Assembly (NCBI GenBank): GCA_025350325.1
Contig: JANXYB010000055.1
Coordinates: 1 to 64,000, forward strand
From: Acidobacteriaceae bacterium
GTDB lineage: Bacteria > Acidobacteriota > Terriglobia > Terriglobales > Acidobacteriaceae
Length of the DNA: 64,000 nt
Direction of reading: 5' to 3'
The position numbers were made by a program, and so were the translations under genes. Shown here piece by piece: positions 1-64,000 of this stretch (positions are counted from its first letter, which is position 1; each line of letters begins with the position of its first letter). Below the pieces are notes generated by a model, which saw only the letters and a program-made list of their open reading frames with translations, was not told where the DNA came from and made no database searches.

Positions 1-1852
1 ATAGTGAAGCCGCCCTTGCCGTCTCCGAGCAGGACCTGGAACTGGTTGCTGCAGCTGTTGACGTTGCCCCCTGAATCGGCGAGGACGACATCGAGCTTGC
101 CGTCGCCATTCACGTCTGCGGCGGCAAAATGGAGAGTCGCATCAAAGCTGAATCCCTGGAAAGGCTTTCGCGCCGCGAACGTGCCATCTCCTTTGCCGAG
201 CGCAACACCGCCGGCTGTCACCAGGTCGAGTTTGCCGTCTTTATTCATGTCCACCAGCACAACGTCGTTGCTGAGCGAGCCGAGGGTATAGTTGCGTGCC
301 GGCTGGAAGGTGCCATCCGCTTTACCCAGCAGCACACTGGTATCGGCGGCATCTCCCGCGATGGAATTGACGACGACAAGATCGAGGATGCCGTCGTGAT
401 TTAAGTGTCCGGCTGCTATGGCCGCGCCATGCATGCCGATGGGATAGACCTTACCCGCGCTGAAGTAATTCGAGCCCGTGCCGGGGAACACCGTGACCGT
501 TCCTTTACATGGAGACTTGCAGTTCGGCGTGTTGACAACTGCAATATCCTGCTTGCCATCGCGATTGAAATCTCCGGCAACGATCCCTGTAGCACTGCTC
601 GAATGAGCTACGGGCGCCGCCTGAAAGTGGCCGCCGCCGAGATTTTGAAGGAGCGACAGACTTGCATCGCCTGAATTGAACGTCATCAGGTCCGTCCTGC
701 CCGCGCCGTAGAAGTTGCCGGCGATAAGCGACACCGGCTGGTTGCCAGTGCTGTAGACGGTAGGCGCTCTGAAAGAACCGGTGTTATTGCCGAGATAGAC
801 ATTCACAAAGCTGGGCGATATCGAGGATTAAGGCAAGGTCCCGGCTACCGCCAGATCCATTGCGCCGTCGTTATTGAGGTCGGCTAGCGCGATGGCTGAC
901 ACGCCCGCAACCGCAATGCTGCTGCCCGATTTCAGTTGACCGCTCGAGCTGCCCAGCATGAATTTCACGCCGGTGGTGGTGGGAATCGCGATATCGCCTA
1001 AGCCATCGTGATTCACGTCGGCGATGACTGCGGGCGCTCCCGACGCAGTTGCCCCGATCGCAAACGCCGCGCCGCGCGTCAGTGCCCCGCCGTGCGTCGA
1101 CAGAAATGGCGTCACGCTTTTGCCACCGATCAACGCAACATCAGGCAGCGTGTCGCCATTGATGTCGCCAACGGCGATCCCGCCCCCGCCCGCGCCCGCG
1201 GGCAATTGGTAGGTAAAGGCCGTGTGGAAGTTCGCCCTTCCATCGTTCAACAGAATCACCAGGGTGTCATTCGAAGTCAGAACTACGAGGTACGTGGTGC
1301 CGTTACCGTCGAAATTCGCCGCTGCGACCGCGTTCGGAGAAGCGCCTCCAGCAAGGGGGATGAAACTCGAAACGCCAAAGGTGCCGTCTCCCGCCCCGAG
1401 CTGGATTTGGATTTGGTTAGCGACCATCGTGATGGCGTCAGTGATGCCGTCCCATTCAAATCAGCGCCGAGATCCGCACCATTGAACCCGTCTCCAGCTT
1501 GTCCCCCATTATTGTTGACTGTCGTGAACGTACCGCCTCCCTGATTGAAGGCGGTCTCGGAATAGTTGTACACGTTGGGACCATTGCTGGGGGTCACGCC
1601 GGAGAACACCACGTCCAGCCGGCCGCCGCGGGCGAAGTGACCCGCGAATGCTTTGTAAGCACCGTATAAGGGACCAGAGCAGGCAGGACAGGTGCCGGAG
1701 GAACCGCGTGCGACCGTTGGTGCGGCAACAAATTTTACGGGAGGGGCCGGGGCGAGCGCCGAATGCACAACGAACGCAGATGTGAGTGAAGCGAGGATGA
1801 ACATCGGTCTTACGCCAGGCAACAGCAGGTGGGCAGGGGATCGAGTGAACAT
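1..1852 (-). pseudogene. Secreted FG-GAP/VCBS repeat protein, disrupted and cut by the window edge
   Basis: The minus strand encodes many calcium-binding FG-GAP/VCBS blades, seen as repeated D-x-N/D-x-D-G motifs (DVNHDGLGD, DINGDTLPD, DLNNDGAMD and more), which fold as a beta-propeller in exported proteins. The first codons (ATG at 1852; ATG at 1804 also possible) give a hydrophobic signal-like segment followed by a linker. Two lesions break the frame. Near 1451-1453 a run of G is one base short, so DLNG runs into the wrong frame; restoring one G gives DLNGDGITDAIT. At 828-830 there is an in-frame TAA, after which the same frame continues with good VCBS sequence to base 1. The gene is therefore probably inactive, unless both changes are assembly errors. 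The true C-terminus lies outside the window. Its ligand is unknown. Confidence 0.75.
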
Positions 1853-2014
1853 AGGACCGCCGTGGAAGTTCGAATTCTGCAGGCCCATGAGCGGTTGTAA
1901 GAGGTTTGGAGCCCGCAAGTGGCTAACAATGAATTAGGCAGGAGGTTGAGGAGAGATGTCAGCAGTCTACGCAAATAAAATCACAGGTCCGGCGTTTAGT
2001 TGAGCAAAAAGCAA

Positions 2015-2038
2015 ACCGGGCAAATAAATCTGCCCGGT
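2015..2038 (-). terminator. Hairpin terminator after the pullulanase gene
   Basis: A perfect 8-bp stem (ACCGGGCA / TGCCCGGT) with an 8-nt loop lies about 40 bp past the pullulanase stop. Read on the minus strand, the stem is followed by the T-rich TTGCTTTTTGC, which fits a Rho-independent terminator. Confidence 0.65.
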
Positions 2039-2080
2039 CACTTAATCATGCGCCAAATCCTTACAATCGTTTATTGCAAT

Positions 2081-5000
2081 TTATTGCACAAACACAGCCG
2101 TCGTGAGAGCGGGTACGCTGGCTGTTCCCTGCTGACCGTTGAAGGTTGACTGGGTCACAATCGGGTCGGCCGATGCGGCCTGCACAGGATGCAGGTGCAG
2201 CTTCATTCCCTGCAAGCTTGCGTTGCTGAAGTTGACGGTTGACGTGGTCGCATTAAACACCACGACCATGTGATTGAAACCGGAATAGCGACCGGCGCTG
2301 TCATCGAGCTTCATGACGATCACACCTGGCATCTGGGTTTGGCCTGTGTTAAGGAAGGTGAGGTTCCGCTGAATGTCCCTCAAGTCGGCCATCCGGAACA
2401 AGCCGGAGCTGTAACGAACGCGCAGGAACTCCTGGAAAGCCGCGGTGGTGGCCGCGATGTTGGCCAGGAGGGGTGTGTATGTTGAATTGCTGAGCAGAGG
2501 CGACATGATGGGCCACTGCCCGCTGTTCTGGCTGGCAATGGGCAGGCCGATGCCCCAGTTGGCAGTCTGGCCGCTCCAATCGATCTTGTTAAACCAGTCG
2601 CCGGAGTCGTAGCTGTTCTGGTCCATATCTTTCGAGCGCAACATGTCGTCGCCGCCCTGGAAGAACGGAATCCCCTGACCGAGTTGCACCAGGCTCATGG
2701 CCAACACCTGCCGACGAGCGCGCATGGCGATGGTATCGCTGTAGCTAGACTTCAACTGCACTGCGTCGAAGATGTCCTGATTGTCGTGAACCGAGCAGTA
2801 GCTGATGGCCTCGATGGGCGTCTTGGTGTAGCCAGTCGGCTGGCCGTTGTAGTCAATCTGTGCGCCGGTAACGGTGGTGCCGGAACTGCTGACAAAGCTG
2901 TAGTCGCGCAGGTTGCCGGTGAGCCCGACGGTAATCCAGTCGGAGTATCGCAGCAACTGGCTCTGCTGATCGCCGCTGCTGGTGTTGCTGCTGGTAAAGG
3001 TGCTGGGATCGGTATAGAGGCCCGTCGCAAAGCCCTGCACACGCTCGTCTGTGAAGGGGCTGCCGCCGCGGATACCGTCGCGAATGCGGTCGTTAAACGT
3101 GCCAATGCCGTATCCGTACAAGTTCACCTGGTCGGCATTGGGGCCGATCTGATTGTTGGCCGTATCGCCAAAGTTAAATCCTTCACCATAGAGGTATATT
3201 TTGGACCCGTCGACACCGTCCTCCTCACGAGTAAGCGCCGCGAGTGCCTGCTGGATGTGCCGCATGTTGTAGGTAAAGTGGAAGGCCATGATGTCAAAGC
3301 GGAAGCCATCGATCTTGTACTCGCGGGCATTGAGCACAAGCGTGTCGATCATCAGCTTTTCCATCATGCGATGTTCGGTGGCGGTGTCGGCGCAGCAGGA
3401 TCCGGTCTCGAGCACTCCATTCGCGTTGAGGCGGTGATAGTAGCCGGGGACCACTTCATCGAGATTTGAATTCGGACCTTCACCGGAAGCGCTGGTGTGA
3501 TTGAACACCACGTCTTGAATGACGCGCAGCCCTGCCGTGTGCAGCCCCTCAACCATGGTGCGGTATTCAAGTACGCGGTTGTCTGGGTTGATCGCATAGC
3601 TGCCTTGCGGCGTCATGAAGTGCACCGGATCATAGCCCCAGTTGTAGCCATCGTGAGCCTGAATGTTTGTGACCTGCTGCTGCTGGTCAGTCGAGGCGGG
3701 CGCGTCTGCCGACAAGTCCCCGGTGGTCTGCCAGGTCGACTTGTCTTCATTGATGCTGGCGATGTGGAAGGAGGGCAACAGGTGCACAGCCTTCAATCCG
3801 CTCGCAGCCAGAACGCGAAGATGCTTCATGCCATTCGAATTTTGGTCGTTGAAGGCGTCGTACATGCCGCGGTCCTGCGCCGTCACGGTGCTGTCATTGA
3901 CGCTGAAGTCGCGGATGTGAAGCTCGTAGATGCTCAGGTCGCTAAAGCTTTGAAGGCGCGGTGAGTCGGAATGGTCCCAGCCACGCGGCATAGTTGAATC
4001 GGCATCTAGATTGGTGATGCGGCTCTTGGTGCCGTTCACTGAAATGTCGATGGAGTAGGGGTCCGTAGTCAGATTGTTGTCGACTGCATGATCCGCGGGC
4101 ACGTAGACAGCAACGCTGTAAAGGTAATATTTGCCTTCCCAGTTTCTGTCGCCGTTTGCAGACCAAACGCCGCTCCTCTCATGCATCGCGATCACTGAAG
4201 AGGGAGTTGTATCCGCGGCATTATCAAAAATCTGCAGCGAAACGCTTTTCGCCGTCGGCGCCCAAAGCTTGATCTGCACCGGCGACGACGCCGAGTCTGC
4301 CTCGCTAGCCCGGTCGGACCGCTCGTTGAAGACAACGCCGAGTTTGCTTGGGTAATAGTAGAGGTCGTCCAGCACGCCTGCGATTTGAATACCCGTCGCG
4401 TACTTGAGAGTGTTGGTCGAGTCGACAGCCGAGATTGCAAGCTGTCCGGTCAACTCCTGCTGAATTGTCGAAAGAGAAACACTCGCAGGAACTTGAAGCA
4501 CGGCGTAGCTGGCAAGCTGCGGATAGCGCGCCAACTCGTCGGCGGTAAGCGTACCGCCCGGCGTCAATTGCAGCGACGTGCCGCCCACTACTCCATTACT
4601 CGAGAGTTGTAAGCCACCCGTGGGCGCTGCCTTGAGATAGTAGGTCCAGCCGGAATTGAAATAACCAGGCTGAACGGCGAGGCGCTGGCGGTCGAGCCAG
4701 TAAGCCTGCTGTTGCTGAAAGACTCCATTGAGCAACTGCGCAGGCGTCGGCTGCGTGGTATAGATGGTCGGGTCGCCCGAAATAATCCAGGCTTCGTTGT
4801 ACTGCAGGATATTGAGGTGCCGATCAGAGTCAATGTCCTTCACATTCTGAGCGCAGTTGTGAATGATGAAGCCGAGATCGCCGACTGGATTGCCCCACGC
4901 GGGATTGACGGTGACGTCCCAATAGGCGCCGTAGCTGTCGATGCCGGTCTGCTGCAACTCTGTCTGGCACCAACTGGTCTGGTTCTCAGTTGAGGCGTTC

Positions 5001-5185
5001 CAGGTCCACATCGTCCACCCTGCAAAATTGCTGTCGGGTCGGAAATAGTGGATGCGAACGGACCCGGCGGGTATCGGCGGATTGGCCGCCAGCGCCGGGA
5101 GGGTCAGGGCTATGCTGCCCAGAATTATGGCAAAGATTGATACGAACTTGATAAGGCGCTGTGCGACTGCATTTCTCAATGTCAT
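2081..5185 (-). CDS. pulA: Secreted type I pullulanase (GH13, alpha-1,6-glucosidase)
   Basis: Hydrolyses alpha-1,6 branch points of pullulan, starch or glycogen outside the cytoplasm. The ATG at 5185 follows AGGAG by 8 nt and opens a signal peptide (LPALAANPP cleavage region), so it is preferred over the longer frame from 5245. Order of domains: a pullulanase-associated carbohydrate-binding domain near residues 40-130 (RIHYFRPDSNFAGW), an N2-like domain, a CBM48-type domain near 300-380, then the GH13 barrel. The barrel shows the type I signature YNWGYDP (about 515), region I DVVFNH (about 560), region II GFRFD with the nucleophile Asp (about 630), region III YGEGF with the acid/base Glu, and region IV VHDNQD. 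A beta-rich C-terminal domain follows. The 1034-residue length is normal. It appears to be transcribed alone. Confidence 0.93.
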   Translation of the reverse strand: MTLRNAVAQRLIKFVSIFAIILGSIALTLPALAANPPIPAGSVRIHYFRPDSNFAGWTMWTWNASTENQTSWCQTELQQTGIDSYGAYWDVTVNPAWGNPVGDLGFIIHNCAQNVKDIDSDRHLNILQYNEAWIISGDPTIYTTQPTPAQLLNGVFQQQQAYWLDRQRLAVQPGYFNSGWTYYLKAAPTGGLQLSSNGVVGGTSLQLTPGGTLTADELARYPQLASYAVLQVPASVSLSTIQQELTGQLAISAVDSTNTLKYATGIQIAGVLDDLYYYPSKLGVVFNERSDRASEADSASSPVQIKLWAPTAKSVSLQIFDNAADTTPSSVIAMHERSGVWSANGDRNWEGKYYLYSVAVYVPADHAVDNNLTTDPYSIDISVNGTKSRITNLDADSTMPRGWDHSDSPRLQSFSDLSIYELHIRDFSVNDSTVTAQDRGMYDAFNDQNSNGMKHLRVLAASGLKAVHLLPSFHIASINEDKSTWQTTGDLSADAPASTDQQQQVTNIQAHDGYNWGYDPVHFMTPQGSYAINPDNRVLEYRTMVEGLHTAGLRVIQDVVFNHTSASGEGPNSNLDEVVPGYYHRLNANGVLETGSCCADTATEHRMMEKLMIDTLVLNAREYKIDGFRFDIMAFHFTYNMRHIQQALAALTREEDGVDGSKIYLYGEGFNFGDTANNQIGPNADQVNLYGYGIGTFNDRIRDGIRGGSPFTDERVQGFATGLYTDPSTFTSSNTSSGDQQSQLLRYSDWITVGLTGNLRDYSFVSSSGTTVTGAQIDYNGQPTGYTKTPIEAISYCSVHDNQDIFDAVQLKSSYSDTIAMRARRQVLAMSLVQLGQGIPFFQGGDDMLRSKDMDQNSYDSGDWFNKIDWSGQTANWGIGLPIASQNSGQWPIMSPLLSNSTYTPLLANIAATTAAFQEFLRVRYSSGLFRMADLRDIQRNLTFLNTGQTQMPGVIVMKLDDSAGRYSGFNHMVVVFNATTSTVNFSNASLQGMKLHLHPVQAASADPIVTQSTFNGQQGTASVPALTTAVFVQ

Positions 5186-5280
5186 TGCTTGGTCTCCTGC
5201 CAAAGAAAGCGGTACACGACTTCGCCGCGAAAGCCGATCTCGCAAATTGAGACTGCAACGCCAGTGTGAAGTCAGCCAGC

Positions 5281-5310
5281 ACTATAGGCGCGGCAGGAAT
5301 GCATTGTCCA
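5281..5310 (-). promoter_or_regulatory. Putative sigma70-type promoter of the pullulanase gene
   Basis: On the minus strand TGGACA (5305-5310) and TATAGT (5281-5286) are separated by 18 bp. A start about 7 nt downstream would give a leader of roughly 90 nt before the ATG at 5185. Prediction by eye only. Confidence 0.4.
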
Positions 5311-5464
5311 TCGTTGACAAGTACTTTATATTTCCTGAAAGGGAGTCGAACGTTTCGCCTGCTGCCCCTGCAAATCAGGTTAGTGTCATTTTCCTCATCA
5401 CCCATGCTGCTGCATCCCTATCTCTCACGCTGGCCCGGCTAACGAGGCTTTCCGCTTGCCCGCG

Positions 5465-5470
5465 TATAAT
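5465..5470 (+). promoter_or_regulatory. Consensus -10 hexamer (TATAAT) upstream of greA
   Basis: A perfect TATAAT lies 55 bp before the greA start, but no good -35 is visible at 16-18 bp. Otherwise the 340-bp gap from 5186 to 5525 holds only this and the pullulanase promoter; no gene is seen. Confidence 0.35.
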
Positions 5471-5525
5471 GAGTTTTCAAGCTTTTGCGGTTTGAGCCAT
5501 CTCGCTCCCCGCCACGGATTACCGA

Positions 5526-6032
5526 ATGCCCGATCACATCAAGAAGCAGCTTCTCAAAGAGATTGAACTCCTTGAGCATGAGCTCTCCCACGAACTGCCG
5601 GCCGAGATCAAGAAGGCAGTGGCTATGGGCGACCTGTCTGAAAACGCCGAGTATCACATGGCCAAGCAGCGCCAGGATTTTGTGAATGCGCGCTTGGGCC
5701 AACTGAAGCGGCGCATGGCTGAACTCTCGTTAGTTAACCTTGCCAACATTCCCAGGGACCGGGCGGGGTTCGGCTCCACGGTAGTCGTCTACGATTCCAC
5801 TAAAGAAGAAGAGATCGTCTACCGTCTGGTGACAAGCGAAGAGTCGGATGTTTCGAAGGGACTTATTTCGACGACCTCTCCGATTGGTCGAGGCCTGGTG
5901 GGCAAACAGGTGGGCGACGTCGCCACCGTCGTCACGCCCAACGGTAAACGCGTGATGGAGATTTTGAAACTGACCACCGTCCACGACGAAGCCGCAGCGG
6001 CAGCAGCAGCCGGTAGCGGCAAAGAGATTTAA
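5526..6032 (+). CDS. greA: Transcription elongation factor GreA
   Basis: Rescues backtracked RNA polymerase by stimulating cleavage of the transcript 3' end in the active site. The N-terminal half is the antiparallel coiled coil with the acidic tip and the GreA/GreB signature GDLSENAEY (about residues 38-46). The C-terminal half is the FKBP-like domain that docks on polymerase (STTSPIGRGLVGKQVGD). Length of 168 residues is typical, apart from a low-complexity Ala-rich tail. No strong Shine-Dalgarno site precedes the ATG. It is followed after 14 bp by a phosphatidyltransferase gene on the same strand, probably cotranscribed. Confidence 0.95.
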   Translation: MPDHIKKQLLKEIELLEHELSHELPAEIKKAVAMGDLSENAEYHMAKQRQDFVNARLGQLKRRMAELSLVNLANIPRDRAGFGSTVVVYDSTKEEEIVYRLVTSEESDVSKGLISTTSPIGRGLVGKQVGDVATVVTPNGKRVMEILKLTTVHDEAAAAAAAGSGKEI

Positions 6033-6046
6033 GCAGGAAGAGCCGA

Positions 6047-6709
6047 ATGACCTGGACCAGCACGTTTGGCCGCGGATGCGGCTGGCTTCTCGACCGCGTA
6101 GTGCATGGTCTGGCGCTGACCCGCATTTCCCCCAACGTACTCACTTTTCTCGGTCTCGTCATCAATATTGTGGCTGCATTCTTTTTTGGCCATGCCAATG
6201 CCACCAATGCAGGACGCATGTTTTTCTATGCGGGCCTGGTCATCTTCGGTGCCGGCCTCTTTGACATGGTCGATGGGCGTGTGGCGCGACGCAACAACCA
6301 AGTGACAGTCTTCGGATCCTTCTTTGATTCGGTCATTGACCGCTATTCCGACGTGGTGTTGTTTTTCGGACTCTTGGTCTATTACGGACGAATCAACCGC
6401 TTTCGTTACGTAGTGCTGGTGGCCTTTGTCATGGTCACCTCGCTGATGGTGAGCTACACGCGTGCCCGCGCTGAGGCTTTAATCGGCCAATGCAAGGTGG
6501 GCTTTATGGAGCGGCCGGAACGCATCGTGCTCATCCTGATCGGCGCGTTGTTTAATCACTGGCACGTGATGGCCCCGGCGCTCTGGGTTCTGGCCGTGCT
6601 GTCAACCATTACGGTAATCCATCGCGTCACCTACACCTACCAGAACACCAAGCACCTCGCGCCTCTCGGCCCCAGCCGTTCCGAACCGCGGCGAACATCG
6701 GTCGGATGA
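6047..6709 (+). CDS. CDP-alcohol phosphatidyltransferase family membrane protein
   Basis: Transfers a phosphatidyl group from CDP-diacylglycerol (or a related CDP-linked donor) to an alcohol during phospholipid synthesis at the inner membrane. The family motif is complete at residues 73-98: D73-x2-D76-G-x2-A80-R81-x8-G90-x3-D94-x3-D98, which binds two metal ions. Several transmembrane helices surround it (about residues 30-50, 58-72, 105-125, 155-195). The acceptor cannot be read from sequence; glycerol-3-phosphate (PgsA) and inositol phosphate are both possible. The preceding GGAAGAGCCGAATG provides a plausible ribosome site, and greA lies 14 bp upstream. Confidence 0.85.
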   Translation: MTWTSTFGRGCGWLLDRVVHGLALTRISPNVLTFLGLVINIVAAFFFGHANATNAGRMFFYAGLVIFGAGLFDMVDGRVARRNNQVTVFGSFFDSVIDRYSDVVLFFGLLVYYGRINRFRYVVLVAFVMVTSLMVSYTRARAEALIGQCKVGFMERPERIVLILIGALFNHWHVMAPALWVLAVLSTITVIHRVTYTYQNTKHLAPLGPSRSEPRRTSVG

Positions 6710-6746
6710 TCCGCCTGTTGTTGTCGCGCCTTACCTACCCGACTCG

Positions 6747-7244
6747 CTAGCAGTTGATCACGACGGTCGAGCAGCCCGGCCTGGTCGGCTTCCACTGCAC
6801 CAGAAATTGCGTTACCGCAGCCGGTTCGATGCGACGCATGGATTCGAATTGTCCGGTTTTCTGACTGAAAATTAACCGTCCTTGTTCATTCAACACAGCG
6901 AGAGCCGGAACCCCGCGTTCGAGTGGCACATCATATCGCTTTGCGATATCCGTGTTCTCGTCCATGTGACCGATGTTGATGTGAACCAGGACAAAGTTGG
7001 ATTCAAGAATGAGCCGGTTCTGTGCATTGTGGAAGTAAATATCCAGCACGTGACAATCGCCGCACCAGTTACCGCCAAAGTCCAACAAAATGCGTTTATG
7101 CGACGCCGCGGCGGCCTTTAAGGCTGCGGCAAGGTCGGTCTTTGCTTGGGCGGCGTCAGGGTAAATATCAGGAGTGGCCGAACCGGCATTCGCAGCAGCC
7201 ACCACCACCGCAACCGCAAGAATGGATAGTTTCAGAATTTTCAT
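6747..7244 (-). CDS. Secreted thioredoxin-fold protein with a CGDC active site
   Basis: A thiol-disulfide protein expected outside the cytoplasm. The ATG at 7244 has GGAGG 11 nt upstream and starts a signal peptide (residues 1-23), so the longer frame from 7319 is rejected. The thioredoxin fold carries W-C61-G-D-C64-H and a cis-Pro segment in VPLERGVPALAV. It resembles the thioredoxin_7/DsbD-gamma-like group that reduces or repairs periplasmic disulfides. Two further cysteines sit at the very C-terminus (C-x6-C) and could form a second redox pair. Partner unknown. The 95-bp gap to the divergent gene at 7340 must hold both promoters. Confidence 0.8.
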   Translation of the reverse strand: MKILKLSILAVAVVVAAANAGSATPDIYPDAAQAKTDLAAALKAAAASHKRILLDFGGNWCGDCHVLDIYFHNAQNRLILESNFVLVHINIGHMDENTDIAKRYDVPLERGVPALAVLNEQGRLIFSQKTGQFESMRRIEPAAVTQFLVQWKPTRPGCSTVVINC

Positions 7245-7339
7245 TGAGCGGGAGCCCTCCAACGCTGTTTCAAGTCTGCCATAAATAGGCACGCACTTCC
7301 ATCCCGGTACCTTCGCCAAACCATTTAGTCTAAGGATCG

Positions 7340-7777
7340 ATGAGCAAGCTGCGTCAAAGACTTGAGTCGCACCCGTTCCCAGACTTGGGAGCGATGATGG
7401 AGGGCTATGCGCAGGCCGCGATTGAAACGGCGCACGCCGAGTATCGCCAGAAACTAGACTATTCCACTGAATCGATCAACAGTCTCGATGAAATCCTGGT
7501 GCTGCTAAGCGACAGCCCGGAGATCGACCTCGATTTTGAATCCCGCCTCTGGGGTAGCTACCTCGGTGAATTGCTACGGCAACGCTATGCCGGTAGCTGG
7601 GAAATGACGCCCTACCCCGGCGGAGCGGTGGCGGTCCCCGCAGTTGAGGTGCGCGGCTCACGGCTGTTTCCTGTAATGAAAGTCTATCGCCGCCTCACGA
7701 TGGGCGAAGAAGAAGATTTGCGCGGCTTTTTCTCGATGGTGACCGAGCGGCTTGGAAATCCAGCACAGGTCAATTAG
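7340..7777 (+). CDS. Uncharacterised cytosolic protein, 145 residues
   Basis: No signal peptide or membrane segment. The middle part (ESRLWGSYLGELLRQRYAG) followed by a short beta-strand region is faintly reminiscent of DUF3806-type proteins, but I do not recognise it with confidence. AAGGATCG before the ATG serves as ribosome site. It is divergent from the thioredoxin-like gene and 100 bp upstream of tatA on the same strand. No function is proposed. Confidence 0.7.
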   Translation: MSKLRQRLESHPFPDLGAMMEGYAQAAIETAHAEYRQKLDYSTESINSLDEILVLLSDSPEIDLDFESRLWGSYLGELLRQRYAGSWEMTPYPGGAVAVPAVEVRGSRLFPVMKVYRRLTMGEEEDLRGFFSMVTERLGNPAQVN

Positions 7778-7879
7778 CGTACTTAAAGAGACTGGCACCC
7801 GCCGCCGCAGCAGAAGGTCGGTTTGTGCGACAATGAGATTTCGTGGCGCGCCCAGCTTCGAGGGGGCGTGGAGGATAAA

Positions 7880-8113
7880 ATGGGTGATTTATTACAGCCG
7901 TGGCATTTAATCGTACTTGCAGTTGTTGCATTCCTGCTCTTCGGCGCCAAGCGTTTGCCAGAGTTAGGTAAAGGCCTGGGCGAAGGTTTAAAGGGATTTA
8001 AAGAAGGTATTAAAGGGATTACTGACCCCGCCCCCCCGGCCGCAACGACACAGCAGGCTTCGGTTGTGCCGCCGCCTCCGCCTCCCGGAACGACCACTAT
8101 CGAGCCTAAATAG
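7880..8113 (+). CDS. tatA: Twin-arginine translocase subunit TatA/E
   Basis: Forms the pore-like oligomer of the Tat pathway, which exports folded proteins. The chosen ATG follows GTGGAGG by 5 nt and gives MGDLLQPWHLIVLAVV, the standard short periplasmic N-terminus plus one membrane helix (about 8-24). The hinge and amphipathic helix follow (LFGAKRLPELGKGLGEGLKGF, with the conserved Phe-Gly and K-x-LPEL-G-x-G-L-G pattern). The C-terminal tail is Pro-rich and disordered. At 77 residues it is normal. No tatB or tatC is in the window, so the rest of the machinery must be elsewhere. Starting at 7823 would add an unlikely extension. Confidence 0.92.
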   Translation: MGDLLQPWHLIVLAVVAFLLFGAKRLPELGKGLGEGLKGFKEGIKGITDPAPPAATTQQASVVPPPPPPGTTTIEPK

Positions 8114-8246
8114 GGCTAGACAGTTCATGCTGATTGGACCGTGCAAGCGGTCTGCTTCGAAATTCGCCGCACAACCGACGCTGAAGAATCACCGCAGAGG
8201 CCCGTTCCCATCAGCCCAGCCTCTTCCTGCATCGTACTTTCGTTAG

Positions 8247-9101
8247 CTAGAGACTCAGCAAACCCACCGCAGCCAAAGCCAGCGCCATGCCCGAAAGCTG
8301 CCGCCGTGTCGGTCGCTCATGCAGGATAAGGGCCGCCAGCAGAATCGTTCCGGCCGGATAAAGCGAGCAGATGACCGCAGCAACATCGAGGCGACCGAGC
8401 TGAGCCGTGAGCATGTAAAACAGGTTTCCAACTGTATCGAGCGCGCCTGAGACGATGCCGGTGATCCAGAATCCTCGCCATGGTCTTGCCGGTGGCGCCA
8501 CGGCGATGACCATAAGAATGGCGACGACGCCCGCAATCCTGCCGGCCGTCAACGTCCACAAAACGCCCCCTGCTCCCGCCAATTTGAAGAGAATCAGTTG
8601 CGCTCCAAAGCCGGTACCAGCAAGCGCACCGAACAGCAATGCCTTGGGCGGTGAACCGGCCGAGATGCCCTGACCCGCCGCTGGCGTGTGCGTAATAAGC
8701 CAGATAGCCGCGCAGCCTGCGACCAATCCGACGACTGTGAGGGGAGCAGGCAGGCCCGTATGCGCAAGATCGAAAACTACCGGCACCAGGGCTGTGAGCA
8801 GTCCTGTCAGCGCCGCGGTGAGGCCCATCGCGCCCATCGCCAGCGCGCGGTAAAAGATTGCCAACGCAAGGGCGCCCTCGAATCCGCCGGCAGCGGCGTA
8901 GATGAGATAGGAAAAGCCGGGAAGCGCGAGGCGCAGTGTCAGGCAAATCGCGAGGAGCACCACCAGGGAAACAATCTGACCGGATACGGTTACCAGCAGC
9001 GCCGAGGAACGCCGAGCGCCCATACCACCGACAAAGTCGGACCCACCCCAGGTGGCTGCCGACAACAATCCAAGTCCAGCAACTGCTCCCGCCGGAGCCA
9101 T
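8247..9101 (-). CDS. EamA/DMT-superfamily transporter
   Basis: An inner-membrane permease with about ten hydrophobic helices arranged as two EamA halves (residues 1-135 and 150-284). The end of the second half, with YPAGTILLAALILHERPTRR, is the usual DMT pattern in which a Glu closes the penultimate helix. Substrate (metabolite export or sugar/amino acid uptake) cannot be deduced. The ATG lies 3 bp after the stop of the upstream VWA gene, so it is probably translated by coupling in one operon. Confidence 0.85.
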   Translation of the reverse strand: MAPAGAVAGLGLLSAATWGGSDFVGGMGARRSSALLVTVSGQIVSLVVLLAICLTLRLALPGFSYLIYAAAGGFEGALALAIFYRALAMGAMGLTAALTGLLTALVPVVFDLAHTGLPAPLTVVGLVAGCAAIWLITHTPAAGQGISAGSPPKALLFGALAGTGFGAQLILFKLAGAGGVLWTLTAGRIAGVVAILMVIAVAPPARPWRGFWITGIVSGALDTVGNLFYMLTAQLGRLDVAAVICSLYPAGTILLAALILHERPTRRQLSGMALALAAVGLLSL

Positions 9102-9104
9102 AGG

Positions 9105-10391
9105 CTACTTCGTGTCCTGACCGGAGGGGTAGTAGCCGCGCTTGGCGATGACTTCCATGCCCGGCAGGCTCACACGCACCTCGATCTTGCGGAATTTTCC
9201 ATCTATCAAAGGTTCGTGGCTGGCATAGACAAGGGTGTATTGGGTGCGCGCTTCTTCCGCGATCTTGGCGTAGCTTCTCTCAATCCCGCTCAAGTCGCGT
9301 TCTGAGTCGAGATAGCCGCCGGTGGCCTGGGTGTATGCGTACAACCGGTTGTCGTACATCGTAAAGGGTAAATGGAAGCGGCTGATGTAGCCCTCGCCCC
9401 AACGAGCCGAATCGCCCACTGCGGTGCCGTAGACCGCGATCTTGTTGGTTTGCAGATAGCGCAATACGTCTCTGTAGGTCGCTTTACTGCCGTATTCTTT
9501 GCCATCCGAAATGACGTAGATGATGCGACGGCGTCCCTTGGGCCGGTCAGAAAGCGACCGGGCCGCTTTTAAAATTGCGTCGTTCAGCGTGTGAATTTCT
9601 TTGGGAATCGTGATGAACGTGCTGTTGCCCGCGGAACGCCCCGCCTGCAGGTTCGGGTCAACGCAGTTACCATTCTGGCGGATGTTGCAACTTGCAAAGG
9701 GACCATCGTTAACCGGCGTCAATTCTTCGCGCCCCACCGCCTTGGTCATCGCCAGCACTGCTGGCAACCGGCTGCTCTGCGCTCCGGTAAACCCTGTACG
9801 CTCCTGGGCTCCATTGTTGTACGAGAAGACGGCAACCTCGTCATAGGGGGTCAACGCGCCCTGAATGGCGCCGAGGGAGTTATTCACCTTGGCCATAACG
9901 TCGGCCGTTAGGCTCTGGTCAAGCACAAAAGCGATCGACAGTGGAGCGGGATCGGTAGTGAAAATTTTCAATGCTTCGCGTGTGTCGTTCTCGTAGATTT
10001 TGAAATCACGCCACGTCAGGCCCGAAACCAATTTTCCCTTTAAATCTTTGACTGTGACCGGCACTTCTACGTAGGTCGCGTTCAGTACTAGCCGGCTTCC
10101 GATGTCTTGGGGGGTGGCGGACTCGGGGGCGGCGGTCTGAATAGTGTCTTTGACCTGGCTAGGTGGGGTCTGTGAACTGGGGGCCTGTGGCTGATCGGTA
10201 GATGTCGAGCTCCCTGTTAAGGAAGGGCTTGACCCGGCACCGAGGCCGGGCGTGATCGGACCGCTTGTGCCAGCCAATGGCGCCGGAGCCTGAGGAGCCG
10301 GTGCGTCAGGGACGGATTGCTGCTGCGCCCCTGCTGTAAAGCCCAAGGTGAGAATTACGGTTAGCGCCACTGCGCTGAATCCTAGTTTCAC
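9105..10391 (-). CDS. Secreted VWA-domain protein of the acidobacterial TIGR03436 type
   Basis: A GTG at 10391, 10 nt after GGGGAG, opens a signal peptide ending near GAQQQ, and is preferred to the TTG at 10550. A Pro/Ser/Thr-rich linker (residues 25-95) leads to a beta domain (VLNATYVEVPVTVKDLKGK) and then a von Willebrand A domain near residues 150-400. The metal-site motif is degenerate: it reads LDQSLTADV where D-x-S-x-S is usual. The end (RKIEVRVSLPGMEVIAKRGYYP) is the hallmark C-terminus of this family. Function is unknown; VWA domains usually mediate protein contacts. It is divergent from a second VWA gene. Confidence 0.85.
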   Translation of the reverse strand: MKLGFSAVALTVILTLGFTAGAQQQSVPDAPAPQAPAPLAGTSGPITPGLGAGSSPSLTGSSTSTDQPQAPSSQTPPSQVKDTIQTAAPESATPQDIGSRLVLNATYVEVPVTVKDLKGKLVSGLTWRDFKIYENDTREALKIFTTDPAPLSIAFVLDQSLTADVMAKVNNSLGAIQGALTPYDEVAVFSYNNGAQERTGFTGAQSSRLPAVLAMTKAVGREELTPVNDGPFASCNIRQNGNCVDPNLQAGRSAGNSTFITIPKEIHTLNDAILKAARSLSDRPKGRRRIIYVISDGKEYGSKATYRDVLRYLQTNKIAVYGTAVGDSARWGEGYISRFHLPFTMYDNRLYAYTQATGGYLDSERDLSGIERSYAKIAEEARTQYTLVYASHEPLIDGKFRKIEVRVSLPGMEVIAKRGYYPSGQDTK

Positions 10392-10549
10392 AGGTATTTT
10401 CTCCCCAGGGCCGCCACTATGGTTTGGATGCACCCCGCGCCCACGAAGTCGAGTAAGCAAGGCCGCATTCGTCAGACTATCAGACGCACCAGCCGCTTGC
10501 AGGGTGCTCGACCACAGCCTAAATACTTCAGGTATGCTCTCTTCGAGCA

Positions 10550-11635
10550 ATGAAAATCGTCAAACTGATTGAGATGCGCTTTTATTTGAGACTCGCCGTT
10601 CTAGTGCTTGCCATGCCGATGGTGTCGGCGGTCACGTGGGCTCAACTTGTTCCCTCGCCAGATGCTCCACCTGTCAGCACCGCTCCTCCGCCTGCACCGG
10701 AAGAAGACGCAGTCGCGACTCTCAAGCTGAACGTAAATCTTGTAGATCTGTTTTTCACCGTGACTGACAAACAGGGAAATTTAGTTCCGCATCTCTCGAA
10801 GTCCGATTGCTCAGTCAGCGAAGATAAAGCGCCGCAAACCATCAAGAATTTCACCGCCGAGACCCATCTGCCGCTAACCCTGGGCATTCTTCTTGACACT
10901 TCGGGCAGCCAATACCGAGTTCTGCCCTTGGAGCAAGAGGCGGGCAGCGCCTTTCTGCAGCGCGTGCTCAAAGCCAAGGACCAGGCATTTTTGCTGTCTT
11001 TTGACGTCAACGTCGACCTGCTGCAGGACTTCACCAACAGCCCGCGCACTCTGACGCACGCCATGGCAAAGGCGGAGATCAATACCGCAGGCGGTAACGG
11101 AGCAGCCGGCATCCCGGGCGCAGGTGGAGGCACCATTCCAACCTACGGAACGCCTAAGGGAACGCTGCTTTACGACGCCGTTTACCTGGCCTCGCGCGAG
11201 AAGCTGAATCAAGAAAGCGGCCGCAAGGCGATGATTATCCTCACCGACGGCGATGATCAGGGCAGCGAACACAAAATCAGCGAAGCCATTGCCGCAGCGC
11301 AAAAGTCAAACGCCATCATCTACGTCATCCTCATCGCCGATACGGGCTTCTACGGCAACTTCGGTTACAGCGGCTACTCCGCCTCCAGGCGCATGTCAGA
11401 AGAAACCGGCGGCCGCCTGATCAATGTCGGCAACAACGGCAAGAAACTAGAGGCGGCCTTCCAACAGATTGAGGATGAACTGCGCACACAATACGTGCTC
11501 AGCTACACGCCCACCAATGCGAAGCAAGACGGAACTTTCCGCCGCATCGGAATGCAGTGCAAAGGCGATGGAATGAAAGTGCAGGTACGTAAGGGCTATT
11601 ACGCTCCCTCTGCGGAAAGTAACAACGACAGATAG
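10550..11635 (+). CDS. Secreted VWA-domain protein, TIGR03436 type
   Basis: Paralogue of the divergent neighbour. A hydrophobic signal peptide (cleavage near VTWAQ) and a short Pro-rich linker precede a beta domain (LKLNVNLVDLFFTVTDKQGN) and the VWA domain. Here the metal-ion site is intact: D-T-S-G-S in GILLDTSGSQ, with a later ILTDGDDQGS. A Gly-rich insertion lies near residues 180-200. The protein ends with the family motif VQVRKGYYAP. There is no strong Shine-Dalgarno site; a TATGCT hexamer lies 11 nt before the ATG, so the mRNA may have almost no leader. An alternative ATG is at 10574. Role unknown. Confidence 0.87.
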   Translation: MKIVKLIEMRFYLRLAVLVLAMPMVSAVTWAQLVPSPDAPPVSTAPPPAPEEDAVATLKLNVNLVDLFFTVTDKQGNLVPHLSKSDCSVSEDKAPQTIKNFTAETHLPLTLGILLDTSGSQYRVLPLEQEAGSAFLQRVLKAKDQAFLLSFDVNVDLLQDFTNSPRTLTHAMAKAEINTAGGNGAAGIPGAGGGTIPTYGTPKGTLLYDAVYLASREKLNQESGRKAMIILTDGDDQGSEHKISEAIAAAQKSNAIIYVILIADTGFYGNFGYSGYSASRRMSEETGGRLINVGNNGKKLEAAFQQIEDELRTQYVLSYTPTNAKQDGTFRRIGMQCKGDGMKVQVRKGYYAPSAESNNDR

Positions 11636-11824
11636 GCGAGATAGGCGCCCCCTCAAGGACCATCACCGGTTGGTAAGCGGTCGTTGCCCATTTGGTTGAT
11701 CCGCAATTTTTATACACGCATATTTACACGGTTGGGAAGAAAGTTCATCGCGCCGGCGACCTCGCTTCCTCCACTCGAAGCTGTAGTTTGCAAATTTAGA
11801 ACCTTGTATGAGCATTGAATCAAG

Positions 11825-11845
11825 TGTTTCCACAGATTATCCACA
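11825..11845 (+). promoter_or_regulatory. DnaA-box-like pair in an otherwise empty gap
   Basis: TTATCCACA at 11837-11845 matches the DnaA box consensus exactly, and GTTTCCACA at 11825-11833 is a partial match next to it. No replication genes are nearby, so this is unlikely to be oriC; a chance match or a DnaA titration/regulatory site is possible. The rest of the gap 11636-11941 holds no gene. Confidence 0.3.
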
Positions 11846-11941
11846 AAAACACTAATATGGCGACCCGCATGCAATCCGCTACTAAGCGCGTATCTTATAG
11901 CCGCTATGCGGCACGGATGGTGACTCATGCAGGATCTATTT

Positions 11942-12964
11942 ATGAAGGCTGCCATAGTTTTAGGGGCGGCATTAGCTACAGCGTCAAGCTTTCCATCAAC
12001 GGCTCAACAACAGCCCACCAACACCCCCCAACAGCAAACCTCTCCGTCTGGTCAGCCCAGCATGGGCACACAGACCAGTCCCAGCATGGGCACACAGACC
12101 AGTCCCAGCATGGGCACACAGACCAGTCCCGGCATGGCTCCGCAGAACAATCCCGGCATGCAAAACCCTGCCGCGTCACAACCTGCCGCCGCCCCTGAGG
12201 CCACCGCTTCTCAAACCAATACAACTGACCGCGAGATGCGTCCAGTCAACGGAGAACTCGTCGGCAAGTTAGATTCGACCTCGGCAAAGGCCGGTGACAA
12301 TGTTGTGGTCAAGACAAAAGAGGACATAAAGATCGCGGACGGCACCGACATTCCCAAGGGCTCTAAGCTTGTCGGTCGTGTGACCGGTGTTCAGCCGCGC
12401 GGCCAAGGCAAAGATAATTCGCAGATCGCGATTCGGTTTGATCACGCCGAATTGAACGGCGGCCAAAACCTGCCGATCCAGTCGGAGATTCAGGCAATCG
12501 CGCCCGCCAACAACGATTCAAACAGCTCCGCAAACACAACGGGAGCTCCCATGGCGAGCACTGTCCCGGCGGGAAGTGCGTCGACCCGCACGGCATCGTC
12601 GAACAATGGCATGGGCTCGACGGCCTCCAACAACAGCGGGATGAATGGCAGCACCGGCGCTAGCCGTCCCAACGGAGCAAGCACGGGCACCGAACAAAGC
12701 GGTGCAATGTCTCAAAACGGTAGCGCGCCAGCGGCTGGGACAGTGGTGTCTCGTAACGGAAATATCGCCATCCGCACCACCGCCATCTCCGGGCTGCTGA
12801 TCGCTAACAACGCTCCGGGGCAAACCGACCCGCGCATGGCTTCGGCCTCGGGCATCCTGCTCGGTGCCAAGAGCGACATTCACCTCGACGGCGGCACCCA
12901 GGTTGTGCTCGGTGTATCCGCGTCCGGCGCACCTGCAGCAGGTGCCGCGACGCCCAATCGGTAG
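11942..12964 (+). CDS. Secreted low-complexity protein with a small conserved beta domain
   Basis: ATG at 11942 follows AGGA by 8 nt and begins a signal peptide cleaved near STAQQQ. Residues 20-85 are Gln/Pro/Ser/Met-rich and include three perfect copies of the octapeptide encoded by a 24-bp repeat. Residues about 90-185 form a conserved domain (VNGELVGKLDSTSAKAGDNV, DIPKGSKLVGRVTGV, IAIRFDHAEL) resembling the beta-barrel of TrbI/VirB10-like proteins, where the motif typically starts from a promise of stable, soluble strands. The rest is Ser/Asn/Gly-rich and ends with a second conserved stretch (LLGAKSDIHLDGGTQVVLGV). I do not know its function; the architecture suggests a secreted or envelope protein. 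A strong terminator follows. Confidence 0.7.
   Translation: MKAAIVLGAALATASSFPSTAQQQPTNTPQQQTSPSGQPSMGTQTSPSMGTQTSPSMGTQTSPGMAPQNNPGMQNPAASQPAAAPEATASQTNTTDREMRPVNGELVGKLDSTSAKAGDNVVVKTKEDIKIADGTDIPKGSKLVGRVTGVQPRGQGKDNSQIAIRFDHAELNGGQNLPIQSEIQAIAPANNDSNSSANTTGAPMASTVPAGSASTRTASSNNGMGSTASNNSGMNGSTGASRPNGASTGTEQSGAMSQNGSAPAAGTVVSRNGNIAIRTTAISGLLIANNAPGQTDPRMASASGILLGAKSDIHLDGGTQVVLGVSASGAPAAGAATPNR
12059..12130 (+). repeat. Three perfect tandem copies of a 24-bp unit inside a coding region
   Basis: Units at 12059-12082, 12083-12106 and 12107-12130 are identical and each encodes SMGTQTSP. Identity at the DNA level implies recent slippage or expansion. Confidence 0.95.
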
Positions 12965-12989
12965 ACAAGACAACGCAACTCGCAGCGCG

Positions 12990-13016
12990 CAGGACCGGAA
13001 TGTCGTTCCGGTCCTG
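12990..13016 (+). terminator. Strong hairpin terminator
   Basis: An 11-bp perfect stem (CAGGACCGGAA / TTCCGGTCCTG) with a TGTCG loop is followed by AATCTTTTGC, 25 bp after the preceding stop codon. Confidence 0.8.
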
Positions 13017-13023
13017 AATCTTT

Positions 13024-13052
13024 TGCAAACAACGAGTCACCGTTGTTTTGCA
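13024..13052. repeat. Second hairpin directly after the terminator
   Basis: TGCAAACAACG pairs with CGTTGTTTTGCA (one-base bulge) around a 6-nt loop. It may be a back-up terminator. Confidence 0.5.
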
Positions 13053-13158
13053 ACTGAGTAATCTAGTGCGCAAGATCACACATCGGTAGTATCTGCGATG
13101 CAGGGAGGATAGGCGACGGGGTAAAACCGGTCACCTCAATCCAGCCGAGAGGATTCTC

Positions 13159-13410
13159 ATGGAGCAAGACGGCGCTTTCGACGAAAACTTTGAAATTAGT
13201 CCGCGTTTTCGCAGCATTATCGAGGAGCGCATAGCCCGCCTCGAACGCGACGTCGCGGACGACGAGGCCGGGTTGGAGCAGCTCTCGCACAGCGACCACA
13301 TCCGCCGGCACATGCGTTTGGTTGCGGCACAGCGGGCCGAATCTGTTCGCATGAGACAATTCCTTAACCGATCCGGGATTAGACTGCCCCGACCGCAAAC
13401 CTCCCTCTGA
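13159..13410 (+). CDS. Small helical protein of unknown function, 83 residues
   Basis: The ATG follows GAGAGG by 7 nt. The product is charged and predicted all-helical, probably coiled coil (residues 15-70, SIIEERIARLERDVADDEAG), with no cysteine, membrane segment or signal. Codon use is like the neighbours. It stands alone between a terminator and the phzF-like gene. No family recognised. Confidence 0.65.
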   Translation: MEQDGAFDENFEISPRFRSIIEERIARLERDVADDEAGLEQLSHSDHIRRHMRLVAAQRAESVRMRQFLNRSGIRLPRPQTSL

Positions 13411-13586
13411 ATCGTCCCATCATTGCTGTGCGGAGGGTCGCCAGACTCACGACGCGGCACGGCCAGGCGAGACACTCAATCGCCCCGCGATACAGCTAAA
13501 TCTCATTTCCGTGTCCCGCGTGATGGTCGTTCTTAATAACGCCGTCGGGGTTTTGCGGTGCATCATGTGTGCGCCATAATAAATCG

Positions 13587-14510
13587 ATGAGCGCTTCTTC
13601 GACTGGCACTGCAATCACGCTGGATTACTACATTGTGGACGTCTTCACGGGCACCGCGCTCGAAGGGAATTCGCTTGCCGTTGTGATGAACTCCGTCGGG
13701 CTGCCTACCAAACGGATGCAATCTATAGCCCGTGAATTCAACCTCTCTGAAACCACCTTTGTCGAGCGCCGTGCAGTACCGCTAGAGCAGGCAGAAGGGG
13801 TGCGGGTCCGCATTTTCACCACGAAAGAAGAGTTACCCTTTGCCGGGCATCCTACGCTTGGCACGGCGAGCATACTCAAGCTCACGGCCCCTGAAGTTAT
13901 GCAGGATAACATCGTGACCCTGGCGCTCAACGTCGGTCCGGTGCCGGTACGATTTGAACCCGCTGAGGGCGAAAATGCGGGCGTCTTCGGTGAGATGACG
14001 CAGCGCGATCCGGAGTTCGGCGAAGTGCTCGATACCGCAGAGGTCGCGCGCCTCATCGGGCTTACTCCTGAAGACATGAACTCCGCGCTGACGCCCCAGG
14101 TCGTTTCTACAGGAACGGCGTTTGCGATTGTCGCGCTGCGCTCCGCAGAATCGCTGGCCCGATTGCGGGTGAACCAGGACGAAGCCCCAGCTTATTTGCG
14201 CTCGCGCGGTGCACGCTGGTTCTATGTATTAGGCCCAACCGGCAAGCACCAGCCTGCATGGAGCGCAAGAATGCAATTCTATGGCGGCGAAGATCCCGCC
14301 ACCGGCTCAGCCGCCGGCTGCGCCATTAGCTACCTCGTCGAGAACAATGCGGTTCCGTCCAGCCAGCGCGTTCATCTCCGGCAAGGAGTGGAGATTGGAA
14401 GGCCCAGCAATATTTTCCTATCTGCCAAAAAGGAATCAGGGAAGGTAACAGATGTACGCGTGGCCGGCAGCACCGTTCTGGTTGCAAAGGGACAGCTTTT
14501 CCTGCCGTAA
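13587..14510 (+). CDS. PhzF-family isomerase/epimerase
   Basis: Belongs to the diaminopimelate-epimerase-fold PhzF family, whose best known member isomerises DHHA in phenazine synthesis; most homologues act on other unknown substrates. It has the family start (YYIVDVFTGTALEGN), the catalytic Glu55 in LSETTFV, the G-H-P-T-LGTA segment and the second-half signature GEDPATGSAAG. Length of 307 residues is normal. No other phenazine gene is nearby, so phenazine production is not implied. The ATG at 13587 has CATAAT 6 nt upstream and no Shine-Dalgarno site, suggesting a leaderless mRNA; an in-frame GTG exists at 13569. Confidence 0.88.
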   Translation: MSASSTGTAITLDYYIVDVFTGTALEGNSLAVVMNSVGLPTKRMQSIAREFNLSETTFVERRAVPLEQAEGVRVRIFTTKEELPFAGHPTLGTASILKLTAPEVMQDNIVTLALNVGPVPVRFEPAEGENAGVFGEMTQRDPEFGEVLDTAEVARLIGLTPEDMNSALTPQVVSTGTAFAIVALRSAESLARLRVNQDEAPAYLRSRGARWFYVLGPTGKHQPAWSARMQFYGGEDPATGSAAGCAISYLVENNAVPSSQRVHLRQGVEIGRPSNIFLSAKKESGKVTDVRVAGSTVLVAKGQLFLP

Positions 14511-14955
14511 TACACACGCTTTCAACAGATTTTCATATACCCAAGTCAAGCCATGTGTTGCTCCTACATTGTTTGCACTTGTTTCAGGCAAGTTTTCACT
14601 CGGGGTTTCGCTTCCCATTCCCTCTATGCACCACCGGCCGCTGCCCGTACTGTTGCAAAGCATTGCACCTAATCAAGCCGGAACGTACCGGTTTATCAAG
14701 GCATTAACCACAATCTGACCGCAAGTGGGGCTTCCCACACCCGATAGATTGCTGCGATTGCCTGAGGCAGCGCGTTGCTTTTTAGACGATGCGTTCTGAC
14801 CCCAGCAACCGCGACTTTAGTCGGATACCTCGAGCCCCGCTGCGGCCGACGGCCCCGGACATTCAACGAGCCTACCCGCCACAAGAGCGGGCTGAGCAGT
14901 TGTGTGCCTAGAAACAGGGCAAACAAATCTCAGCGAGGAGCGGAAACATTATCCC
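14511..14955. other. 445-bp gap without a recognisable gene
   Basis: No frame shows protein-like sequence. GAGGAG at about 14934-14939 is rather far (17 nt) from the start of the response regulator gene. The remainder carries short imperfect inverted repeats only. Confidence 0.5.
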
Positions 14956-15378
14956 ATGCGGCCTAAAAAAGTAATTCTCTGCGTAGACGACAACGAACAA
15001 GAGCTTTCAGTTCTAAAGTTCATGCTGATCACGAACGGTTACCGCGTTTTATCTGCCACCACCGGCCAGGAGGCGGTCGGCATTTTTGCCGACAATCTCA
15101 TTGATCTTGTATTGGCCGATTTTTCGATGCCGCAGATGAGTGGCGACCAACTGGTCGGCAAGCTCAAACAGATTGCATCCCATGTGCCCATGGTGCTCTT
15201 AGGCGATCCGCAGAAGATGAATGGACAGATTCACAGGGCGGATGCACTACTGGCCAAGAAGACCTGCACTCCGCAAGAATTGCTCGAACGCGTCAAGCTG
15301 ATGAGCGCACGCAAACGTGGCCCGCGCAAAGGCGTCCAACGCCTGCCGCATCCGGCCGAGCTGGCCGTAGCGTCATAA
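14956..15378 (+). CDS. Receiver-only response regulator with an atypical switch residue
   Basis: A single CheY-like receiver domain with no output domain, so it probably acts by protein contact or phosphate relay. The acidic pair D11-D12, phosphoacceptor D55 (LVLADFSMP) and the conserved Lys (K101/K102) are present. The Thr/Ser that normally senses phosphorylation at the end of beta-4 is replaced by Gly83 (PMVLLGDP). A basic tail of about 20 residues follows the domain. The ATG at 14956 matches the family start; the GTG at 14902 would add an unlikely extension. No histidine kinase is adjacent, so its partner is unknown. A hairpin terminator follows. Confidence 0.85.
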   Translation: MRPKKVILCVDDNEQELSVLKFMLITNGYRVLSATTGQEAVGIFADNLIDLVLADFSMPQMSGDQLVGKLKQIASHVPMVLLGDPQKMNGQIHRADALLAKKTCTPQELLERVKLMSARKRGPRKGVQRLPHPAELAVAS

Positions 15379-15396
15379 GCACCAGACCCGCAGTTC

Positions 15397-15428
15397 AGGA
15401 CCAGGTCTCGACCCTCAAGCCTGGTCCT
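15397..15428 (+). terminator. Hairpin terminator after the response regulator
   Basis: A perfect 9-bp stem (AGGACCAGG / CCTGGTCCT) with a 14-nt loop is followed by AAATTTCTAT, 18 bp after the stop codon. The U-tract is weak. Confidence 0.5.
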
Positions 15429-15556
15429 AAATTTCTATCCTCGGCCCTCTAGTCTCTTCCTATACCCCGTTGCTAATCGGCCAACGCCAGAGGTCCACTC
15501 GCCAACCATGCCTGCGCTGGTGTATGTTCTTTCAACATCATTGGAAGTAGGCCCGT

Positions 15557-16660
15557 ATGGACTTGATCCTTGTTCGTTTTCTCTTTATTGCCTTGCTGTC
15601 TGGAGTTTGTTATTTCCTTCATCCCTTTAGTGTTACAAGCTGGGTGGGTGCGGCAGGTGGTGCGGTGGCGGCTGTTGCGGTCATCGTGTTTGAACTCCGT
15701 GTGCGGGCGCTCAGCCTGCGCCGGCTGATTGGCGCTGTAGCTGGCAGCGTGCTCGGAATCTTCGGTGCAGCCCTGTTTTGCCTGGTGCTACGATCAGCAC
15801 CTCTATCTAGTGCAACCTCGGCGGCGGTGCAGATTTTTGTGCTGCTCTTGATGACCTATGTTGGCCTTCTGGTGGGCGCAAACAAGGGTGATCTCTTGAA
15901 CCCTGCAGCCCTCGGCACCGTCTTCAGCGGTGAGAAGCCCACCCGCCGCAGCGCTAAGGTCCTCGACACCAGCGTCATCATCGACGGACGCATCGCCGAC
16001 ATCGCTGAAGCCGGTTTTATTGACGGCGTCATGGTGGTGCCGGAATTTGTGCTGCGCGAACTGCAAATTGTGGCCGACTCTACCGACGGATCGAAGCGGC
16101 AACGCGGTCGGCGCGGCCTCGACATGCTGCAACGTATGCAATCGAACACCAACATCAAGGTGCAGATCGTTCCCGACGATTTTCCATCCATCCGCGAAGT
16201 GGACTTGAAGCTGCTCGAGCTTGCCAAAAAGTGGGAAGCTAAGGTCGTCACCAACGACTTCAACCTGAACAAAGTCGCTCAGCTGCACCGTGTCGAAGTG
16301 CTCAACATTAACGACCTGGCTAACGCGCTCAAGCCCGTCGTACTGCCCGGCGAAAAGATGAATGTGTTGATTCTAAAAGAGGGCAAGGAGTACAACCAGG
16401 GGGTAGGGTACCTCGATGACGGCACCATGGTCGTGGTTGACCACGCGCGCAAAATGATTGGGCGGGCCATTGAGATATCGGTTACCAGCGTGCTGCAGAC
16501 GGCTAGCGGAAAAATGATTTTCGGCAAGATGGAAGAGAATGGCCGTGTCGCCATCGAGCCGCCGCGTGCCGGACCGATTGACTTGGCCCACTTACCGTTC
16601 AATGGTGATAAAGCAGACGGCTCAGACGTTCCTTCACGCCCGGCCACTCCGACGCGATGA
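15557..16660 (+). CDS. Membrane-anchored PIN-TRAM protein (YacL type)
   Basis: Four N-terminal hydrophobic helices (about residues 4-22, 27-46, 57-79 and 86-107) anchor a cytosolic PIN nuclease-fold domain (from about 134) and a C-terminal TRAM domain. The PIN acidic residues are visible in KVLDTSVIIDGRIAD, VVPEFVLRELQ and VVTNDFNLNKVA. TRAM domains bind RNA (KEGKEYNQGVGYLDDGTMVV). Relatives in Firmicutes and Actinobacteria are thought to be membrane-tethered ribonucleases, though the physiological target is not settled. Length of 367 is typical. GGAAG precedes the ATG. The 3' end overlaps the convergent acetyltransferase gene by 62 bp. Confidence 0.9.
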   Translation: MDLILVRFLFIALLSGVCYFLHPFSVTSWVGAAGGAVAAVAVIVFELRVRALSLRRLIGAVAGSVLGIFGAALFCLVLRSAPLSSATSAAVQIFVLLLMTYVGLLVGANKGDLLNPAALGTVFSGEKPTRRSAKVLDTSVIIDGRIADIAEAGFIDGVMVVPEFVLRELQIVADSTDGSKRQRGRRGLDMLQRMQSNTNIKVQIVPDDFPSIREVDLKLLELAKKWEAKVVTNDFNLNKVAQLHRVEVLNINDLANALKPVVLPGEKMNVLILKEGKEYNQGVGYLDDGTMVVVDHARKMIGRAIEISVTSVLQTASGKMIFGKMEENGRVAIEPPRAGPIDLAHLPFNGDKADGSDVPSRPATPTR

Positions 16661-17240
16661 TGGAGTAGCGTAGCGAGTCGCGCGGCGTGAAGTCCGACGC
16701 CAGCCGATGTGCGCGCAGAATGCCTTCGCGTTTGCCTCCGATGCGCTCAATCGCTTTCTGCGAACGAAAATTACGCGCGTCGGTATGAAGGCAGACGCGC
16801 AGCACGCCCCACACTTCAAAGGCGTGAGTCAGCAGCAGAAACTTCGATTCAGAATTGGCTGCGGAGCGGATCGCCGGCCGGCTGAGCCAGGTGTGTCCAA
16901 TTTCGCAGGCATCCGGGAGGTTGCGTGCGTAGCGCGGGTGCCCCTCTGGCCAGCCCCAGAACTCAATGTTAAAAAAGCGTGTCGAGCCGACGAATGCGCC
17001 GTCGCCGTCGCGAATGATTGCAAAGGGCAACGCATGGCCAGCGCTCCGCCAGCGCAGCGCAGTGGCGATGTAGTCGGCCCCTTCTTCCGCGCCCTGCGGC
17101 ACCGGACTCCACTGATAGAGCGTGGGGTCTTCGGCCGCCGCTCTAATCATGGAACCCAGATGATGTTCTTCGAGCGGCTCAAGGACGATGTGCTGCCCGC
17201 GAAGGGCGATGCTAGGTACAGTCTGCAAAATGGGGAACAA
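16599..17240 (-). CDS. GNAT-family N-acetyltransferase (RimJ/RimL-like)
   Basis: Acetyl-CoA-dependent transferase of the RimJ/RimL group, which modifies protein N-termini, amino acids or antibiotics; the acceptor is unknown. Typical elements are ALRGQHIVLEPLEEHHL at the start, beta-4 (CEIGHTWLSRPAIRS) and the C-terminal LHTDARNFRSQKAIERIGGKREG, where the Asn and Ser-x2-A-I-E are conserved. The start is uncertain: TTG at 17240 or TTG at 17228, both close to AGAGG. It overlaps the convergent PIN-TRAM gene by 62 bp at its 3' end. Confidence 0.85.
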   Translation of the reverse strand: MFPILQTVPSIALRGQHIVLEPLEEHHLGSMIRAAAEDPTLYQWSPVPQGAEEGADYIATALRWRSAGHALPFAIIRDGDGAFVGSTRFFNIEFWGWPEGHPRYARNLPDACEIGHTWLSRPAIRSAANSESKFLLLTHAFEVWGVLRVCLHTDARNFRSQKAIERIGGKREGILRAHRLASDFTPRDSLRYSIIASEWPGVKERLSRLLYHH

Positions 17241-17305
17241 CCTCTAAGAAACTGTGGATGCGAGTTCCTGTGCGCAACTAGCCAATAAGCGCCGCGGAAG
17301 GAAAC

Positions 17306-17635
17306 TTAGGTGCGACTAATCGCCAATTCGTTCAGTTCGCTTATCTGAATCACGGGCGCGATGTCGGTGTAGTTAGGGATGTCGCCTTGCAGTTGCTCAG
17401 CATGCGGTAGGAATGCCTCGCTAAAGGCATGCACCGAGTCGCAGGTGAAGCTGGCAATAGCTGCGAAGGGCGCTGGATGCTCTGCAGTCGCGCCGCTCAA
17501 GCCGATCTCAGCCGACGCCGCCTTGAGTGTGTTTCCGAGAAGCCTTACGCACATTGGCATGTGGACTTTTAAATAATAATTCGCGTCGAAATGGCTGCCG
17601 GGACTGGTGGGGTAGAGAATGCTGACTTTTACCAT
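17306..17635 (-). CDS. EthD-family dimeric alpha/beta-barrel protein
   Basis: A small cytosolic protein of the EthD group, first seen in an ETBE degradation cluster; most members have no known reaction. Typical features are MVKVSILYP at the start, the FDANYYLKVHMP segment and a second strand (FAAIASFTCDSVHAFSEAF). The ATG at 17635 follows GAGGA by 6 nt, so the 11-residue longer frame is rejected. At 109 residues it is normal. It lies about 107 bp after the moeZ-like gene on the same strand. Confidence 0.85.
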   Translation of the reverse strand: MVKVSILYPTSPGSHFDANYYLKVHMPMCVRLLGNTLKAASAEIGLSGATAEHPAPFAAIASFTCDSVHAFSEAFLPHAEQLQGDIPNYTDIAPVIQISELNELAISRT

Positions 17636-17742
17636 AATTTCCTCGCTTGCTTTCGTCTTCTTCAGCACCGGTCCGAGGGAAACTTTCAGAATCTCTTGCG
17701 TACCGTTGCGGATGGCTCCCCTATTTAATGTGTCACAGGACC

Positions 17743-18921
17743 TCAGTACTTCTGCACCGTGGGGTCAATCTCGTCGCTCCACGCCAGAATGCCGCCCGCC
17801 AGGTTGACCACGTTTGCGTATCCGCTCTGCTTGAGGAACTCAGCAATCTTCTGGCTGCGTGCGCCGCTGCGACAATGCACCACCACCTCGCGATCGCGAT
17901 CTATCTCTGCCAACCGCTTGGGTACGTCATTTTGTGGGATCAGCTTGCCGCCGATCTGCGCAATCTGAAATTCATACGGCTCGCGCACGTCGATGAGCTG
18001 CACATCTTCTCCAGCATCGATACGCCGCTTCAGTTCCTTGACCGTGATTTGCGGAATTCCATTCTTCAAGGACTTGTCCTCTTTGCTTTCCGGCACAATG
18101 CCGCAGAAATGCTGGTAGTCAATCAGTTCCTTCACTGTCGGATTCTCGCCGCAGACGGGACACTCGGGATTTTTGCGCAACTTAAGTTCACGGAAGCGCA
18201 TGTTGAGCGCGTCGACCAGCAGCAGACGCCCGATCAGCGGAGCACCTTTGCCCAGGATGAGCTTGATGACTTCAGTGGCTTGAATCACGCCCACGAGGCC
18301 CGGCAGGATGCCCAGCACCCCGCCCTCAGCGCAGCTGGGCACGAGGCCTGGCGGTGGCGGCTCGGGATAAAGACAGCGATAGCACGGGCCCTCTTTAGTC
18401 GCGAAAACGCTGGCCTGGCCCTCGAAGCGGAAGATCGATCCGTACGCATTTGGCTTGCCCAGCAGCACGCATGCATCGTTGATCAGGTAGCGCGTAGGAA
18501 AGTTGTCGGTGCCATCAGCCACGACGTCGTAGTCTTTGAGAATCTCGAGAGCATTGGCGCTCGACAGCATCGTATCGTGCTTGACGACGTTGAGAGACGG
18601 ATTCAGAGCGAGCAGCTTTTCCTCTGCCGAGTCAAGCTTCTTGCGGCCGATGTCTTTGGTGGAGTGAATGATCTGGCGCTGCAAATTACTGGCGTCGACC
18701 ACATCGAAGTCCACCAGTCCCAGGGTGCCGATGCCCGCAGCCGCAAGGTAAAGAGCGAGTGGCGAACCTAGCCCGCCCGTGCCCACGCAGAGCACCCGAG
18801 CGGCCTTGAGCTTGCGCTGGCCTTCCATGCCCACCTCGGGCAGAATCAGGTGGCGCGAGTAGCGCGAGAGGTCGTCGGTGGTCAGTTCGGGTAGCGGAAT
18901 TCGTTCAGTCAGGACGGCCAT
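17743..18921 (-). CDS. moeZ: MoeZ-type sulfur-carrier adenylyltransferase/sulfurtransferase
   Basis: Activates a ubiquitin-like sulfur carrier by adenylating its C-terminal Gly and then placing sulfur on it. The MoeB/ThiF domain (1-275) has the nucleotide loop GTGGLGS (47-53), the zinc cysteines C180-x2-C183 and C254-x2-C257, and Cys197 in VPSCAEGG. The C-terminal rhodanese domain (290-392) carries the persulfide Cys350 in VVHCRSGARS. This fused form is the one known from actinobacterial MoeZ, which serves MoaD and CysO carriers. The ATG has GGAG 10 nt upstream. A CysO-like carrier, a JAMM peptidase and a CysM-type enzyme lie within 4 kb upstream on the same strand, which points to cysteine rather than, or besides, molybdopterin synthesis. 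Confidence 0.92.
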   Translation of the reverse strand: MAVLTERIPLPELTTDDLSRYSRHLILPEVGMEGQRKLKAARVLCVGTGGLGSPLALYLAAAGIGTLGLVDFDVVDASNLQRQIIHSTKDIGRKKLDSAEEKLLALNPSLNVVKHDTMLSSANALEILKDYDVVADGTDNFPTRYLINDACVLLGKPNAYGSIFRFEGQASVFATKEGPCYRCLYPEPPPPGLVPSCAEGGVLGILPGLVGVIQATEVIKLILGKGAPLIGRLLLVDALNMRFRELKLRKNPECPVCGENPTVKELIDYQHFCGIVPESKEDKSLKNGIPQITVKELKRRIDAGEDVQLIDVREPYEFQIAQIGGKLIPQNDVPKRLAEIDRDREVVVHCRSGARSQKIAEFLKQSGYANVVNLAGGILAWSDEIDPTVQKY

Positions 18922-18948
18922 GGGTCGAGTTCTCCGGTCAATATCAGT

Positions 18949-19584
18949 TTATCGGGTCGCTGAGGATATATGAACCGAGGCGAGTATGTTCCACAGGCTT
19001 TCGCGAATGAGATCGCCCTCAGGAGAGTTGGGTGCGCGAGTCGGCCGCCCGCCGGCCATGAGAATCGAGTAAATACCCGTATCGAAGCGAACGCATCCGC
19101 CGCGCGGGGCTCCGTTCAGGGTGGTGTAGATATCCTCGTCAAGCGTCTGGCGCATTCCGCCATTTCCCGTCTTGGTGTGCCAATAGCGAATCCCGCCGAC
19201 CGTGACTTGATCGACCGTATTCTGACGCGTGGGTTTGGTGGCGAGCGCCCGGCAAGCATCAGGCGAATCGACTCGATGTACGTCGTATGCAAACTCGACG
19301 CCGGCGAAATTTGTCTTCGGCCATCCCTCGACCCCGGCAAGGGTCTTCTTAAAAATTATGGCGCGCGGATGCTCCTTGGAGTTCGCATCGTTGACCGTAA
19401 GCTTGAACACGAACGGGGAATTTGTTAGTGAAGCCCAGTGAGATGGATATTGAAAGCTGACACCATAAGTGGGATCGTCGAAGCGGATCCCCCGTGCAGA
19501 AGCGTGTGTCGATGTTTGGGGGTCCGCGGGCACGCTGGCGGTAAGTATGGCAAGCGTTACGAAGCAAAACGCCCTGCTTAACAT
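18949..19584 (-). CDS. Secreted protein of unknown function in the sulfur-carrier cluster
   Basis: ATG at 19584 follows AGAGGA by 8 nt and opens a signal peptide (cleavage near PADPQT). The mature part begins IRFDDPTYGVSFQYPSHW, a pattern seen in PsbP-like and related small exported domains; the rest (GVEFAYDVHRVDSPDACRAL, YWHTKTGNGGMRQTLDEDIY) is not recognised. Two cysteines could form a disulfide. It lies 27 bp before the moeZ start and 67 bp after the carrier gene, so it is likely in the same transcript, although an exported protein has no obvious role there. Confidence 0.7.
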   Translation of the reverse strand: MLSRAFCFVTLAILTASVPADPQTSTHASARGIRFDDPTYGVSFQYPSHWASLTNSPFVFKLTVNDANSKEHPRAIIFKKTLAGVEGWPKTNFAGVEFAYDVHRVDSPDACRALATKPTRQNTVDQVTVGGIRYWHTKTGNGGMRQTLDEDIYTTLNGAPRGGCVRFDTGIYSILMAGGRPTRAPNSPEGDLIRESLWNILASVHISSATR

Positions 19585-19651
19585 GGTTTCAATCCTCTGC
19601 GTGATCTTCGCATCGTCTCGGTAACTACCGCTGAAGACTTGAACTGGACTC

Positions 19652-19939
19652 TTACCCCTTTAGCGAGCACCCGCCGGCGATCGAGGGGATGATCGTTAAT
19701 GTATCGGTAGCACTGACAGGCGTGGCCTCGCGGGCCGGCAAATAGCGCACGTCCTCGTCGTTCAGATAAAGGTTAACAAACGCGCGCACAGTGCCTTCGC
19801 TGGTGAAGAGATGCCGGCGCAACTGGGGATGCGCTTGCGTCAGTTCGCTGAGAGCACCGTCAACGGTGGTTGCTTTCACTTCTACAGTGTCGAGTCCGTT
19901 CGCGAAGATCCGCAGCGGTGTGGGGATAAAAATGGTCAT
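19652..19939 (-). CDS. CysO/MoaD-like sulfur carrier with residues beyond Gly-Gly
   Basis: A beta-grasp ubiquitin-like carrier of 95 residues. The ATG at 19939 follows GAGGAG by 8 nt; the long upstream frame is rejected. The body matches the CysO type more than MoaD: FVNLYLNDEDVRY and a TLTIIPSIAGG ending are very close to what I recall of mycobacterial CysO. Unlike carriers that end in the free Gly-Gly needed for adenylation, this one continues with CSLKG and then stops (TAA at 19652-19654). It would need removal of five residues before use. The QbsE carrier of Pseudomonas, which ends GGCF and is trimmed by the JAMM peptidase QbsD, is a known parallel, and a JAMM peptidase gene lies 1.5 kb upstream. 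Confidence 0.88.
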   Translation of the reverse strand: MTIFIPTPLRIFANGLDTVEVKATTVDGALSELTQAHPQLRRHLFTSEGTVRAFVNLYLNDEDVRYLPAREATPVSATDTLTIIPSIAGGCSLKG

Positions 19940-20155
19940 GCGTCCGGCTCCTCGCCAGCATTCTTTCAGATGATCGACGAGGTCAATTGGATGAAGGAAA
20001 TCGATTTGGATATGAGTATTCTTATTGTCATTCCTTGTACCGGTCACCAGAGCTGAAGAGGCACGACGGCGGAAAATGTTAGGTTGCCGGTCGGCGTGCG
20101 CAAGGGCATCGGCCCATTTTAAAGGCGTGCCGAACACCATCGGAATAGCATACTA

Positions 20156-20236
20156 TCAGGCGGCAAAGCTACGCTTGCCACGGCTGCCCTGGTGCGCGGC
20201 ACGGCCACCATACTGCTTCTTCTTGGGAAAGCGCAT
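20156..20236 (-). CDS. Possible 26-residue basic peptide
   Basis: A short frame starting MRFPKKKQYGGR is rich in Lys/Arg/Gly. It has only GGATTAAAAG upstream as a weak ribosome site. It lies in the 426-bp gap between the carrier gene and the next upstream gene, which otherwise holds a terminator. It may be spurious. Confidence 0.25.
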   Translation of the reverse strand: MRFPKKKQYGGRAAHQGSRGKRSFAA

Positions 20237-20308
20237 CTTTTAATCCGCATGAGTCGGGGTCTGTCACGGTGAAAGTGAACTGATGCACGATGCGTTGCTG
20301 CCAAAGCA

Positions 20309-20336
20309 AAGCGGCTTCGATATTCTGAAGCCGCTT
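20309..20336 (-). terminator. Hairpin terminator of the upstream secreted-protein gene
   Basis: A perfect 10-bp stem (AAGCGGCTTC / GAAGCCGCTT) with an 8-nt loop lies 30 bp past the stop at 20366. On the minus strand it is followed by TGCTTTGG. It suggests the carrier gene has its own promoter downstream. Confidence 0.65.
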
Positions 20337-20365
20337 GTGAAAGTGCTTTTCGAAGAAATGCGAAG

Positions 20366-21235
20366 CTACTTCTTCGATTTCTTCTGGTCCATGGCAGACA
20401 TTGCATGGGGTTGCCAAAACTCCGGGTCGGCCTTCATCCATGCGTCAGCCACGTAGCTCTGGCGCGGGTTGATCGAGAAGAGTTCAGTCCGCATCGACTC
20501 CACTGTTGCACCATAGAGTTCATCGAATTTCTTCATGCCTTCTTCGCCACCCATGCCCTCCATAAACTTCTTGCTTTCCGCGAACTCAGTGTCTATTTCA
20601 GTCATGGAATTGCGAGAAGTCAGCGCAATGTATGTGTCAGTCGGTGCGCCGTAGGCGATTTCAAACATAGCCCAGTGCGACGAGGTCCCGCCCTTTTCAT
20701 TCGCGTCTTTGACCATTTTGGCCAAGTCGTACCAAGCCTTACGATGTCCGGCTTTCACGTTGAAAACGATGATCTCCATGAAATGGGCGTGCGACAGGTC
20801 TGCGCGTGGACGGAAACTCAACTCGGGATCGTAAGTGTAAACCACCGAGTCCAGCGATTCGAGCAATTCGCCATCGGCTAGACCGTTGTGCTCGATTTCC
20901 GAGCCAAGAGTCGTATCTTTTTCAATGATCTTGTTGTCCTTTTCCCATTCCGCGAATGACGGGTACTGGGTGAGATATAGGGCACGCGACTTGCCTGAGA
21001 GTGAATTCAACCCGACGTAGTACGCGGGGAACTTGGCCTTGGCCATGGATGCAATAAACGCACTTTCAGTTTTGTCATGCGCCTGCCCGGCTTTGTAGGG
21101 TTTCAAGTATTCCCGCGTGATCTGCAAGACCTGCGGGATCGAAGCGGAGGGTGCTGCATCTTGCGCGGCCGCAAACGAACTGCAGGCAAGAAGCAGAGAC
21201 AGTCCCATCAGCATGGGACGATTGACTTGATTCAT
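20366..21235 (-). CDS. Secreted protein of unknown function with a NIPSNAP-like half
   Basis: The ATG at 21235 follows AAGGAGG by 9 nt, a strong site, and opens a signal peptide cleaved near SSFAAAQ. The 289-residue product has two related parts. The second (HFMEIIVFNVKAGHRKAWYD, WAMFEIAYGAPTDTYIALTS) looks like a ferredoxin-like dimeric barrel of the ABM/NIPSNAP kind. The C-terminus is Lys-rich. It lies between the JAMM peptidase gene (168 bp) and the carrier gene, with a terminator after it. No enzymatic role can be named. Confidence 0.75.
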   Translation of the reverse strand: MNQVNRPMLMGLSLLLACSSFAAAQDAAPSASIPQVLQITREYLKPYKAGQAHDKTESAFIASMAKAKFPAYYVGLNSLSGKSRALYLTQYPSFAEWEKDNKIIEKDTTLGSEIEHNGLADGELLESLDSVVYTYDPELSFRPRADLSHAHFMEIIVFNVKAGHRKAWYDLAKMVKDANEKGGTSSHWAMFEIAYGAPTDTYIALTSRNSMTEIDTEFAESKKFMEGMGGEEGMKKFDELYGATVESMRTELFSINPRQSYVADAWMKADPEFWQPHAMSAMDQKKSKK

Positions 21236-21403
21236 GATGGATAACCTCCTTGACGTGCTCAGAGATCGCTCGCGATGGGGGAAAGGAGAACGCGCGTGCT
21301 CTAAACCAAGCCGAATACTATCTTCGAATACCACACAAGTAAATAGTTTCATTCTGACTTTAAAAGCGTCGATCTAATTTTTTGCGAATTATTAGATACA
21401 AAG

Positions 21404-21844
21404 CTAATTTTGAATTTCTATATTCTCGACTTCGAATCGCTTATCTTCTTCGCTCGCCCCTGCGAGTAGAAAAGCATTGGTCGCCGCGGCCTGCCCCTGC
21501 GCTACCTCGGTAATGACGTAGCAGCAGCCCAGCCAGTGCGCCTCGGCCAGGTCGGTCGATGACCACTGCGCCGGGTGATCGGGGTGCGAATGGTAGAAGC
21601 CGGCAATGCCCAAGCCCTGCTTACGCGCCTCGCGCTCAATCCTGACTAACTCAATTGGTGCGATTTGATAGCGATTGTGCGCCGAGTCGGTGCGCATATT
21701 GCCCGCACGCACTGCGGACTCGACGAGCCACCCTGCGACAGTGTGCCGGCCGACCAGGGCACCGCAACATTCGTATGGATAGGTCTCTTTGCCATGCGCG
21801 CGTATGCTTTCGTAGACCGCTCGCGGCATGGTGAGAACGCTCAC
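21404..21844 (-). CDS. mec: JAMM/MPN+ zinc peptidase (Mec-like)
   Basis: A zinc metallopeptidase of the M67 family. In Mycobacterium, Mec releases cysteine from the CysO-cysteine adduct; QbsD-type relatives trim carrier tails. All JAMM residues are present: E25 (PYECCG), H85-x-H87-P, then S95-x2-D98 (HSHPDHPAQWSSTD). Length of 146 is typical for a stand-alone bacterial enzyme. The GTG start overlaps the stop of the cysM-like gene by 4 bases (GTGA), so the two are translationally coupled; an ATG lies five codons on. The carrier gene downstream encodes a protein with five residues after Gly-Gly, a plausible substrate. Confidence 0.9.
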   Translation of the reverse strand: MSVLTMPRAVYESIRAHGKETYPYECCGALVGRHTVAGWLVESAVRAGNMRTDSAHNRYQIAPIELVRIEREARKQGLGIAGFYHSHPDHPAQWSSTDLAEAHWLGCCYVITEVAQGQAAATNAFLLAGASEEDKRFEVENIEIQN

Positions 21845-22782
21845 GCCTGCTCCCAGAATCGCTCGCTCAAATAGTGATCGGCGGCATCACACAACACCGT
21901 AACAATTACCGCGGTGCGGCCCGCTGCAGCTTCTTCCTTTGCAATTCTCACGCAGGCATCGACGGCTGCGGCTGCTGAAATGCCAACCAGCATGCCCTCT
22001 TCGCGCGCCAACCGCTTGACCATTGCGTAAGCGGCTTCGGTTTCAACTTCGATTTCCCGGTCGGCAAGATGCGGATTGTAAATAGCCGGCACGATTGACG
22101 TCCCCATATGCTTCAAACCCTCAAGCCCATGAAAGGGCGAATCGGGCTGCATGGCAATCGCCTGCACCGTGGGGTTGTGTTCCTTGAGTCTGCGCGTGGT
22201 GCCCATAAATGTGCCGCTGGTTCCGAGCCCCGCAATAAAGTGTGTAAAGTGGCCGCCGGTCTGCGCAATGATCTCCGGGCCGGTGGTGTGATAGTGCGCC
22301 AGCCAGTTTGCGTCGTTGGAATACTGGTCTACGTAACAGAACCGCTGCGGATCATTGCCCGCCAACTCGCGCGCACGGCGAATCGCTCCATCGGAGCCCT
22401 GATCGGGATCTGTCCAATCAATATGCGCTCCGTAGGCACGCAAAATCCGCTTCCGTTCAACATTCACACTCGATGGCATGGCGAGATGCACCGGGAACCC
22501 CAGGGCCGCGCCCAGCATGGCCAAAGCAATGCCAGTGTTGCCACTGGTTGCGTCGAGCAGCGTCTTGCCCGGCGTCAGCAGTCCGCGTGCCCGCGCATCG
22601 CGCACCATCGATGCTGCAGCGCGATCTTTGACGCTGCCCCCGGGATTGGCCCACTCCGCTTTACCCAGCAGTGTGATGCCTTTCAAGTCGCGGACAACGT
22701 GGTCTAGACGTACAAGCGGGGTGTTGCCGATGCGCTCAGGAAGCGTCGTGATGGGCGGTATAAATGAAGGACTTGTTGGCAT
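21841..22782 (-). CDS. cysM: CysM-type cysteine synthase
   Basis: A PLP enzyme of the cysteine synthase family. In the mycobacterial system CysM makes cysteine from O-phosphoserine and CysO-thiocarboxylate. The Schiff-base Lys is K52 in NPGGSVKDRAA, the substrate loop is TSGNTGIA (80-86) and the PLP phosphate is bound by GLGTSGTFMG. I chose ATG at 22782 (MPTSPSF) because it matches the normal N-terminus; the frame upstream of it reads as non-protein. There is no clear Shine-Dalgarno site. It overlaps the JAMM gene by 4 bp and is divergent from the gene at 22874. Whether it uses O-acetylserine or O-phosphoserine cannot be decided from sequence alone. Confidence 0.9.
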   Translation of the reverse strand: MPTSPSFIPPITTLPERIGNTPLVRLDHVVRDLKGITLLGKAEWANPGGSVKDRAAASMVRDARARGLLTPGKTLLDATSGNTGIALAMLGAALGFPVHLAMPSSVNVERKRILRAYGAHIDWTDPDQGSDGAIRRARELAGNDPQRFCYVDQYSNDANWLAHYHTTGPEIIAQTGGHFTHFIAGLGTSGTFMGTTRRLKEHNPTVQAIAMQPDSPFHGLEGLKHMGTSIVPAIYNPHLADREIEVETEAAYAMVKRLAREEGMLVGISAAAAVDACVRIAKEEAAAGRTAVIVTVLCDAADHYLSERFWEQA

Positions 22783-22873
22783 ATAAAATTGCGGCCGGTG
22801 CTCCCCGTGTGCGAGATTGGAGATAGGGTATGCGCAGGCCCCTGATTTAATATTCGCAGACTGGGAAGCAAAC

Positions 22874-23380
22874 ATGGCCCGAAAGTCTCGTAATCCGAGC
22901 TTTGAACAGATACTCGACGCGCTTCGTGTGCACTCGTTCGATGTCACGTCCTACGCCGGCGTCGCATCGGGTGTGCTGGTGAGCAAGTATGGCGCGGCGG
23001 CCGTGCTGGTTCCCGTAACAAGGCGTACCGCTGCGGATCAAAAGATTGCAGCCTCTGACCATCGCACGGATGTAGCTGCGCCAGTGGTCGCCATCGCCGA
23101 ACATCCCGGCATCCTGGTTCGTGGCGAAGTAGCCCGCCTGCTCGATCGCGGCTACCAAAAATTCATCAAAACTTCGCAGTATGAGTTGCCCGCATCAGCC
23201 AGCCAGTTGCAGGCAATTCATCAATTCAGCGAAGAATTGACCAAGCTCACCGGTGGCACCAGTCTTTATAACGAGTCGCTTGGCACTACCAGCGATGTCT
23301 ATGAATACGATCGCCTACGAGGGCGCGAAGAAGAACAGCCCGCACCGCAGCGTCCCTGGGAACTGGGCGGCGGACACTAA
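22874..23380 (+). CDS. Uncharacterised protein, 168 residues
   Basis: The ATG at 22874 follows GGAAG by 6 nt; a longer frame from 22817 is rejected because it has no ribosome site. There is no signal or membrane segment. The first half (NPSFEQILDALRVHSFDVTS, AAAVLVPVTRR) looks like an alpha/beta fold and the second half is helical, with a Pro/Glu-rich tail. It is divergent from the cysM-like gene, with 91 bp between them. I do not recognise the family. Confidence 0.7.
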   Translation: MARKSRNPSFEQILDALRVHSFDVTSYAGVASGVLVSKYGAAAVLVPVTRRTAADQKIAASDHRTDVAAPVVAIAEHPGILVRGEVARLLDRGYQKFIKTSQYELPASASQLQAIHQFSEELTKLTGGTSLYNESLGTTSDVYEYDRLRGREEEQPAPQRPWELGGGH

Positions 23381-23543
23381 GCCGACATTCCTATACCGAT
23401 CCGAATCTGAGCGATTGGACAAATTAGCACACCCCCCACGCGTAGTTCATCGAGAGGGCCAAAGGCGTACGATCACTCCAAGCTCAGTGAGCCGGCCAAA
23501 AGCAGAACTCCGGCGTGCCACCCGATTTGGTAAGCGGTGCCGT

Positions 23544-24191
23544 TTACTCGGCCGGGCCTGCAAAGAGAATCAGGTTTTCGTCAGGATCTGATACTACAAA
23601 GGTTCTCGCGCCCCAAGGCTCTCTCTTAAGTAGCTGATGGAACGGAACTCCCGCGGCCTGGTAATCCAGGAACAGTTGTTTCAGTTCGCTCGTAGTGGCA
23701 ACTGTTATCGAAGCGGAAAGCAAGCCTTCGCGCTTGCGACTGTCGCCAGCGAAAATCGGCTCGCAAACCAACCGCAAATTGAGTTTCGCAGAATCTCGCA
23801 CCACTTGGCCGTAGAACGGCGGATTGCCATAGACGAATGCGACCGAGAAGCCAAGCTTGCTTGTATAGAAGTCAGAGGAATGCTGGACGTTCGCAACGTA
23901 GAGTTGCGCCTCGATTGAATTGAGAATCGCACGTAAGGTCGCCTGCTTCGGTGTATCTCTCATGACATTTGCTCCTGCGATGAGCGCCTGCCAGTCGTCG
24001 AAGCCCTCCTGTCGCGCGACAAGCTCTTGGGCATCCGCGAGCTTGAAGCCTGACGTCAGTATTTCCACGTCTCCCATCCCGCGAAAATGGGGTAACGTGG
24101 ACCTGATCTGGGCCGCGACAGGATAATACCGATCACGATGCCAGCGCAGGTATTGTTTGGCTTGCTTCTTGAGGTTTTCGATGTTCGGCAT
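23544..24191 (-). CDS. VOC/glyoxalase-fold protein with an N-terminal helical module
   Basis: Residues 1-75 (MPNIENLKKQAKQYLRWHRD, FKLADAQELVARQEGFDDW) form a helical module often found at the start of bacterial ankyrin-repeat and similar fusion proteins. Residues 90-215 are one vicinal-oxygen-chelate domain (AQLYVANVQHSSDFYTSKLG, SDPDENLILFAGPAE). The ending SDPDENLI is the usual final strand with a metal-ligand position; the family includes glyoxalases, dioxygenases and antibiotic-binding proteins. The first metal-ligand position is not a clear His, so enzymatic activity is doubtful. ATG at 24191 is preferred over TTG at 24209. Confidence 0.8.
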   Translation of the reverse strand: MPNIENLKKQAKQYLRWHRDRYYPVAAQIRSTLPHFRGMGDVEILTSGFKLADAQELVARQEGFDDWQALIAGANVMRDTPKQATLRAILNSIEAQLYVANVQHSSDFYTSKLGFSVAFVYGNPPFYGQVVRDSAKLNLRLVCEPIFAGDSRKREGLLSASITVATTSELKQLFLDYQAAGVPFHQLLKREPWGARTFVVSDPDENLILFAGPAE

Positions 24192-24630
24192 AGGCGCAAT
24201 TGTGCTCAAGTACCGTAGGTAGGCGTTGCCTTTTCGGTCTACCGATGCGCCCTACGCAGCAATACAAGATTCGCTGAAGGCGTGTCTGAATGTCAACGAT
24301 CATCATCTTGAGCCGGAGTTATCATTCCAGTTCCGCTCAACCGGGCCTTTAGGCAGTCAGCCCCTAAATATTTTCGGTTCATGCCAAATCGCTAATGCCC
24401 TAGAGGACAAGCGACGAATACCGACGAGCGTCTCGCGGCGAGTGGGGCAGATCGTAATGGATGGCGGCATATCGGTTTGTCCAGCACCAATGGGTATATG
24501 TCTCTCATGCTTCGTGAACTCGAACCATCGCCACCACAAGGGGTTGTAACGGATGTCTCAGGTCCACAAAGTAACGCATGTACCGGTACTTAGTGCTTCA
24601 AAGTACAGTGCGAAGGGTCCTCAACCTTCA
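24192..24630. other. 439-bp gap without a recognisable gene
   Basis: No frame on either strand reads like protein and no clear terminator or repeat is visible. It may hold the promoter of the 24191 gene. Confidence 0.5.
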
Positions 24631-24837
24631 CTAGTGAGCGTGCCGGAAGAAACTCGCAGCCATCAGGATTGTGCCCAAAAAGAGCAGGTCCCAGAACAGC
24701 GGATCGCTGATCGACACGCCCCGATGCACCCCCGGTGCTACGGAATATGCCCATCCAAAAGAAACGTATCGACTCGCAAGACGCAAGGCCAGCGCCAGCA
24801 CCAATGCAATCGTTGCAAACCACCTCAACGGCGTCAT
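24631..24837 (-). CDS. Small membrane protein, 68 residues
   Basis: The ATG at 24837 follows AGGAGGGG by 8 nt, a strong ribosome site. The product has a hydrophobic N-terminal helix (about 6-22) and a second one (about 46-64, DLLFLGTILMAASFF), so it is probably a two-helix membrane protein. No family is recognised. It lies about 100 bp upstream of nothing obviously related; the CRTAC1-type gene upstream is on the same strand. Confidence 0.6.
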   Translation of the reverse strand: MTPLRWFATIALVLALALRLASRYVSFGWAYSVAPGVHRGVSISDPLFWDLLFLGTILMAASFFRHAH

Positions 24838-24939
24838 GTTAAGTCCCCTCCTGGTCGAAACTCACGACTGTCTGTTTTGCCACTCCGTGTATACGCCCGT
24901 ATAGCGATGGGATAGTGGCTAAGCTCGAAATCAATTTCA

Positions 24940-27288
24940 TCAATGATGATGATCGTGCATTGGTATGGCGATTTTGGTCTTTCCAATCTCAAAGGTTTTC
25001 AACTCGATCTGCTCCACTTTATTCGAGTCTTCCTTGATTCGATAGGTCTGGTCCGCCTTGATGTTTTGGAAGTGCTGGTGAATCCCCGAGACTGGCCACC
25101 AGATCTCAATTTCACGCACGACGTTGGCTGTGCCGATCCCGATGTGCTGGCGCATTGGGCTTCCGCCGAAGCTTGAAACGGACCCGACAGCGCGATATAT
25201 GTTTTGCTTCCCGGTGCGGTCGTCCACTGTGACCCTGATGCGAGCACCATATGCCGCACGATTGCTTTTTACTCCTTCGAGAATCAGTGTGATCCAGTGG
25301 TTTTGGTGGCCCGGGTTGCGGTAGAGGGCGGCGTGGAAGCCGTCCCCTGGGTACGCTCCGCCCAACTCCTCAACCACATCTTCGTTCCCATTGTTTTCGA
25401 TGTCGGCGAAGGCGATGGCGTGCCCCTTTTGGAGGTTTCCGAAGCCGCCGGAAACCGAAACATCCTGGAAGTGCCGCCCGTGGTCGTTGCGAAACATGCG
25501 TTTGGGCAACAGCGCTTCGTACGACGGTTCGCCGAGGCCCGTATACACATCCAACCAGCCGTCGTTGTCGAGATCGCCGAAGTTGCCTCCCATCACCAGG
25601 ATTGCGCGGTCAAGTCCAGCGCCATGCGGCACCTCAGCGAATGTGCCGTCATGATTGTTGCGAAACAGAATCGAGCGGGACGCGTGATGCGGTTTGCCCA
25701 TCGCGAACGCACCGACGTCTTCCATCGAAGTGGTTGCGTAGCCTCCGGCAAAGATGTCGAGCCAGCCATCATTGTCGTAGTCAAAAAACCAGGTTGGGAA
25801 GGTGTAACGCTTACCGCCCACCCCGGATTGCTCTGTCACATCGGTGAATTTCCACTGCCGGGCATCCGGGTGCTTCGGATCGGCTGGGCCGTCATTGCGG
25901 AAAAGGTAGCTGGTGCCAAACATCGTAGAAACATACAAAGCCGGACGGCCATCGTTGTTGTAGTCGCCCCAGGCAACGCCTTTCACAAAGCCTAGATTGG
26001 AACCGAGCAGTCCTGACATTGCGGTGCTCGGCCCTCCAGGCGCCTTGATCTCGGTAAAACTACCGTCGTGATTGTTATGGAAGAGCTGGGACGGATGCTC
26101 TTCTCCCGGCTTTGATTCGTGACCGATGAACAAATCTAGCCAGCCGTCCCCGTCGTAGTCGGCCCATGCCGCGGTCTGGCCCGGGCCTTTCACATTGAGC
26201 CCGGCCTCTTCCGTAACATCGTCGAAGGTCCCATCGCCGTTATTGCGAAGCAGCGACAAAGGATACTCGCCAAACTTGCCCCACCAGCCGCCACGCAAAA
26301 CGAGAACGTCAGGATGGCCATCGTTGTTGTAGTCGGTAAGGACCATGTTCAAGCCGCCAATCTCTTCGGACAGGCCGGCCTGAGCGGTGCGGTCCTCAAA
26401 TGTCCCGTCTCCATTGTTGTGAAAGAAGTGCATCGGGTCGAGAGGACCAGAAGAGGAAAACAGGATGTCGAGCAGTCCGTCTCCGTCGAAGTCCTCGACG
26501 AGCACACCGCCAGAGCGCTCGAAAATATCGACGCCGGCAAGGCCCGCCACATCCGGGAAGAAGCCAATGTCGTATTCCGATGCAAAAACCTCTGGAGGCG
26601 CCAACCATTGCTTCGGAACATCCTGCGGAGACCGGTTTAGCTGCATATAAGCGATGTTGAGCAGCCAGCGGCAGATTTCGCTGGTGGGGTCGAGCTGCAG
26701 CGCCTTGGTGTATTCGCGAATCGCGCCCTCAGCGCCTCGGGTGTTTTTATGTAGACCGCCTCCGCGCAGGGGGTAGTTGCATGAGAGTGCGTTGTGCATG
26801 CCAATGCAGTTTTGTTGCTCGCCCATGCGCAAATAAGACAGCGCGAGTAGCTTGTGAATCTCGAACTGGCTTTGAACAGGGATCCCCTGAATCTTTGGCT
26901 GAATGTGCTCGACCAGGGTCTCCATCGTTTCGACGGATCGTTCGCTGAAGCCGGCACGTAGTTGCTCATTGGCAAGTTCCATGCGGACGGTGATCTCGTC
27001 ATTGATGGAAAGCTGCCGCGATAAGAGAACCTGAAAATAGGTGCTGCGCTGAGTCGGCTTGTTGGGATCGGTTTTCCAGTCGTTAGCTTGGAATATCGCT
27101 CGCAGTTCGCGCCCCATGCGACGCGCTCCTTCGCCGTGAGGCAGCGGTCCGATGGTATTCGTGGTGGGATTGCCCGCCTCGACGGGGATGGCTGCAGCGA
27201 AGGAGATGCCCACCGCCTGCAACGGCTGCGGGAAAAGCGTAACAGCCAGCACAAGAGACATTGCAATGGAGACTAAAGGACACAACAC
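24940..27288 (-). CDS. Secreted CRTAC1/ASPIC-UnbV repeat protein with His-rich tail
   Basis: A 782-residue exported protein. A GTG at 27288, 7 nt after GGGAG, precedes a signal peptide (LPPLQAVG region). Residues about 90-240 are helical and TPR-like (ALSYLRMGEQQNC, AIREYTKALQLDPTSE). Residues 255-620 contain many FG-GAP/VCBS blades with D-x-D-x-D-G calcium loops (EDFDGDGLLDILF, TDYNNDGHPDVLV, ADYDGDGWLDLFI, FDYDNDGWLDIFA, GDLDNDGWLDVYT). The C-terminal part is the ASPIC/UnbV domain (VKSNRAAYGARIRV, SVSSFGGSPMRQHIGIG, IEIWWP). It ends HDHHH, possibly metal-binding. Related proteins are abundant in Acidobacteria and of unknown function. Confidence 0.88.
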   Translation of the reverse strand: MLCPLVSIAMSLVLAVTLFPQPLQAVGISFAAAIPVEAGNPTTNTIGPLPHGEGARRMGRELRAIFQANDWKTDPNKPTQRSTYFQVLLSRQLSINDEITVRMELANEQLRAGFSERSVETMETLVEHIQPKIQGIPVQSQFEIHKLLALSYLRMGEQQNCIGMHNALSCNYPLRGGGLHKNTRGAEGAIREYTKALQLDPTSEICRWLLNIAYMQLNRSPQDVPKQWLAPPEVFASEYDIGFFPDVAGLAGVDIFERSGGVLVEDFDGDGLLDILFSSSGPLDPMHFFHNNGDGTFEDRTAQAGLSEEIGGLNMVLTDYNNDGHPDVLVLRGGWWGKFGEYPLSLLRNNGDGTFDDVTEEAGLNVKGPGQTAAWADYDGDGWLDLFIGHESKPGEEHPSQLFHNNHDGSFTEIKAPGGPSTAMSGLLGSNLGFVKGVAWGDYNNDGRPALYVSTMFGTSYLFRNDGPADPKHPDARQWKFTDVTEQSGVGGKRYTFPTWFFDYDNDGWLDIFAGGYATTSMEDVGAFAMGKPHHASRSILFRNNHDGTFAEVPHGAGLDRAILVMGGNFGDLDNDGWLDVYTGLGEPSYEALLPKRMFRNDHGRHFQDVSVSGGFGNLQKGHAIAFADIENNGNEDVVEELGGAYPGDGFHAALYRNPGHQNHWITLILEGVKSNRAAYGARIRVTVDDRTGKQNIYRAVGSVSSFGGSPMRQHIGIGTANVVREIEIWWPVSGIHQHFQNIKADQTYRIKEDSNKVEQIELKTFEIGKTKIAIPMHDHHH

Positions 27289-27467
27289 TGAAGGACTCCC
27301 AGATCAGAGGCCTCAAAAAGATCACAACAAACCTACATCCATTGAATAAAAGCAGCCCGCCACTGTCAAGGGAATTCCGAGCGGGGCTCTACGGGCGTCG
27401 ATGATGAATTTTTATGTCACACTATCACACCAAACCTAACGCAAAGTACATCTCAAACAAGGGTTCG

Positions 27468-27484
27468 GCCCCTTGAAAAGGGGC
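27468..27484. repeat. Short GC-rich hairpin in the gap after the zinc-ribbon gene
   Basis: GCCCCTT and AAGGGGC form a perfect 7-bp stem with a 3-nt loop. It lies about 60 bp past the minus-strand stop at 27547 and may act as a terminator, but has no clear U-tract on the minus strand. Confidence 0.35.
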
Positions 27485-27546
27485 ACCTTTGATGAGCGGT
27501 ATGGTAGTTCGCCAGACACCCGGGATTTGGATGCGTAAATGAGAGG

Positions 27547-28059
27547 TCAGTTCCCCGGCCCCTCGACGGGATTAGCTATGTCCGGCTGGCTGTAATCGGG
27601 CGCGCGCACAATTCGCATCAGTTCGCCGTGATCGAGCCAGTTGAGACAACACCCATCGCAGCCGTCGATAACTACCCTTCCGCCACCGAAATAAAAGTGC
27701 GTGTCCATCGGTCGATGGCAATTGGGGCAGTTGATCTTGCGGCGCAGTTCAGATGGATCGCCCAATACCGGCATTGCCACCGCAGTTTGTTTAGCGCGCA
27801 GCTGCTCAAGCAGATCGGGAAACACTTCCATCGCGATGAGCATGCCCTTGCACTTCTTGCAGGAGCGAAGCCGCACGCCGCTCAACGTCGCATTCCACAG
27901 TAGGACAGCGCAGATAGGGCACGACTGCGCAGCTTCATCGATGCTACGCACGCCTTCATCATCGGCATCGACCAGATGCACGCTCTTGCAGAACGCGCAG
28001 GTGAGGTAATCGCTGCCCGCTGCCAGCTGCATCGGGGCTCCGCAGGATGGGCAGTTCAT
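27547..28059 (-). CDS. Multi-zinc-ribbon protein paired with the SPFH gene
   Basis: A 170-residue protein built from zinc-binding C-x2-C pairs: CPSCGAPM and CAFCKS near the start, CPICAV and CKKCKGML in the middle, CPNCHRPM and CDGCCLNWLDHGEL at the end. The last two blocks match the zf-TFIIB type, whose ending G-C-x-G-x-WLDxGEL is characteristic. The ATG at 28059 overlaps the stop of the upstream SPFH gene (ATGA), so both are made together. It probably acts as a partner or chaperone of the SPFH protein; zinc-ribbon proteins also occur as nucleic-acid binders. Confidence 0.8.
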   Translation of the reverse strand: MNCPSCGAPMQLAAGSDYLTCAFCKSVHLVDADDEGVRSIDEAAQSCPICAVLLWNATLSGVRLRSCKKCKGMLIAMEVFPDLLEQLRAKQTAVAMPVLGDPSELRRKINCPNCHRPMDTHFYFGGGRVVIDGCDGCCLNWLDHGELMRIVRAPDYSQPDIANPVEGPGN

Positions 28060-29033
28060 TGCGCCTTGCCGCACTCCGGGCAGAATTTCGCAACCGCCGG
28101 CACTTGCTTTCCACACTCGATGCAGAACTTTGTCCCCGCTGCTGTTGAAACTGCAGTTTCAGGACCGGCGAGAGCAGCCGCGGGCTTGGGCGGTGTCATC
28201 ATCGCTTGCGCCATGGCCACACCAGCGCCCATGCCTACGCCCATGCCGGCAGTTCCACCGGTGTTGGCGGCTGCCAGCTCAAGTGCCTGGGCGGTTTCAA
28301 ATTGCGTGTACCGGCCCAGGTCGCCTGCCATGCCCACGCCGATGCGCTGATCGATGATCTCCTGCAAGTCATCGGGCATTGAAATGCTCCCCACCACAAA
28401 CTGCGTCAGTTCCAAACCCAGCGTGACGAAGGTGGGCTTCATTTCTTCGGCAATTTTTGCGCCGAGCGCGGCCTGGTTAGCGGCCATGTCGAGATACGAA
28501 ATATCTGAGTTGGCGAAGATGTTGGTCATGCGCGCCACGATGGTGTCATGCAATTGCCCATCAAGTTCGGAGGCGTAAAAGGCCTGGCGCGTGCCGCTGA
28601 CCTGGGTAAAAAAGGTGCGAGGATCGGCGATGCGATAGGAGTAGATGCCGTAACCGCGCAGTCGCACGGCGCCGAATTCCTTGTCGCGGATGGTGATAGG
28701 CGTGGCGGTGCCCCACTTCTGATCGATCTGCAGCCGCGTCGAAAAGAAGTACACGTCCGACTTGAACGGCGACTCGAAGGCCTTGTCCCAGTTCAACAGG
28801 TCAGTGAGTACGGGCAGATTACGGGTGGTCAGTGTGTGCAGGCCGGGGCCGAAAACGTCTGCGACTTTGCCTTCGTTGACGAACACAGCCACTTGCGATT
28901 CGCGAACGGTAAGCTGCCCGCCATTCTGAATCTCCATGTCCTGCATGGGATACCGGTAGGCAATCATTCCGTCATCCGGTTCGTTCCATTGAATGACGTC
29001 GATGAACTGCTTGTGCAGGAAATCCTTCAGAGT
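28056..29033 (-). CDS. SPFH/band-7 protein with a C-terminal double zinc ribbon
   Basis: An SPFH-domain protein of the group once called virion core-like (band_7_1 type). The body (FIDVIQWNEPDDGMIAYRYP, RESQVAVFVNEGKVADVFGP, KWGTATPITIRDKEFGAVRLRG is its typical core) covers residues 1-270. A Gly/Ala/Met-rich linker (AANTGGTAGMGVGMGAGVAM) follows, then two zinc knuckles, C-x2-C-G-K and C-x2-C-G-K, at the end. There is no transmembrane helix, so membrane association would be peripheral. The GTG at 29033 is used because AGGGGG lies just upstream. It overlaps the zinc-ribbon gene by 4 bp. Proposed roles for this group are membrane scaffolding; none is proven here. Confidence 0.85.
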   Translation of the reverse strand, partial: TLKDFLHKQFIDVIQWNEPDDGMIAYRYPMQDMEIQNGGQLTVRESQVAVFVNEGKVADVFGPGLHTLTTRNLPVLTDLLNWDKAFESPFKSDVYFFSTRLQIDQKWGTATPITIRDKEFGAVRLRGYGIYSYRIADPRTFFTQVSGTRQAFYASELDGQLHDTIVARMTNIFANSDISYLDMAANQAALGAKIAEEMKPTFVTLGLELTQFVVGSISMPDDLQEIIDQRIGVGMAGDLGRYTQFETAQALELAAANTGGTAGMGVGMGAGVAMAQAMMTPPKPAAALAGPETAVSTAAGTKFCIECGKQVPAVAKFCPECGKAQ

Positions 29034-29157
29034 CACACGCGCCCCCTGACGTAAAACTCTACCACGCACCCAGGCGGCCTCTTACAAAAACATCGACACA
29101 CCTCAAGCCGCACGTAACGCGTGGCTTTTCGCCGAAGCCGTGGGCGCATTCCCTCAA

Positions 29158-29613
29158 CTAGTTGGGGGTACCGCTGGCCTCTGCGTTCTCAAAGGTGCAT
29201 TCTGTGCACTGACAGCTACGGCGCAGATAATCCCACGAGTAGATGCCACCCGAGTGCCCGTCTTGCCAGTTGAACTGGAGCGCGTAGCGGCCGACCGCAT
29301 GTGCACTTTTAGGCCGCGCCGGGGCGGTAAACATGGGCAGCACTGCTGCCGGTTTTGGCTTGGGCTGGCCTGCTTTGCGGTTTTCACCAGCACGCTGGTC
29401 GACGCAGGTGGCGCAAGGGCAGGCTTCGCGCAGCCATGCGAAGCTCCACGCGCTCCTATGGCCGTCGACCCAATCGATTTCGAGACCTTTACCCTCGGTC
29501 AGCAGAACGCGCACCTTCTCTGGCGTGATCGCAATGCGCGGCAGCGGACGGTTGGCCGCCGTCTCGCGAACCTCCTGATCTTTCGACATGAAGCGGATGC
29601 CTTCGTGGCTCAT
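29158..29613 (-). CDS. DUF971 (GBBH-like N-terminal) protein with CxxC pairs
   Basis: A 151-residue cytosolic protein with the DUF971/GBBH-like fold (VLLTEGKGLEIDWVDGHRSA, WSFAWLREACPCATCVDQRA; later YALQFNWQDGHSGGIYSWDYLR). It has C-P-C-x2-C and C-Q-C-x2-C pairs that could bind zinc or an Fe-S cluster. Related domains occur next to Fe-S carrier proteins and in gamma-butyrobetaine hydroxylases, where they probably bind zinc. Its role is unknown. The start at 29613 or at residue 9 is not settled. It lies 45 bp downstream of the TauE/SafE gene. Confidence 0.85.
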   Translation of the reverse strand: MSHEGIRFMSKDQEVRETAANRPLPRIAITPEKVRVLLTEGKGLEIDWVDGHRSAWSFAWLREACPCATCVDQRAGENRKAGQPKPKPAAVLPMFTAPARPKSAHAVGRYALQFNWQDGHSGGIYSWDYLRRSCQCTECTFENAEASGTPN

Positions 29614-29658
29614 AACCCTATTTTAGTTCTTGTTTCACTTGTTCGCTTGGACGCTCTC

Positions 29659-30483
29659 TTACAGATTTTTCACAAAGAACCAGGCTGCCATGCCAAGCCC
29701 AATGGCTACGACCAATCCGCGCAGCATGGGTTGGGGAATACTTTTAGCCATGCTGGCCGATGTGTAGCCTCCGATGGCGCAAGTGAACATAGCAAGCAGA
29801 CAATAGCGCCACACCACCTGACCGTTGAAGACAAAGAGGATGAAGGCCATTCCGTTAGCCATTGAAGTTGAAACCACCTTGAGCGCATTGATTTCATGCA
29901 GGTCTTGATAGCCCAACAGCGAGAGTAGCGTGATGATCAGAAATCCTGCACCCGCGCCAAAGTAGCCAATGTAAAAACAGACCATAATGGTGCAAAGGAA
30001 TACCGGTAGGCGTCGCGGTGCGTGTGTCTGGTCAGCACTCGGTCCGCGCTCGTCGACAATCAGCCTGATTCTTCGCCGATCAAGCCACCGTGCCACTGGT
30101 CCAGTGGCCGCAAAGATTGACGCGGCCACAAGCAGCAGCCACGGCACCAGGTGCAGGAACGTCCTCTGCGGCGTATGCAGCAGTACGACGGCTCCGCCGG
30201 TTCCGCCAATCAAGCCGGCCAGGGCCATGGGCAGCGCCACGCGAAGGTTCTTGCGAATGTCGCTGCGATAGGCGGCGATCGATGTCAACTGTCCCGGCCA
30301 AAGGGCCACGGTATTTGTGGCATTGGCTTGGATAGGCAGCATCTTCATGCCCAGCATCGCCGGAAAAAGCAGGAACGATCCTCCCCCAGCCACGGCGTTG
30401 AGCACCCCAGCCAAAAACGCGGCCAGGGTCAGCCAAAGCCAATGCCAATCCATGTAAGAGGGGAGGCCGGGGATCTGAATCAT
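29659..30483 (-). CDS. TauE/SafE-family anion permease
   Basis: An inner-membrane protein with about eight transmembrane helices in two TauE halves. The N-terminal W-x2-L-x2-AAFLAGVLNAVAGGGSF motif with the conserved Gly-rich turn, plus the second-half GYFGAGAGFLIITLLSLLG, are the family signature. Members export or import sulfite, sulfoacetate and related organosulfur anions; the substrate here is unknown. The sulfur cluster is 8 kb away and is not evidence of a link. It precedes the DUF971 gene on the same strand. Confidence 0.88.
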   Translation of the reverse strand: MIQIPGLPSYMDWHWLWLTLAAFLAGVLNAVAGGGSFLLFPAMLGMKMLPIQANATNTVALWPGQLTSIAAYRSDIRKNLRVALPMALAGLIGGTGGAVVLLHTPQRTFLHLVPWLLLVAASIFAATGPVARWLDRRRIRLIVDERGPSADQTHAPRRLPVFLCTIMVCFYIGYFGAGAGFLIITLLSLLGYQDLHEINALKVVSTSMANGMAFILFVFNGQVVWRYCLLAMFTCAIGGYTSASMAKSIPQPMLRGLVVAIGLGMAAWFFVKNL

Positions 30484-30607
30484 CTGAAATTCATTCTATT
30501 TGGCGACCCAACCACGTTGAGGCCAATGCAATGTATGGCTGAACGCATTCAGGAGTGAAGACAAATTTTACTTCCCGCCCGGAAAATGTCGGGAGTATGC
30601 TCTTCAT

Positions 30608-32683
30608 ATGGTTCGACTTCCCCGTCGCTTTCCGCACGTCGCGGCGCTGTTGTTTTTTGTCTATGTTGCCTTGCTGTCACAGGCTGGTGCGCAGTCGACT
30701 GCTCCGGTGCTTTCGATCGATGACCTCGGGAAAGGCACTGAAAGCCTTTCCGGTCCGTGGCAATTTCACCTCGGTGACAATCCCGCCTGGTCGTCCCCGG
30801 AGACCGGCGATGATGCACGAAATGTGGGATGGGAACAGATAAGCCCGGATAAGAGCTGGGGTGCGCAGGCACATCCGGCGTATACCGGCTTTGCCTGGTA
30901 TCGCAAGCATGTTCACCTAGCGCCGGCACCGGGAGCGGCACCCGATTTCGCCATGCTGATTCGCCGCATTGAGGATGCCTACGAGATTTATTGGAATGGC
31001 ACCCTCGTCGGGCAAAACGGCTCTCTGCCGCCGCATCCGTTCTCCTATTTTTCTCAGCCTGCTCAGACCTTCGGGCTGGGACCGGTGCGGGACGGCGTGC
31101 TTGCGATCAGGGTATGGAAAGCGCCTCTGAACTCCTTTGATTCAGACCAGCTTGGCGGCCTCTATTTCGCCCCTGTCGTCGGTAGCCCCACCGCCATCGC
31201 CGCGTTGAAAGCCGAGTTGGACTATGCCTGGCTGCGCAGCCGGCAATATGGATTCGGTCTGCAGTCGTTGTACTCGCTGGTCATGCTGCTCAGCCTGCTT
31301 GCATGGCTGCGCGATCGTCACAAACCCATGCTGCTTTGGATGGCGGTGTTCTCGTTCGCGCCGGTCGCCACACAGGTTCTGGTGGGATTGCGCTTGCCCT
31401 GGTCTTACGACCTGGCTTTGGGCTTGCTACAGCCAGTGCTGAGTTTGCAGGACATCGGGCTGTGGTTTTTGTTGCTTTATTTGCTCAAGCTCGACGACAA
31501 TCCGCTCCTGTCCTACGCCACAAGGTTGCTGGCGGTGATCAGCATCATCGCAGCGTCGCTTGACGGTGCGCTCACGATGCTGGATTGGACCAATCCCCTA
31601 ATTGCGACCTGGGTGCAACTCGCAGATGCCGCCTTGACCATGGTCTTTACGCTTGCTGAGATTTACCCCCTGCTGCTGGTCGCTCTGGCGCTGCGCAAGC
31701 GGCTCGACTCATCGCGCTGGCTGGTAGCCATCGCCGCGTTTCTCGCCGAGATGATCTCCGCAGTGCGCATCGCCGTTCAGCAAGGCAGCCGGTACACCCA
31801 TTGGACGCTGGCTGACAAAATCGGAGCGCCGCTCTTCACGATCAACGGAAATGTCTTCAATGCACAGATCATCGCCAACACCTTGCTGCTGCTCGCAATC
31901 ATTTATGCCGCGTACCACTCCATGCGTGACTCGGCACGGCGCCAAAACGAGCTTGAACAGGAATTTCAAAGCGCACGCGAATTGCAGCAGGTGCTCATCC
32001 CCGAGACACTGCCCTCTCTGCCGGGATTTGCAATGACCAGTGCCTACCGGCCTGCGCAGGAGGTTGGCGGAGACTTCTTTCAAATCATCCCGCTTGAGGG
32101 TAAGTTTGAGGGCTCAACACTCATCCTGTTAGGCGACGTAAGCGGTAAAGGATTGCGCGCCGCCATGACCGTTTCGCTCATCGTGGGAGCAGTCCGCACG
32201 CTGGCGCGGTTCTCGCCTCACCCGGCTGAAATCTTATCTGAATTGAATCTGCGCCTTTGCGGCCGGTTGCAGGGTGGGTTCGCCACTTGCCTCGCGATGC
32301 GTGTCGGCAGCGATGGACATTGTGTGATGGCCAGCGCCGGCCATCCCTCGCCCTTCCTCAACAAGCAGGAACTGGTGCTGCCCGGCGCGTTGCCGCTGGG
32401 CATCGTGCTCTCTGCAACCTACGAGGAAACGCCGATCGATCTGCGCGAAGGAGACCATTTCGCGCTCTATACAGACGGCCTGCTCGAAGCCCGCAGCGCC
32501 AACGGCGAAATCTTCAGCTTCGATCGCCTCGATGCGCTTTTCAGAACGCATCCCGATGCGGCGCGGGCGACCGATGCTGCCGTCAGTTTTGGCCAGGACG
32601 ATGACATAACCGTTCTGACGTTGACGAGGCTCGCCAGCGGTGAACTATCCTCAACGCATCTCTCTGCGCCGCGCTTCGTCTAG
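30608..32683 (+). CDS. Membrane SpoIIE/PP2C phosphatase with a 7TM sensor
   Basis: A signalling phosphatase. Residues 1-28 are a signal peptide and 40-200 an extracytoplasmic beta-sandwich like sugar-binding domains (SGPWQFHLGDNPAW, YTGFAWYRKHVHLAP). About seven helices (215-440, 7TMR-DISM-like) follow, then a coiled linker (ARRQNELEQEFQSARELQQVL) and a SpoIIE phosphatase domain. Phosphatase metal residues appear in GDVSGKGL, SAGHPSPFL, YTDGLLEA and QDDDITVLTL. It should dephosphorylate a protein such as an anti-sigma antagonist when an external ligand binds. No antagonist gene is nearby. TATGCT sits 6 nt before the ATG with no close Shine-Dalgarno site. Confidence 0.88.
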   Translation: MVRLPRRFPHVAALLFFVYVALLSQAGAQSTAPVLSIDDLGKGTESLSGPWQFHLGDNPAWSSPETGDDARNVGWEQISPDKSWGAQAHPAYTGFAWYRKHVHLAPAPGAAPDFAMLIRRIEDAYEIYWNGTLVGQNGSLPPHPFSYFSQPAQTFGLGPVRDGVLAIRVWKAPLNSFDSDQLGGLYFAPVVGSPTAIAALKAELDYAWLRSRQYGFGLQSLYSLVMLLSLLAWLRDRHKPMLLWMAVFSFAPVATQVLVGLRLPWSYDLALGLLQPVLSLQDIGLWFLLLYLLKLDDNPLLSYATRLLAVISIIAASLDGALTMLDWTNPLIATWVQLADAALTMVFTLAEIYPLLLVALALRKRLDSSRWLVAIAAFLAEMISAVRIAVQQGSRYTHWTLADKIGAPLFTINGNVFNAQIIANTLLLLAIIYAAYHSMRDSARRQNELEQEFQSARELQQVLIPETLPSLPGFAMTSAYRPAQEVGGDFFQIIPLEGKFEGSTLILLGDVSGKGLRAAMTVSLIVGAVRTLARFSPHPAEILSELNLRLCGRLQGGFATCLAMRVGSDGHCVMASAGHPSPFLNKQELVLPGALPLGIVLSATYEETPIDLREGDHFALYTDGLLEARSANGEIFSFDRLDALFRTHPDAARATDAAVSFGQDDDITVLTLTRLASGELSSTHLSAPRFV

Positions 32684-32736
32684 ACGCGTTTGTGGTCCTA
32701 ACTGAGCGCCTTGGTGTATCGATTGAGCTTGTAGAA

Positions 32737-32778
32737 CTTAGACGGCATTTGCTGTCACTTAGACGGCCTTTGCTGTCT
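32737..32778. repeat. Tandem 21-bp duplication spanning the stop of the Crp/Fnr gene
   Basis: CTTAGACGGCATTTGCTGTCA (32737-32757) is followed at once by a copy with two mismatches (32758-32778). On the minus strand the second copy encodes the last codons TAKAV and stop; the first, downstream, reads VTANAV and stop. Confidence 0.9.
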
Positions 32779-33493
32779 CTGCTTTGCGCGTAACGCCGCG
32801 AGGAGGGTCGAGCAGCTTCGGCCGCGACGCGTTCTCCTCAGGCAATTGATCTCTCAACACAATGTTTAGCAGTGTCTTATGAACCCGTATATGGCCCTTG
32901 TATTCGACATAGCCAAGCTTCCTAAACCGATTCATGAAAAAGCTGACCCGTGATCGCGTAGTGCCGATCATTTCGGCAAGAGTTTCTTGCGTCACATGGG
33001 GAAGCATCATCTCCGGCTCTCCTGGCTTTCCCAAGTCTGCCATCAACAACAACGCGCGCGCCAACCGCCTCTCGCTCGAATTGAAGAGCTGATCGACAAG
33101 GTCCGCCTGCGTTCGAATGGCACGACGGAGAACGTATTGCATGAAAAAATCGGAGAAAGCATTTTCAACATGAAGCACATGGATCATTTGCGCTCTGGTG
33201 ATCTTCAGCACGATACACGACGTCACGGCGGATGCAGTAGAAGACCGTTCTGTGCCTTCGCCCGAGATCGCCTCTTCGCCAAAGAAGTCACCCGGAACCA
33301 GCAGGGTCACCGTGGCCTCTTTTCCTCTTTTTGAAACCACTGTTAGTTTCGCCCGCCCATGCTGCAAGTAGAACAAAGAATCGGCATCACCGCCTTGAGA
33401 AAAAAAGGTCTGCCGCGCCTTATTTCTAATAATGGTTCGTCCGTCGCCGTCGGTGGAGAGATAACGTTCGATGTTGAAGTGTTTTTCACGCAT
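32759..33493 (-). CDS. Crp/Fnr-family transcription regulator
   Basis: A 244-residue cAMP-receptor-type regulator. The cNMP-binding jelly-roll (20-125, LFYLQHGRAKLTVVSKRGKE, VPGDFFGEEAISGE) is followed by the dimer helix and a winged helix (VTQETLAEMIGTTRSRVSFF, LGYVEYKGHIRVHKTLL). The ligand pocket differs from cAMP-binding Crp and there is no FNR-type cysteine cluster, so the signal is unknown. The ATG follows AGGAGG by 7 nt. It runs convergent with the SpoIIE gene. A 21-bp duplication covers its stop codon. Confidence 0.9.
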   Translation of the reverse strand: MREKHFNIERYLSTDGDGRTIIRNKARQTFFSQGGDADSLFYLQHGRAKLTVVSKRGKEATVTLLVPGDFFGEEAISGEGTERSSTASAVTSCIVLKITRAQMIHVLHVENAFSDFFMQYVLRRAIRTQADLVDQLFNSSERRLARALLLMADLGKPGEPEMMLPHVTQETLAEMIGTTRSRVSFFMNRFRKLGYVEYKGHIRVHKTLLNIVLRDQLPEENASRPKLLDPPRGVTRKAETAKAV

Positions 33494-33729
33494 AGCACAA
33501 CCTCCTGGAACGACGGCCTACGTGCTTTATCAGCTCGTGCCTCAGCAAGCCTTTGCACAACTCTCACTGGAGTCGCAAATTTTTGCTCTCTCAAGTAGAG
33601 TCGCATTGCTCACCCCGATAAAACTGACCAACATAGACCACTTCGTCTTCTGGTTAGAACTAGACTGACGGATGCATGAGGGCGATGCTAAGCAGTAGGT
33701 GAAGACCGGGTGGCTGCCGGCTCGATACT

Positions 33730-36039
33730 TTAGAGCTTCTGAGTTCGCTGCACGGCGCGCACTCCGCTGACGCGGCGAATACCCAGCACCATGCGATTGA
33801 GGTGGCGCAAATCTTCGGCTTCGACGACGAATTCGACGACTGCCTCTCCGGTGTCTTCCCGCTTGATGTCTACGCCGCGAATGTTGGTGTTGTCGTCGGA
33901 AATCACCGCTGTCAGCTCCTTCAACATGCCGGTGCGGTCATCGCAGAATACAGTGATCTTAACTGGATAGCGCTGCGGTCGGCCAGCAGTTTCGTCGCCC
34001 ACTCGCGACCACTCCACTGCGATGCGCCGATCGCTCTCATACAAGAGATTCTGTACGTTTGAACAACTACGTGCATGCACCGCGACCCCCTTGCCTCTTG
34101 TCACATAGCCCACAATTTCTTCGCCACGAATGGGATTGCAACAGCGCGCGCGATACACCAGCAGATCGTTCTGGCCCTCTACCTGTAGCGAGTCAGAGCC
34201 AGTGAGGTGCAGCTTGCGCACCGCGTCCGACATAGCTGACTCAACTGTGCCCGGCGACTTGTTCTCGGGTGTAGCCGCGTCCTCGCCCTGGTTAGCATAA
34301 CCGGGCGAAAGTTTATTCAGCACCTGGTGCGCGGAGTGCTTACCCTGTCCCAGCAGGGCCAGAAGATCGACAGCGGTTGCTACCCCGTATTCGTTAGCGA
34401 TCCGGCTCAGGTCCTGGCCATCGATTTGGCTCATCGGCACTTTGAACTTTCGCGCCTCGCGCTCCAGCAGCTTGCGCCCAATCTCAACCGCACGGCGGCG
34501 CTGGTCTTCATTGAGCCAGTGCTTGATTTTGTTGCGCGCACGCGGACTCTTGACGAACGTAAGCCAGTCACGGCTCGGCTTGTGGTCCTTTTGCGTGACG
34601 ATCTCGACGATGTCTCCGGTGCGCAGCTTGGTGCGCAGCGGAACCATGCGCCCGTTCACCTTTGCGCCAACACACGTGTGGCCTACCTCGGTGTGGATCG
34701 TATACGCGAAGTCGACCGGCGTTGCATCCGACGGCACCACGACGACCTTCCCCTTGGGCGTGAAGGTGTAGACCTCATCGGGATAGAGATCCATCTTCAG
34801 GCTGGAGAGGAATTCGTTGGGGTCGGTCATCTCCTTCTGCCACTCCACCAGCTGGCGAATCCAATTGAGCCGCTCCTCGTCGCGCGCAGTTACAGCGCCG
34901 TCCCCGGCCTTGTATTTCCAATGCGCGGCGATGCCTTCCTCGGCGATGCGGTGCATGTCTTCGGTGCGAATCTGCACTTCGAACTGATGCCCGCCCTCAC
35001 CTATAACCGTGGTGTGCAGCGACTGATAGCGGTTGGCGCGGGGGATGGCGATAAAGTCCTTGATGCGTCCGGGCACTGGTCGCCACAGCGTGTGGATCAA
35101 CCCAAAAACGGCATAACAGGCGGCCACGTCCGCCGTGACCACGCGGATCGCCAGCAGGTCGTAAACCTGATCGAATGTGATCTTCGACCGCTGTAGCTTC
35201 TGGTAGATGGAGTAGTAGCGCTTGATGCGCCACTCGACGCGCGCCGCGATGTTGTTTTCGCGCAACTGATCGACCAGCGTGTCCTCGACGCCGCGCAAAA
35301 ACTGTTCGCCCTCTATGCGTCGGGATTCAACCGCAGCCGCGACTTGCTCGAAGCTCACCGGGTCGGTGTAGCGGAAGGCCAGATCTTCAAGCTCGCCGCG
35401 CACCTTGCCCATGCCCAGCCTGTGGGCCAGAGGCGCGTAGATATCGAGGGTCTCGCGTGCGATCGCCTCCTGCCGGTCAGGCTGCAGATGCTCGAGAGTG
35501 CGCATGTTGTGCAACCGGTCGGCCAGCTTGATCAGAACGACGCGCACATCGGTGACCATGGCCAAAAGCATCTTGCGCACGTTTTCGGCCTGGCGATCTT
35601 CGCGATTGGCAAATTGAATTTTGTCTATCTTGGTGACGCCCTCGACGATGTGCGCTACTTGGTCGCCAAAGCCTGCTTCTATTTCCTCGCTCGTGGCCGG
35701 GGTGTCTTCAACGGCGTCGTGCAGCAGACCGGCGGCGATGGCCGTCGAATCCATCTTCATCTCCGCCAGCACTTCGGCGACCTCGAGGGGGTGGATAATG
35801 TAGGGTTCGCCCGAGGCCCGCATCTGCCCCTTATGGTGCTGCACGCAAAAATCCCAGGCTTTACGGATGAGGCTGACGTCTTCAGTTGGGCGGTTGGCTT
35901 GAACGTGCCTGAGCAGCACTTCAAAGCGCTCGTCAATGAGTTCTTGAACAGTGTCTTGGCGCGCAAGCACAGGCTCGCCGCGAGCGTCTGGGGTGGCGCT
36001 CGAGACATCTTCCGGTATAGGCTGCCGGACGGTCGCCAT
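33730..36039 (-). CDS. rel: Bifunctional (p)ppGpp synthetase/hydrolase (RelA/SpoT, Rel)
   Basis: Makes and degrades the alarmone (p)ppGpp, the signal of the stringent response. Domain order: HD hydrolase (55-200, IHPLEV with H83, H107-D108 in LLHDAVEDT, KLADRLHNMRTL), synthetase (240-360, FDQVYDLLAIRV, RIKDFIAIPRANRYQSLHTT), TGS (about 400-465, DEVYTFTPKGKVVVVPSDAT), a helical/zinc-finger-like region (RARCCNPIRGEEIVGYVTRGKG) and ACT (690-765). Both catalytic halves keep their key residues, so it is the long Rel type. Length of 769 is typical. A perfect TATAAT sits 5 nt before the ATG with no Shine-Dalgarno site, so translation may be leaderless. Confidence 0.95.
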   Translation of the reverse strand: MATVRQPIPEDVSSATPDARGEPVLARQDTVQELIDERFEVLLRHVQANRPTEDVSLIRKAWDFCVQHHKGQMRASGEPYIIHPLEVAEVLAEMKMDSTAIAAGLLHDAVEDTPATSEEIEAGFGDQVAHIVEGVTKIDKIQFANREDRQAENVRKMLLAMVTDVRVVLIKLADRLHNMRTLEHLQPDRQEAIARETLDIYAPLAHRLGMGKVRGELEDLAFRYTDPVSFEQVAAAVESRRIEGEQFLRGVEDTLVDQLRENNIAARVEWRIKRYYSIYQKLQRSKITFDQVYDLLAIRVVTADVAACYAVFGLIHTLWRPVPGRIKDFIAIPRANRYQSLHTTVIGEGGHQFEVQIRTEDMHRIAEEGIAAHWKYKAGDGAVTARDEERLNWIRQLVEWQKEMTDPNEFLSSLKMDLYPDEVYTFTPKGKVVVVPSDATPVDFAYTIHTEVGHTCVGAKVNGRMVPLRTKLRTGDIVEIVTQKDHKPSRDWLTFVKSPRARNKIKHWLNEDQRRRAVEIGRKLLEREARKFKVPMSQIDGQDLSRIANEYGVATAVDLLALLGQGKHSAHQVLNKLSPGYANQGEDAATPENKSPGTVESAMSDAVRKLHLTGSDSLQVEGQNDLLVYRARCCNPIRGEEIVGYVTRGKGVAVHARSCSNVQNLLYESDRRIAVEWSRVGDETAGRPQRYPVKITVFCDDRTGMLKELTAVISDDNTNIRGVDIKREDTGEAVVEFVVEAEDLRHLNRMVLGIRRVSGVRAVQRTQKL

Positions 36040-36044
36040 GCTTC

Positions 36045-36050
36045 ATTATA
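36045..36050 (-). promoter_or_regulatory. TATAAT immediately upstream of rel
   Basis: On the minus strand TATAAT is followed by GAAGC and the ATG, which would put the transcript start at or within the start codon. No -35 element is visible at 16-18 bp. Confidence 0.5.
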
Positions 36051-36658
36051 GGCTGGAGGTGATTAGAGCGCGTGAATTGGTGGGATATGAGACTTCGGAG
36101 AATGGCGTTGAATCGAGGAACAGGGCCAATGTCCGACACCTTACCCCGTGCAGCCGTGAGGGTGCAAATTGAACTGGGCGAATTTGTCGACCTGCGGATC
36201 CGAAGTATTTTTTTGGCGAATCGCAACCCGCGCGATGAAGAATCAAGGATCCCTATCATTGTATAACTTTGAAAAATCTATGCATTAATTCTTGTATCTT
36301 CAACGAACGCTAGACATAATTTGATCGATAAGTCTAAAACTCCAAATCAACTCTTCCAAAGGTCTCGCCGCTGAAGATAGAAACTCCACTAAAGTTACTA
36401 AATAGATTCATCTATCATGTATGACTTATCAGGTAAGAAACATGACTCTAGATTTGGGATTTTTCAGGCTCTCGCTCGCCCGTGCCATCTCCAAAACACA
36501 TAGCTATAAAAGTGGCCGAAAACCTTTGATTATTAGGCCTTTCGGAGATAAATGACCGCTTCGTAAAGCTATCTCGCGTGTGTTGACCGTCACAGCCGAC
36601 CCACCCTTACCGAGGAGTAGTGTTTGCTTCGGACTAGAGGTCCAGAACCGAGGAACTT
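36051..36658. other. 608-bp gap, AT-richer than its surroundings
   Basis: 36240-36550 is visibly richer in A/T than the flanking genes and shows no convincing gene on either strand. GAGGAA lies 5 nt before the cytochrome gene. It may contain the promoter of that gene and possibly a small RNA, which I cannot demonstrate. Confidence 0.5.
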
Positions 36659-37090
36659 ATGTTGAAACGCCTCTTACTTACTGCCATGGTCGGGTGCTTT
36701 ACAGTTACGATGAGTTATGCTGTTGATCAATCCACTTCCAAGGTGATCATTCCAGTCAACAGGACCGCAGCAACCAGCGGTCAACAGATGTTCACCAGCT
36801 ATTGCGCGCCTTGTCACGGCGTGGACGGACGCGGTCACGGTCCAGCCGCATCCTCCTTGAGGACGCAACCAACTGATCTAACGGGCCTGATCAAGAAGAA
36901 CCACGGGAAATATCCCGACACGCATATAGTTGCCGTATTGCAATTCGGCACTGACGTGCCATCCCACGGATCAGCGGATATGCCAGTATGGGGTCCGATC
37001 CTTGGTAAAATGAGCCCTACGAATCCCCAGGACAAGAGTCTCAGAATTAGCAATCTGAGCCGCTACCTGGAAACAATCCAGGCAAAATAA
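36659..37090 (+). CDS. Secreted monohaem cytochrome c
   Basis: A signal peptide (1-21) leads to a single class I cytochrome c domain in the periplasm. Haem is bound through C49-x2-C52-H53 (CAPCH) and the distal ligand is Met in ADMPVWG. Features G-R-G-H-G-PAA and the YL-x2-I terminal helix fit the cytochrome c oxidase-linked CcoP/cbb3-type or small electron-carrier group. The ATG follows CGAGGAA by 5 nt. No oxidase or reductase genes adjoin it, so its redox partners are unknown. Confidence 0.92.
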   Translation: MLKRLLLTAMVGCFTVTMSYAVDQSTSKVIIPVNRTAATSGQQMFTSYCAPCHGVDGRGHGPAASSLRTQPTDLTGLIKKNHGKYPDTHIVAVLQFGTDVPSHGSADMPVWGPILGKMSPTNPQDKSLRISNLSRYLETIQAK

Positions 37091-37141
37091 CCGCCGGCAG
37101 CGCATTCGCTTCCGGCTGGCTAAGCAAGTCCGAGAGAGCTA

Positions 37142-38689
37142 ATGACCAAGCCGAGCAAGCCTGTATCTGCATCGCATCAAAAGACGCACACGGCCCAAAA
37201 ACCCAAGGCGTCTTTTGATCAAAGCACTCAGAAACCTTCTCTTCCCTATAAAAATGGAAACGAGAGCAGCCCCCGCCGCGAGAGCGCAGGTCACCCGATA
37301 TCAAGGAACGAACCGAGCGGGAACGACAGGCCCGCACACCAGGACACCCGGCAAAAGTCAGCCCCTCGCATAGGTACCTCGACCTCAAAAAAGCCTTTTC
37401 TCAAGTTGAAATCGCGCATACAGCCAAACGCCTCCACGGCCCCTCAACCATTCGCCAGCCACTCTTCTGCTCCCGGCGCGCGCATCAACCGCCGCGCGGC
37501 CGACCGATTGCGGGCAGGCCATCTATGGGTCTACGCCACCGACATTGAGTCAATTCAAACGGGCACTGGCGACGCTCCCGCCTTACTGCCGGTAGCCGAC
37601 AGCCGCGGACTGCTCCTCGGAACAGCGCTGTACAGTGCCACGTCTCAGATAGCGCTGCGTCTTGTGTCGCGGAATGCAGTCACTCAAGAAGACTGGCTGA
37701 AACTGCTCGAGGCACGTCTGCGGACCTCCATTGCCCGGCGCAGGTCGCTGCTGGATCTTGAGACCGATGCGTGCCGCCTTTGCTTCAGTGAAGCCGACGA
37801 ACTGCCCGGCCTGGTGGTGGACAAATATGGCGATCTCATCATCCTTCAGATCCTCGCGAAGGGGCTCGATTCGGCCGCGGTGCGCGACGTTTGCGTCCGC
37901 GTTCTGCGCGACGAACTCAACCCTGCTGCGATCGTCGAACGCCCCGATCCGCGGATGCGCGAACTCGAATCGATGAGTGCGCCAAGCTCCGATCCGCTGT
38001 GGTTGGCCGACGGCGGCACTGCTGTCACCAGCACCCAGTTCCGCCTAAACGGACTCCGGTTCAACTTCGATCCCAACGCTGGCCAAAAGACGGGCGCCTT
38101 TCTCGATCAGCGCGCCAACTACGCCGCCGCGCGCGATTGGGCACAGCGACTGGGCAGCACCGACCGGGCCCTCGATGTCTGCTGCTACCAAGGCGGGTTT
38201 GCCCTGCACCTGGCACAGGTTTGCCGTCAGGTCACGGGCATCGACGCGTCTCACGCTTCGCTCGAAGTGGCGGAACTAAACCTCGCCGCAAATCGCAGCC
38301 ACATCTCGGCTGCAGTGGACTGGGTGGAAGCTGACGCCTTTGAGATTATGCGTGACTGGTCAGACGCCGCCGAGCGGTTTGATACCATCGTGCTCGACCC
38401 TCCCGCGTTCGCCAAAACACAGCGTGCAGTTGAGGGCGCTCTGCGCGGCTATAAGGAACTCAACTTGCGCGCGCTGCATATGATCCGCCCCGGCGGTCTT
38501 CTGGTGACTTGTTCGTGCTCGCATCACGTCGGTTGGAAAGACCTGGTCGGCGCAGTGGCCGCAGCGGCGGCTGATGCTCACCGGCGAGTACGCTTAATCG
38601 AGCGCCGCGGGGCATCGCTCGATCATCCCGTAGTCCTCAATTTGCCGGAAACCGAATACCTCAAATGCCTTGTGCTTGAAGTGGAGTGA
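37142..38689 (+). CDS. RlmI-like rRNA methyltransferase with a long disordered N-terminus
   Basis: A class I SAM-dependent methyltransferase of the RlmI/RlmK-type group that methylates 23S rRNA cytosine C5. Residues about 1-115 are Lys/Ser/Pro-rich and disordered, an extension not usual in the family. A PUA-like domain (120-185, NRRAADRLRAGHLWVYATDI), a middle domain (FSEADELPGLVVDKYGDLII) and the Rossmann fold follow (ALDVCCYQGGFALHLA, D-A-S-H-A-S-L). The LDPPAF motif and C-S-C-S-H segment hold catalytic residues. GAGAG precedes the ATG. The extension may bind RNA; its function is inferred from homology. Confidence 0.88.
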   Translation: MTKPSKPVSASHQKTHTAQKPKASFDQSTQKPSLPYKNGNESSPRRESAGHPISRNEPSGNDRPAHQDTRQKSAPRIGTSTSKKPFLKLKSRIQPNASTAPQPFASHSSAPGARINRRAADRLRAGHLWVYATDIESIQTGTGDAPALLPVADSRGLLLGTALYSATSQIALRLVSRNAVTQEDWLKLLEARLRTSIARRRSLLDLETDACRLCFSEADELPGLVVDKYGDLIILQILAKGLDSAAVRDVCVRVLRDELNPAAIVERPDPRMRELESMSAPSSDPLWLADGGTAVTSTQFRLNGLRFNFDPNAGQKTGAFLDQRANYAAARDWAQRLGSTDRALDVCCYQGGFALHLAQVCRQVTGIDASHASLEVAELNLAANRSHISAAVDWVEADAFEIMRDWSDAAERFDTIVLDPPAFAKTQRAVEGALRGYKELNLRALHMIRPGGLLVTCSCSHHVGWKDLVGAVAAAAADAHRRVRLIERRGASLDHPVVLNLPETEYLKCLVLEVE

Positions 38690-38858
38690 GGGGCTTCTAG
38701 AGCGATTCCGAATACACGTGGACGTTTTAACATTCGTGAAGGTGGCTTTTTCTCGATTAAGAGCCACTTGAATGGGGGCTTTCGGTCTACCCAATCCCGA
38801 AATTGCTATAAGGAGTCGCACCGCTGCCCATGTGGACGCAACTGTGTGTTTTAAACCC

Positions 38859-39515
38859 TCACCCCGCTATGTCTTCGCTGCGCCGCGTTCTAAGCGGCCA
38901 GCAATTCAACAGGCGAGCGGGCCAATGGGACGTGGCTGCGACGGATGGCGTGCCCCTCTTCTTTCTCTCAGCGACTGCACTGGAACGAAGTTGCGACAGC
39001 GCTTCCTTGACCTCGGCACGCAGCGTCTCAGCCTCGAAGATGCAGGAGCGTAGGTAAGCCGACGTTGTAAGACCCGCCTCCGCCGCATGCTCGCGCAACT
39101 GGTCGACATCTTGTACGCTGAGGCGAACAGTGATGCTCGCGGCCTTGCGCCCCTCCTCGATGCATGAAGATTGCGCTCGCGGCGGTTTGCACCTTTGAGA
39201 GTGTTGAGCTGACGATACGGGTTCGGAAGATTCGGCCGCCGGCGGACTCAACCTGCGGCTCTCCTGATGAGCAACTATCCGGTTGCGCGTTTTCGCCCCA
39301 TCGTCACGAATTCGAGACGTACGTGCATCGCCATCGAAGTTGCGCCCGGATTGCGCGCGCAGTGCCTGCTCGTAGCTGATCGTAGCCACGTCGTCGGCAA
39401 GGTCATCGTCATTCCAGGCCTGCGGGCCTCTCTGCTTCTGGGGCGTCGCTAATCCTGCCAGCAAATCGGCGAAAGTGTTCGCAGAGGGAGCCGTCGATAC
39501 TGTGGACTCGTGCAT
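38859..39515 (-). CDS. Ribbon-helix-helix protein, MobC-like
   Basis: Residues about 125-180 carry a ribbon-helix-helix fold (ASITVRLSVQDVDQLREHAA, GLTTSAYLRSCIFEAETLR), close to that of MobC and related plasmid-mobilisation accessory proteins. The N-terminal 115 residues are low-complexity and polar with no recognised fold. There is no relaxase, type IV secretion or plasmid gene in the window, so it may have another role, such as an orphan regulator or an old mobile element remnant. Start is uncertain. Confidence 0.55.
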   Translation of the reverse strand: MHESTVSTAPSANTFADLLAGLATPQKQRGPQAWNDDDLADDVATISYEQALRAQSGRNFDGDARTSRIRDDGAKTRNRIVAHQESRRLSPPAAESSEPVSSAQHSQRCKPPRAQSSCIEEGRKAASITVRLSVQDVDQLREHAAEAGLTTSAYLRSCIFEAETLRAEVKEALSQLRSSAVAERKKRGTPSVAATSHWPARLLNCWPLRTRRSEDIAG

Positions 39516-39663
39516 GCCACAAGCATAATTTCAACGGCCGTACGCAGCTGAGTGAATATGAGGCGCATTCGCGATTGCTATTCCCAACACGGAACTCCGC
39601 TGCGCAAGTTTCGAAATGAGACCGACGCCGTATTGTGAGTTAAACGAGGGCTAAATGGTCCAC

Positions 39664-41838
39664 TCACTTGCCGTTGCGCGCCTCACCTGTTTCCGTCCAC
39701 AGGAAGGTGAGTTCATCGGCGTGATCCTGTATCTGCTGCTCAACACCTACGCCGGCGGAGTGGCCGCCCACCGTGCTGTAGTGGAGCAGAATTGGTCGGC
39801 CACTGGCAGATACTGACTGCATCAGTGCTGTCATTTTGCGCGCATGTAGGGGATCGACGCGCGTGTCTCCGTCGCCAGTGAAAAACATGATTGCCGGATA
39901 CGTTGAGCTAGCTTTTGCGTTATGGTATGGCGAATATTTGAGCAGGTAGCGAAACTGCTTTTCCTTTTCTGCCGAGCCGTATTCCGTGGTCCAGTGCGGC
40001 CCTTGCAAGAACATCTGGTAGCGCAGCATGTCGAGCAGAGGATAGGCGCACAACACCGCCGAAAACATTTCAGGATGCTGCGTAAACGCGGCACCCATCA
40101 AAAGACCACCATTCGATCCGCCGAGAATAGCGAAATGCTGAGGCGAGGTGTACTTGTTATCGATCAAATATTGGGCAGCACCAAACCAGTCGTCAAACAC
40201 CGTCTGCTTGTGATCAAACATGCCCTGCTCGTGCCATGTCTCGCCGTATTCACCGCCACCGCGGAGATTGGGCACAGTGAACCAGCCGCCCTGCTCGAGC
40301 CACCACGCATAGGCCGGGCTCCAAGCGGGCGTGAGGCTCACATTGAACCCGCCATACCCGGTCATCAGCAGCCGCTCGGTGCCATCCCGCCGCAGCCCTT
40401 TTTTGCCGGCAATGAACATCGGCACCTGCGTTCCATCTTTCGATTTGAAGAACACCTGCTTGAGTTCATACTGGCTCGAGTCGAACGGAATCTTTGGCTG
40501 TGCAAAGATTTCGCGTTTGCCCGTGAGCGTGTCGAGGCGATATATCGTCGGCGGTTGAATATAAGACTCGAAGCTGTAGAACCCGTAGCGATCCGTGGTT
40601 CGTCCATACACCGCAGTGGCCGAGCCGATACCGTCGTCGTCGACCTTGCCCGCCGGCCTGCCGTCGAGCGTGTAGACCGTCGTTTCTGACCTCACATCCT
40701 TGAGTCGCTCGACATAAATCTTGCCGCCAACGATTGAGAAATCTTCGATCACATCCTTCGACTCAGGAACAATCGTCTTCCACACGTCCGGCAAGATTCC
40801 GGGGTCGGCCCGCATCACACGACCGAGCGGCGACTTGTAATCCGACTTCACAAACCATGCGCCCTTGAAATAGACCGCGGAGAAGCGCGCATCCAATCCC
40901 CAGACCAGAATTTCAAAAGGCGCATCGGGCTTGTTCAAATCGCGAAAGACAACGTCTACCCGTTTCGCAGGAACTCCGCGCTCGATAGTGATGACCAGGT
41001 AGCGCCCGTCATCGGTAATGTCGGCCTGAAATAAATCGATCCCGCCCAGCAGTTCGCCGTGGAACTCCCGCCCAAATAACAACTCGTCGCGCGAGGGACG
41101 CGTGCCCAACGTGTGCAGGTAAAGCAGCGTGCCCTGTTTGTTAACGCGCGTGTAAAAGACGCCTTTGCCGTTGGGCGTAAAGTTGACCGAGGAATAGAGC
41201 CCAACCGGCAACTCGTCCTCAAGCTGCTTGCCCGTCTTCACGCTGTTGAACCGCACCGTAGCCTCATCAGCCCCGCCGTGCCGCACCTGGTACGCCACCA
41301 GCATCCCGTCGCGCGAAACATCGACTAGACGCACCGAAGTATTTGTGTCGCGGCTGAACTTAGCCGGATCGACCAGTCGCTCGTCCTTTACGGTTGCAGG
41401 CACATGCGCCGTTCGCTGCTGCCCGGCCGTCGCCTGCCCCGCCCAACCCCGCCGCACATAAATCGACGCCTGCTCTTCCCCGGCCAGACGCTTTTGAAAG
41501 TAGTAATTGCCGGCTCGTTGCTTCGGAATGCCCCATCGCGAAACATGTTCCAGCGGATCCAGATCATCGAGAATCTGCGACCGGATGTGTGCCTGTTTCA
41601 TATAGCGTGTGGTATACGCATTTTCAGCGTCGATGAAAGCGCGCGTCTGGGTGCTCTTCGCGTCCTCAAGCCAGCGATAGCTGTCGGCGATCTTGGTGCC
41701 GAAATAATCGTCCCGCACAGGGTCGGCCTCGACCGCAGGCGGCGCGGGAAGCGTAATTCCTTCGCGACCATGAATGATCTGCGCTTGCGACCCACTCACC
41801 AGGCATAATGCCAGTCCCAGTCCCGAAAGAAACCTCAT
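39664..41838 (-). CDS. Secreted prolyl oligopeptidase-family serine peptidase
   Basis: A 724-residue S9A-type peptidase that cleaves after proline in short peptides. The ATG at 41838 follows AGGGGG by 6 nt and opens a signal peptide (cleavage near SGSQAQ); the longer frame is rejected. The N-terminal seven-bladed propeller (residues about 90-430) gates the active site. The alpha/beta hydrolase carries Ser in GGSNGG, Asp in GDGDTRVDP, and His in VGGHSAG. The usual cytosolic POP has no signal peptide, so this is an exported form, probably for peptide use. It runs divergent from murJ. Confidence 0.93.
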   Translation of the reverse strand: MRFLSGLGLALCLVSGSQAQIIHGREGITLPAPPAVEADPVRDDYFGTKIADSYRWLEDAKSTQTRAFIDAENAYTTRYMKQAHIRSQILDDLDPLEHVSRWGIPKQRAGNYYFQKRLAGEEQASIYVRRGWAGQATAGQQRTAHVPATVKDERLVDPAKFSRDTNTSVRLVDVSRDGMLVAYQVRHGGADEATVRFNSVKTGKQLEDELPVGLYSSVNFTPNGKGVFYTRVNKQGTLLYLHTLGTRPSRDELLFGREFHGELLGGIDLFQADITDDGRYLVITIERGVPAKRVDVVFRDLNKPDAPFEILVWGLDARFSAVYFKGAWFVKSDYKSPLGRVMRADPGILPDVWKTIVPESKDVIEDFSIVGGKIYVERLKDVRSETTVYTLDGRPAGKVDDDGIGSATAVYGRTTDRYGFYSFESYIQPPTIYRLDTLTGKREIFAQPKIPFDSSQYELKQVFFKSKDGTQVPMFIAGKKGLRRDGTERLLMTGYGGFNVSLTPAWSPAYAWWLEQGGWFTVPNLRGGGEYGETWHEQGMFDHKQTVFDDWFGAAQYLIDNKYTSPQHFAILGGSNGGLLMGAAFTQHPEMFSAVLCAYPLLDMLRYQMFLQGPHWTTEYGSAEKEKQFRYLLKYSPYHNAKASSTYPAIMFFTGDGDTRVDPLHARKMTALMQSVSASGRPILLHYSTVGGHSAGVGVEQQIQDHADELTFLWTETGEARNGK

Positions 41839-41914
41839 CGACGCCCCCTGCCAGAAGCATAACCCCGCGGCCACACGCATCTACCGTGACAACGCTTCGC
41901 TGCGCGATCCCCGG

Positions 41915-41920
41915 TAGAAT
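41915..41920 (+). promoter_or_regulatory. TAGAAT upstream of murJ
   Basis: TAGAAT is followed by 8 nt (CAACATAA) and the GTG start, so a leaderless or nearly leaderless mRNA is expected. No good -35 is visible. Confidence 0.45.
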
Positions 41921-41928
41921 CAACATAA

Positions 41929-43575
41929 GTGGAAGAGACCCTCTCAACCGAACCCATACCGCCGCCGCCCTCGCGATGGACGCGTGCGCTTATGCTGCTG
42001 CGTCCCTCGCACGCGCACACGGCGTTTTCCGCAACCATCATCATGATGGTTTCTATCTTCCTCTCGCGAATTATTGGCCTGGTACGGGTCAAATACATTG
42101 CGTGGGAATTTGGCGCAGGCCCCCAGACCGATGCATACCTCGCCGCTTTTGGACTGCCTGAGCTCACCAACTATTTCCTCGCCGGTGGCGCGGCTTCAAT
42201 CACCTTTGTCACCATCCTCAACCGCTATCGCGAACGCGGCCAGGCAGAGGAAGGAGAGCGCGTACTCTCGATCGTGCTCAACTTCGTGGTGCTCATGCTT
42301 ACCGCCGGCGTGCTAGCCGCAATGTTTCTCGCCACCCCCTACATCCACCGCTTCAACCCCGGCTTCACCCCGTGGCAGGTCGAGCTATCAGCGCGCATGA
42401 CGCGCATCCTGCTGCCCGGCCAGATCTTCTTTTTTGTGGGCGGCGTTCTCGGCGCAACCCTGCTGGTGCGGCGGCAATTTCTTTATCAGGGCTTGCAGGG
42501 AATCTTGTACAACGTGGCCATCATTCTTGGAGGAGTGCTACTGGCGCACACCATGGGCATTCCCGCACTCGCCGTGGGTGCATTGGCCGGTGCGGTGCTT
42601 GGCTCGTTCGCGCTCAACGCGTTTGGCGCCTGGCGCGCAGGCGTGCGCTATCGCTGGGGCATCGACTTTCACAATCCCGGCCTGCGCGATTGGGTGATGA
42701 TGACACTGCCGCTAATGGCCGGATTCACTTTGCCTTTTCTCGATGATTATTTTGTGCGCTATTACGCCAGCCACGGAGCCGGCGAAATCACCAAGCTGAT
42801 GAATGCCAAGCAGCTTTTCTCCGCACCCATGGCGGTGCTTGCGCAAGCCGCCGGCGCAGCATCACTGCCCTTCTTTGCCCGCATCTGGGCACAGGGCAAA
42901 CATTTTGAATTCGCTACCGGCGTTGCCGATTCCGTTTCGCGCGTAATCGCGCTGGGCCTGCTCGCGGCGTCGGCGATGGTGGCGCTGGCGCAGCCCTTGG
43001 TCCACATCATTTTTCTCGGCGGCCGGTTCAGCGCAGCCGATGTGCACCAGACCGCAGGCTATTTCGCCTTGTACACGCTTTCGCTTTTTTTCTGGTCGGC
43101 GCAGGCCATTTATGCGCGCGCCTTTTACGCTGCGGGCATCACCTGGCTCCCCATGCTTGCCGGATCGGTGGTGACCCTGGTCGCCTTTCCGCTTTACGGC
43201 ATCGGCTACCACTGGCATGGAGCCGCCGGTCTCGCTCTCGCCTCAGATGCGGGCATCGGGCTGCAGACCCTTGCGTTGGCTCTGCTGCTGCATCAGCGGC
43301 GCATGGTTTCGCTGGCCGGTTTGGACTACACCGAGATGGGCCGCTGCCTGCTCGCCGCCGTCGCCGGAGGCTTCGCGACATGGACGATTTTCTTTGGTGT
43401 GGGCGGAATGCTCGTTCGCCTCGGCGGCACCCATCTACCCGCGCAGAGCCGCCTTACTGATTTAGCCATCCTCGTTGCGGGTCTGGCTCTGTGGGCTGCA
43501 ATCACTGTGTGGACGCTTGAGAAAGCCGGATCGGTGCTGCCCGGGGTTTTGAAGAAGCGCATCGGGCTCGCGTAG
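41929..43575 (+). CDS. murJ: Lipid II flippase MurJ (MviN)
   Basis: Flips the peptidoglycan precursor lipid II across the inner membrane. Fourteen or so transmembrane helices run from residue about 35 to 540. The family start (SATIIMMVSIFLSRIIGLVR, VKYIAWEFGAGPQTDAYLAA) with the charged residues in the first and second helices, and AGGAASITFVTILNRY, are clear. Length of 548 is normal. The GTG at 41929 has no Shine-Dalgarno site; TAGAAT lies 8 nt upstream. It overlaps no neighbour; it is divergent from the peptidase and convergent with bactofilin. Confidence 0.93.
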   Translation: MEETLSTEPIPPPPSRWTRALMLLRPSHAHTAFSATIIMMVSIFLSRIIGLVRVKYIAWEFGAGPQTDAYLAAFGLPELTNYFLAGGAASITFVTILNRYRERGQAEEGERVLSIVLNFVVLMLTAGVLAAMFLATPYIHRFNPGFTPWQVELSARMTRILLPGQIFFFVGGVLGATLLVRRQFLYQGLQGILYNVAIILGGVLLAHTMGIPALAVGALAGAVLGSFALNAFGAWRAGVRYRWGIDFHNPGLRDWVMMTLPLMAGFTLPFLDDYFVRYYASHGAGEITKLMNAKQLFSAPMAVLAQAAGAASLPFFARIWAQGKHFEFATGVADSVSRVIALGLLAASAMVALAQPLVHIIFLGGRFSAADVHQTAGYFALYTLSLFFWSAQAIYARAFYAAGITWLPMLAGSVVTLVAFPLYGIGYHWHGAAGLALASDAGIGLQTLALALLLHQRRMVSLAGLDYTEMGRCLLAAVAGGFATWTIFFGVGGMLVRLGGTHLPAQSRLTDLAILVAGLALWAAITVWTLEKAGSVLPGVLKKRIGLA

Positions 43576-43787
43576 CAGACAATCGATGGAATGCGCAAGC
43601 AACTCGCCTTGCCATCAACTGTCTGACGCGGGACCGTGTATGTTCTCAAGCGCAATTGAAACGTTGCAGTGAATTTATGATTTTAAAGCTTGTGATGGTG
43701 CTTGAATCAGCTTAATTATTCACTTCCTATAGACACAAAGACCCCTGTCTACGTAGGGCCTTCATCAGAGAGCCAGTCGCCAAAAGC

Positions 43788-44303
43788 TCAGGAGTGAATT
43801 GCTTTCGCAGGTTCGGCCGGGACAACCACACCCGACTTGGCATCGGCCTTGCGAATATCGATGCCGCCCTTGAAGAAAGCACCGTCTTCAATGCTGATGC
43901 GGGCTGCGGCGACGTCGCCGGTCAGAGCACCTTCCGCGCGAATGTCTACGCGGTCGGTCGCAGAGACATTGCCCTTGAGCTTGCCCAACACCACGATCTC
44001 GCGCGCGTTGATGCTGGCATTCACCTGGCCGTTGCGGCCGACTGTGACCCGATTTCCGGGAATATTGATGCTGCCTTCTACCTTGCCGTCAATAAACAAC
44101 GACTCAGAACCCGTAATCTCACCCTTGATGATGAGGCCCTTGCTGATGCTGGCTTGCTCACCGGTAGCTGCCGGTGTGGCAGGGGGCCGGGGCGCGTCAA
44201 ATGACGGCTGCACCGCAAGTGGCCGAGCAGCAGGCTCGGGAGTCAAAGTCGGGTTCGGGGTAATCGCAGGTCCTTGGTTGGTGGGTTTCCACATAGCGCT
44301 CAA
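43788..44303 (-). CDS. bac: Bactofilin (polymer-forming cytoskeletal protein)
   Basis: A 171-residue bactofilin, which polymerises without nucleotide and shapes the cell or anchors envelope machinery. The central parallel beta-helix (residues 50-150) shows the repeating hydrophobic pattern (ISKGLIIKGEITGSESLFID, VGRNGQVNASINAREIVVLG, VDIRAEGALTGDVAAARISI). The N-terminal 45 residues are Pro-rich and disordered. AAGGA precedes the TTG at 44303 by 6-7 nt; the ATG at 44294 is the alternative. MurJ next door fits a cell-wall context. Its upstream region contains several inverted repeats. Confidence 0.9.
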   Translation of the reverse strand: MSAMWKPTNQGPAITPNPTLTPEPAARPLAVQPSFDAPRPPATPAATGEQASISKGLIIKGEITGSESLFIDGKVEGSINIPGNRVTVGRNGQVNASINAREIVVLGKLKGNVSATDRVDIRAEGALTGDVAAARISIEDGAFFKGGIDIRKADAKSGVVVPAEPAKAIHS

Positions 44304-44350
44304 AATGGTTCCTTTTCTGTCCTAACGGGACTGGGGGCTGCCAAGGCAAT

Positions 44351-44469
44351 ATCCACTCAAGTGGATCAAGATGCAAAACTACGGACCATCTTGATTTGTT
44401 GCGGGCTTGCTGTTTGCGTCCGCAATAACATGTTATTCCTGCTTACCGATTTCGGACACTTCGATGTCC
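44351..44469. promoter_or_regulatory. Cluster of palindromes between bactofilin and a divergent gene
   Basis: Four inverted repeats lie within 120 bp: ATCCACT-CA-AGTGGAT (44351-44366), ATCAAGATG...CATCTTGAT (44365-44373 and 44387-44395), the perfect 14-bp palindrome AATAACATGTTATT (44424-44437), and GGACA...TGTCC (44454-44458, 44465-44469). They could be operators or transcript hairpins. The gap 44304-44662 holds no gene. Confidence 0.5.
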
Positions 44470-44662
44470 ATATTTTAAGACGGCGGAGTGCGAATGGTCC
44501 AAATCCAGCAGACAGCAGGCTTGTCGGATGTCAACTGTGACAATATCACGGGGAGGGCGCACCAGAGGTATCGCTCCCACCGCCTATTGGCTGACCTCCA
44601 TACCGCAAACTGCCAGTTTTGAACTTTTGTTTTGCCTCCAAGGTTTGAAAGGAACCCGCCTC

Positions 44663-46378
44663 ATGGTCCGTCCCCGCAGTTTCCTTCTGTTGTCTCTGGC
44701 ACTGCTGCTTGCGGTCGCCGCTGAATCTGAGGCGCCTCCCCAACCCGCAGTTCCTTTTGACGTGCTTATTACTCACGGTCACATCATCGACGGAACCGGT
44801 TCGCCCTGGTACTCGGGCGATATCGGCATTCGCGCCGGCAAAATCGTCGCCATCGGCAACCTCTCCAAGGCTCATGCCCGGCGCACCATCGATGCGCATG
44901 GCAGCGTGGTCGCTCCTGGCTTCATCGACATGCTGGGCCAATCGGAGTTGACCATCCTCGTCGACCCGCGCCTGCCCTCGAAAATCTACCAGGGCATCAC
45001 CACTGAAATTACCGGCGAAGGCAATTCCGTCGCTCCGGTCTCGGATGCCATGCTCGCCTCGGACCGCGCCGGGTATCAGCACTTCAAGCTCACGCCGAAC
45101 TGGCACACGCTGAGGCAATACTTCGCGCGGCTTGAAAAGCAAGGCATGGGCATCAACCTGGCCACCTATGTAGGTGCCACATCGGTCCGGCGGATGGTGC
45201 TGGGCGATGCCGACGTGCAGCCTACCGCGTCTCAACTCGAACAAATGCGGGGATTAGTGCGCCAGGCGATGCGCGACGGTGCCGTCGGCCTGTCAACCGC
45301 GCTGCAATACACGCCCGCGCCGTACGCGAAGACAGAGGAACTGATTGCGCTGGCCGCAGAAGCGTCCAAGTCCGGCGGCATCTACGCGAGCCACATGCGC
45401 AGCGAGGGAGACACCATACTCGAGTCTATTGACGAAGCGGGGCGCATCGGTCGCGAAGCCCACATTCCTGTAGAAATCTGGCATCTCAAAGCTGCCGGCA
45501 AATCTAATTGGGGACGCATGCCTGCCATCGTTGCGCGCATCGATCAGGCGCGCGCTTCCGGCGTAGACATCAGCGCCAACACCTATGCCTATACCGCATG
45601 GTTCAACACGTTTTCCGCCTTCATTCCACCGTGGGCCCACGATGGCGGCGACTCCAAGCTCATCGACCGCCTTAAAGACCCGAGCATGCGCGCCCGCATT
45701 CGCAAAGACATGCTCTCAAAAGGCAAGGATTCTGCCGGCGAGTCGTGGGACAACGAGTGGCAGGAGATTCCCGGGCCCGAGGCCATTCAGATCGCGGTGG
45801 TGCAAAATCCTGTGTTGCTACCGCTTCAGGGCAAGCGCCTCTCTGAAGTCGCGAAGCTATGGAACGAAGACCCCATCGACGCCCTCTGCGATTTGCTAAT
45901 CAAAGACAAAGCTTTCACTGAAGTAGCCGTCTTTGGCATGGACGAGCCGGATGTCTTGCTCGCCCTTAAGCAGCCGTGGATGTCGATTGACAACGACTCG
46001 CAAGGGACATCTCCCGACGGCTTGCTCGGCCAGGAACATCCCCACCCCCGTGCATACGGCACCTTCCCCCGCATCCTGCGCAAGTACGTTCGCGAAGAGA
46101 ATCAGCTGACCTTGCCCGACGCTATCCGCAAGTTCACCGCCTTGCCGGCGCAACGCATGCGGCTTGCCGACCGCGGCGTGCTCAAGCAGGGAATGTGGGC
46201 CGATGTAGTCATCTTTGATCCCGCAAAGATTCGCGACAAGGCCACCTTTGAGAACCCCAACCAGTTCTCTGAGGGCATGGATTACGTGCTGGTTAATGGC
46301 GTTCCAGTCATTGAACAGGGCAAGATGTCAGGCGCACTACCCGGTAAAGTACTGCGCGGAGCGGGATACGTTCCCTGA
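44663..46378 (+). CDS. D-aminoacylase-like amidohydrolase lacking the HxH motif
   Basis: An exported amidohydrolase of the N-acyl-D-amino-acid deacylase group. ATG at 44663 follows AAGGA and opens a signal peptide (LLLSLALLLAVAAESEA). Normal members start the metal site with a GFID-x-H-x-H motif; here the segment reads APGFIDMLGQSELTILVDPR, with no His pair. Later conserved pieces remain: ASHMRSEG, EIWHLKAAGKSNWG, MSIDNDSQGTS, and the C-terminal VIFDPAKIRDKATFENP beta sandwich. It may use another metal arrangement or be inactive. Variants of this kind seem to occur in related bacteria, from memory. Substrate not deducible. Confidence 0.82.
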   Translation: MVRPRSFLLLSLALLLAVAAESEAPPQPAVPFDVLITHGHIIDGTGSPWYSGDIGIRAGKIVAIGNLSKAHARRTIDAHGSVVAPGFIDMLGQSELTILVDPRLPSKIYQGITTEITGEGNSVAPVSDAMLASDRAGYQHFKLTPNWHTLRQYFARLEKQGMGINLATYVGATSVRRMVLGDADVQPTASQLEQMRGLVRQAMRDGAVGLSTALQYTPAPYAKTEELIALAAEASKSGGIYASHMRSEGDTILESIDEAGRIGREAHIPVEIWHLKAAGKSNWGRMPAIVARIDQARASGVDISANTYAYTAWFNTFSAFIPPWAHDGGDSKLIDRLKDPSMRARIRKDMLSKGKDSAGESWDNEWQEIPGPEAIQIAVVQNPVLLPLQGKRLSEVAKLWNEDPIDALCDLLIKDKAFTEVAVFGMDEPDVLLALKQPWMSIDNDSQGTSPDGLLGQEHPHPRAYGTFPRILRKYVREENQLTLPDAIRKFTALPAQRMRLADRGVLKQGMWADVVIFDPAKIRDKATFENPNQFSEGMDYVLVNGVPVIEQGKMSGALPGKVLRGAGYVP

Positions 46379-46391
46379 TCGCGCCTCGTCA

Positions 46392-47251
46392 ATGGGCAAA
46401 CATCTAACGATAAGCGGTGCTCTTCAGAGGAGCTTTCGGGGAGGAGCACATGACGGCTTCGTGGCCAAGCTGAATTCTTCAGGAAGCGCTTTGATCTGGT
46501 CCACTTACTTGGGAGGCGGGGGAGACGACTTCATCACCGGCATCGCACTCGATCAATACCGCAACGTGTATGTAGCTGGAGAAACCAATTCGCCCAACTT
46601 CCCGTTAAAGGCTTCCCTCCAACCTTCCGCTGGAGGCGGAAAATACCAGAAATTCGTGACAACCCTGTCGGGTTCGCTGAATTCGATCGCCAATTGCTCT
46701 ACGCTTTTGGGGACCTGTTAATACAGCGCGAGAAGCGTGAAGGTAGCAGTGGACAAAGCTTTCAACCTTTATCTTGCGAGTTCAACAGATCGAGACATAT
46801 TGCCTACCCCAGGTGCGCTGGCGCGCTACCCATCGCAATGGCACGTCAATCTTCTCGTCTCCAAACTCGTCATCATGAACGACCTAAAAATGGCGATCAG
46901 CGCTTCACCCAGTTTCTCGGTCACTCACGGCAGTAATCTTACCTACACTCTGGCCGCGACCAGCAAGGGTCGCTACAACGTCCAAATCGATGATCCCCTG
47001 CCCGCTGGAACAACATTGGTGAGCTTTGGCGCTAGCCGCGGCACATGCACAGCACCCTCAATTGGGTCCGCAGGAACGCTCCACTGCTCACTCCCGCACC
47101 TGGATAAAGGAGACACTTTTATCGTCTCGTTGACAGTCAAAGTGAATGCGCCGGCCGGCTCCACGTTGTCCAATACCGCGACGACGGTGTCAAATATGCA
47201 GGATTTATTCCGGCCAATAACAAGGCGAGCTTCAGAATCAACGTGAACTAG
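46392..47251 (+). pseudogene. Decayed SBBP-repeat/DUF11 secreted protein
   Basis: The sequence reads like the end of a large SBBP beta-propeller protein: GAHDGFVAKLNSSGSALIWS and VYVAGETNSPNF are typical repeat segments. It has an in-frame TAA at 46719-46721, after which the same frame continues (VKVAVDKAFNLYLASSTD). A DUF11 domain follows (GSNLTYTLAATSKGRYNVQI, DPLPAGTTLVSFGASRGTCT). Near 47195 the frame changes; frame 2 gives AGFIPANNKASFRINVN and a stop at 47249-47251, the true C-terminus of such proteins. The N-terminal part is missing. It is therefore a truncated, multiply broken remnant. Confidence 0.8.
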
Positions 47252-47317
47252 TTGTACGCTCCACACCATTTTAGCGCTGCTCTGCCGGCGAGCAGCGCGA
47301 TATTCCGCTCTCGACTT

Positions 47318-47556
47318 GCGCCAAATGCCAATGCACTCATTCACAACGATCACAATAAGCGCTTCGCGGCGGGTGCGGCGTATTGCGCTGGGCGGCGTAG
47401 CCGTCTATTGGGCATATGCGGCGCGCAATGCAGGCCGTGAAAATGACAAATCATCGAACGCATAGAAAGCCATAATGCGGCTCCACCCTTCCCACACGCT
47501 CTGAAATCCCTTCGGCGGGGATTACATGCCATCAAGGGACATCGTGCCCTGAATTT
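47318..47556. repeat. Direct repeat copy A, about 240 bp
   Basis: Matches copy B (48470-48706) along its length with scattered differences; the first 40 bp of the core (47327-47366) are identical. Neither copy has an intact shared reading frame, so it is probably noncoding or decayed. The following stretch to 48016 shows no gene. Confidence 0.85.
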
Positions 47557-48016
47557 GGTAGTTGAAAGTTCCTAGGACGCTTCTGGGTAGTAATCCTGAA
47601 AATAGTACGCAAGTTGATCTCGATGAGCGTTTCGGCCTGTTGTGTCGTCGAGAACTATGGGCAGATTGGCTCGAGAAGGCGCCCTCCCACTCTTAGTACG
47701 GCGCTCGTTGACCGATTCAGCGGTGCTGCTTCCTAGTGCGATGTCCTCACTCAAAAAAGCCCACGACGGCGGAACGAATTTGATAGTCGCTAGCGTAGAC
47801 TGCGACAGCGAGACGCGTCCCGTTGACATCTACTGTCGCAGTCAAACCACGCTGGCTTGACAAAGGCTCTCAGAAACGGGAAAAAACTACTTGTTCCGTC
47901 CATGCTTTTTCGCGTGAGCAAAGAATCGGTTCTGAAAAATAAAGTGATTTAAAGCAGCGCGGGTTCGAGGCGGGACGTCCTAGGAAACCTAAAATGGATT
48001 TCGTAAACGCGGCGCG

Positions 48017-48301
48017 ATGGATCACTTGATGGCCTCATCCAGAGCAATTGAAGATGCAATCTTTGCCTTACTCAGCGAACGTAAGGGCGGTAGAACGATC
48101 TGCCCATCCGAAGTAGCGCGGAGGCTTGCGCCTAAGCAATGGAAAACGCTCATGCACTCAGTTCGTGAGGTTGCGGCTCGGCTGGCACTTGAAGGACGAT
48201 TGGTTGCGACGCAAAAAGGTAAAGAAGTCAATGCTCTGTTAGCCCACGGTCCCATCCGGCTTAAGGCGATGGAATCGATCTTCGGCGAAGGCACAAACTA
48301 A
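48017..48301 (+). CDS. DUF3253 protein
   Basis: A 94-residue cytosolic protein covering the DUF3253 domain: IEDAIFALLSERKGGRTICPSEVARRL, KTLMHSVREVAARLALEGRL and GPIRLKA are the conserved blocks. The fold is a small winged-helix-like domain of unknown role, often encoded by stand-alone genes in Proteobacteria and Acidobacteria. The ATG at 48017 or an internal start at the Met five codons on are both possible. It lies between the two copies of a 240-bp direct repeat. Confidence 0.82.
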   Translation: MDHLMASSRAIEDAIFALLSERKGGRTICPSEVARRLAPKQWKTLMHSVREVAARLALEGRLVATQKGKEVNALLAHGPIRLKAMESIFGEGTN

Positions 48302-48469
48302 GGCGATAGACTCCAGAGTACACGCTTGCTGGCGTGCCATTCATCCACTAGACCGGGCCGCGCTGGCCAAGGCCTGTTCAGCTTCATCAAGCAGCCAATG
48401 AGCACCCAAGTTTTTCGGGTGTCAGCCGTCCCGGCTTCTCGTTCGTTAATCCTTCAGAATTCTCATTTG

Positions 48470-48706
48470 GCGCAGATCGCCAATGCACTCATTCACAACG
48501 ATCACAATAAGCGCTTCGTGGCGGTGCGGCGTATGCGGCGGGCGGCATATCCGTCTATCCGGGATATGCGGCGCAAAAGGCAGGCCGTGGAAATGACAAA
48601 GCATCGGAAACACGGAAAGCCATAATGCCGGCTCCCCACCCTCCCACACTCTTTGGAAATCCGTTCAGCGGGAATAACGTGCCATCCAGGGACTTCCAGC
48701 CCTGAT
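48470..48706. repeat. Direct repeat copy B, about 240 bp
   Basis: Same orientation as copy A (47318-47556). Core identity of 40 bp at 48479-48518. It ends about 50 bp before mutL. The 455-bp gap 48302-48756 contains this and no clear gene; a 99-residue frame (48326-48625) runs through it but lacks family features and is not called. Confidence 0.85.
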
Positions 48707-48756
48707 TTCCACTTCCGCGCGCCGTTGGCATTCCCGATTTCCAGTACCCTTACCCT

Positions 48757-50811
48757 ATGGGTCGCATCCGCGTTCTCTCTGACCAGGTCGCAAACCAGAT
48801 CGCTGCCGGTGAAGTGGTCGATCGGCCCGCGTCGGTGGTCAAAGAACTGCTCGAGAATGCGCTCGATGCCGGGGCCACGCGGATTCGCATCGAGGTCGAG
48901 GCGGGGGGCCGCAAGCTCATTCGTGTAGCCGACGACGGGCACGGCATGAATCGGGACGACGCCCTGCTTGCGTTTGAGCGCCATGCTACCTCAAAACTGC
49001 GGACCGCCGATGACTTGCTTTCGATTGCCACACTGGGTTTTCGCGGCGAAGCTCTCCCGTCGATCGCCTCCGTGGCTCGCGTGACCCTGCAGACCGCCGA
49101 AGGGCTCGACGGTACCGGCACACTCATGGAGATCGCCGGAGGGAGAATTCTCCGTGTCGAAGACGCGGCCTCTGCGCGCGGCACGACCATCTCCGTGGCC
49201 GATCTGTTCTTCAACACTCCGGCGCGACGCAAATTTCTGCGTGCGGAATCGACCGAACTGGCTCTCGTGACGGCGCTTGTCACGCATTATGCCCTGGTGC
49301 ATCCGGAGATGCATTTCGAACTCCTCTCGGCAACGCACACCATCGTGTCCGCGCCGCCGGTGGGCCGTACGGCTGAGCGAATCTATCAGATCTTTGGCAA
49401 AGATACGCTGGCTCAGCTTTTGCCGGTCGCTGCGGAGCTTGCGCTCCATCATGCCGGGCTACCTGAACCTCCACCTTGGAGGCGCGATCCGACCGAGCCT
49501 GCGCGCGATCCGGGCACCATGCGCCTGTCCGGCTTCTATTCCAAACCGGAGTTGCAGAAGCTCAATCGCAATTCGATTTATATTTTCGTAAACAAGCGGC
49601 TTATTCGAGACCGCCTGCTGCTGCACGCGATTGCGGAGGCCTACCGCAACATCATCCCGCCGACCAGTTCCCCGGTCGTGCTCCTGTTTCTCGAGATGCC
49701 CGCTGAAGAAGTCGATGTCAACGTCCACCCTGCCAAGACAGAAGTGCGTTTTCGCCAGCCAAGCGCGGTGCACAATTTCGTGCGAGACAGCCTGCGCAAT
49801 GCGCTCGTAAAAGCACGTCCCGCGGCCGGGTTTCTTGCCGCCCTCGACAACTCGCCGGGGGCCAGCCCGTCCCTCTTGCCTACGGCCGGTTCTCCTCTGC
49901 CAGGACCTCCGGAGGGCGCGACTTTTCAAATCGACTCCGAGCCGGGTGGATACGAGGCTCGTAGCGCCGCGCCATTCGAACTCACTGCCCCACCCCTTCC
50001 CCCGGTGCCTGGCCGCCTGCCGTTTGATGGGACCATGCTCACGGCGCGCGCCTGGAACGAATCTCTAACCCAGGCTGCCACCGCACTCCTCCAGCCGGAT
50101 GGAGTAGCCCAGCTGCAAAATTGTTCCGGATCCAACGGAAGCTCCGCGGTTCAAGGGTCCTCGACCTCGTGGGCAACTCTTCAGATTGAAGCGGAACAGG
50201 CCGCCGCAAACCTCAATCACCTCGGCTCGCTACGCCCGTTGGGGCAGCTTCGGGAGTCGTTTATCCTCGCTGCCGGAGAAGATGGCCTGTGGATAATCGA
50301 TCAGCACGTGGCCCATGAGCGAGTTCTTTTTGAAAAGATTTTACGGGATCGAAAAGTGGAACACGTGCAGCGGCAGAGGCTGCTTATGCCTTTGCTGGTC
50401 GAGTTAAAGCCCTCACAAATGGTCGTTTTTGCGCAAATTGCCGATGAGCTTGAACGCAACGGTTTTGAGGTGGAACCCTTTGGTCCTCAAACACTTGCCG
50501 TGAAAGCTGCACCGGTGGGCCTGGAAGGCGTTTCACTCGAAAAAATGCTCTCAGAAGTGATCGACCAGAGCAGCGAAGAACTCGATGAAACCCAGCGTAA
50601 TGAAGACCTTACAACGCTGCGCACGAGGATTGCTGCGTCCATCGCCTGCCATTCTGCCATCAAAATAAATACCCCCCTTGACCCTGCACGAATTGAATGG
50701 CTATTGTTGGAGCTTGCAAAGACTGAACACCCTACAAGTTGCCCGCACGGCCGTCCAATCGCTTTGCAGTATTCCTGGAAGGACATACAGCGGGCCTTCC
50801 ATCGAATTTAA
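48757..50811 (+). CDS. mutL: DNA mismatch repair protein MutL
   Basis: The matchmaker between MutS and the strand excision step. The GHKL ATPase domain is at residues 1-330: the ATP-lid motif GFRGEAL, DDGHGM and VHPAKTEVRF are clear. A low-complexity linker (about 350-490) follows. The C-terminal domain has DQH-x3-HER-x2-FE (DQHVAHERVLFE) and CPHGRP, which form the endonuclease site of MutL proteins from bacteria without MutH. It probably therefore nicks DNA itself. Length of 684 is normal. No mutS is in the window. The start has no clear Shine-Dalgarno site; TACCCT lies 6 nt before. Confidence 0.95.
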   Translation: MGRIRVLSDQVANQIAAGEVVDRPASVVKELLENALDAGATRIRIEVEAGGRKLIRVADDGHGMNRDDALLAFERHATSKLRTADDLLSIATLGFRGEALPSIASVARVTLQTAEGLDGTGTLMEIAGGRILRVEDAASARGTTISVADLFFNTPARRKFLRAESTELALVTALVTHYALVHPEMHFELLSATHTIVSAPPVGRTAERIYQIFGKDTLAQLLPVAAELALHHAGLPEPPPWRRDPTEPARDPGTMRLSGFYSKPELQKLNRNSIYIFVNKRLIRDRLLLHAIAEAYRNIIPPTSSPVVLLFLEMPAEEVDVNVHPAKTEVRFRQPSAVHNFVRDSLRNALVKARPAAGFLAALDNSPGASPSLLPTAGSPLPGPPEGATFQIDSEPGGYEARSAAPFELTAPPLPPVPGRLPFDGTMLTARAWNESLTQAATALLQPDGVAQLQNCSGSNGSSAVQGSSTSWATLQIEAEQAAANLNHLGSLRPLGQLRESFILAAGEDGLWIIDQHVAHERVLFEKILRDRKVEHVQRQRLLMPLLVELKPSQMVVFAQIADELERNGFEVEPFGPQTLAVKAAPVGLEGVSLEKMLSEVIDQSSEELDETQRNEDLTTLRTRIAASIACHSAIKINTPLDPARIEWLLLELAKTEHPTSCPHGRPIALQYSWKDIQRAFHRI

Positions 50812-50904
50812 ATCGCATTTAAGATAGAACACGGGTGGCAGCCCTCCTCTCAGGAGAGATGGCTGTCTGGCATGATCAGGCCAGCCTGGAAGTGAGGTTT
50901 TTCT

Positions 50905-52614
50905 TTGACATCGGAGCAATTAGAAGCAGCGCGCGCCGAACGGATGCGCCAGACTGGACTCGGAACTCTTACCTTGGAAGTTGCCCGCACCTGGATGGAA
51001 GAAACGGGACTGTGTCTCTATCATCCGAAGCGGCAATTTTCTTCTTCCGTCGCCCCCTCCTTCCTTGAGGCCGTAGCAGGCCAGCAGGCCGCGATTCCAA
51101 ATCCCGCGCATATCGCGCTGGCAGAAGAGTTGCTGGTGCGGCTTGAGCTTGACGGCGTAGCGGTGCGACTTAATTTGCTTGGTCAGCCCGGCGAACAACC
51201 TGACTTCATCGTTGCGGCATGGGTTTTGCCCTACGTATACGCTTTACGGGGTGACCGGGACTGGCGACGCAGTCCTCAGCTAACCGGTTCGCGCCAGGTT
51301 TCACAGTTGGCGGTTTTGGCATACAAGTTTCTCGAAGCGGGCGACTTAACGATCGCCCAGTTGAAACATGCCCTGGGCCGTGAGGTATCCGAAACTGCTG
51401 TTCTACGCGCCATCACAGAATTGTGGCAACAGCTCCGGATTATTCCCATCATTTCTGCGCCCGGGCAGGCAGCCAAGTGGCAGTTGTTGCGAACGCGCTT
51501 CCAGCGCGCCATCGCCGAGGGTGCATCTACGTCGCAAGTAACGGCAATATCGGTGCTTGCTTCGATTTACCTACAGGCAGTAATCGCTGCCAGCATGGAA
51601 GAAGTGGAGATGTTCCTGGCTCCATTAACCGCGCGCAGTAAGATTCGCGAAGTCCTGCGCGGGCTAGTCGCGACACGTCAGGTTCACACTATTTCGTTAG
51701 GACATGCCCCGCAATTTTACGTGGCCGGCACATTGCCGGAGTTCGAGATAGTGACATCCGTCTATACCAGCGCCACGATGCCGGCGTCGGCCTACTTCCT
51801 CCGCAATCTTGATCGGGAAGAAGACTCGCCGAGTGCGCCGGTTGCACGACCGGTAGTGCGCAGGGTAGAGCCCAGCGTTAACGCTGCACCTGCTCGGACC
51901 GAAGATGATGGCGCTAAGGAGCAGCCCGCGCATCGGATGCCGGTGCGTAAGGCCGCGACTGCCAAACCGGCAGCATCCCGCCCGCATTTCAGTCGGCCCA
52001 CCGCGCACGCCCGGGATCGAAAGCCGGGCCAGTCGGCCGGGAGTCGTCCCGCTCGCCGCAGCGCGGATGCCCGGCCGGCAGCACCTCGGTCGCCGGCACC
52101 TCGCTCGGCAAACGGCTCTCGCCCCTCCGCCTCGGCTCGCTGGATCCAGAGCCCGGGTAAAAATGGGAATGGCAACGGCAAAAGCCACGGCAGTCAGGCG
52201 GCAGCGCCTTCGAGCAACGGCACCCACAGCAATGGCACGCACAGCAAGGGCACATCGATCCGGCCAGCCAACGCGAACGGAAACGGCAAACACCACCCCG
52301 ACGCGTCATCAGCGAATTCGCGCAATCGCACCGCTGCCGCTCGTCCAACCAACGGGAACGGCAAGGCGCACGCCACTAAGCCTACGGCGACGACGTGGAG
52401 CCAGCGAAACGGCCACGCAAACGGCGCCAAATCCACGACCAAGCCAGGCACGTCAGCACGCAAGCCGAGCCTGACACACAAGGATGTGCGCCCAGATGCC
52501 CGGCCTGCGCGCAGCGTTCGCAAGCCGGCTCTGACAGTAGGTGCTGCGGCAGGGAACGGAAAGCGATTTGGCCTTACGGCCCGGCCTAAGCAGGGAACGA
52601 AAAAACGCGGATGA
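50905..52614 (+). CDS. AlkZ-like winged-helix protein with a long basic, disordered tail
   Basis: The first 310 residues resemble the AlkZ/YcaQ group of winged-helix DNA glycosylases that remove bulky or crosslinked bases: TLTLEVARTWMEETGLCLYH, a Y-x-L-R-GDRDWRR segment, and REVSETAVLRAITELWQQLR, IIPIISAPGQAAKWQLLRTR. I cannot confirm the catalytic Q-x-Q/D motif. From about 310 to 569 the sequence is Pro/Ala/Arg/Lys/Ser/Gly-rich and repetitive (GNGNGKSHG, TNGNGKAHA) and likely disordered and nucleic-acid binding. TTG at 50905 follows AGTGAGG by 7 nt. Its last bases overlap the cmk start (ATGA). Confidence 0.6.
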   Translation: MTSEQLEAARAERMRQTGLGTLTLEVARTWMEETGLCLYHPKRQFSSSVAPSFLEAVAGQQAAIPNPAHIALAEELLVRLELDGVAVRLNLLGQPGEQPDFIVAAWVLPYVYALRGDRDWRRSPQLTGSRQVSQLAVLAYKFLEAGDLTIAQLKHALGREVSETAVLRAITELWQQLRIIPIISAPGQAAKWQLLRTRFQRAIAEGASTSQVTAISVLASIYLQAVIAASMEEVEMFLAPLTARSKIREVLRGLVATRQVHTISLGHAPQFYVAGTLPEFEIVTSVYTSATMPASAYFLRNLDREEDSPSAPVARPVVRRVEPSVNAAPARTEDDGAKEQPAHRMPVRKAATAKPAASRPHFSRPTAHARDRKPGQSAGSRPARRSADARPAAPRSPAPRSANGSRPSASARWIQSPGKNGNGNGKSHGSQAAAPSSNGTHSNGTHSKGTSIRPANANGNGKHHPDASSANSRNRTAAARPTNGNGKAHATKPTATTWSQRNGHANGAKSTTKPGTSARKPSLTHKDVRPDARPARSVRKPALTVGAAAGNGKRFGLTARPKQGTKKRG

Positions 52615-53336
52615 CTGGGAAAGGAAGTTCCGGGGAGCAACTTGACCGGAAGTTCGTTGTAGCTATTGACGGGCCTGCGGGCGCTGGCAAAAGTACCATC
52701 GCCCTACATCTTGCTCGCCGCTTCGGCTTGTTGAACCTAGAGACCGGGGCGATGTATCGAGCGTTAGCGCTAAAGGCACTGCGTGCAGGAACTTCACTGG
52801 ACGATCCTTCTGCGCTGAAGTGTCTTGCAGACGATACCGTAATCTGCCTCGAGCCGGGCGAAGATGAAAATCGCGTTCTGCTCGATGGCGAAGATGTTAC
52901 CGGCCAGATCCGCAATCAGATGGTCACCGACGCCGCATCACGGGTAAGCGTGTTTCCTCCGATTCGCGCTGCCATGGTTCGACGCCAACAAGAGATGGGA
53001 GCCAAGGGCGGCGTGGTGATGGAAGGACGGGATATCGGCACCGTGGTGTTTCCCGATGCCGAAGTAAAAATCTTTTTAGACGCTGCTCCGGAGGTTCGAG
53101 GTATGCGCCGTTACGACCAGATCGGCCAGCAAGGCCGCTCGCCGCAGCAACCTGAAGAAGTGATTCGCGACCTGCGCGCGCGCGACGAGCGGGACAGGAA
53201 TCGCGCAGATTCACCTCTCAAGCCGGCCCCGGATGCGATCCTTCTTGATTCAACAAACCTCACGCTTGAGGAAGTAGTAAGGGCGGCTGAAACCACGGTT
53301 GCCGCCTGGCTGGCTCAAGCCAAAACCACGTCGTAA
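52611..53336 (+). CDS. cmk: Cytidylate kinase
   Basis: Phosphorylates CMP and dCMP to the diphosphates for nucleotide synthesis. It has the P-loop GPAGAGKST (residues 20-28), the CMP-binding ETGAMYRALALKAL segment, an insert with GDGE/MEGRDIG and the LID Arg cluster (RDLRARDERDRNR). Length of 241 is normal for the short type. The ATG overlaps the preceding gene's stop by four bases, so it is coupled to the AlkZ-like gene. This linkage is not an expected functional pair. Confidence 0.94.
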   Translation: MTGKGSSGEQLDRKFVVAIDGPAGAGKSTIALHLARRFGLLNLETGAMYRALALKALRAGTSLDDPSALKCLADDTVICLEPGEDENRVLLDGEDVTGQIRNQMVTDAASRVSVFPPIRAAMVRRQQEMGAKGGVVMEGRDIGTVVFPDAEVKIFLDAAPEVRGMRRYDQIGQQGRSPQQPEEVIRDLRARDERDRNRADSPLKPAPDAILLDSTNLTLEEVVRAAETTVAAWLAQAKTTS

Positions 53337-53492
53337 TCACGAAAAGCGCGGTCTCTCATCAACGTCTTGTCTGTTCGTCTTTATATTGGGCCCAATAGCA
53401 ACTTCTATTTCAGAGCTCGAAGCAGGCGATGAACGCTGTCCAGATCATTTTTCTGCTCAAACGTTCTTGACCGAGGGTTTGGAGGGCTGCAA

Positions 53493-53690
53493 ATGACTCT
53501 CATCTGCCATGAATGCGGTTCGAATGATTTTCGGCTCGCCCATATTCGAAAAACGGATTATTTCAAATTGCTCCTGTTGCAACATCCGGTGCGATGCCGC
53601 GCATGCAAGTCACGTACCTACGGGCCGCTACGGTGGGCTCTGAAGTTGCCTCAGCGCGTGCAAAAGCGATCGGTATCAAAAATCGTCTAG
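53493..53690 (+). CDS. Small zinc-ribbon protein
   Basis: A 65-residue protein with two Cys pairs, C5-x2-C8 and C35-x2-C38, fitting a zinc ribbon. The ATG follows GGAGG by 8 nt, which supports translation. The rest is basic. It lies 157 bp after cmk and before a related zinc-ribbon membrane protein. Function unknown. Confidence 0.7.
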   Translation: MTLICHECGSNDFRLAHIRKTDYFKLLLLQHPVRCRACKSRTYGPLRWALKLPQRVQKRSVSKIV

Positions 53691-53760
53691 TTGCTGGTTA
53701 CGCAGTCAACCCTGCGCCGTCTGCACACCGCCGCAGGAATGCTATAGGCTTCTAATCAGC

Positions 53761-54462
53761 ATGGAAATAACCTGCGACCGTTGTCGCCAGCCGATTCTCG
53801 CGGAAAACTGCTATTGCCCAACGTGCGGCTTGCCGCAGTTGATGTATTCCGCAGATGACAACAGCGATGCGCCTCAATCTGAACGCTGGCCCCTAGTGGT
53901 GCGCGACGCCGCCACGATCGATTGGAGGCCGGCGCTGCGGGGAGTCTGCATGCTGGCGATTCCGGCGGGGCTTCTTTCGAGCGGTCCTTCTCCGCTCAGC
54001 TTTTTGGGGATGTTCTGGATGGCGGGAGCAGCCGATCTGGCGGTGATACTGTACATGCGCTCGCAAAGGCCGGCCTGGATCACCATCGGCGCTGGCGCTC
54101 GCATCGGATTGGTAACCGGACTGATCGCCGCGTGGCTTGCTTTTGGGATCAGTGGCTGCGCCCTGTTCATCGAGCGCATCTTTTTTCATCGCTCAAATCA
54201 GTTTGACGCCATCTATTCCACATTTGTGGCTGCTTTTCAGCAGAAGGCGCAGGACTCCCTGTCGAGCATGTCGACCGCAGATGCGGCGCAGGTGCAAGCT
54301 GGATTCAACCAGATTCAAGCATGGTTTCTTTCGCCCGAGGGGCATGCGGGAATCTGGGCGCTGTCTCTGATCAGCAACTGCTTGTTCCTGGTGCTGTTTG
54401 CCGTGGGCGGCGGAGCGCTGGGCGCGAGAATGTGGGCACGCCGGCGGCAGCCCGAAGTTTAA
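53761..54462 (+). CDS. Membrane protein with an N-terminal zinc ribbon
   Basis: The first 25 residues hold a zinc ribbon (C5-x2-C8, C18-x2-C21). Four or five hydrophobic helices (about 62-80, 83-98, 108-130, 185-215) follow, with a soluble loop of about 45 residues between helices. This layout of a cytosolic zinc ribbon plus a membrane module is common for proteins of unknown function in Acidobacteria. It is the last gene before the pyr cluster and runs the same way. Confidence 0.75.
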   Translation: MEITCDRCRQPILAENCYCPTCGLPQLMYSADDNSDAPQSERWPLVVRDAATIDWRPALRGVCMLAIPAGLLSSGPSPLSFLGMFWMAGAADLAVILYMRSQRPAWITIGAGARIGLVTGLIAAWLAFGISGCALFIERIFFHRSNQFDAIYSTFVAAFQQKAQDSLSSMSTADAAQVQAGFNQIQAWFLSPEGHAGIWALSLISNCLFLVLFAVGGGALGARMWARRRQPEV

Positions 54463-54549
54463 GCCGCACTGCTCGATGGCATGATCCATATTTCAACCTA
54501 ATCTTTAGACAGCCGGAAATCATACCCTTTTCTCCACAACTTGCTCCGT

Positions 54550-54563
54550 GAGGCTATAGCCTC
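54550..54563. promoter_or_regulatory. Perfect palindrome upstream of pyrR
   Basis: GAGGCTATAGCCTC is a perfect 14-bp palindrome 37 bp before pyrR. TATCAT follows 5 bp later and could be a -10 box. An operator role is inference only. Confidence 0.45.
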
Positions 54564-54599
54564 GTATCATCCGGCGAGAGACAAGCGACGAGATTACCC

Positions 54600-55169
54600 A
54601 TGAGCGAAGAGATGAATATGCCCAACCTGCGCGTGAAGGGCAGGCTAATGTCGGCGTCCGAAATTGAGCGCACATTGGTGCGCCTGGCACACGAGATCGT
54701 CGAGAAAAGCAATGGCAGCGAAAACTTGTCGCTGGTGGGTATCAAGCGCCGCGGCATCCCGTTTGCCGAGCGACTGGGAAAGCTGATTACCGGCATCGAA
54801 AAGCGGCCCATCGACACGGGTGTTCTCGACATTCAGTTCTACCGCGACGATCTCTCCACGGCCGGTGCGCGCCCGGTTGTGAAGGAAGGTGCGATCGGCT
54901 TCGACATCGAAGGGCGCGACGTGGTCTTATGCGACGACGTGCTTTATACCGGCCGCACCATTCGCGCCGCACTCGATGCGCTGTTTGATCATGGACGACC
55001 GCGCCGCGTGCAACTGGCTGTGCTCATCGACCGCGGCCATCGGGAGTTGCCTATCGAGGCGACGTACGTTGGCAAGTATGTACCTACCAGCAGCCGCGAG
55101 ATCATTGAAGTGAAATTTCGCGAGGTGGACAACGACGAGCAAGTGCTGCTGGTCGAACGAATCGATTAG
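54600..55169 (+). CDS. pyrR: Pyrimidine operon regulator/uracil phosphoribosyltransferase PyrR
   Basis: Senses UMP and PRPP and controls the pyr operon by binding its leader RNA; it also converts uracil to UMP. The protein has the type I PRTase fold with the PRPP loop VVLCDDVLYTGRTIRAAL (about residues 105-122) and the family start (RLMSASEIERTLVRLAHEI, LVGIKRRGIPFAERL). Length of 189 is normal. It heads the pyrR-pyrB-pyrC run, so autoregulation is likely. Two hairpins in the next gap could be the RNA target. Confidence 0.94.
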   Translation: MSEEMNMPNLRVKGRLMSASEIERTLVRLAHEIVEKSNGSENLSLVGIKRRGIPFAERLGKLITGIEKRPIDTGVLDIQFYRDDLSTAGARPVVKEGAIGFDIEGRDVVLCDDVLYTGRTIRAALDALFDHGRPRRVQLAVLIDRGHRELPIEATYVGKYVPTSSREIIEVKFREVDNDEQVLLVERID

Positions 55170-55203
55170 CTTGTTTCATCAGCGCGCCCCTCGCACGCTA
55201 ATC

Positions 55204-55260
55204 GCTGGGTTACGAGCCCGGCAACGACTGTGAACCGGACCGGAGCCCGAGTGCTCCGGT
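55204..55260 (+). promoter_or_regulatory. Two hairpins in the pyrR-pyrB gap
   Basis: GCTGGG (55204-55209) pairs with CCCGGC (55217-55222, one G-U), and ACCGGAGC (55239-55246) pairs perfectly with GCTCCGGT (55253-55260), ending 10 bp before the pyrB ATG. They could be PyrR-responsive attenuation or translation-control structures. Confidence 0.45.
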
Positions 55261-55270
55261 GTGAACGAGA

Positions 55271-56293
55271 ATGAACGCAACCTCACCTGTTGCCCGCCGC
55301 CAGCTTCACTTCCCTGCCGTCGCTGCCTCCCGCTTTCCTTACCATCGCGGCTCGCTTTTGTCGGTCCAGGATCTGACTCTCGAGGACGTCAGCCATATTC
55401 TCGCTCGCGCAACAGCGCTTGAGGATCAAGATCCGCTGATGCGCGATCGCATCCTCGCCAAGCGGCGTGTGGCCCTGCTATTTTACGAGTCCTCGACGCG
55501 AACCCGCACCAGCTTTGAACTCGCCGCAAAAAGCCTGGGGGCGGACACAACGCTGGTCTCAAGCCTCTCATCGAGCATAGAAAAAGGCGAGACTCTGAAG
55601 GATACGGGGCTCACTCTGCGCGCGCTCGGCGCAGAGGCAATCATTTTGCGGCACAATGCGTCGGGCGCGCCATGGCTGCTTGAAGATGTGACGCGGCTGC
55701 CTGTTTTGAACGCCGGGGATGGCATGCATGAGCATCCCACGCAGGCGCTGCTCGATTTGCGCACGATCCTGGCCCATCTGAGGACCGGTTCGGAATCGGT
55801 ATCAGAAACGACGCTCGCTGGCGTCACGGTGACGATTGTGGGCGACATCCTGCATAGCCGCGTCGCGCGCTCAAACATGCTGTTGCTGCCACGACTCGGA
55901 GCGCAGGTCATTCTCTGCGGACCAAAGGAATTGTTGCCCGATCTGGCCGCGAACGCAGGTCCGGGAATTGCAATCGAACGCAACTTTGAGGTTGCGCTTC
56001 GCCAATCGCAGGCAGTGATGATGCTGCGCATCCAGGCGGAGCGGCTGGCCGGCATGCAGCTCGATCTTGAACAGTATAAGGTCGACTACCAACTCACAGG
56101 GCTGCGGCTCGAGACGCAGGCGCCGACTGCTGTGGTGCTGCATCCGGGCCCCATCATTCGCGGCCTGGAACTAACGGCCGGGGTAGCCGATGGTACCCAA
56201 TCAGCGATTCTCGAGCAGGTTCGCAATGGTGTCGCGATTCGCATGGCCGTGGTCGAGCGCGCGCTGCTGCCAAGAGAAGGAGGCCGCGCCTGA
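55271..56293 (+). CDS. pyrB: Aspartate carbamoyltransferase catalytic subunit
   Basis: Condenses carbamoyl phosphate with aspartate, the first committed step of pyrimidine synthesis. The carbamoyl-phosphate motif FYESSTRTRTSFELAAK is at about residues 73-89, and HPTQALLDLRTI and the later GPKELLPD segment bind aspartate. Length of 340 is slightly long because of an N-terminal extension of about 20 residues. No pyrI regulatory subunit is seen, so it is probably not the E. coli-type complex. pyrC follows 9 bp later. Confidence 0.95.
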   Translation: MNATSPVARRQLHFPAVAASRFPYHRGSLLSVQDLTLEDVSHILARATALEDQDPLMRDRILAKRRVALLFYESSTRTRTSFELAAKSLGADTTLVSSLSSSIEKGETLKDTGLTLRALGAEAIILRHNASGAPWLLEDVTRLPVLNAGDGMHEHPTQALLDLRTILAHLRTGSESVSETTLAGVTVTIVGDILHSRVARSNMLLLPRLGAQVILCGPKELLPDLAANAGPGIAIERNFEVALRQSQAVMMLRIQAERLAGMQLDLEQYKVDYQLTGLRLETQAPTAVVLHPGPIIRGLELTAGVADGTQSAILEQVRNGVAIRMAVVERALLPREGGRA

Positions 56294-56301
56294 CAGCAAT
56301 C

Positions 56302-57591
56302 GTGATTCGCAATGGACACCTGATCGATCCAGCCGCAGGCGTGGACGCCCCTAAGGACATCCTGCTCAAAGACGGGCATGTTGCGGAGATCGCTGCGCCG
56401 GGCAAGCTCAAGCCAATCGACGGCGCTGAAGTGATCGACGCCGCAGGGCTGACGGTAACGCCGGGATTGATCGATATTCACGTTCATCTGCGCGAGCCAG
56501 GGCAGGGCTACAAGGAAACGATCGCTACGGGAACGGCGGCTGCAGCAGCGGGCGGCTTCACGGCGGTGGCCGCGATGCCCAACACGGTTCCGGTCAACGA
56601 CTCTATCGAAGTCACACGCTGGATGCTGGCGCCGGAGCGCGGGGCGGCCATTCGCGTCTATCCCATCGCCGCGGCTACGCGCGGTTCCAAAGGCGAGATT
56701 CTCAATGATTTTGCCGCGCTCAAGTCTGCGGGGGTTGTAGCTGTCACAGATGACGGCTATCCCATTCTCAAGGACAGCGTGATGCGCGAGACTCTTGCCG
56801 CCGCGGCACGTGTGGGACTCAGCGTGATTCAACACGCTGAAGATACGCGCATGACTACGGGCGCGAGCATGAATGCGGGGCCGGTTGCCTTCAAACTGGG
56901 TCTACGCGGCATGCCACCCGAAGCCGAGAGCAGCATCGTGGAGCGCGACATCCGCCTGGTCACGGAGTTGCACGACGCGCGGGTTCACCTGCACGTAGCG
57001 CACGCCTCAACTGCGGCTGCCGTCGCCTCTGTACGGCAGGCGCGGCGCAACGGACTGCGCGTTACGTGCGAAGTTGCACCGCATCATTTTCTGCTGACCG
57101 AGGAGTCCGTTGGCCAGTACGACACCAATGCCAAGATGAATCCTCCGCTACGCGCAGCGGCCGATCGCGACGCCATGATTGAGGCCATCCTCGACGGCGT
57201 GGTCGATGCCATTGCGACTGACCACGCGCCGCATGCCACGCACGAAAAGGAGGTCGAGTTTGAGCACGCTCCCAACGGCATCACCGGGTTGGAGACAGCT
57301 CTCGGCCTCTGCCTGCGATGGCTCCACAAGGAATGGAAGATGCCGCTCGGACGAGTTCTTAGCCTACTGAGCGCGCAACCGGCCGCAGTGCTGGGGCTCA
57401 AAGGCCGCGGCACCCTCATCGTCGGCAGCTTCGCCGATGTTTTGGTTTTCGACCCCAAAGCAGAATGGACGTACCGCGCACACCAGGGCCGATCAAAAGC
57501 GCACAACACTCCCTTTGATGGATGGACCATGCACGGAAAAGTGCGCTGGACAATCAGCGAAGGTCGGGTTGCGTACACGTCCCAAAATTAA
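56302..57591 (+). CDS. pyrC: Dihydroorotase
   Basis: Forms dihydroorotate from carbamoyl aspartate. A class I dihydroorotase of 429 residues: GTPGLIDIHVHLREPG holds the metal His pair, the catalytic and ligand residues recur in the middle, and ATDHAPH holds the catalytic Asp. The GTG at 56302 follows pyrB by 8 bp with weak ribosome binding, so it is probably coupled. The later genes of the pathway (carAB, pyrD, E, F) are not in the window. Confidence 0.94.
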   Translation: MIRNGHLIDPAAGVDAPKDILLKDGHVAEIAAPGKLKPIDGAEVIDAAGLTVTPGLIDIHVHLREPGQGYKETIATGTAAAAAGGFTAVAAMPNTVPVNDSIEVTRWMLAPERGAAIRVYPIAAATRGSKGEILNDFAALKSAGVVAVTDDGYPILKDSVMRETLAAAARVGLSVIQHAEDTRMTTGASMNAGPVAFKLGLRGMPPEAESSIVERDIRLVTELHDARVHLHVAHASTAAAVASVRQARRNGLRVTCEVAPHHFLLTEESVGQYDTNAKMNPPLRAAADRDAMIEAILDGVVDAIATDHAPHATHEKEVEFEHAPNGITGLETALGLCLRWLHKEWKMPLGRVLSLLSAQPAAVLGLKGRGTLIVGSFADVLVFDPKAEWTYRAHQGRSKAHNTPFDGWTMHGKVRWTISEGRVAYTSQN

Positions 57592-57729
57592 TTGAGCGCA
57601 TCCACATTCTGCTTGCGGGTCCGAATCAAGACAGAGCTTTCCTCATGGCTCAAGTGAAATTAAGCCAAACGGATTACCTAGATTCATGACTATATTTGCT
57701 CAACCGAGCTTAGGGATTTGTTGGAGGGG

Positions 57730-57963
57730 CTACGACGCTTTCCCGCGCAGTTCCTGCTCTGCCCGGAACCAATCTTCTTCATGCTTTCCATGCTGGCGGC
57801 CACGCTCTGCCCAGAACCTGTGGGCCAAGCGAGCGACCTCTTCGGGGGAAGCCTTCTTTTCGGGGGCCTTCATTTGGGTAAGGTTCGACGGTGCTGCTTT
57901 CTGCGCCGTCGCTGCCTTTGCAGTCTTCTTGGCGGTGTTTGCTTTCTTGACTGGCTGTGCCAT
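57730..57963 (-). CDS. DUF2934 protein
   Basis: A 77-residue protein. The C-terminal part (EEVARLAHRFWAERGRQHGK, EEDWFRAEQEL) is the DUF2934 helix pattern seen in many Acidobacteria and Proteobacteria, function unknown. The N-terminal 45 residues are Ala/Lys-rich. The ATG at 57963 follows AAGGAG by 8 nt. Confidence 0.85.
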   Translation of the reverse strand: MAQPVKKANTAKKTAKAATAQKAAPSNLTQMKAPEKKASPEEVARLAHRFWAERGRQHGKHEEDWFRAEQELRGKAS

Positions 57964-58096
57964 ATTCAAATCTCCTTCTCTTAACCGGGCCAACGCGCGA
58001 CCCATCCTTTACAGGTTACTAAACAGTCAACTCCCGCGAAAGCATAAAGATGGTTTGGGACTCATTTTGATTAATACTTCCCATTTCGGCACGTTC

Positions 58097-58113
58097 TATT
58101 GCAGAATGCAATA
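58097..58113. promoter_or_regulatory. Inverted repeat upstream of the flavoenzyme gene
   Basis: TATTGCA-GAA-TGCAATA is a perfect 7-bp inverted repeat, 82 bp before the ATG at 58196. Related sequence (TTCTATTGC) recurs at 58120-58128. An operator is possible. Confidence 0.4.
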
Positions 58114-58195
58114 AGCCGAATTCTATTGCGTTGCCTTATTGCCGAACCTATGCTGGTCGAGCGCTTACGGCAGGCTTAGCGCCAAGTGAGACGGA

Positions 58196-59542
58196 ATGGA
58201 CAAACGAGAGTTTCTAAAAACTTCCGGGGCATTCGTGACGGCGAGCATGCTCTCCCAGGTTTTAGCGGCCGAAGGGCCTCCCGTGCATCGTACCAACTGG
58301 GCTGGCAACCTCACTTACAGCACTGACAATCTCGCCACGCCCCCGTCGGTCGAGGAAGTTTGCCGCGTCGTCAAAGAGACCGCTAAGCTAAGAGCGCTTG
58401 GCTCGCGGCACTCCTTCAACGCCATCGCAGACAGCAACAAAAATCAGATCTCGCTGAAGCGGCTCGCCCAGATCGCGATCGACGACAAAGCACACACCGT
58501 GAAAGTTGGTGCGGGCATCACGTACGGCGCTCTCTCGCCCTATCTTGATGCACACGGATACGCGCTGCATAACCTGGCGTCGCTGCCGCACATCTCCGTC
58601 GCGGGCGCAATCGCCACCGCCACACACGGGTCGGGCGTACGCAATGGAAATCTTGCTACCGCCGTGAGTGCACTGGATATCGTGACAGCGGATGGGAAGA
58701 TCATTTCTCTATCGCGCCAAAAAGATGGCGAACAATTTCTGGCTTCGGTCGTGGCGCTCGGTGCGCTGGGCGTGGTCACCAGCGTCACGCTCAACCTGCA
58801 ACCCACGTATCAAGTAGCCCAATCTGTTTACCTGAACTTATCGCTTGACCACCTCGAACACCACTTCCAGGAAATCCTTTCAAGCGGCTATAGCGTGAGC
58901 CTTTTTACCGACTGGCAAAATCATCGGGCCACGCAAGTATGGATTAAGCGGCGAATCGCGCCTCGCGATCCCAACAAATGGGAGCCTGAATTCTTTGGCG
59001 CGAAACTCGCCACACAAAAACTGCATCCACTCGCGGGACATGCGGCGGAGAGCTGCACCGAGCAGCAGGGGATTCCCGGTCCGTGGTATGAGCGGCTGCC
59101 CCACTTCCGCATGAACTTCACGCCGTCGAGCGGGCAGGAACTGCAGACAGAATATTTCGTGCCATTCGACCGCGGCTACGAAGCCATACTGGCTGTCGAA
59201 AAGTTGCGCGACCACATCACGCCGCATTTATTCATCACGGAACTGCGCTCCATTGCGGCCGATGATCTGTGGATGAGCATGGCGTACAAGCGCGCCTCGC
59301 TCGCCATTCATTTCACGTGGAAGCCGAAGTGGCCTGAGGTGAGCAAGGTTCTTCCGCTGATCGAGGCGCAGCTTGAGCCGTTTGGAGCACGACCGCATTG
59401 GGGCAAACTCTTTACCGTGGCCCCAGCACGCTTGCAGGCGCAGTACGCTAAGCTCGCGGAGTTTAAAGCCTTGCTCAACCGGCTCGATCCTCAAGCGAAA
59501 TTCCGCAATGAGTTTCTTGAGAGGAATTTACACGCGAGTTGA
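58196..59542 (+). CDS. FAD-linked alditol oxidase-like protein
   Basis: Belongs to the vanillyl-alcohol-oxidase fold group of aldonolactone/alditol oxidases. FAD is likely bound covalently at H72 (GSRHSF), as in Streptomyces AldO, with the PP loop in AGAIATATHGSG. The C-terminal cap has the ELRSIAADDLWMSMAYKRAS segment of this family. The N-terminus (KREFLKTSGAFVTASMLSQV) resembles a signal peptide but has no twin-Arg, so it could be exported by Sec or not at all. Substrate may be a sugar alcohol or lactone. Confidence 0.88.
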   Translation: MDKREFLKTSGAFVTASMLSQVLAAEGPPVHRTNWAGNLTYSTDNLATPPSVEEVCRVVKETAKLRALGSRHSFNAIADSNKNQISLKRLAQIAIDDKAHTVKVGAGITYGALSPYLDAHGYALHNLASLPHISVAGAIATATHGSGVRNGNLATAVSALDIVTADGKIISLSRQKDGEQFLASVVALGALGVVTSVTLNLQPTYQVAQSVYLNLSLDHLEHHFQEILSSGYSVSLFTDWQNHRATQVWIKRRIAPRDPNKWEPEFFGAKLATQKLHPLAGHAAESCTEQQGIPGPWYERLPHFRMNFTPSSGQELQTEYFVPFDRGYEAILAVEKLRDHITPHLFITELRSIAADDLWMSMAYKRASLAIHFTWKPKWPEVSKVLPLIEAQLEPFGARPHWGKLFTVAPARLQAQYAKLAEFKALLNRLDPQAKFRNEFLERNLHAS

Positions 59543-59562
59543 GCCTTGTTTCCCGTTCCCTG

Positions 59563-60312
59563 TCAGCCCTTGCGGCGATAGAGAATTTGAAATTCAAAAC
59601 CGGTGTTGACAGGGAAGAGGCCGGCTACATGACGCAGTCGCTCGGCCAGTGCAGGCGCGGCGAGCAAGGGATATTCGCGTTCCCTCAGGTCGTGGTAGTC
59701 GAAGTCGACAGCAAGCGAAAGCATGTACACGGCGAGCGCGTCAGAGAATGAAGCCTCAAAGAAACTCGTGCGCGCACGCTCGTCGATTCCCTTCGTGCTA
59801 TTGCGTGAATCCTGCGCGTGGCGGCGCGCTTCCCACGCATCCTGGCTGGTCTCGCCGCGCACCTGCGCATCGGCTTGCGCCCAGACTAGAGAAGAAAAGC
59901 TCTCCGGAACGCCGGCTACCTCGACAAAGTTGTGCGCCACATTGATGAAAAATTCAAACGCCAGTCCAAAGCGATCCTCAACCAGGCGTGTTGAAAGGAA
60001 CACGGCCTCGGTGGTTCCAAAGATCGCATTGCGATGACACACGGCGCGGTCGCCGAGGTCAACCGTGTAGCTCGGCGCGATCATGGTTTCGCCGCTGTCA
60101 GAGATGGCGAGCGGCACAAAGTAATAGGCGCGATTGTCGAGCGCGGGCGCCAGTGTGACGGGCACAGCGGCAACGAGCCGTTCAATGTCGGCCTCGGCGA
60201 CGCGCGTTTCGCCCCACGCCGCGTAGTGAATTCCATTAGAAGCCTGGGCCACTTTTACCTGCGTGGCCACCTTCTCCGCGTGCCAAAGTTCGATTTGTGC
60301 GCTGCTGGGCAT
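59563..60312 (-). CDS. Uncharacterised protein, 249 residues
   Basis: No family recognised. There is no signal or membrane segment; the sequence mixes beta-strands (ETMIAPSYTVDLGDRAVCHR) and helices (SFFEASFSDALAVYMLSLAV). The start at 60312 (MPSSAQI) has no Shine-Dalgarno site, and TAGAAT lies 8 nt upstream, the same spacing as at murJ. It is divergent from the small membrane gene at 60349. Confidence 0.6.
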   Translation of the reverse strand: MPSSAQIELWHAEKVATQVKVAQASNGIHYAAWGETRVAEADIERLVAAVPVTLAPALDNRAYYFVPLAISDSGETMIAPSYTVDLGDRAVCHRNAIFGTTEAVFLSTRLVEDRFGLAFEFFINVAHNFVEVAGVPESFSSLVWAQADAQVRGETSQDAWEARRHAQDSRNSTKGIDERARTSFFEASFSDALAVYMLSLAVDFDYHDLREREYPLLAAPALAERLRHVAGLFPVNTGFEFQILYRRKG

Positions 60313-60319
60313 AAAACTG

Positions 60320-60326
60320 TATTCTA
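60320..60326. promoter_or_regulatory. Overlapping divergent -10 elements
   Basis: TATTCTA can serve both ways: TATTCT (60320-60325) on plus, before the gene at 60349, and TAGAAT (60321-60326) on minus, 8 nt before the ATG at 60312. The two genes are 36 bp apart. Confidence 0.4.
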
Positions 60327-60348
60327 GTCGACAGAGGCCGCGAGGACG

Positions 60349-60642
60349 ATGCAATCTGCGCCAACACAGCGCTCCGACGGCGCACGGTTTTTAGGTTTCC
60401 CGCTGCAGGGCTTTGGACTTTTGACCAGCTTGCTGCTCGCGTTTGCTTCTGCGTTTTTTATATTCTTCTCAACCACAACGATTGCCATCTTTGCATTGCT
60501 GGCCTGGAATCTTTTCGGCCATCATGCCGTCGATTACGCAAACAGTTACCGCTATGTGGGCTTTCCGGCAGGCATTGCGGTGCTGGCCGTGGCTCTGCCG
60601 CTGTTCGGCACCCTGTGGATACGCGCCAAACTGCGGGGTTAG
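60349..60642 (+). CDS. Small membrane protein, 97 residues
   Basis: GAGG precedes the ATG by 3 nt. Two transmembrane helices (about 22-48 and 68-88) with a short loop, a charged N-terminus and a basic C-terminus (WIRAKLRG). No family known. It is followed by a GC-rich hairpin. Confidence 0.65.
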   Translation: MQSAPTQRSDGARFLGFPLQGFGLLTSLLLAFASAFFIFFSTTTIAIFALLAWNLFGHHAVDYANSYRYVGFPAGIAVLAVALPLFGTLWIRAKLRG

Positions 60643-60676
60643 TTCCCGGCACTTGAGCTTAGGCCTGCAACGAAAC

Positions 60677-60707
60677 AGGCGGCCCATCGATTAAGGGCGG
60701 GCCGCCT
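60677..60707 (+). terminator. GC-rich hairpin after the small membrane gene
   Basis: AGGCGGCCC and GGGCCGCCT form a perfect 9-bp stem with a 13-nt loop, 34 bp past the stop. It has no U-tract, so termination strength is uncertain. Confidence 0.45.
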
Positions 60708-60769
60708 CGGACTGCTGACGAACGCGTGATTTCCAGGGGAGGTCTATGTTTAGGCGACCGTCCCGGTAG

Positions 60770-60909
60770 CTGGGTGCTACCCCCACCCCCACCCGTACTC
60801 TGGATGGATGTCCTGTATTTTCATCGGCTTGCAGTTACACTCGTCCTTTAAAGTCCTCTAAATAAGAGAGTTGGCCGCAGAGTCCTGTGAATAAAGAGGT
60901 TAACGCGTC
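60770..60909. repeat. C-rich run and two diverged 29-bp tandem units in a gap
   Basis: GCTACCCCCACCCCCACCCG lies at about 60775-60795. Units 60852-60880 and 60881-60909 both begin AGTCCT and share AATAA, GAG and GTT at the same positions. Similar intergenic blocks may recur in related genomes, from memory only. The gap 60643-61198 has no gene. Confidence 0.5.
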
Positions 60910-61198
60910 TATTAGCCGGGAAGGGCAAAAGATGGCTCCCAAATCTCCGTCATGCTCGGAGCAGCCATTGTGACCGGAAGCAAATCCGTGGATGATGGCC
61001 CGTAATGTACCCACTCACCACGCTCGAATGCACGCCCTATTCCATCGCTTTCCATTAATCGGGTCTATTGATTTGCTCATGGAAACAAGATGTCGGCAGG
61101 CTGATTCTTCACATTTCAAGAATACTGATTGCGAGGAATTAGTCTGCAAAGGTCAGGTGAGTTCCGACTATTGAATTTGTGGGGTTAGAGAATTCGCT

Positions 61199-62194
61199 TT
61201 ACAGCCCGGCCGGCTTGGGATTCTTGGGGTCAAACTTGGCGACTTGAATCTTGCGCGCCAGACCCACCTTTGAGAGCAACCAGATGCCCCAGAAATTCGG
61301 ATCGATCTCATACCACTTGAGGCCGTGCCGCGCCGAGACAGGATGCGCATGGTGATTGTTGTGCCAGCCCTCGCCGCCGGTCAGTAATGCGACCCACCAG
61401 TTGTTGCGCGAGTCATCGCGAGTTTGAAAGCGCCGGCTGCCCCATAAGTGGGTGGCAGAATTAACCAACCATGTCGCATGCAGGCCCAGGGTTACGCGCA
61501 GCAGCACGCCCCACAACACCATCGCGACACCATTGATCCAGCCACCCCAGATCCAACCGCCGGCAAGCAGCAAAAGCCCGCTCGCGGTGATGGGGAGCCA
61601 ATGGTACTTGCTGAGCCACACGTGGAAGCGATCCTTGCTCAGGTCGGGCGAGTAGCGCTTCAGGATTTCAGTCTGCGCGTGGAGCGCTTCGCCGAAAAGT
61701 ATCCATCCGGCGTGGGCCCACCAGCCACCTTCGCGTGGCGTGTGCGGATCGCCTTCGTGATCGCTGAGTTGGTGATGAACGCGATGCGTTGAAACCCAGA
61801 AGATAGGCCCGCCCTCGAGCGACAGGGTGGCGCAGATGCTCATCAGGTATTCCACCCACTTGGGCGTCTGGTAGCCGCGATGCGTCAGCAGGCGGTGATA
61901 ACACATGCCGATCCCGACATTGATGGCCATCACGTAGAGCACTGCCATGACTGCCAGCCGTTGCCAGCTGAAGAAGAAAAACGCCGCCAACGCGCCGATG
62001 TGGAAGACGATGATGACGACCATCGTAAGCCAATTCACGCCACCGCCGACCGTAGCGGAGCGGCCCATGCGTACCAGCGATTTGGCGGGAACGGCATGCT
62101 CCGCAGCAAGCGCTTTTTCGTGCTCGGTTGGAGACGCAATGGTCGAAATATCGGTTTTGGAGGGCGAAGAATGAGAGGTTAACACTGACACCAT
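61199..62194 (-). CDS. Membrane fatty acid desaturase (acyl-CoA/delta-9 type)
   Basis: Inserts a double bond into a fatty acyl chain using a di-iron site and oxygen. Four or so transmembrane helices surround three histidine boxes: HRLLTH (H100-H105), HRVHH (about 137-141) and HNNHH (about 276-280). The layout matches the SCD/DesC class. About 45 polar residues precede the first helix. AGAGG is 12 nt before the ATG. Electron donor genes are not adjacent. Confidence 0.92.
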   Translation of the reverse strand: MVSVLTSHSSPSKTDISTIASPTEHEKALAAEHAVPAKSLVRMGRSATVGGGVNWLTMVVIIVFHIGALAAFFFFSWQRLAVMAVLYVMAINVGIGMCYHRLLTHRGYQTPKWVEYLMSICATLSLEGGPIFWVSTHRVHHQLSDHEGDPHTPREGGWWAHAGWILFGEALHAQTEILKRYSPDLSKDRFHVWLSKYHWLPITASGLLLLAGGWIWGGWINGVAMVLWGVLLRVTLGLHATWLVNSATHLWGSRRFQTRDDSRNNWWVALLTGGEGWHNNHHAHPVSARHGLKWYEIDPNFWGIWLLSKVGLARKIQVAKFDPKNPKPAGL

Positions 62195-62293
62195 ATGGGG
62201 GAAGATCCTCTGCGAGTGGCAATCATTCCACTCTACTGCAATTGTATAGGAGGCTCGATCGCAGTTCGATTCAGCTCGAGCGATCGACCGTGG

Positions 62294-63802
62294 CTAATTC
62301 GCCGCTGTGAACGACCCGCCGCCGCTGACGAAAAGCTTTTCGGCGGTGCCGCGCAGGACCCGATAGAGCGCGAATTGGCGCTGCGTCGCGCCGCGCAATT
62401 CGAAGAGCAGTTCGCCGCGATTATCCGCCATCGCATCGACTGCATCGACCAAGTGCATGCGCGGCGTGTCATCGAGATGAGAACCATCGGTAACGCTCTT
62501 GAGCAGCACGCGCACGTTGCCGTATAAGTCTGGTTGCGCCACGAGGGTTACGAACTTCTGCTTATCCAGCGGACCGTCGGTATGCGCGGTCAGAACCGCG
62601 GTAGCTCCCGAACCATAGGCCAATTCAAAGACACGAAATTGCTCGTCGGGAATCGGCACCGGCGGTGCGGGAGCCACCAGCTTTGGCCGTGCTTTATTAG
62701 TTGTCGCAGTGCGGCGGACCACGTGCGCAGGTGCGGGCGACGCAGTCAAACCTAACGCATCGCGGGCCATGACCTCGAGTGCATCTTTCATTTTTGCTGC
62801 GTCGGCAGGATTGGCCCACGCATAGTCCCACGGATGCTCGGGCTTGCTCTTGGCATCGGAAACCGCGACGGCCTGCTGCATATCAGGCGGGAGGCCCATC
62901 AGGCTGGGCAACACTTCAAGGCCGTTGCCGCTGTATTTGCCGCGCTTGAGGCGGGGACGGTCGGGATCGGTCGACCCGGCAGATTCCTCGTCGCGGGCAA
63001 TCGGTTTTGCTTTCGCATGGAGGACGGGCCGATCAGGATCGCTCGCTGGAGCCGCCCCGGCGTTGGCAGGTGAATCTTTCTTGTGCAGGGTTGGCCTGTC
63101 AGGGTCAGAAGCCGAGTCGTCGGTTTTGCTGCCCGAGTCGCTGCTGGAGTCGCTGCTGGCAGTCTTATTGTTTGGGTCTCCGGCGCTCGTCTTCTTGTGC
63201 AACGTAGGGCGGTCGGGGTCTGCAGGTGCGGAGGGCGTGCTCGCGTCAGACCCGCTCTCTTTGCCGGCGGTGGAGGAAGCTTCGGGGTGTTTGCGATGCA
63301 GCACAGGCTTGTCATCGTCCGCGCCGGCTCCCTCGTCCAGCACCGGGGCAGGCGGCTTGGCGGTAGCTGATGGCAAGGGCTTCCATGCGCCGTAGCCTAC
63401 CCAGGACCCCTGCTCCTGGCCTGCGTTCTTGATGTCGAAGAGGCCGATAGACTTGCCATTTTTTTCGAGTTCGTACTCCACTTCTCCGGCAAGGGCGAGG
63501 GGCTGAGGACGCGCCAGGTACACGTTGCCGTCCTGCAACGCTTGGCCGTCAAAAACCGTAACCGGCACCAAGCGGCTGTTCTTGGGTTTGCCCTCATCGC
63601 CGGTCCACTCAAGCACAGCGATGGAGCGCAGCGGCGGAGCATCTTTTGATTTTTTGGTTACCTGCCCTGGATACTGCGCAGATACAGCCAGCGAGACGAG
63701 GCCAACGGCAACAGCCAAAAAGGTTTGTCGCGCGAAAAAGACATTTGCCTTAGGCAATGACACCGGACACTCACCTCGGGAATAATGCAAACTGACGGCC
63801 AT
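62294..63802 (-). CDS. Secreted protein with DPDRPTLHKK-type repeats
   Basis: ATG at 63802 follows GAGGGG by 6 nt and leads to a hydrophobic signal segment (residues 24-43). Residues 55-140 are a beta-rich domain. Residues 160-290 are low-complexity with five copies of a decapeptide: DDDKPVLHRK (162-171), DPDRPTLHKK (195-204 and 233-242), DPDRPVLHAK (255-264) and DPDRPRLKRG (279-288). The C-terminal half (VPIPDEQFRVFELAYGSGAT) is a second conserved domain that may be a beta-propeller or PQQ-like blade. Its function is unknown; the charged repeats could bind metal or cell-wall polymers. It is divergent from the peroxiredoxin gene. Confidence 0.75.
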   Translation of the reverse strand: MAVSLHYSRGECPVSLPKANVFFARQTFLAVAVGLVSLAVSAQYPGQVTKKSKDAPPLRSIAVLEWTGDEGKPKNSRLVPVTVFDGQALQDGNVYLARPQPLALAGEVEYELEKNGKSIGLFDIKNAGQEQGSWVGYGAWKPLPSATAKPPAPVLDEGAGADDDKPVLHRKHPEASSTAGKESGSDASTPSAPADPDRPTLHKKTSAGDPNNKTASSDSSSDSGSKTDDSASDPDRPTLHKKDSPANAGAAPASDPDRPVLHAKAKPIARDEESAGSTDPDRPRLKRGKYSGNGLEVLPSLMGLPPDMQQAVAVSDAKSKPEHPWDYAWANPADAAKMKDALEVMARDALGLTASPAPAHVVRRTATTNKARPKLVAPAPPVPIPDEQFRVFELAYGSGATAVLTAHTDGPLDKQKFVTLVAQPDLYGNVRVLLKSVTDGSHLDDTPRMHLVDAVDAMADNRGELLFELRGATQRQFALYRVLRGTAEKLFVSGGGSFTAAN

Positions 63803-63846
63803 TGTGGCCCCTCTATCCAAAATACCGACCAAATCGAGGAATACGC

Positions 63847-64000
63847 ATGGAACTCAACAAAAAGGTCGCCGACTTTAAGTTGCAGACCGACGAAGATAAA
63901 ACCGTGAGTCTGTCGGACTATGCAGGTAAACCAGTTGTACTCTTTTTCTACCCCAGGGCAGATACTCCTGGATGCACGATCGAGGCTTGCGGGTTTCGCG
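63847..64000 (+). CDS. bcp: Thioredoxin-dependent peroxiredoxin, BCP/PrxQ type (partial)
   Basis: Reduces hydrogen and organic peroxides. Only the first 51 residues are inside the window. The peroxidatic Cys43 is in TPGCTIEAC, and Cys48 five residues on is the resolving Cys of the PrxQ class. GAGGA precedes the ATG by 7 nt. Adjacent 62294-63802 is divergent. Confidence 0.92.
   Translation, partial: MELNKKVADFKLQTDEDKTVSLSDYAGKPVVLFFYPRADTPGCTIEACGFR

What the first reader, a model, noticed from the sequence alone, without database searches (positions are those of the whole stretch)
17743..22782. Complete CysO-CysM-Mec-MoeZ-type cysteine route in one locus, with a carrier that must be trimmed
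Within 5 kb on the minus strand lie an E1/rhodanese (MoeZ type), a CysO-like carrier, a JAMM peptidase with all metal residues, and a CysM-type PLP enzyme coupled to it by a GTGA overlap. In Mycobacterium these parts make cysteine on a protein carrier. The carrier here ends ...IAGG-CSLKG instead of IAGG, so it cannot be adenylated until five residues are removed. This is the logic of QbsE (GGCF)/QbsD, but combined with a CysM pathway. Mec would then have two jobs, tail removal and cysteine release, which I have not seen described for this phylum.
Basis: partly seen in the sequence, partly recalled or inferred. Interest (0 to 1): 0.8.

Follow-up and report, generated by a model that had tools for sequence, protein, structure and literature searches.

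The report
Capped sulfur carrier in cysteine operon
A soil-type bacterium carries a four-gene cysteine-making operon in which the small sulfur-carrying protein is made with a short removable cap on its working end, and in many relatives that cap is strangely rich in cysteine, which may let the cell sense its own cysteine level.

Summary
On the minus strand, 17743-22782 encodes CysM, Mec (JAMM), a CysO-type carrier and MoeZ-rhodanese; the carrier reads ...IAGG-CSLKG-stop. The order cysM-mec-carrier-moeZ recurs across the class. The cap is conserved as a fact, not as a sequence: of 191 mec-linked carriers from two samples, 153 have 1 or more extra residues, 33 run in frame into MoeZ, 5 end exactly at GG. 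It is not new in kind: the operon was listed for an acidobacterium in 2006, and capped carriers with QbsD-type proteases are published. ThiS and MoaD in relatives are also often capped or fused. What my searches did not find in print is the make-up of the caps: cysteine-rich (61 of 620 residues, then 118 of 601 in a second sample; carrier cores 3 of 14,272), clustered, mostly in the locally rare codon TGT. A cysteine-codon sensor for the next gene, moeZ, is the boldest reading; an RNA pairing test failed, a phylogeny-controlled test was undecided, and the window's own cap has one cysteine (TGC).

The parts
21841..22782 (-). cysM: PLP-dependent cysteine synthase, CysM type (313 aa)
   Evidence: Pfam PALP E 4e-67; TIGR01138 cysM E 2e-105 at 352.7 bits, under its 394.2 cut-off; K52 and K224 conserved in 88 and 90 of 91 aligned sequences
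21404..21844 (-). mec: JAMM/MPN+ metallopeptidase, GTG start, 4-base overlap with cysM
   Evidence: Prok-JAB PF14464 E 5e-22; closest solved chain 2kcq E 2e-23; metal and catalytic residues conserved
20366..21235 (-). inserted ORF (289 aa), no family match; relatives in 4 of 40 loci (L035, L039, L041, L043), between mec and carrier
   Evidence: no Pfam or NCBIfam match at E 1e-3; tblastn
19652..19939 (-). CysO-type sulfur carrier, encoded with a C-terminal cap (95 aa)
   Evidence: ThiS PF02597 E 4e-9; chains 4n6e_B and 3dwg_C E 1e-13 and 2e-11; AlphaFold model, Foldseek rank 1 is 3dwg_C, TM 0.82
19655..19669 (-). the cap codons C-S-L-K-G after the diglycine
   Evidence: translation; residues 89-95 have pLDDT under 50 in the model
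18949..19584 (-). inserted ORF (211 aa, by eye with a signal-peptide-like start), no family match; a relative in 1 of 40 loci (L043)
17743..18921 (-). moeZ: E1-like adenylyltransferase with rhodanese domain (392 aa)
   Evidence: ThiF E 2e-82 and Rhodanese E 9e-18; CxxC pairs C180/C183 and C254/C257, C197 and rhodanese C350 kept in 108 to 111 of 113 aligned sequences

Best explanation
This is a CysO-CysM-Mec-MoeZ cysteine operon whose carrier is made as an inactive precursor. Steps: (1) the carrier folds with its GG followed by a flexible cap (CSLKG here); (2) the JAMM protein cuts after GG and exposes the glycine carboxylate; (3) MoeZ adenylates it and its rhodanese domain supplies sulfur, giving a thiocarboxylate; (4) CysM joins the thiocarboxylate to an activated serine, giving carrier-Cys; (5) the same JAMM protein frees cysteine and regenerates the carrier. 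Shown here: gene content, recurring gene order, intact catalytic residues, a CysO-like carrier fold (model), and the near-universal extension after GG in mec-linked carriers. Inferred: every enzymatic step, and that Mec itself does step 2.
For: All four genes on one strand in 30 of 40 relative loci, mec with the carrier in 36 of 40; of the 10 incomplete loci 4 end inside the operon (L057, L067, L068, L071), 3 hold only the carrier (L033, L034, L044), 2 lack moeZ (L047, L048) and 1 lacks cysM (L058) (contig ends). Extension or fusion after GG in 186 of 191 mec-linked carriers; in the first sample 97 of 101, against 12 of 23 carriers beside a threonine-synthase-like gene without mec (Fisher p 7e-7, related sequences). 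33 mec-linked carriers run in frame into MoeZ; without a cut after GG these would have no free diglycine. On a quick, poorly resolved tree of 189 cores fused and split forms change at least 24 times. JAMM catalytic residues intact. Best structural matches are Mycobacterium and Amycolatopsis CysO. Published precedent: QbsD for capped carriers, DRJAMM cutting MoaD-MoaE to leave a C-terminal Gly, MoaX cut after Gly-Gly by a protease then unidentified. The own genome also has a MoaD-MoaE fusion after GG (MoaE by eye).
Against: No cleavage or product was measured. 5 of 191 mec-linked carriers have no cap (L068, L081, L212, L221, L390), so the cap is not obligatory. Caps also occur on 12 of 23 thrC-linked carriers without a local mec and on 12 of 23 ThiS rows read, so the cap is not special to this pathway. 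In 13 same-genus stretches mec and moeZ stand together with no carrier found by HMM; three of those genomes have a carrier elsewhere. 4 of 12 class genomes without a JAB match still have a weak carrier match (G198, G212, G228, G362); their ends were not read. A cysE is present and the substrate of this CysM is untested.
Confidence: 0.75

Rival explanations
1. The carrier is a SAMP-like protein modifier. MoeZ acts as an E1, the JAMM protein is a desampylase that processes the precursor and removes the modifier from proteins, and CysM is only a neighbour or a target.
For: Best NCBIfam names are SAMP1 (49.2 bits) and desampylase (77.7 bits). The 2006 survey predicted E1-type conjugation where E1 and JAB occur together (passages).
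Against: Both scores are under their cut-offs of 60 and 130 bits. Structure ranks CysO above SAMP1. CysM is in the operon in 30 complete loci of 40 and overlaps mec in the window.
Confidence: 0.1
2. The cap is removed, but by a different protease; the JAMM protein only releases cysteine.
For: 5 of 191 mec-linked carriers have no cap, so mec is kept for another job there.
Against: JAB proteins are known to cut fused or capped carriers, and mec is the peptidase with the carrier in 36 of 40 loci.
Confidence: 0.1
3. The cap is neutral read-through of no consequence: stop codons wander because something always trims the end.
For: Lengths run from 1 to over 30 residues and sequence is not conserved.
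Against: If length were free, zero should be common; it is 5 of 191, against 34 one-residue caps. Cysteine content and codon choice differ strongly from the neighbouring intergenic DNA.
Confidence: 0.1
4. The cysteine-rich caps of relatives act as protein: a metal-binding or redox switch that controls trimming.
For: Cysteines are clustered: 65 adjacent pairs against 35.9 expected, largest of 2000 permutations 50.
Against: Codon choice is skewed to TGT, which a protein role would not ask for; the first 15 residues of MoeZ-fused linkers hold no cysteine in 555 residues.
Confidence: 0.15

Closest known systems
CysO-CysM-Mec-MoeZ pathway of Mycobacterium (and CysO of Amycolatopsis)
   Same: Same four protein families and pathway logic; carrier fold closest to CysO; MoeZR sulfurates CysO and Mec releases cysteine (PMC3227635 passages)
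   Different: The solved CysO chains end at GG in the alignments; here the gene encodes residues after GG, or a fusion to MoeZ in some relatives
QbsE/QbsD and PtmS1/PtmS2/PtmS3 capped carriers
   Same: Residues after GG (MV in PtmS2, C in PtmS3) and a JAMM protease, QbsD as example, to remove them (PMC6006322 passages)
   Different: Those serve natural-product sulfur; here the partner is a cysteine synthase.
Operon type 4c of Iyer 2006 (ThiS/MoaD, E1-rhodanese, JAB, cysteine synthase)
   Same: Same gene set, already listed for Solibacter usitatus (Acidobacteria) (PMC1779556 passages)
   Different: In the passages seen, caps, E1 fusions of this carrier and cysteine-rich ends are not mentioned
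DRJAMM with MoaD-MoaE of Deinococcus; MoaX of M. tuberculosis
   Same: A cut after Gly-Gly frees a sulfur carrier (passages)
   Different: Molybdopterin pathway; whole-domain fusion rather than a short cap; the MoaX protease was not identified in that paper
Polycysteine leader peptides of actinobacterial cys operons
   Same: Runs of cysteine codons near a stop codon before sulfur genes (PMC1262725 passages; Canestrari 2020 known only through citations)
   Different: Those are separate short ORFs; here the cysteine codons are the last codons of a working protein gene, in a part that would be discarded

Membership tests
CysO sulfur carrier | beta-grasp fold closest to CysO | tested here: met
   AlphaFold mean pLDDT 89, Foldseek rank 1 3dwg_C TM 0.82, rank 2 4n6e_B; a predicted model
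CysO sulfur carrier | chain ends at GG as encoded | tested here: not met
   CSLKG follows GG; so it is a precursor form, not a plain CysO
CysO sulfur carrier | encoded with CysM and Mec | tested here: met
CysO sulfur carrier | thiocarboxylated by MoeZ | not testable with these tools
   needs mass spectrometry
Mec / JAMM MPN+ peptidase | E ... H-x-H-x7-S-x2-D | tested here: met
   E25, H85, H87, S95, D98; kept in 112 (3 gaps), 115, 115, 114, 115 of 115
Mec / JAMM MPN+ peptidase | cuts carrier-Cys and the capped carrier | not testable with these tools
   needs enzyme assay
CysM (O-phosphoserine type) | NCBIfam cysM equivalog cut-off | tested here: not met
   352.7 bits against 394.2
CysM (O-phosphoserine type) | basic residue at the phosphate site | tested here: inconclusive
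   K224 in 90 of 91; its match to Arg220 of M. tuberculosis CysM is from memory, not from a call
MoeZ (E1 plus rhodanese) | ThiF domain, two CxxC pairs, C-terminal rhodanese with Cys | tested here: met
SAMP1 / desampylase | NCBIfam equivalog cut-offs | tested here: not met
   49.2 against 60; 77.7 against 130
Capped carrier with QbsD-type protease | residues after GG plus neighbouring JAMM | tested here: met
Cysteine attenuator (caps of relatives, not the window) | run of Cys codons before a stop, upstream of a sulfur gene | tested here: met
   caps of relatives, e.g. L343 CCCCCCL; the window's cap has one Cys
Cysteine attenuator (caps of relatives, not the window) | pairing that controls the next gene | tested here: not met
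   cap-end to moeZ Shine-Dalgarno pairing no better than shuffled (mean z +0.26 in 69 loci with Cys caps, +0.05 in 24 without); terminators were not tested systematically

The most novel reading that the evidence does not exclude
In many Acidobacteriota the disposable cap of the sulfur carrier has a second life as a cysteine sensor. Its last codons are runs of the locally rare cysteine codon TGT just before the stop, upstream of moeZ. When charged Cys-tRNA is scarce the ribosome pauses there and changes moeZ expression; afterwards Mec throws the peptide away, so the codons are free to serve regulation. One stretch of sequence would be pro-peptide and attenuator leader at once.
Probability: 0.3. 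Interest if true: 0.75.

Novelty: new variant of a known kind. Interest (0 to 1): 0.55.

Why it matters
If right, the CysO route in this class runs on a precursor that must be unlocked by the same enzyme that releases the product, a built-in check that carrier is only loaded where Mec is present. The caps, and their repeated exchange with MoeZ fusions, give a natural series of JAMM substrates for learning what the enzyme reads. The cysteine-rich, TGT-biased caps make an unusual regulatory idea directly testable in named isolates (Edaphobacter lichenicola X5P2, L151, cap TSCRL; Granulicella sp. L46, L150, cap SAATGCCR).

Tried and rejected
Local stop loss in one genome: rejected, extensions are class-wide. 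A conserved cap sequence: rejected; only presence is conserved. A dispersed repeat as source of caps: the element ACTGGCCGTCCAGGCG (2 mismatches allowed) lies 0-40 bases behind the carrier GG codons in 7 loci (L035, L036, L042, L046, L050, L067, L149); single weaker hits lie elsewhere in 7 others, none in the window; origin unresolved. Known RNA family: none at gathering threshold in 10 loci. Shine-Dalgarno masking by the cap end: not supported; pairing was slightly weaker than in shuffles. Cysteine caps go with a long gap to moeZ: raw counts on the tree rows are 65 of 73 with Cys against 16 of 65 without at a gap of 110 bases or more to the E1 motif, Mann-Whitney p 5e-7 and 8e-7 in the two samples. 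With phylogeny controlled only 7 supported pairs remain: on average 3.2 go the same way, 0.1 the other way, 3.7 do not differ, median p 0.25; with 2 or more Cys as the trait 8 pairs, 1.9 against 1.0, median p 1. Undecided. Consensus folds of four leader groups gave 2-4 pairs with double changes each, and 4 to 16 cells that do not pair; no convincing shared structure. Canestrari 2020 (PMC8764745): not held.
Full report
What is there. Reading the minus strand from 22782 to 17743, the order is cysM (22782-21841), mec (21844-21404, GTG start, GTGA overlap), an ORF without a family match (21235-20366), the carrier (19939-19652), a second such ORF (19584-18949) and moeZ (18921-17743). The carrier ends IAGG-CSLKG-TAA. 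Its AlphaFold model is confident except for residues 89-95, and the best solved matches are Mycobacterium and Amycolatopsis CysO, then a Thermus MoaD-related protein and SAMP1. The JAMM, PLP and E1/rhodanese residues that matter are intact and conserved.

Is the operon conserved? A carrier match (E 1e-3 or better, paralogues included) was found in 50 of 60 genomes, the own one among them, and in 357 of 399 genomes of the class at E 1e-12 or better. In 40 fetched carrier loci all four genes are found on one strand in 30 and mec with the carrier in 36 (recounted). The two inserted ORFs are local: the first has relatives in 4 of 40 loci, the second in 1 of 40. Prok-JAB proteins are in 387 of 399 class genomes and in 314 of 317 of the better ones. 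Of the 12 genomes without one, 4 have a weak carrier match (G198, G212, G228, G362), in the score range of the paralogues; their ends were not read.

Is the cap conserved? First sample: 141 carrier ORFs in 60 region loci of unnamed relatives and 80 named loci, one exact duplicate dropped; 20 JAMM-centred stretches gave no carrier. Of 101 with a mec match within 4 kb on the same strand, 73 had a short extension, 24 ran into MoeZ and 4 ended at GG; L071, counted as short, runs in frame into the E1 start at a contig end. Of 23 beside a threonine-synthase-like gene without mec, 12 had an extension and 11 none; 16 fitted neither class (13 and 3). Second sample: 106 loci of new class genomes, 26 delivered and 80 chosen down its list, so biased to near relatives. 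Going down the list I left out 11 new rows (G180, G155, G215, G386, G175, G428, G278, G420, G318, G073, G366); 10 of them have open frames of 491 to 656 aa and are probably MoeZ fusions, so fusions are under-counted. 5 duplicates were dropped. Of 90 mec-linked, 80 short, 9 fused, 1 zero; 11 had no mec in the stretch held (7 short, 4 fused). Together: 153 short, 33 fused, 5 zero of 191. Short caps run 1 (34), 2-3 (35), 4-10 (46) and over 10 residues (38). One-residue caps are R 20, C 6, D 2, E 2, and H, L, V, Y one each. The residue after GG is Cys in 22 of 153 and Pro in none. Fused and split forms interchange at least 24 times on a quick tree of 189 cores (90 columns, poorly resolved).

Caps are not unique to this carrier. 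All 26 ThiS matches were fetched; of 23 rows that my motif could read, 11 end at GGG and 12 go on, 2 of them into a ThiG-like domain; of the 3 unread, L245 ends at GG. Of 54 MoaD matches 30 were fetched; of 22 rows read, 3 end at GG, 2 have short extensions and 17 go on for more than 140 residues, by eye into MoaE; 8 were not read. The window's own genome has such a MoaD-MoaE fusion. So this class tends to lock its sulfur carriers, and a JAMM protein that could unlock them is nearly always present. This supports trimming and at the same time makes the finding less special. It may also explain why 13 same-genus stretches keep mec and moeZ together without a carrier found there; three of those genomes (G005, G008, G021) have a carrier elsewhere, and L125 may hold a decayed one.

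Pathway. The route from MoeZ to carrier thiocarboxylate to carrier-Cys to cysteine is described for Mycobacterium (PMC3227635, passages). Here it is inferred from families and order. The genome has a cysE at C3:67789-68271 and a CysM/CysK-like gene beside it at C3:66804-67706, plus another at C27. So the usual route is probably present too.

The unexpected part: what the caps are made of. In the first sample mec-linked short caps hold 61 Cys in 620 residues (9.8%), against 24 of 1202 for the same DNA out of frame, 54 of 2086 in frame behind the stop, and 2 of 6498 in the carrier cores. The 12 thrC-linked caps hold 8 of 28 (cores 11 of 1062), with Cys first in 7 of 12. The 13 caps of the 'neither' class hold only 4 of 99, no more than their controls (6 of 190 and 9 of 380), so the enrichment is not everywhere. 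I then took the second sample as a check, all 87 short caps: 118 of 601 (19.6%) against 24 of 1167, 62 of 2543 and 1 of 7774; mec-linked alone 106 of 554. The first 15 residues of MoeZ-fused linkers hold 0 of 360 and 0 of 195. Examples are CCCCCCL (L343), CCTCCPLLF (L307) and SGRMADCACSCCCCR (L337). Over all short caps cysteine is TGT 142 times and TGC 49; moeZ in the same loci uses TGT 106 and TGC 977; intergenic DNA reads TGT 120 and TGC 163 over all frames, so the bias exceeds local composition but less dramatically than it exceeds coding usage. Adjacent Cys pairs number 65 against 35.9 expected in 46 caps with two or more. The sequences are related, so p-values overstate the case, but presence of Cys changes at least 27 times on the tree (151 rows).

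What it might do. Cysteine codons near a stop before sulfur genes are known from actinobacterial leader peptides (PMC1262725, passages), where no conserved terminator was found. In four same-genus loci I also found separate short ORFs with 4-6 cysteines in a row about 240 bases upstream of cysM (L036, L037, L038, L040); the carrier caps there hold one Cys (L036, L037) or none (L038, L040). Over 80 cysM upstream stretches, 10 cysteine clusters were found on the sense strand, 7 in an ORF with start and stop, against 5 and 2 on the opposite strand, a modest excess. Cysteine-poor caps are usually close to moeZ and cysteine caps far from it, as a leader would need, but phylogeny control leaves this undecided, and the one pairing mechanism I tested failed. 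I therefore give the sensor idea 0.3. The window's cap has a single Cys, codon TGC, and no cysteine run was seen in the 420 bases upstream of its cysM; the idea concerns the family, not this copy.

Literature. Seen as passages only: PMC1779556, PMC8832034, PMC6006322, PMC4326299, PMC3227635, PMC13236596, PMC9094748, PMC8632094, PMC1262725. In the listings of the searches for CysO/Mec, capped carriers, JAMM and cysteine attenuators I saw no title or abstract start describing cysteine-rich carrier caps; listings were capped and most subscription papers are not in that library, so this is weak evidence of novelty.

Noticed in passing
L083:7458-9057 and 17 other paralogue loci among L072-L091: A second carrier type lies near a threonine-synthase-like gene in 18 of 20 paralogue loci; a thiocarboxylate-using PLP pair is a possible reading, untested.
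   Followed up: partly
L036, L037, L038, L040, upstream of cysM: Short ORFs with 4-6 consecutive Cys codons about 240 bases before cysM; by eye an arm GGCTTGTCC behind the run can pair with GACAAGC downstream, with a matching double change in L038.
   Followed up: partly
L035, L036, L042, L046, L050, L067, L149, just behind the carrier GG codons: A GC-rich element ACTGGCCGTCCAGGCG, at most 2 mismatches, 0-40 bases behind GG, coding in some loci and after the stop in others.
   Followed up: partly
L062, L154, L173, L188, L356, L397: Cap end TGY-RTC-TGT-AGN-TAG followed by CCTGG and a downstream CCGGGC or CTGGGC, conserved at DNA level across these six loci.
   Followed up: no
L122-L130 and L132-L135 (same-genus genomes): mec and moeZ together with no carrier found by HMM in the stretch, in several also without cysM.
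   Followed up: partly
L228 and L239; 17 loci among L249-L277: ThiS running in frame into a ThiG-like domain and MoaD into a MoaE-like domain after GG (domains by eye).
   Followed up: partly
window 20366-21235 and 18949-19584: Two ORFs without Pfam or NCBIfam match inserted in the operon; the first recurs in 4 same-genus loci.
   Followed up: no
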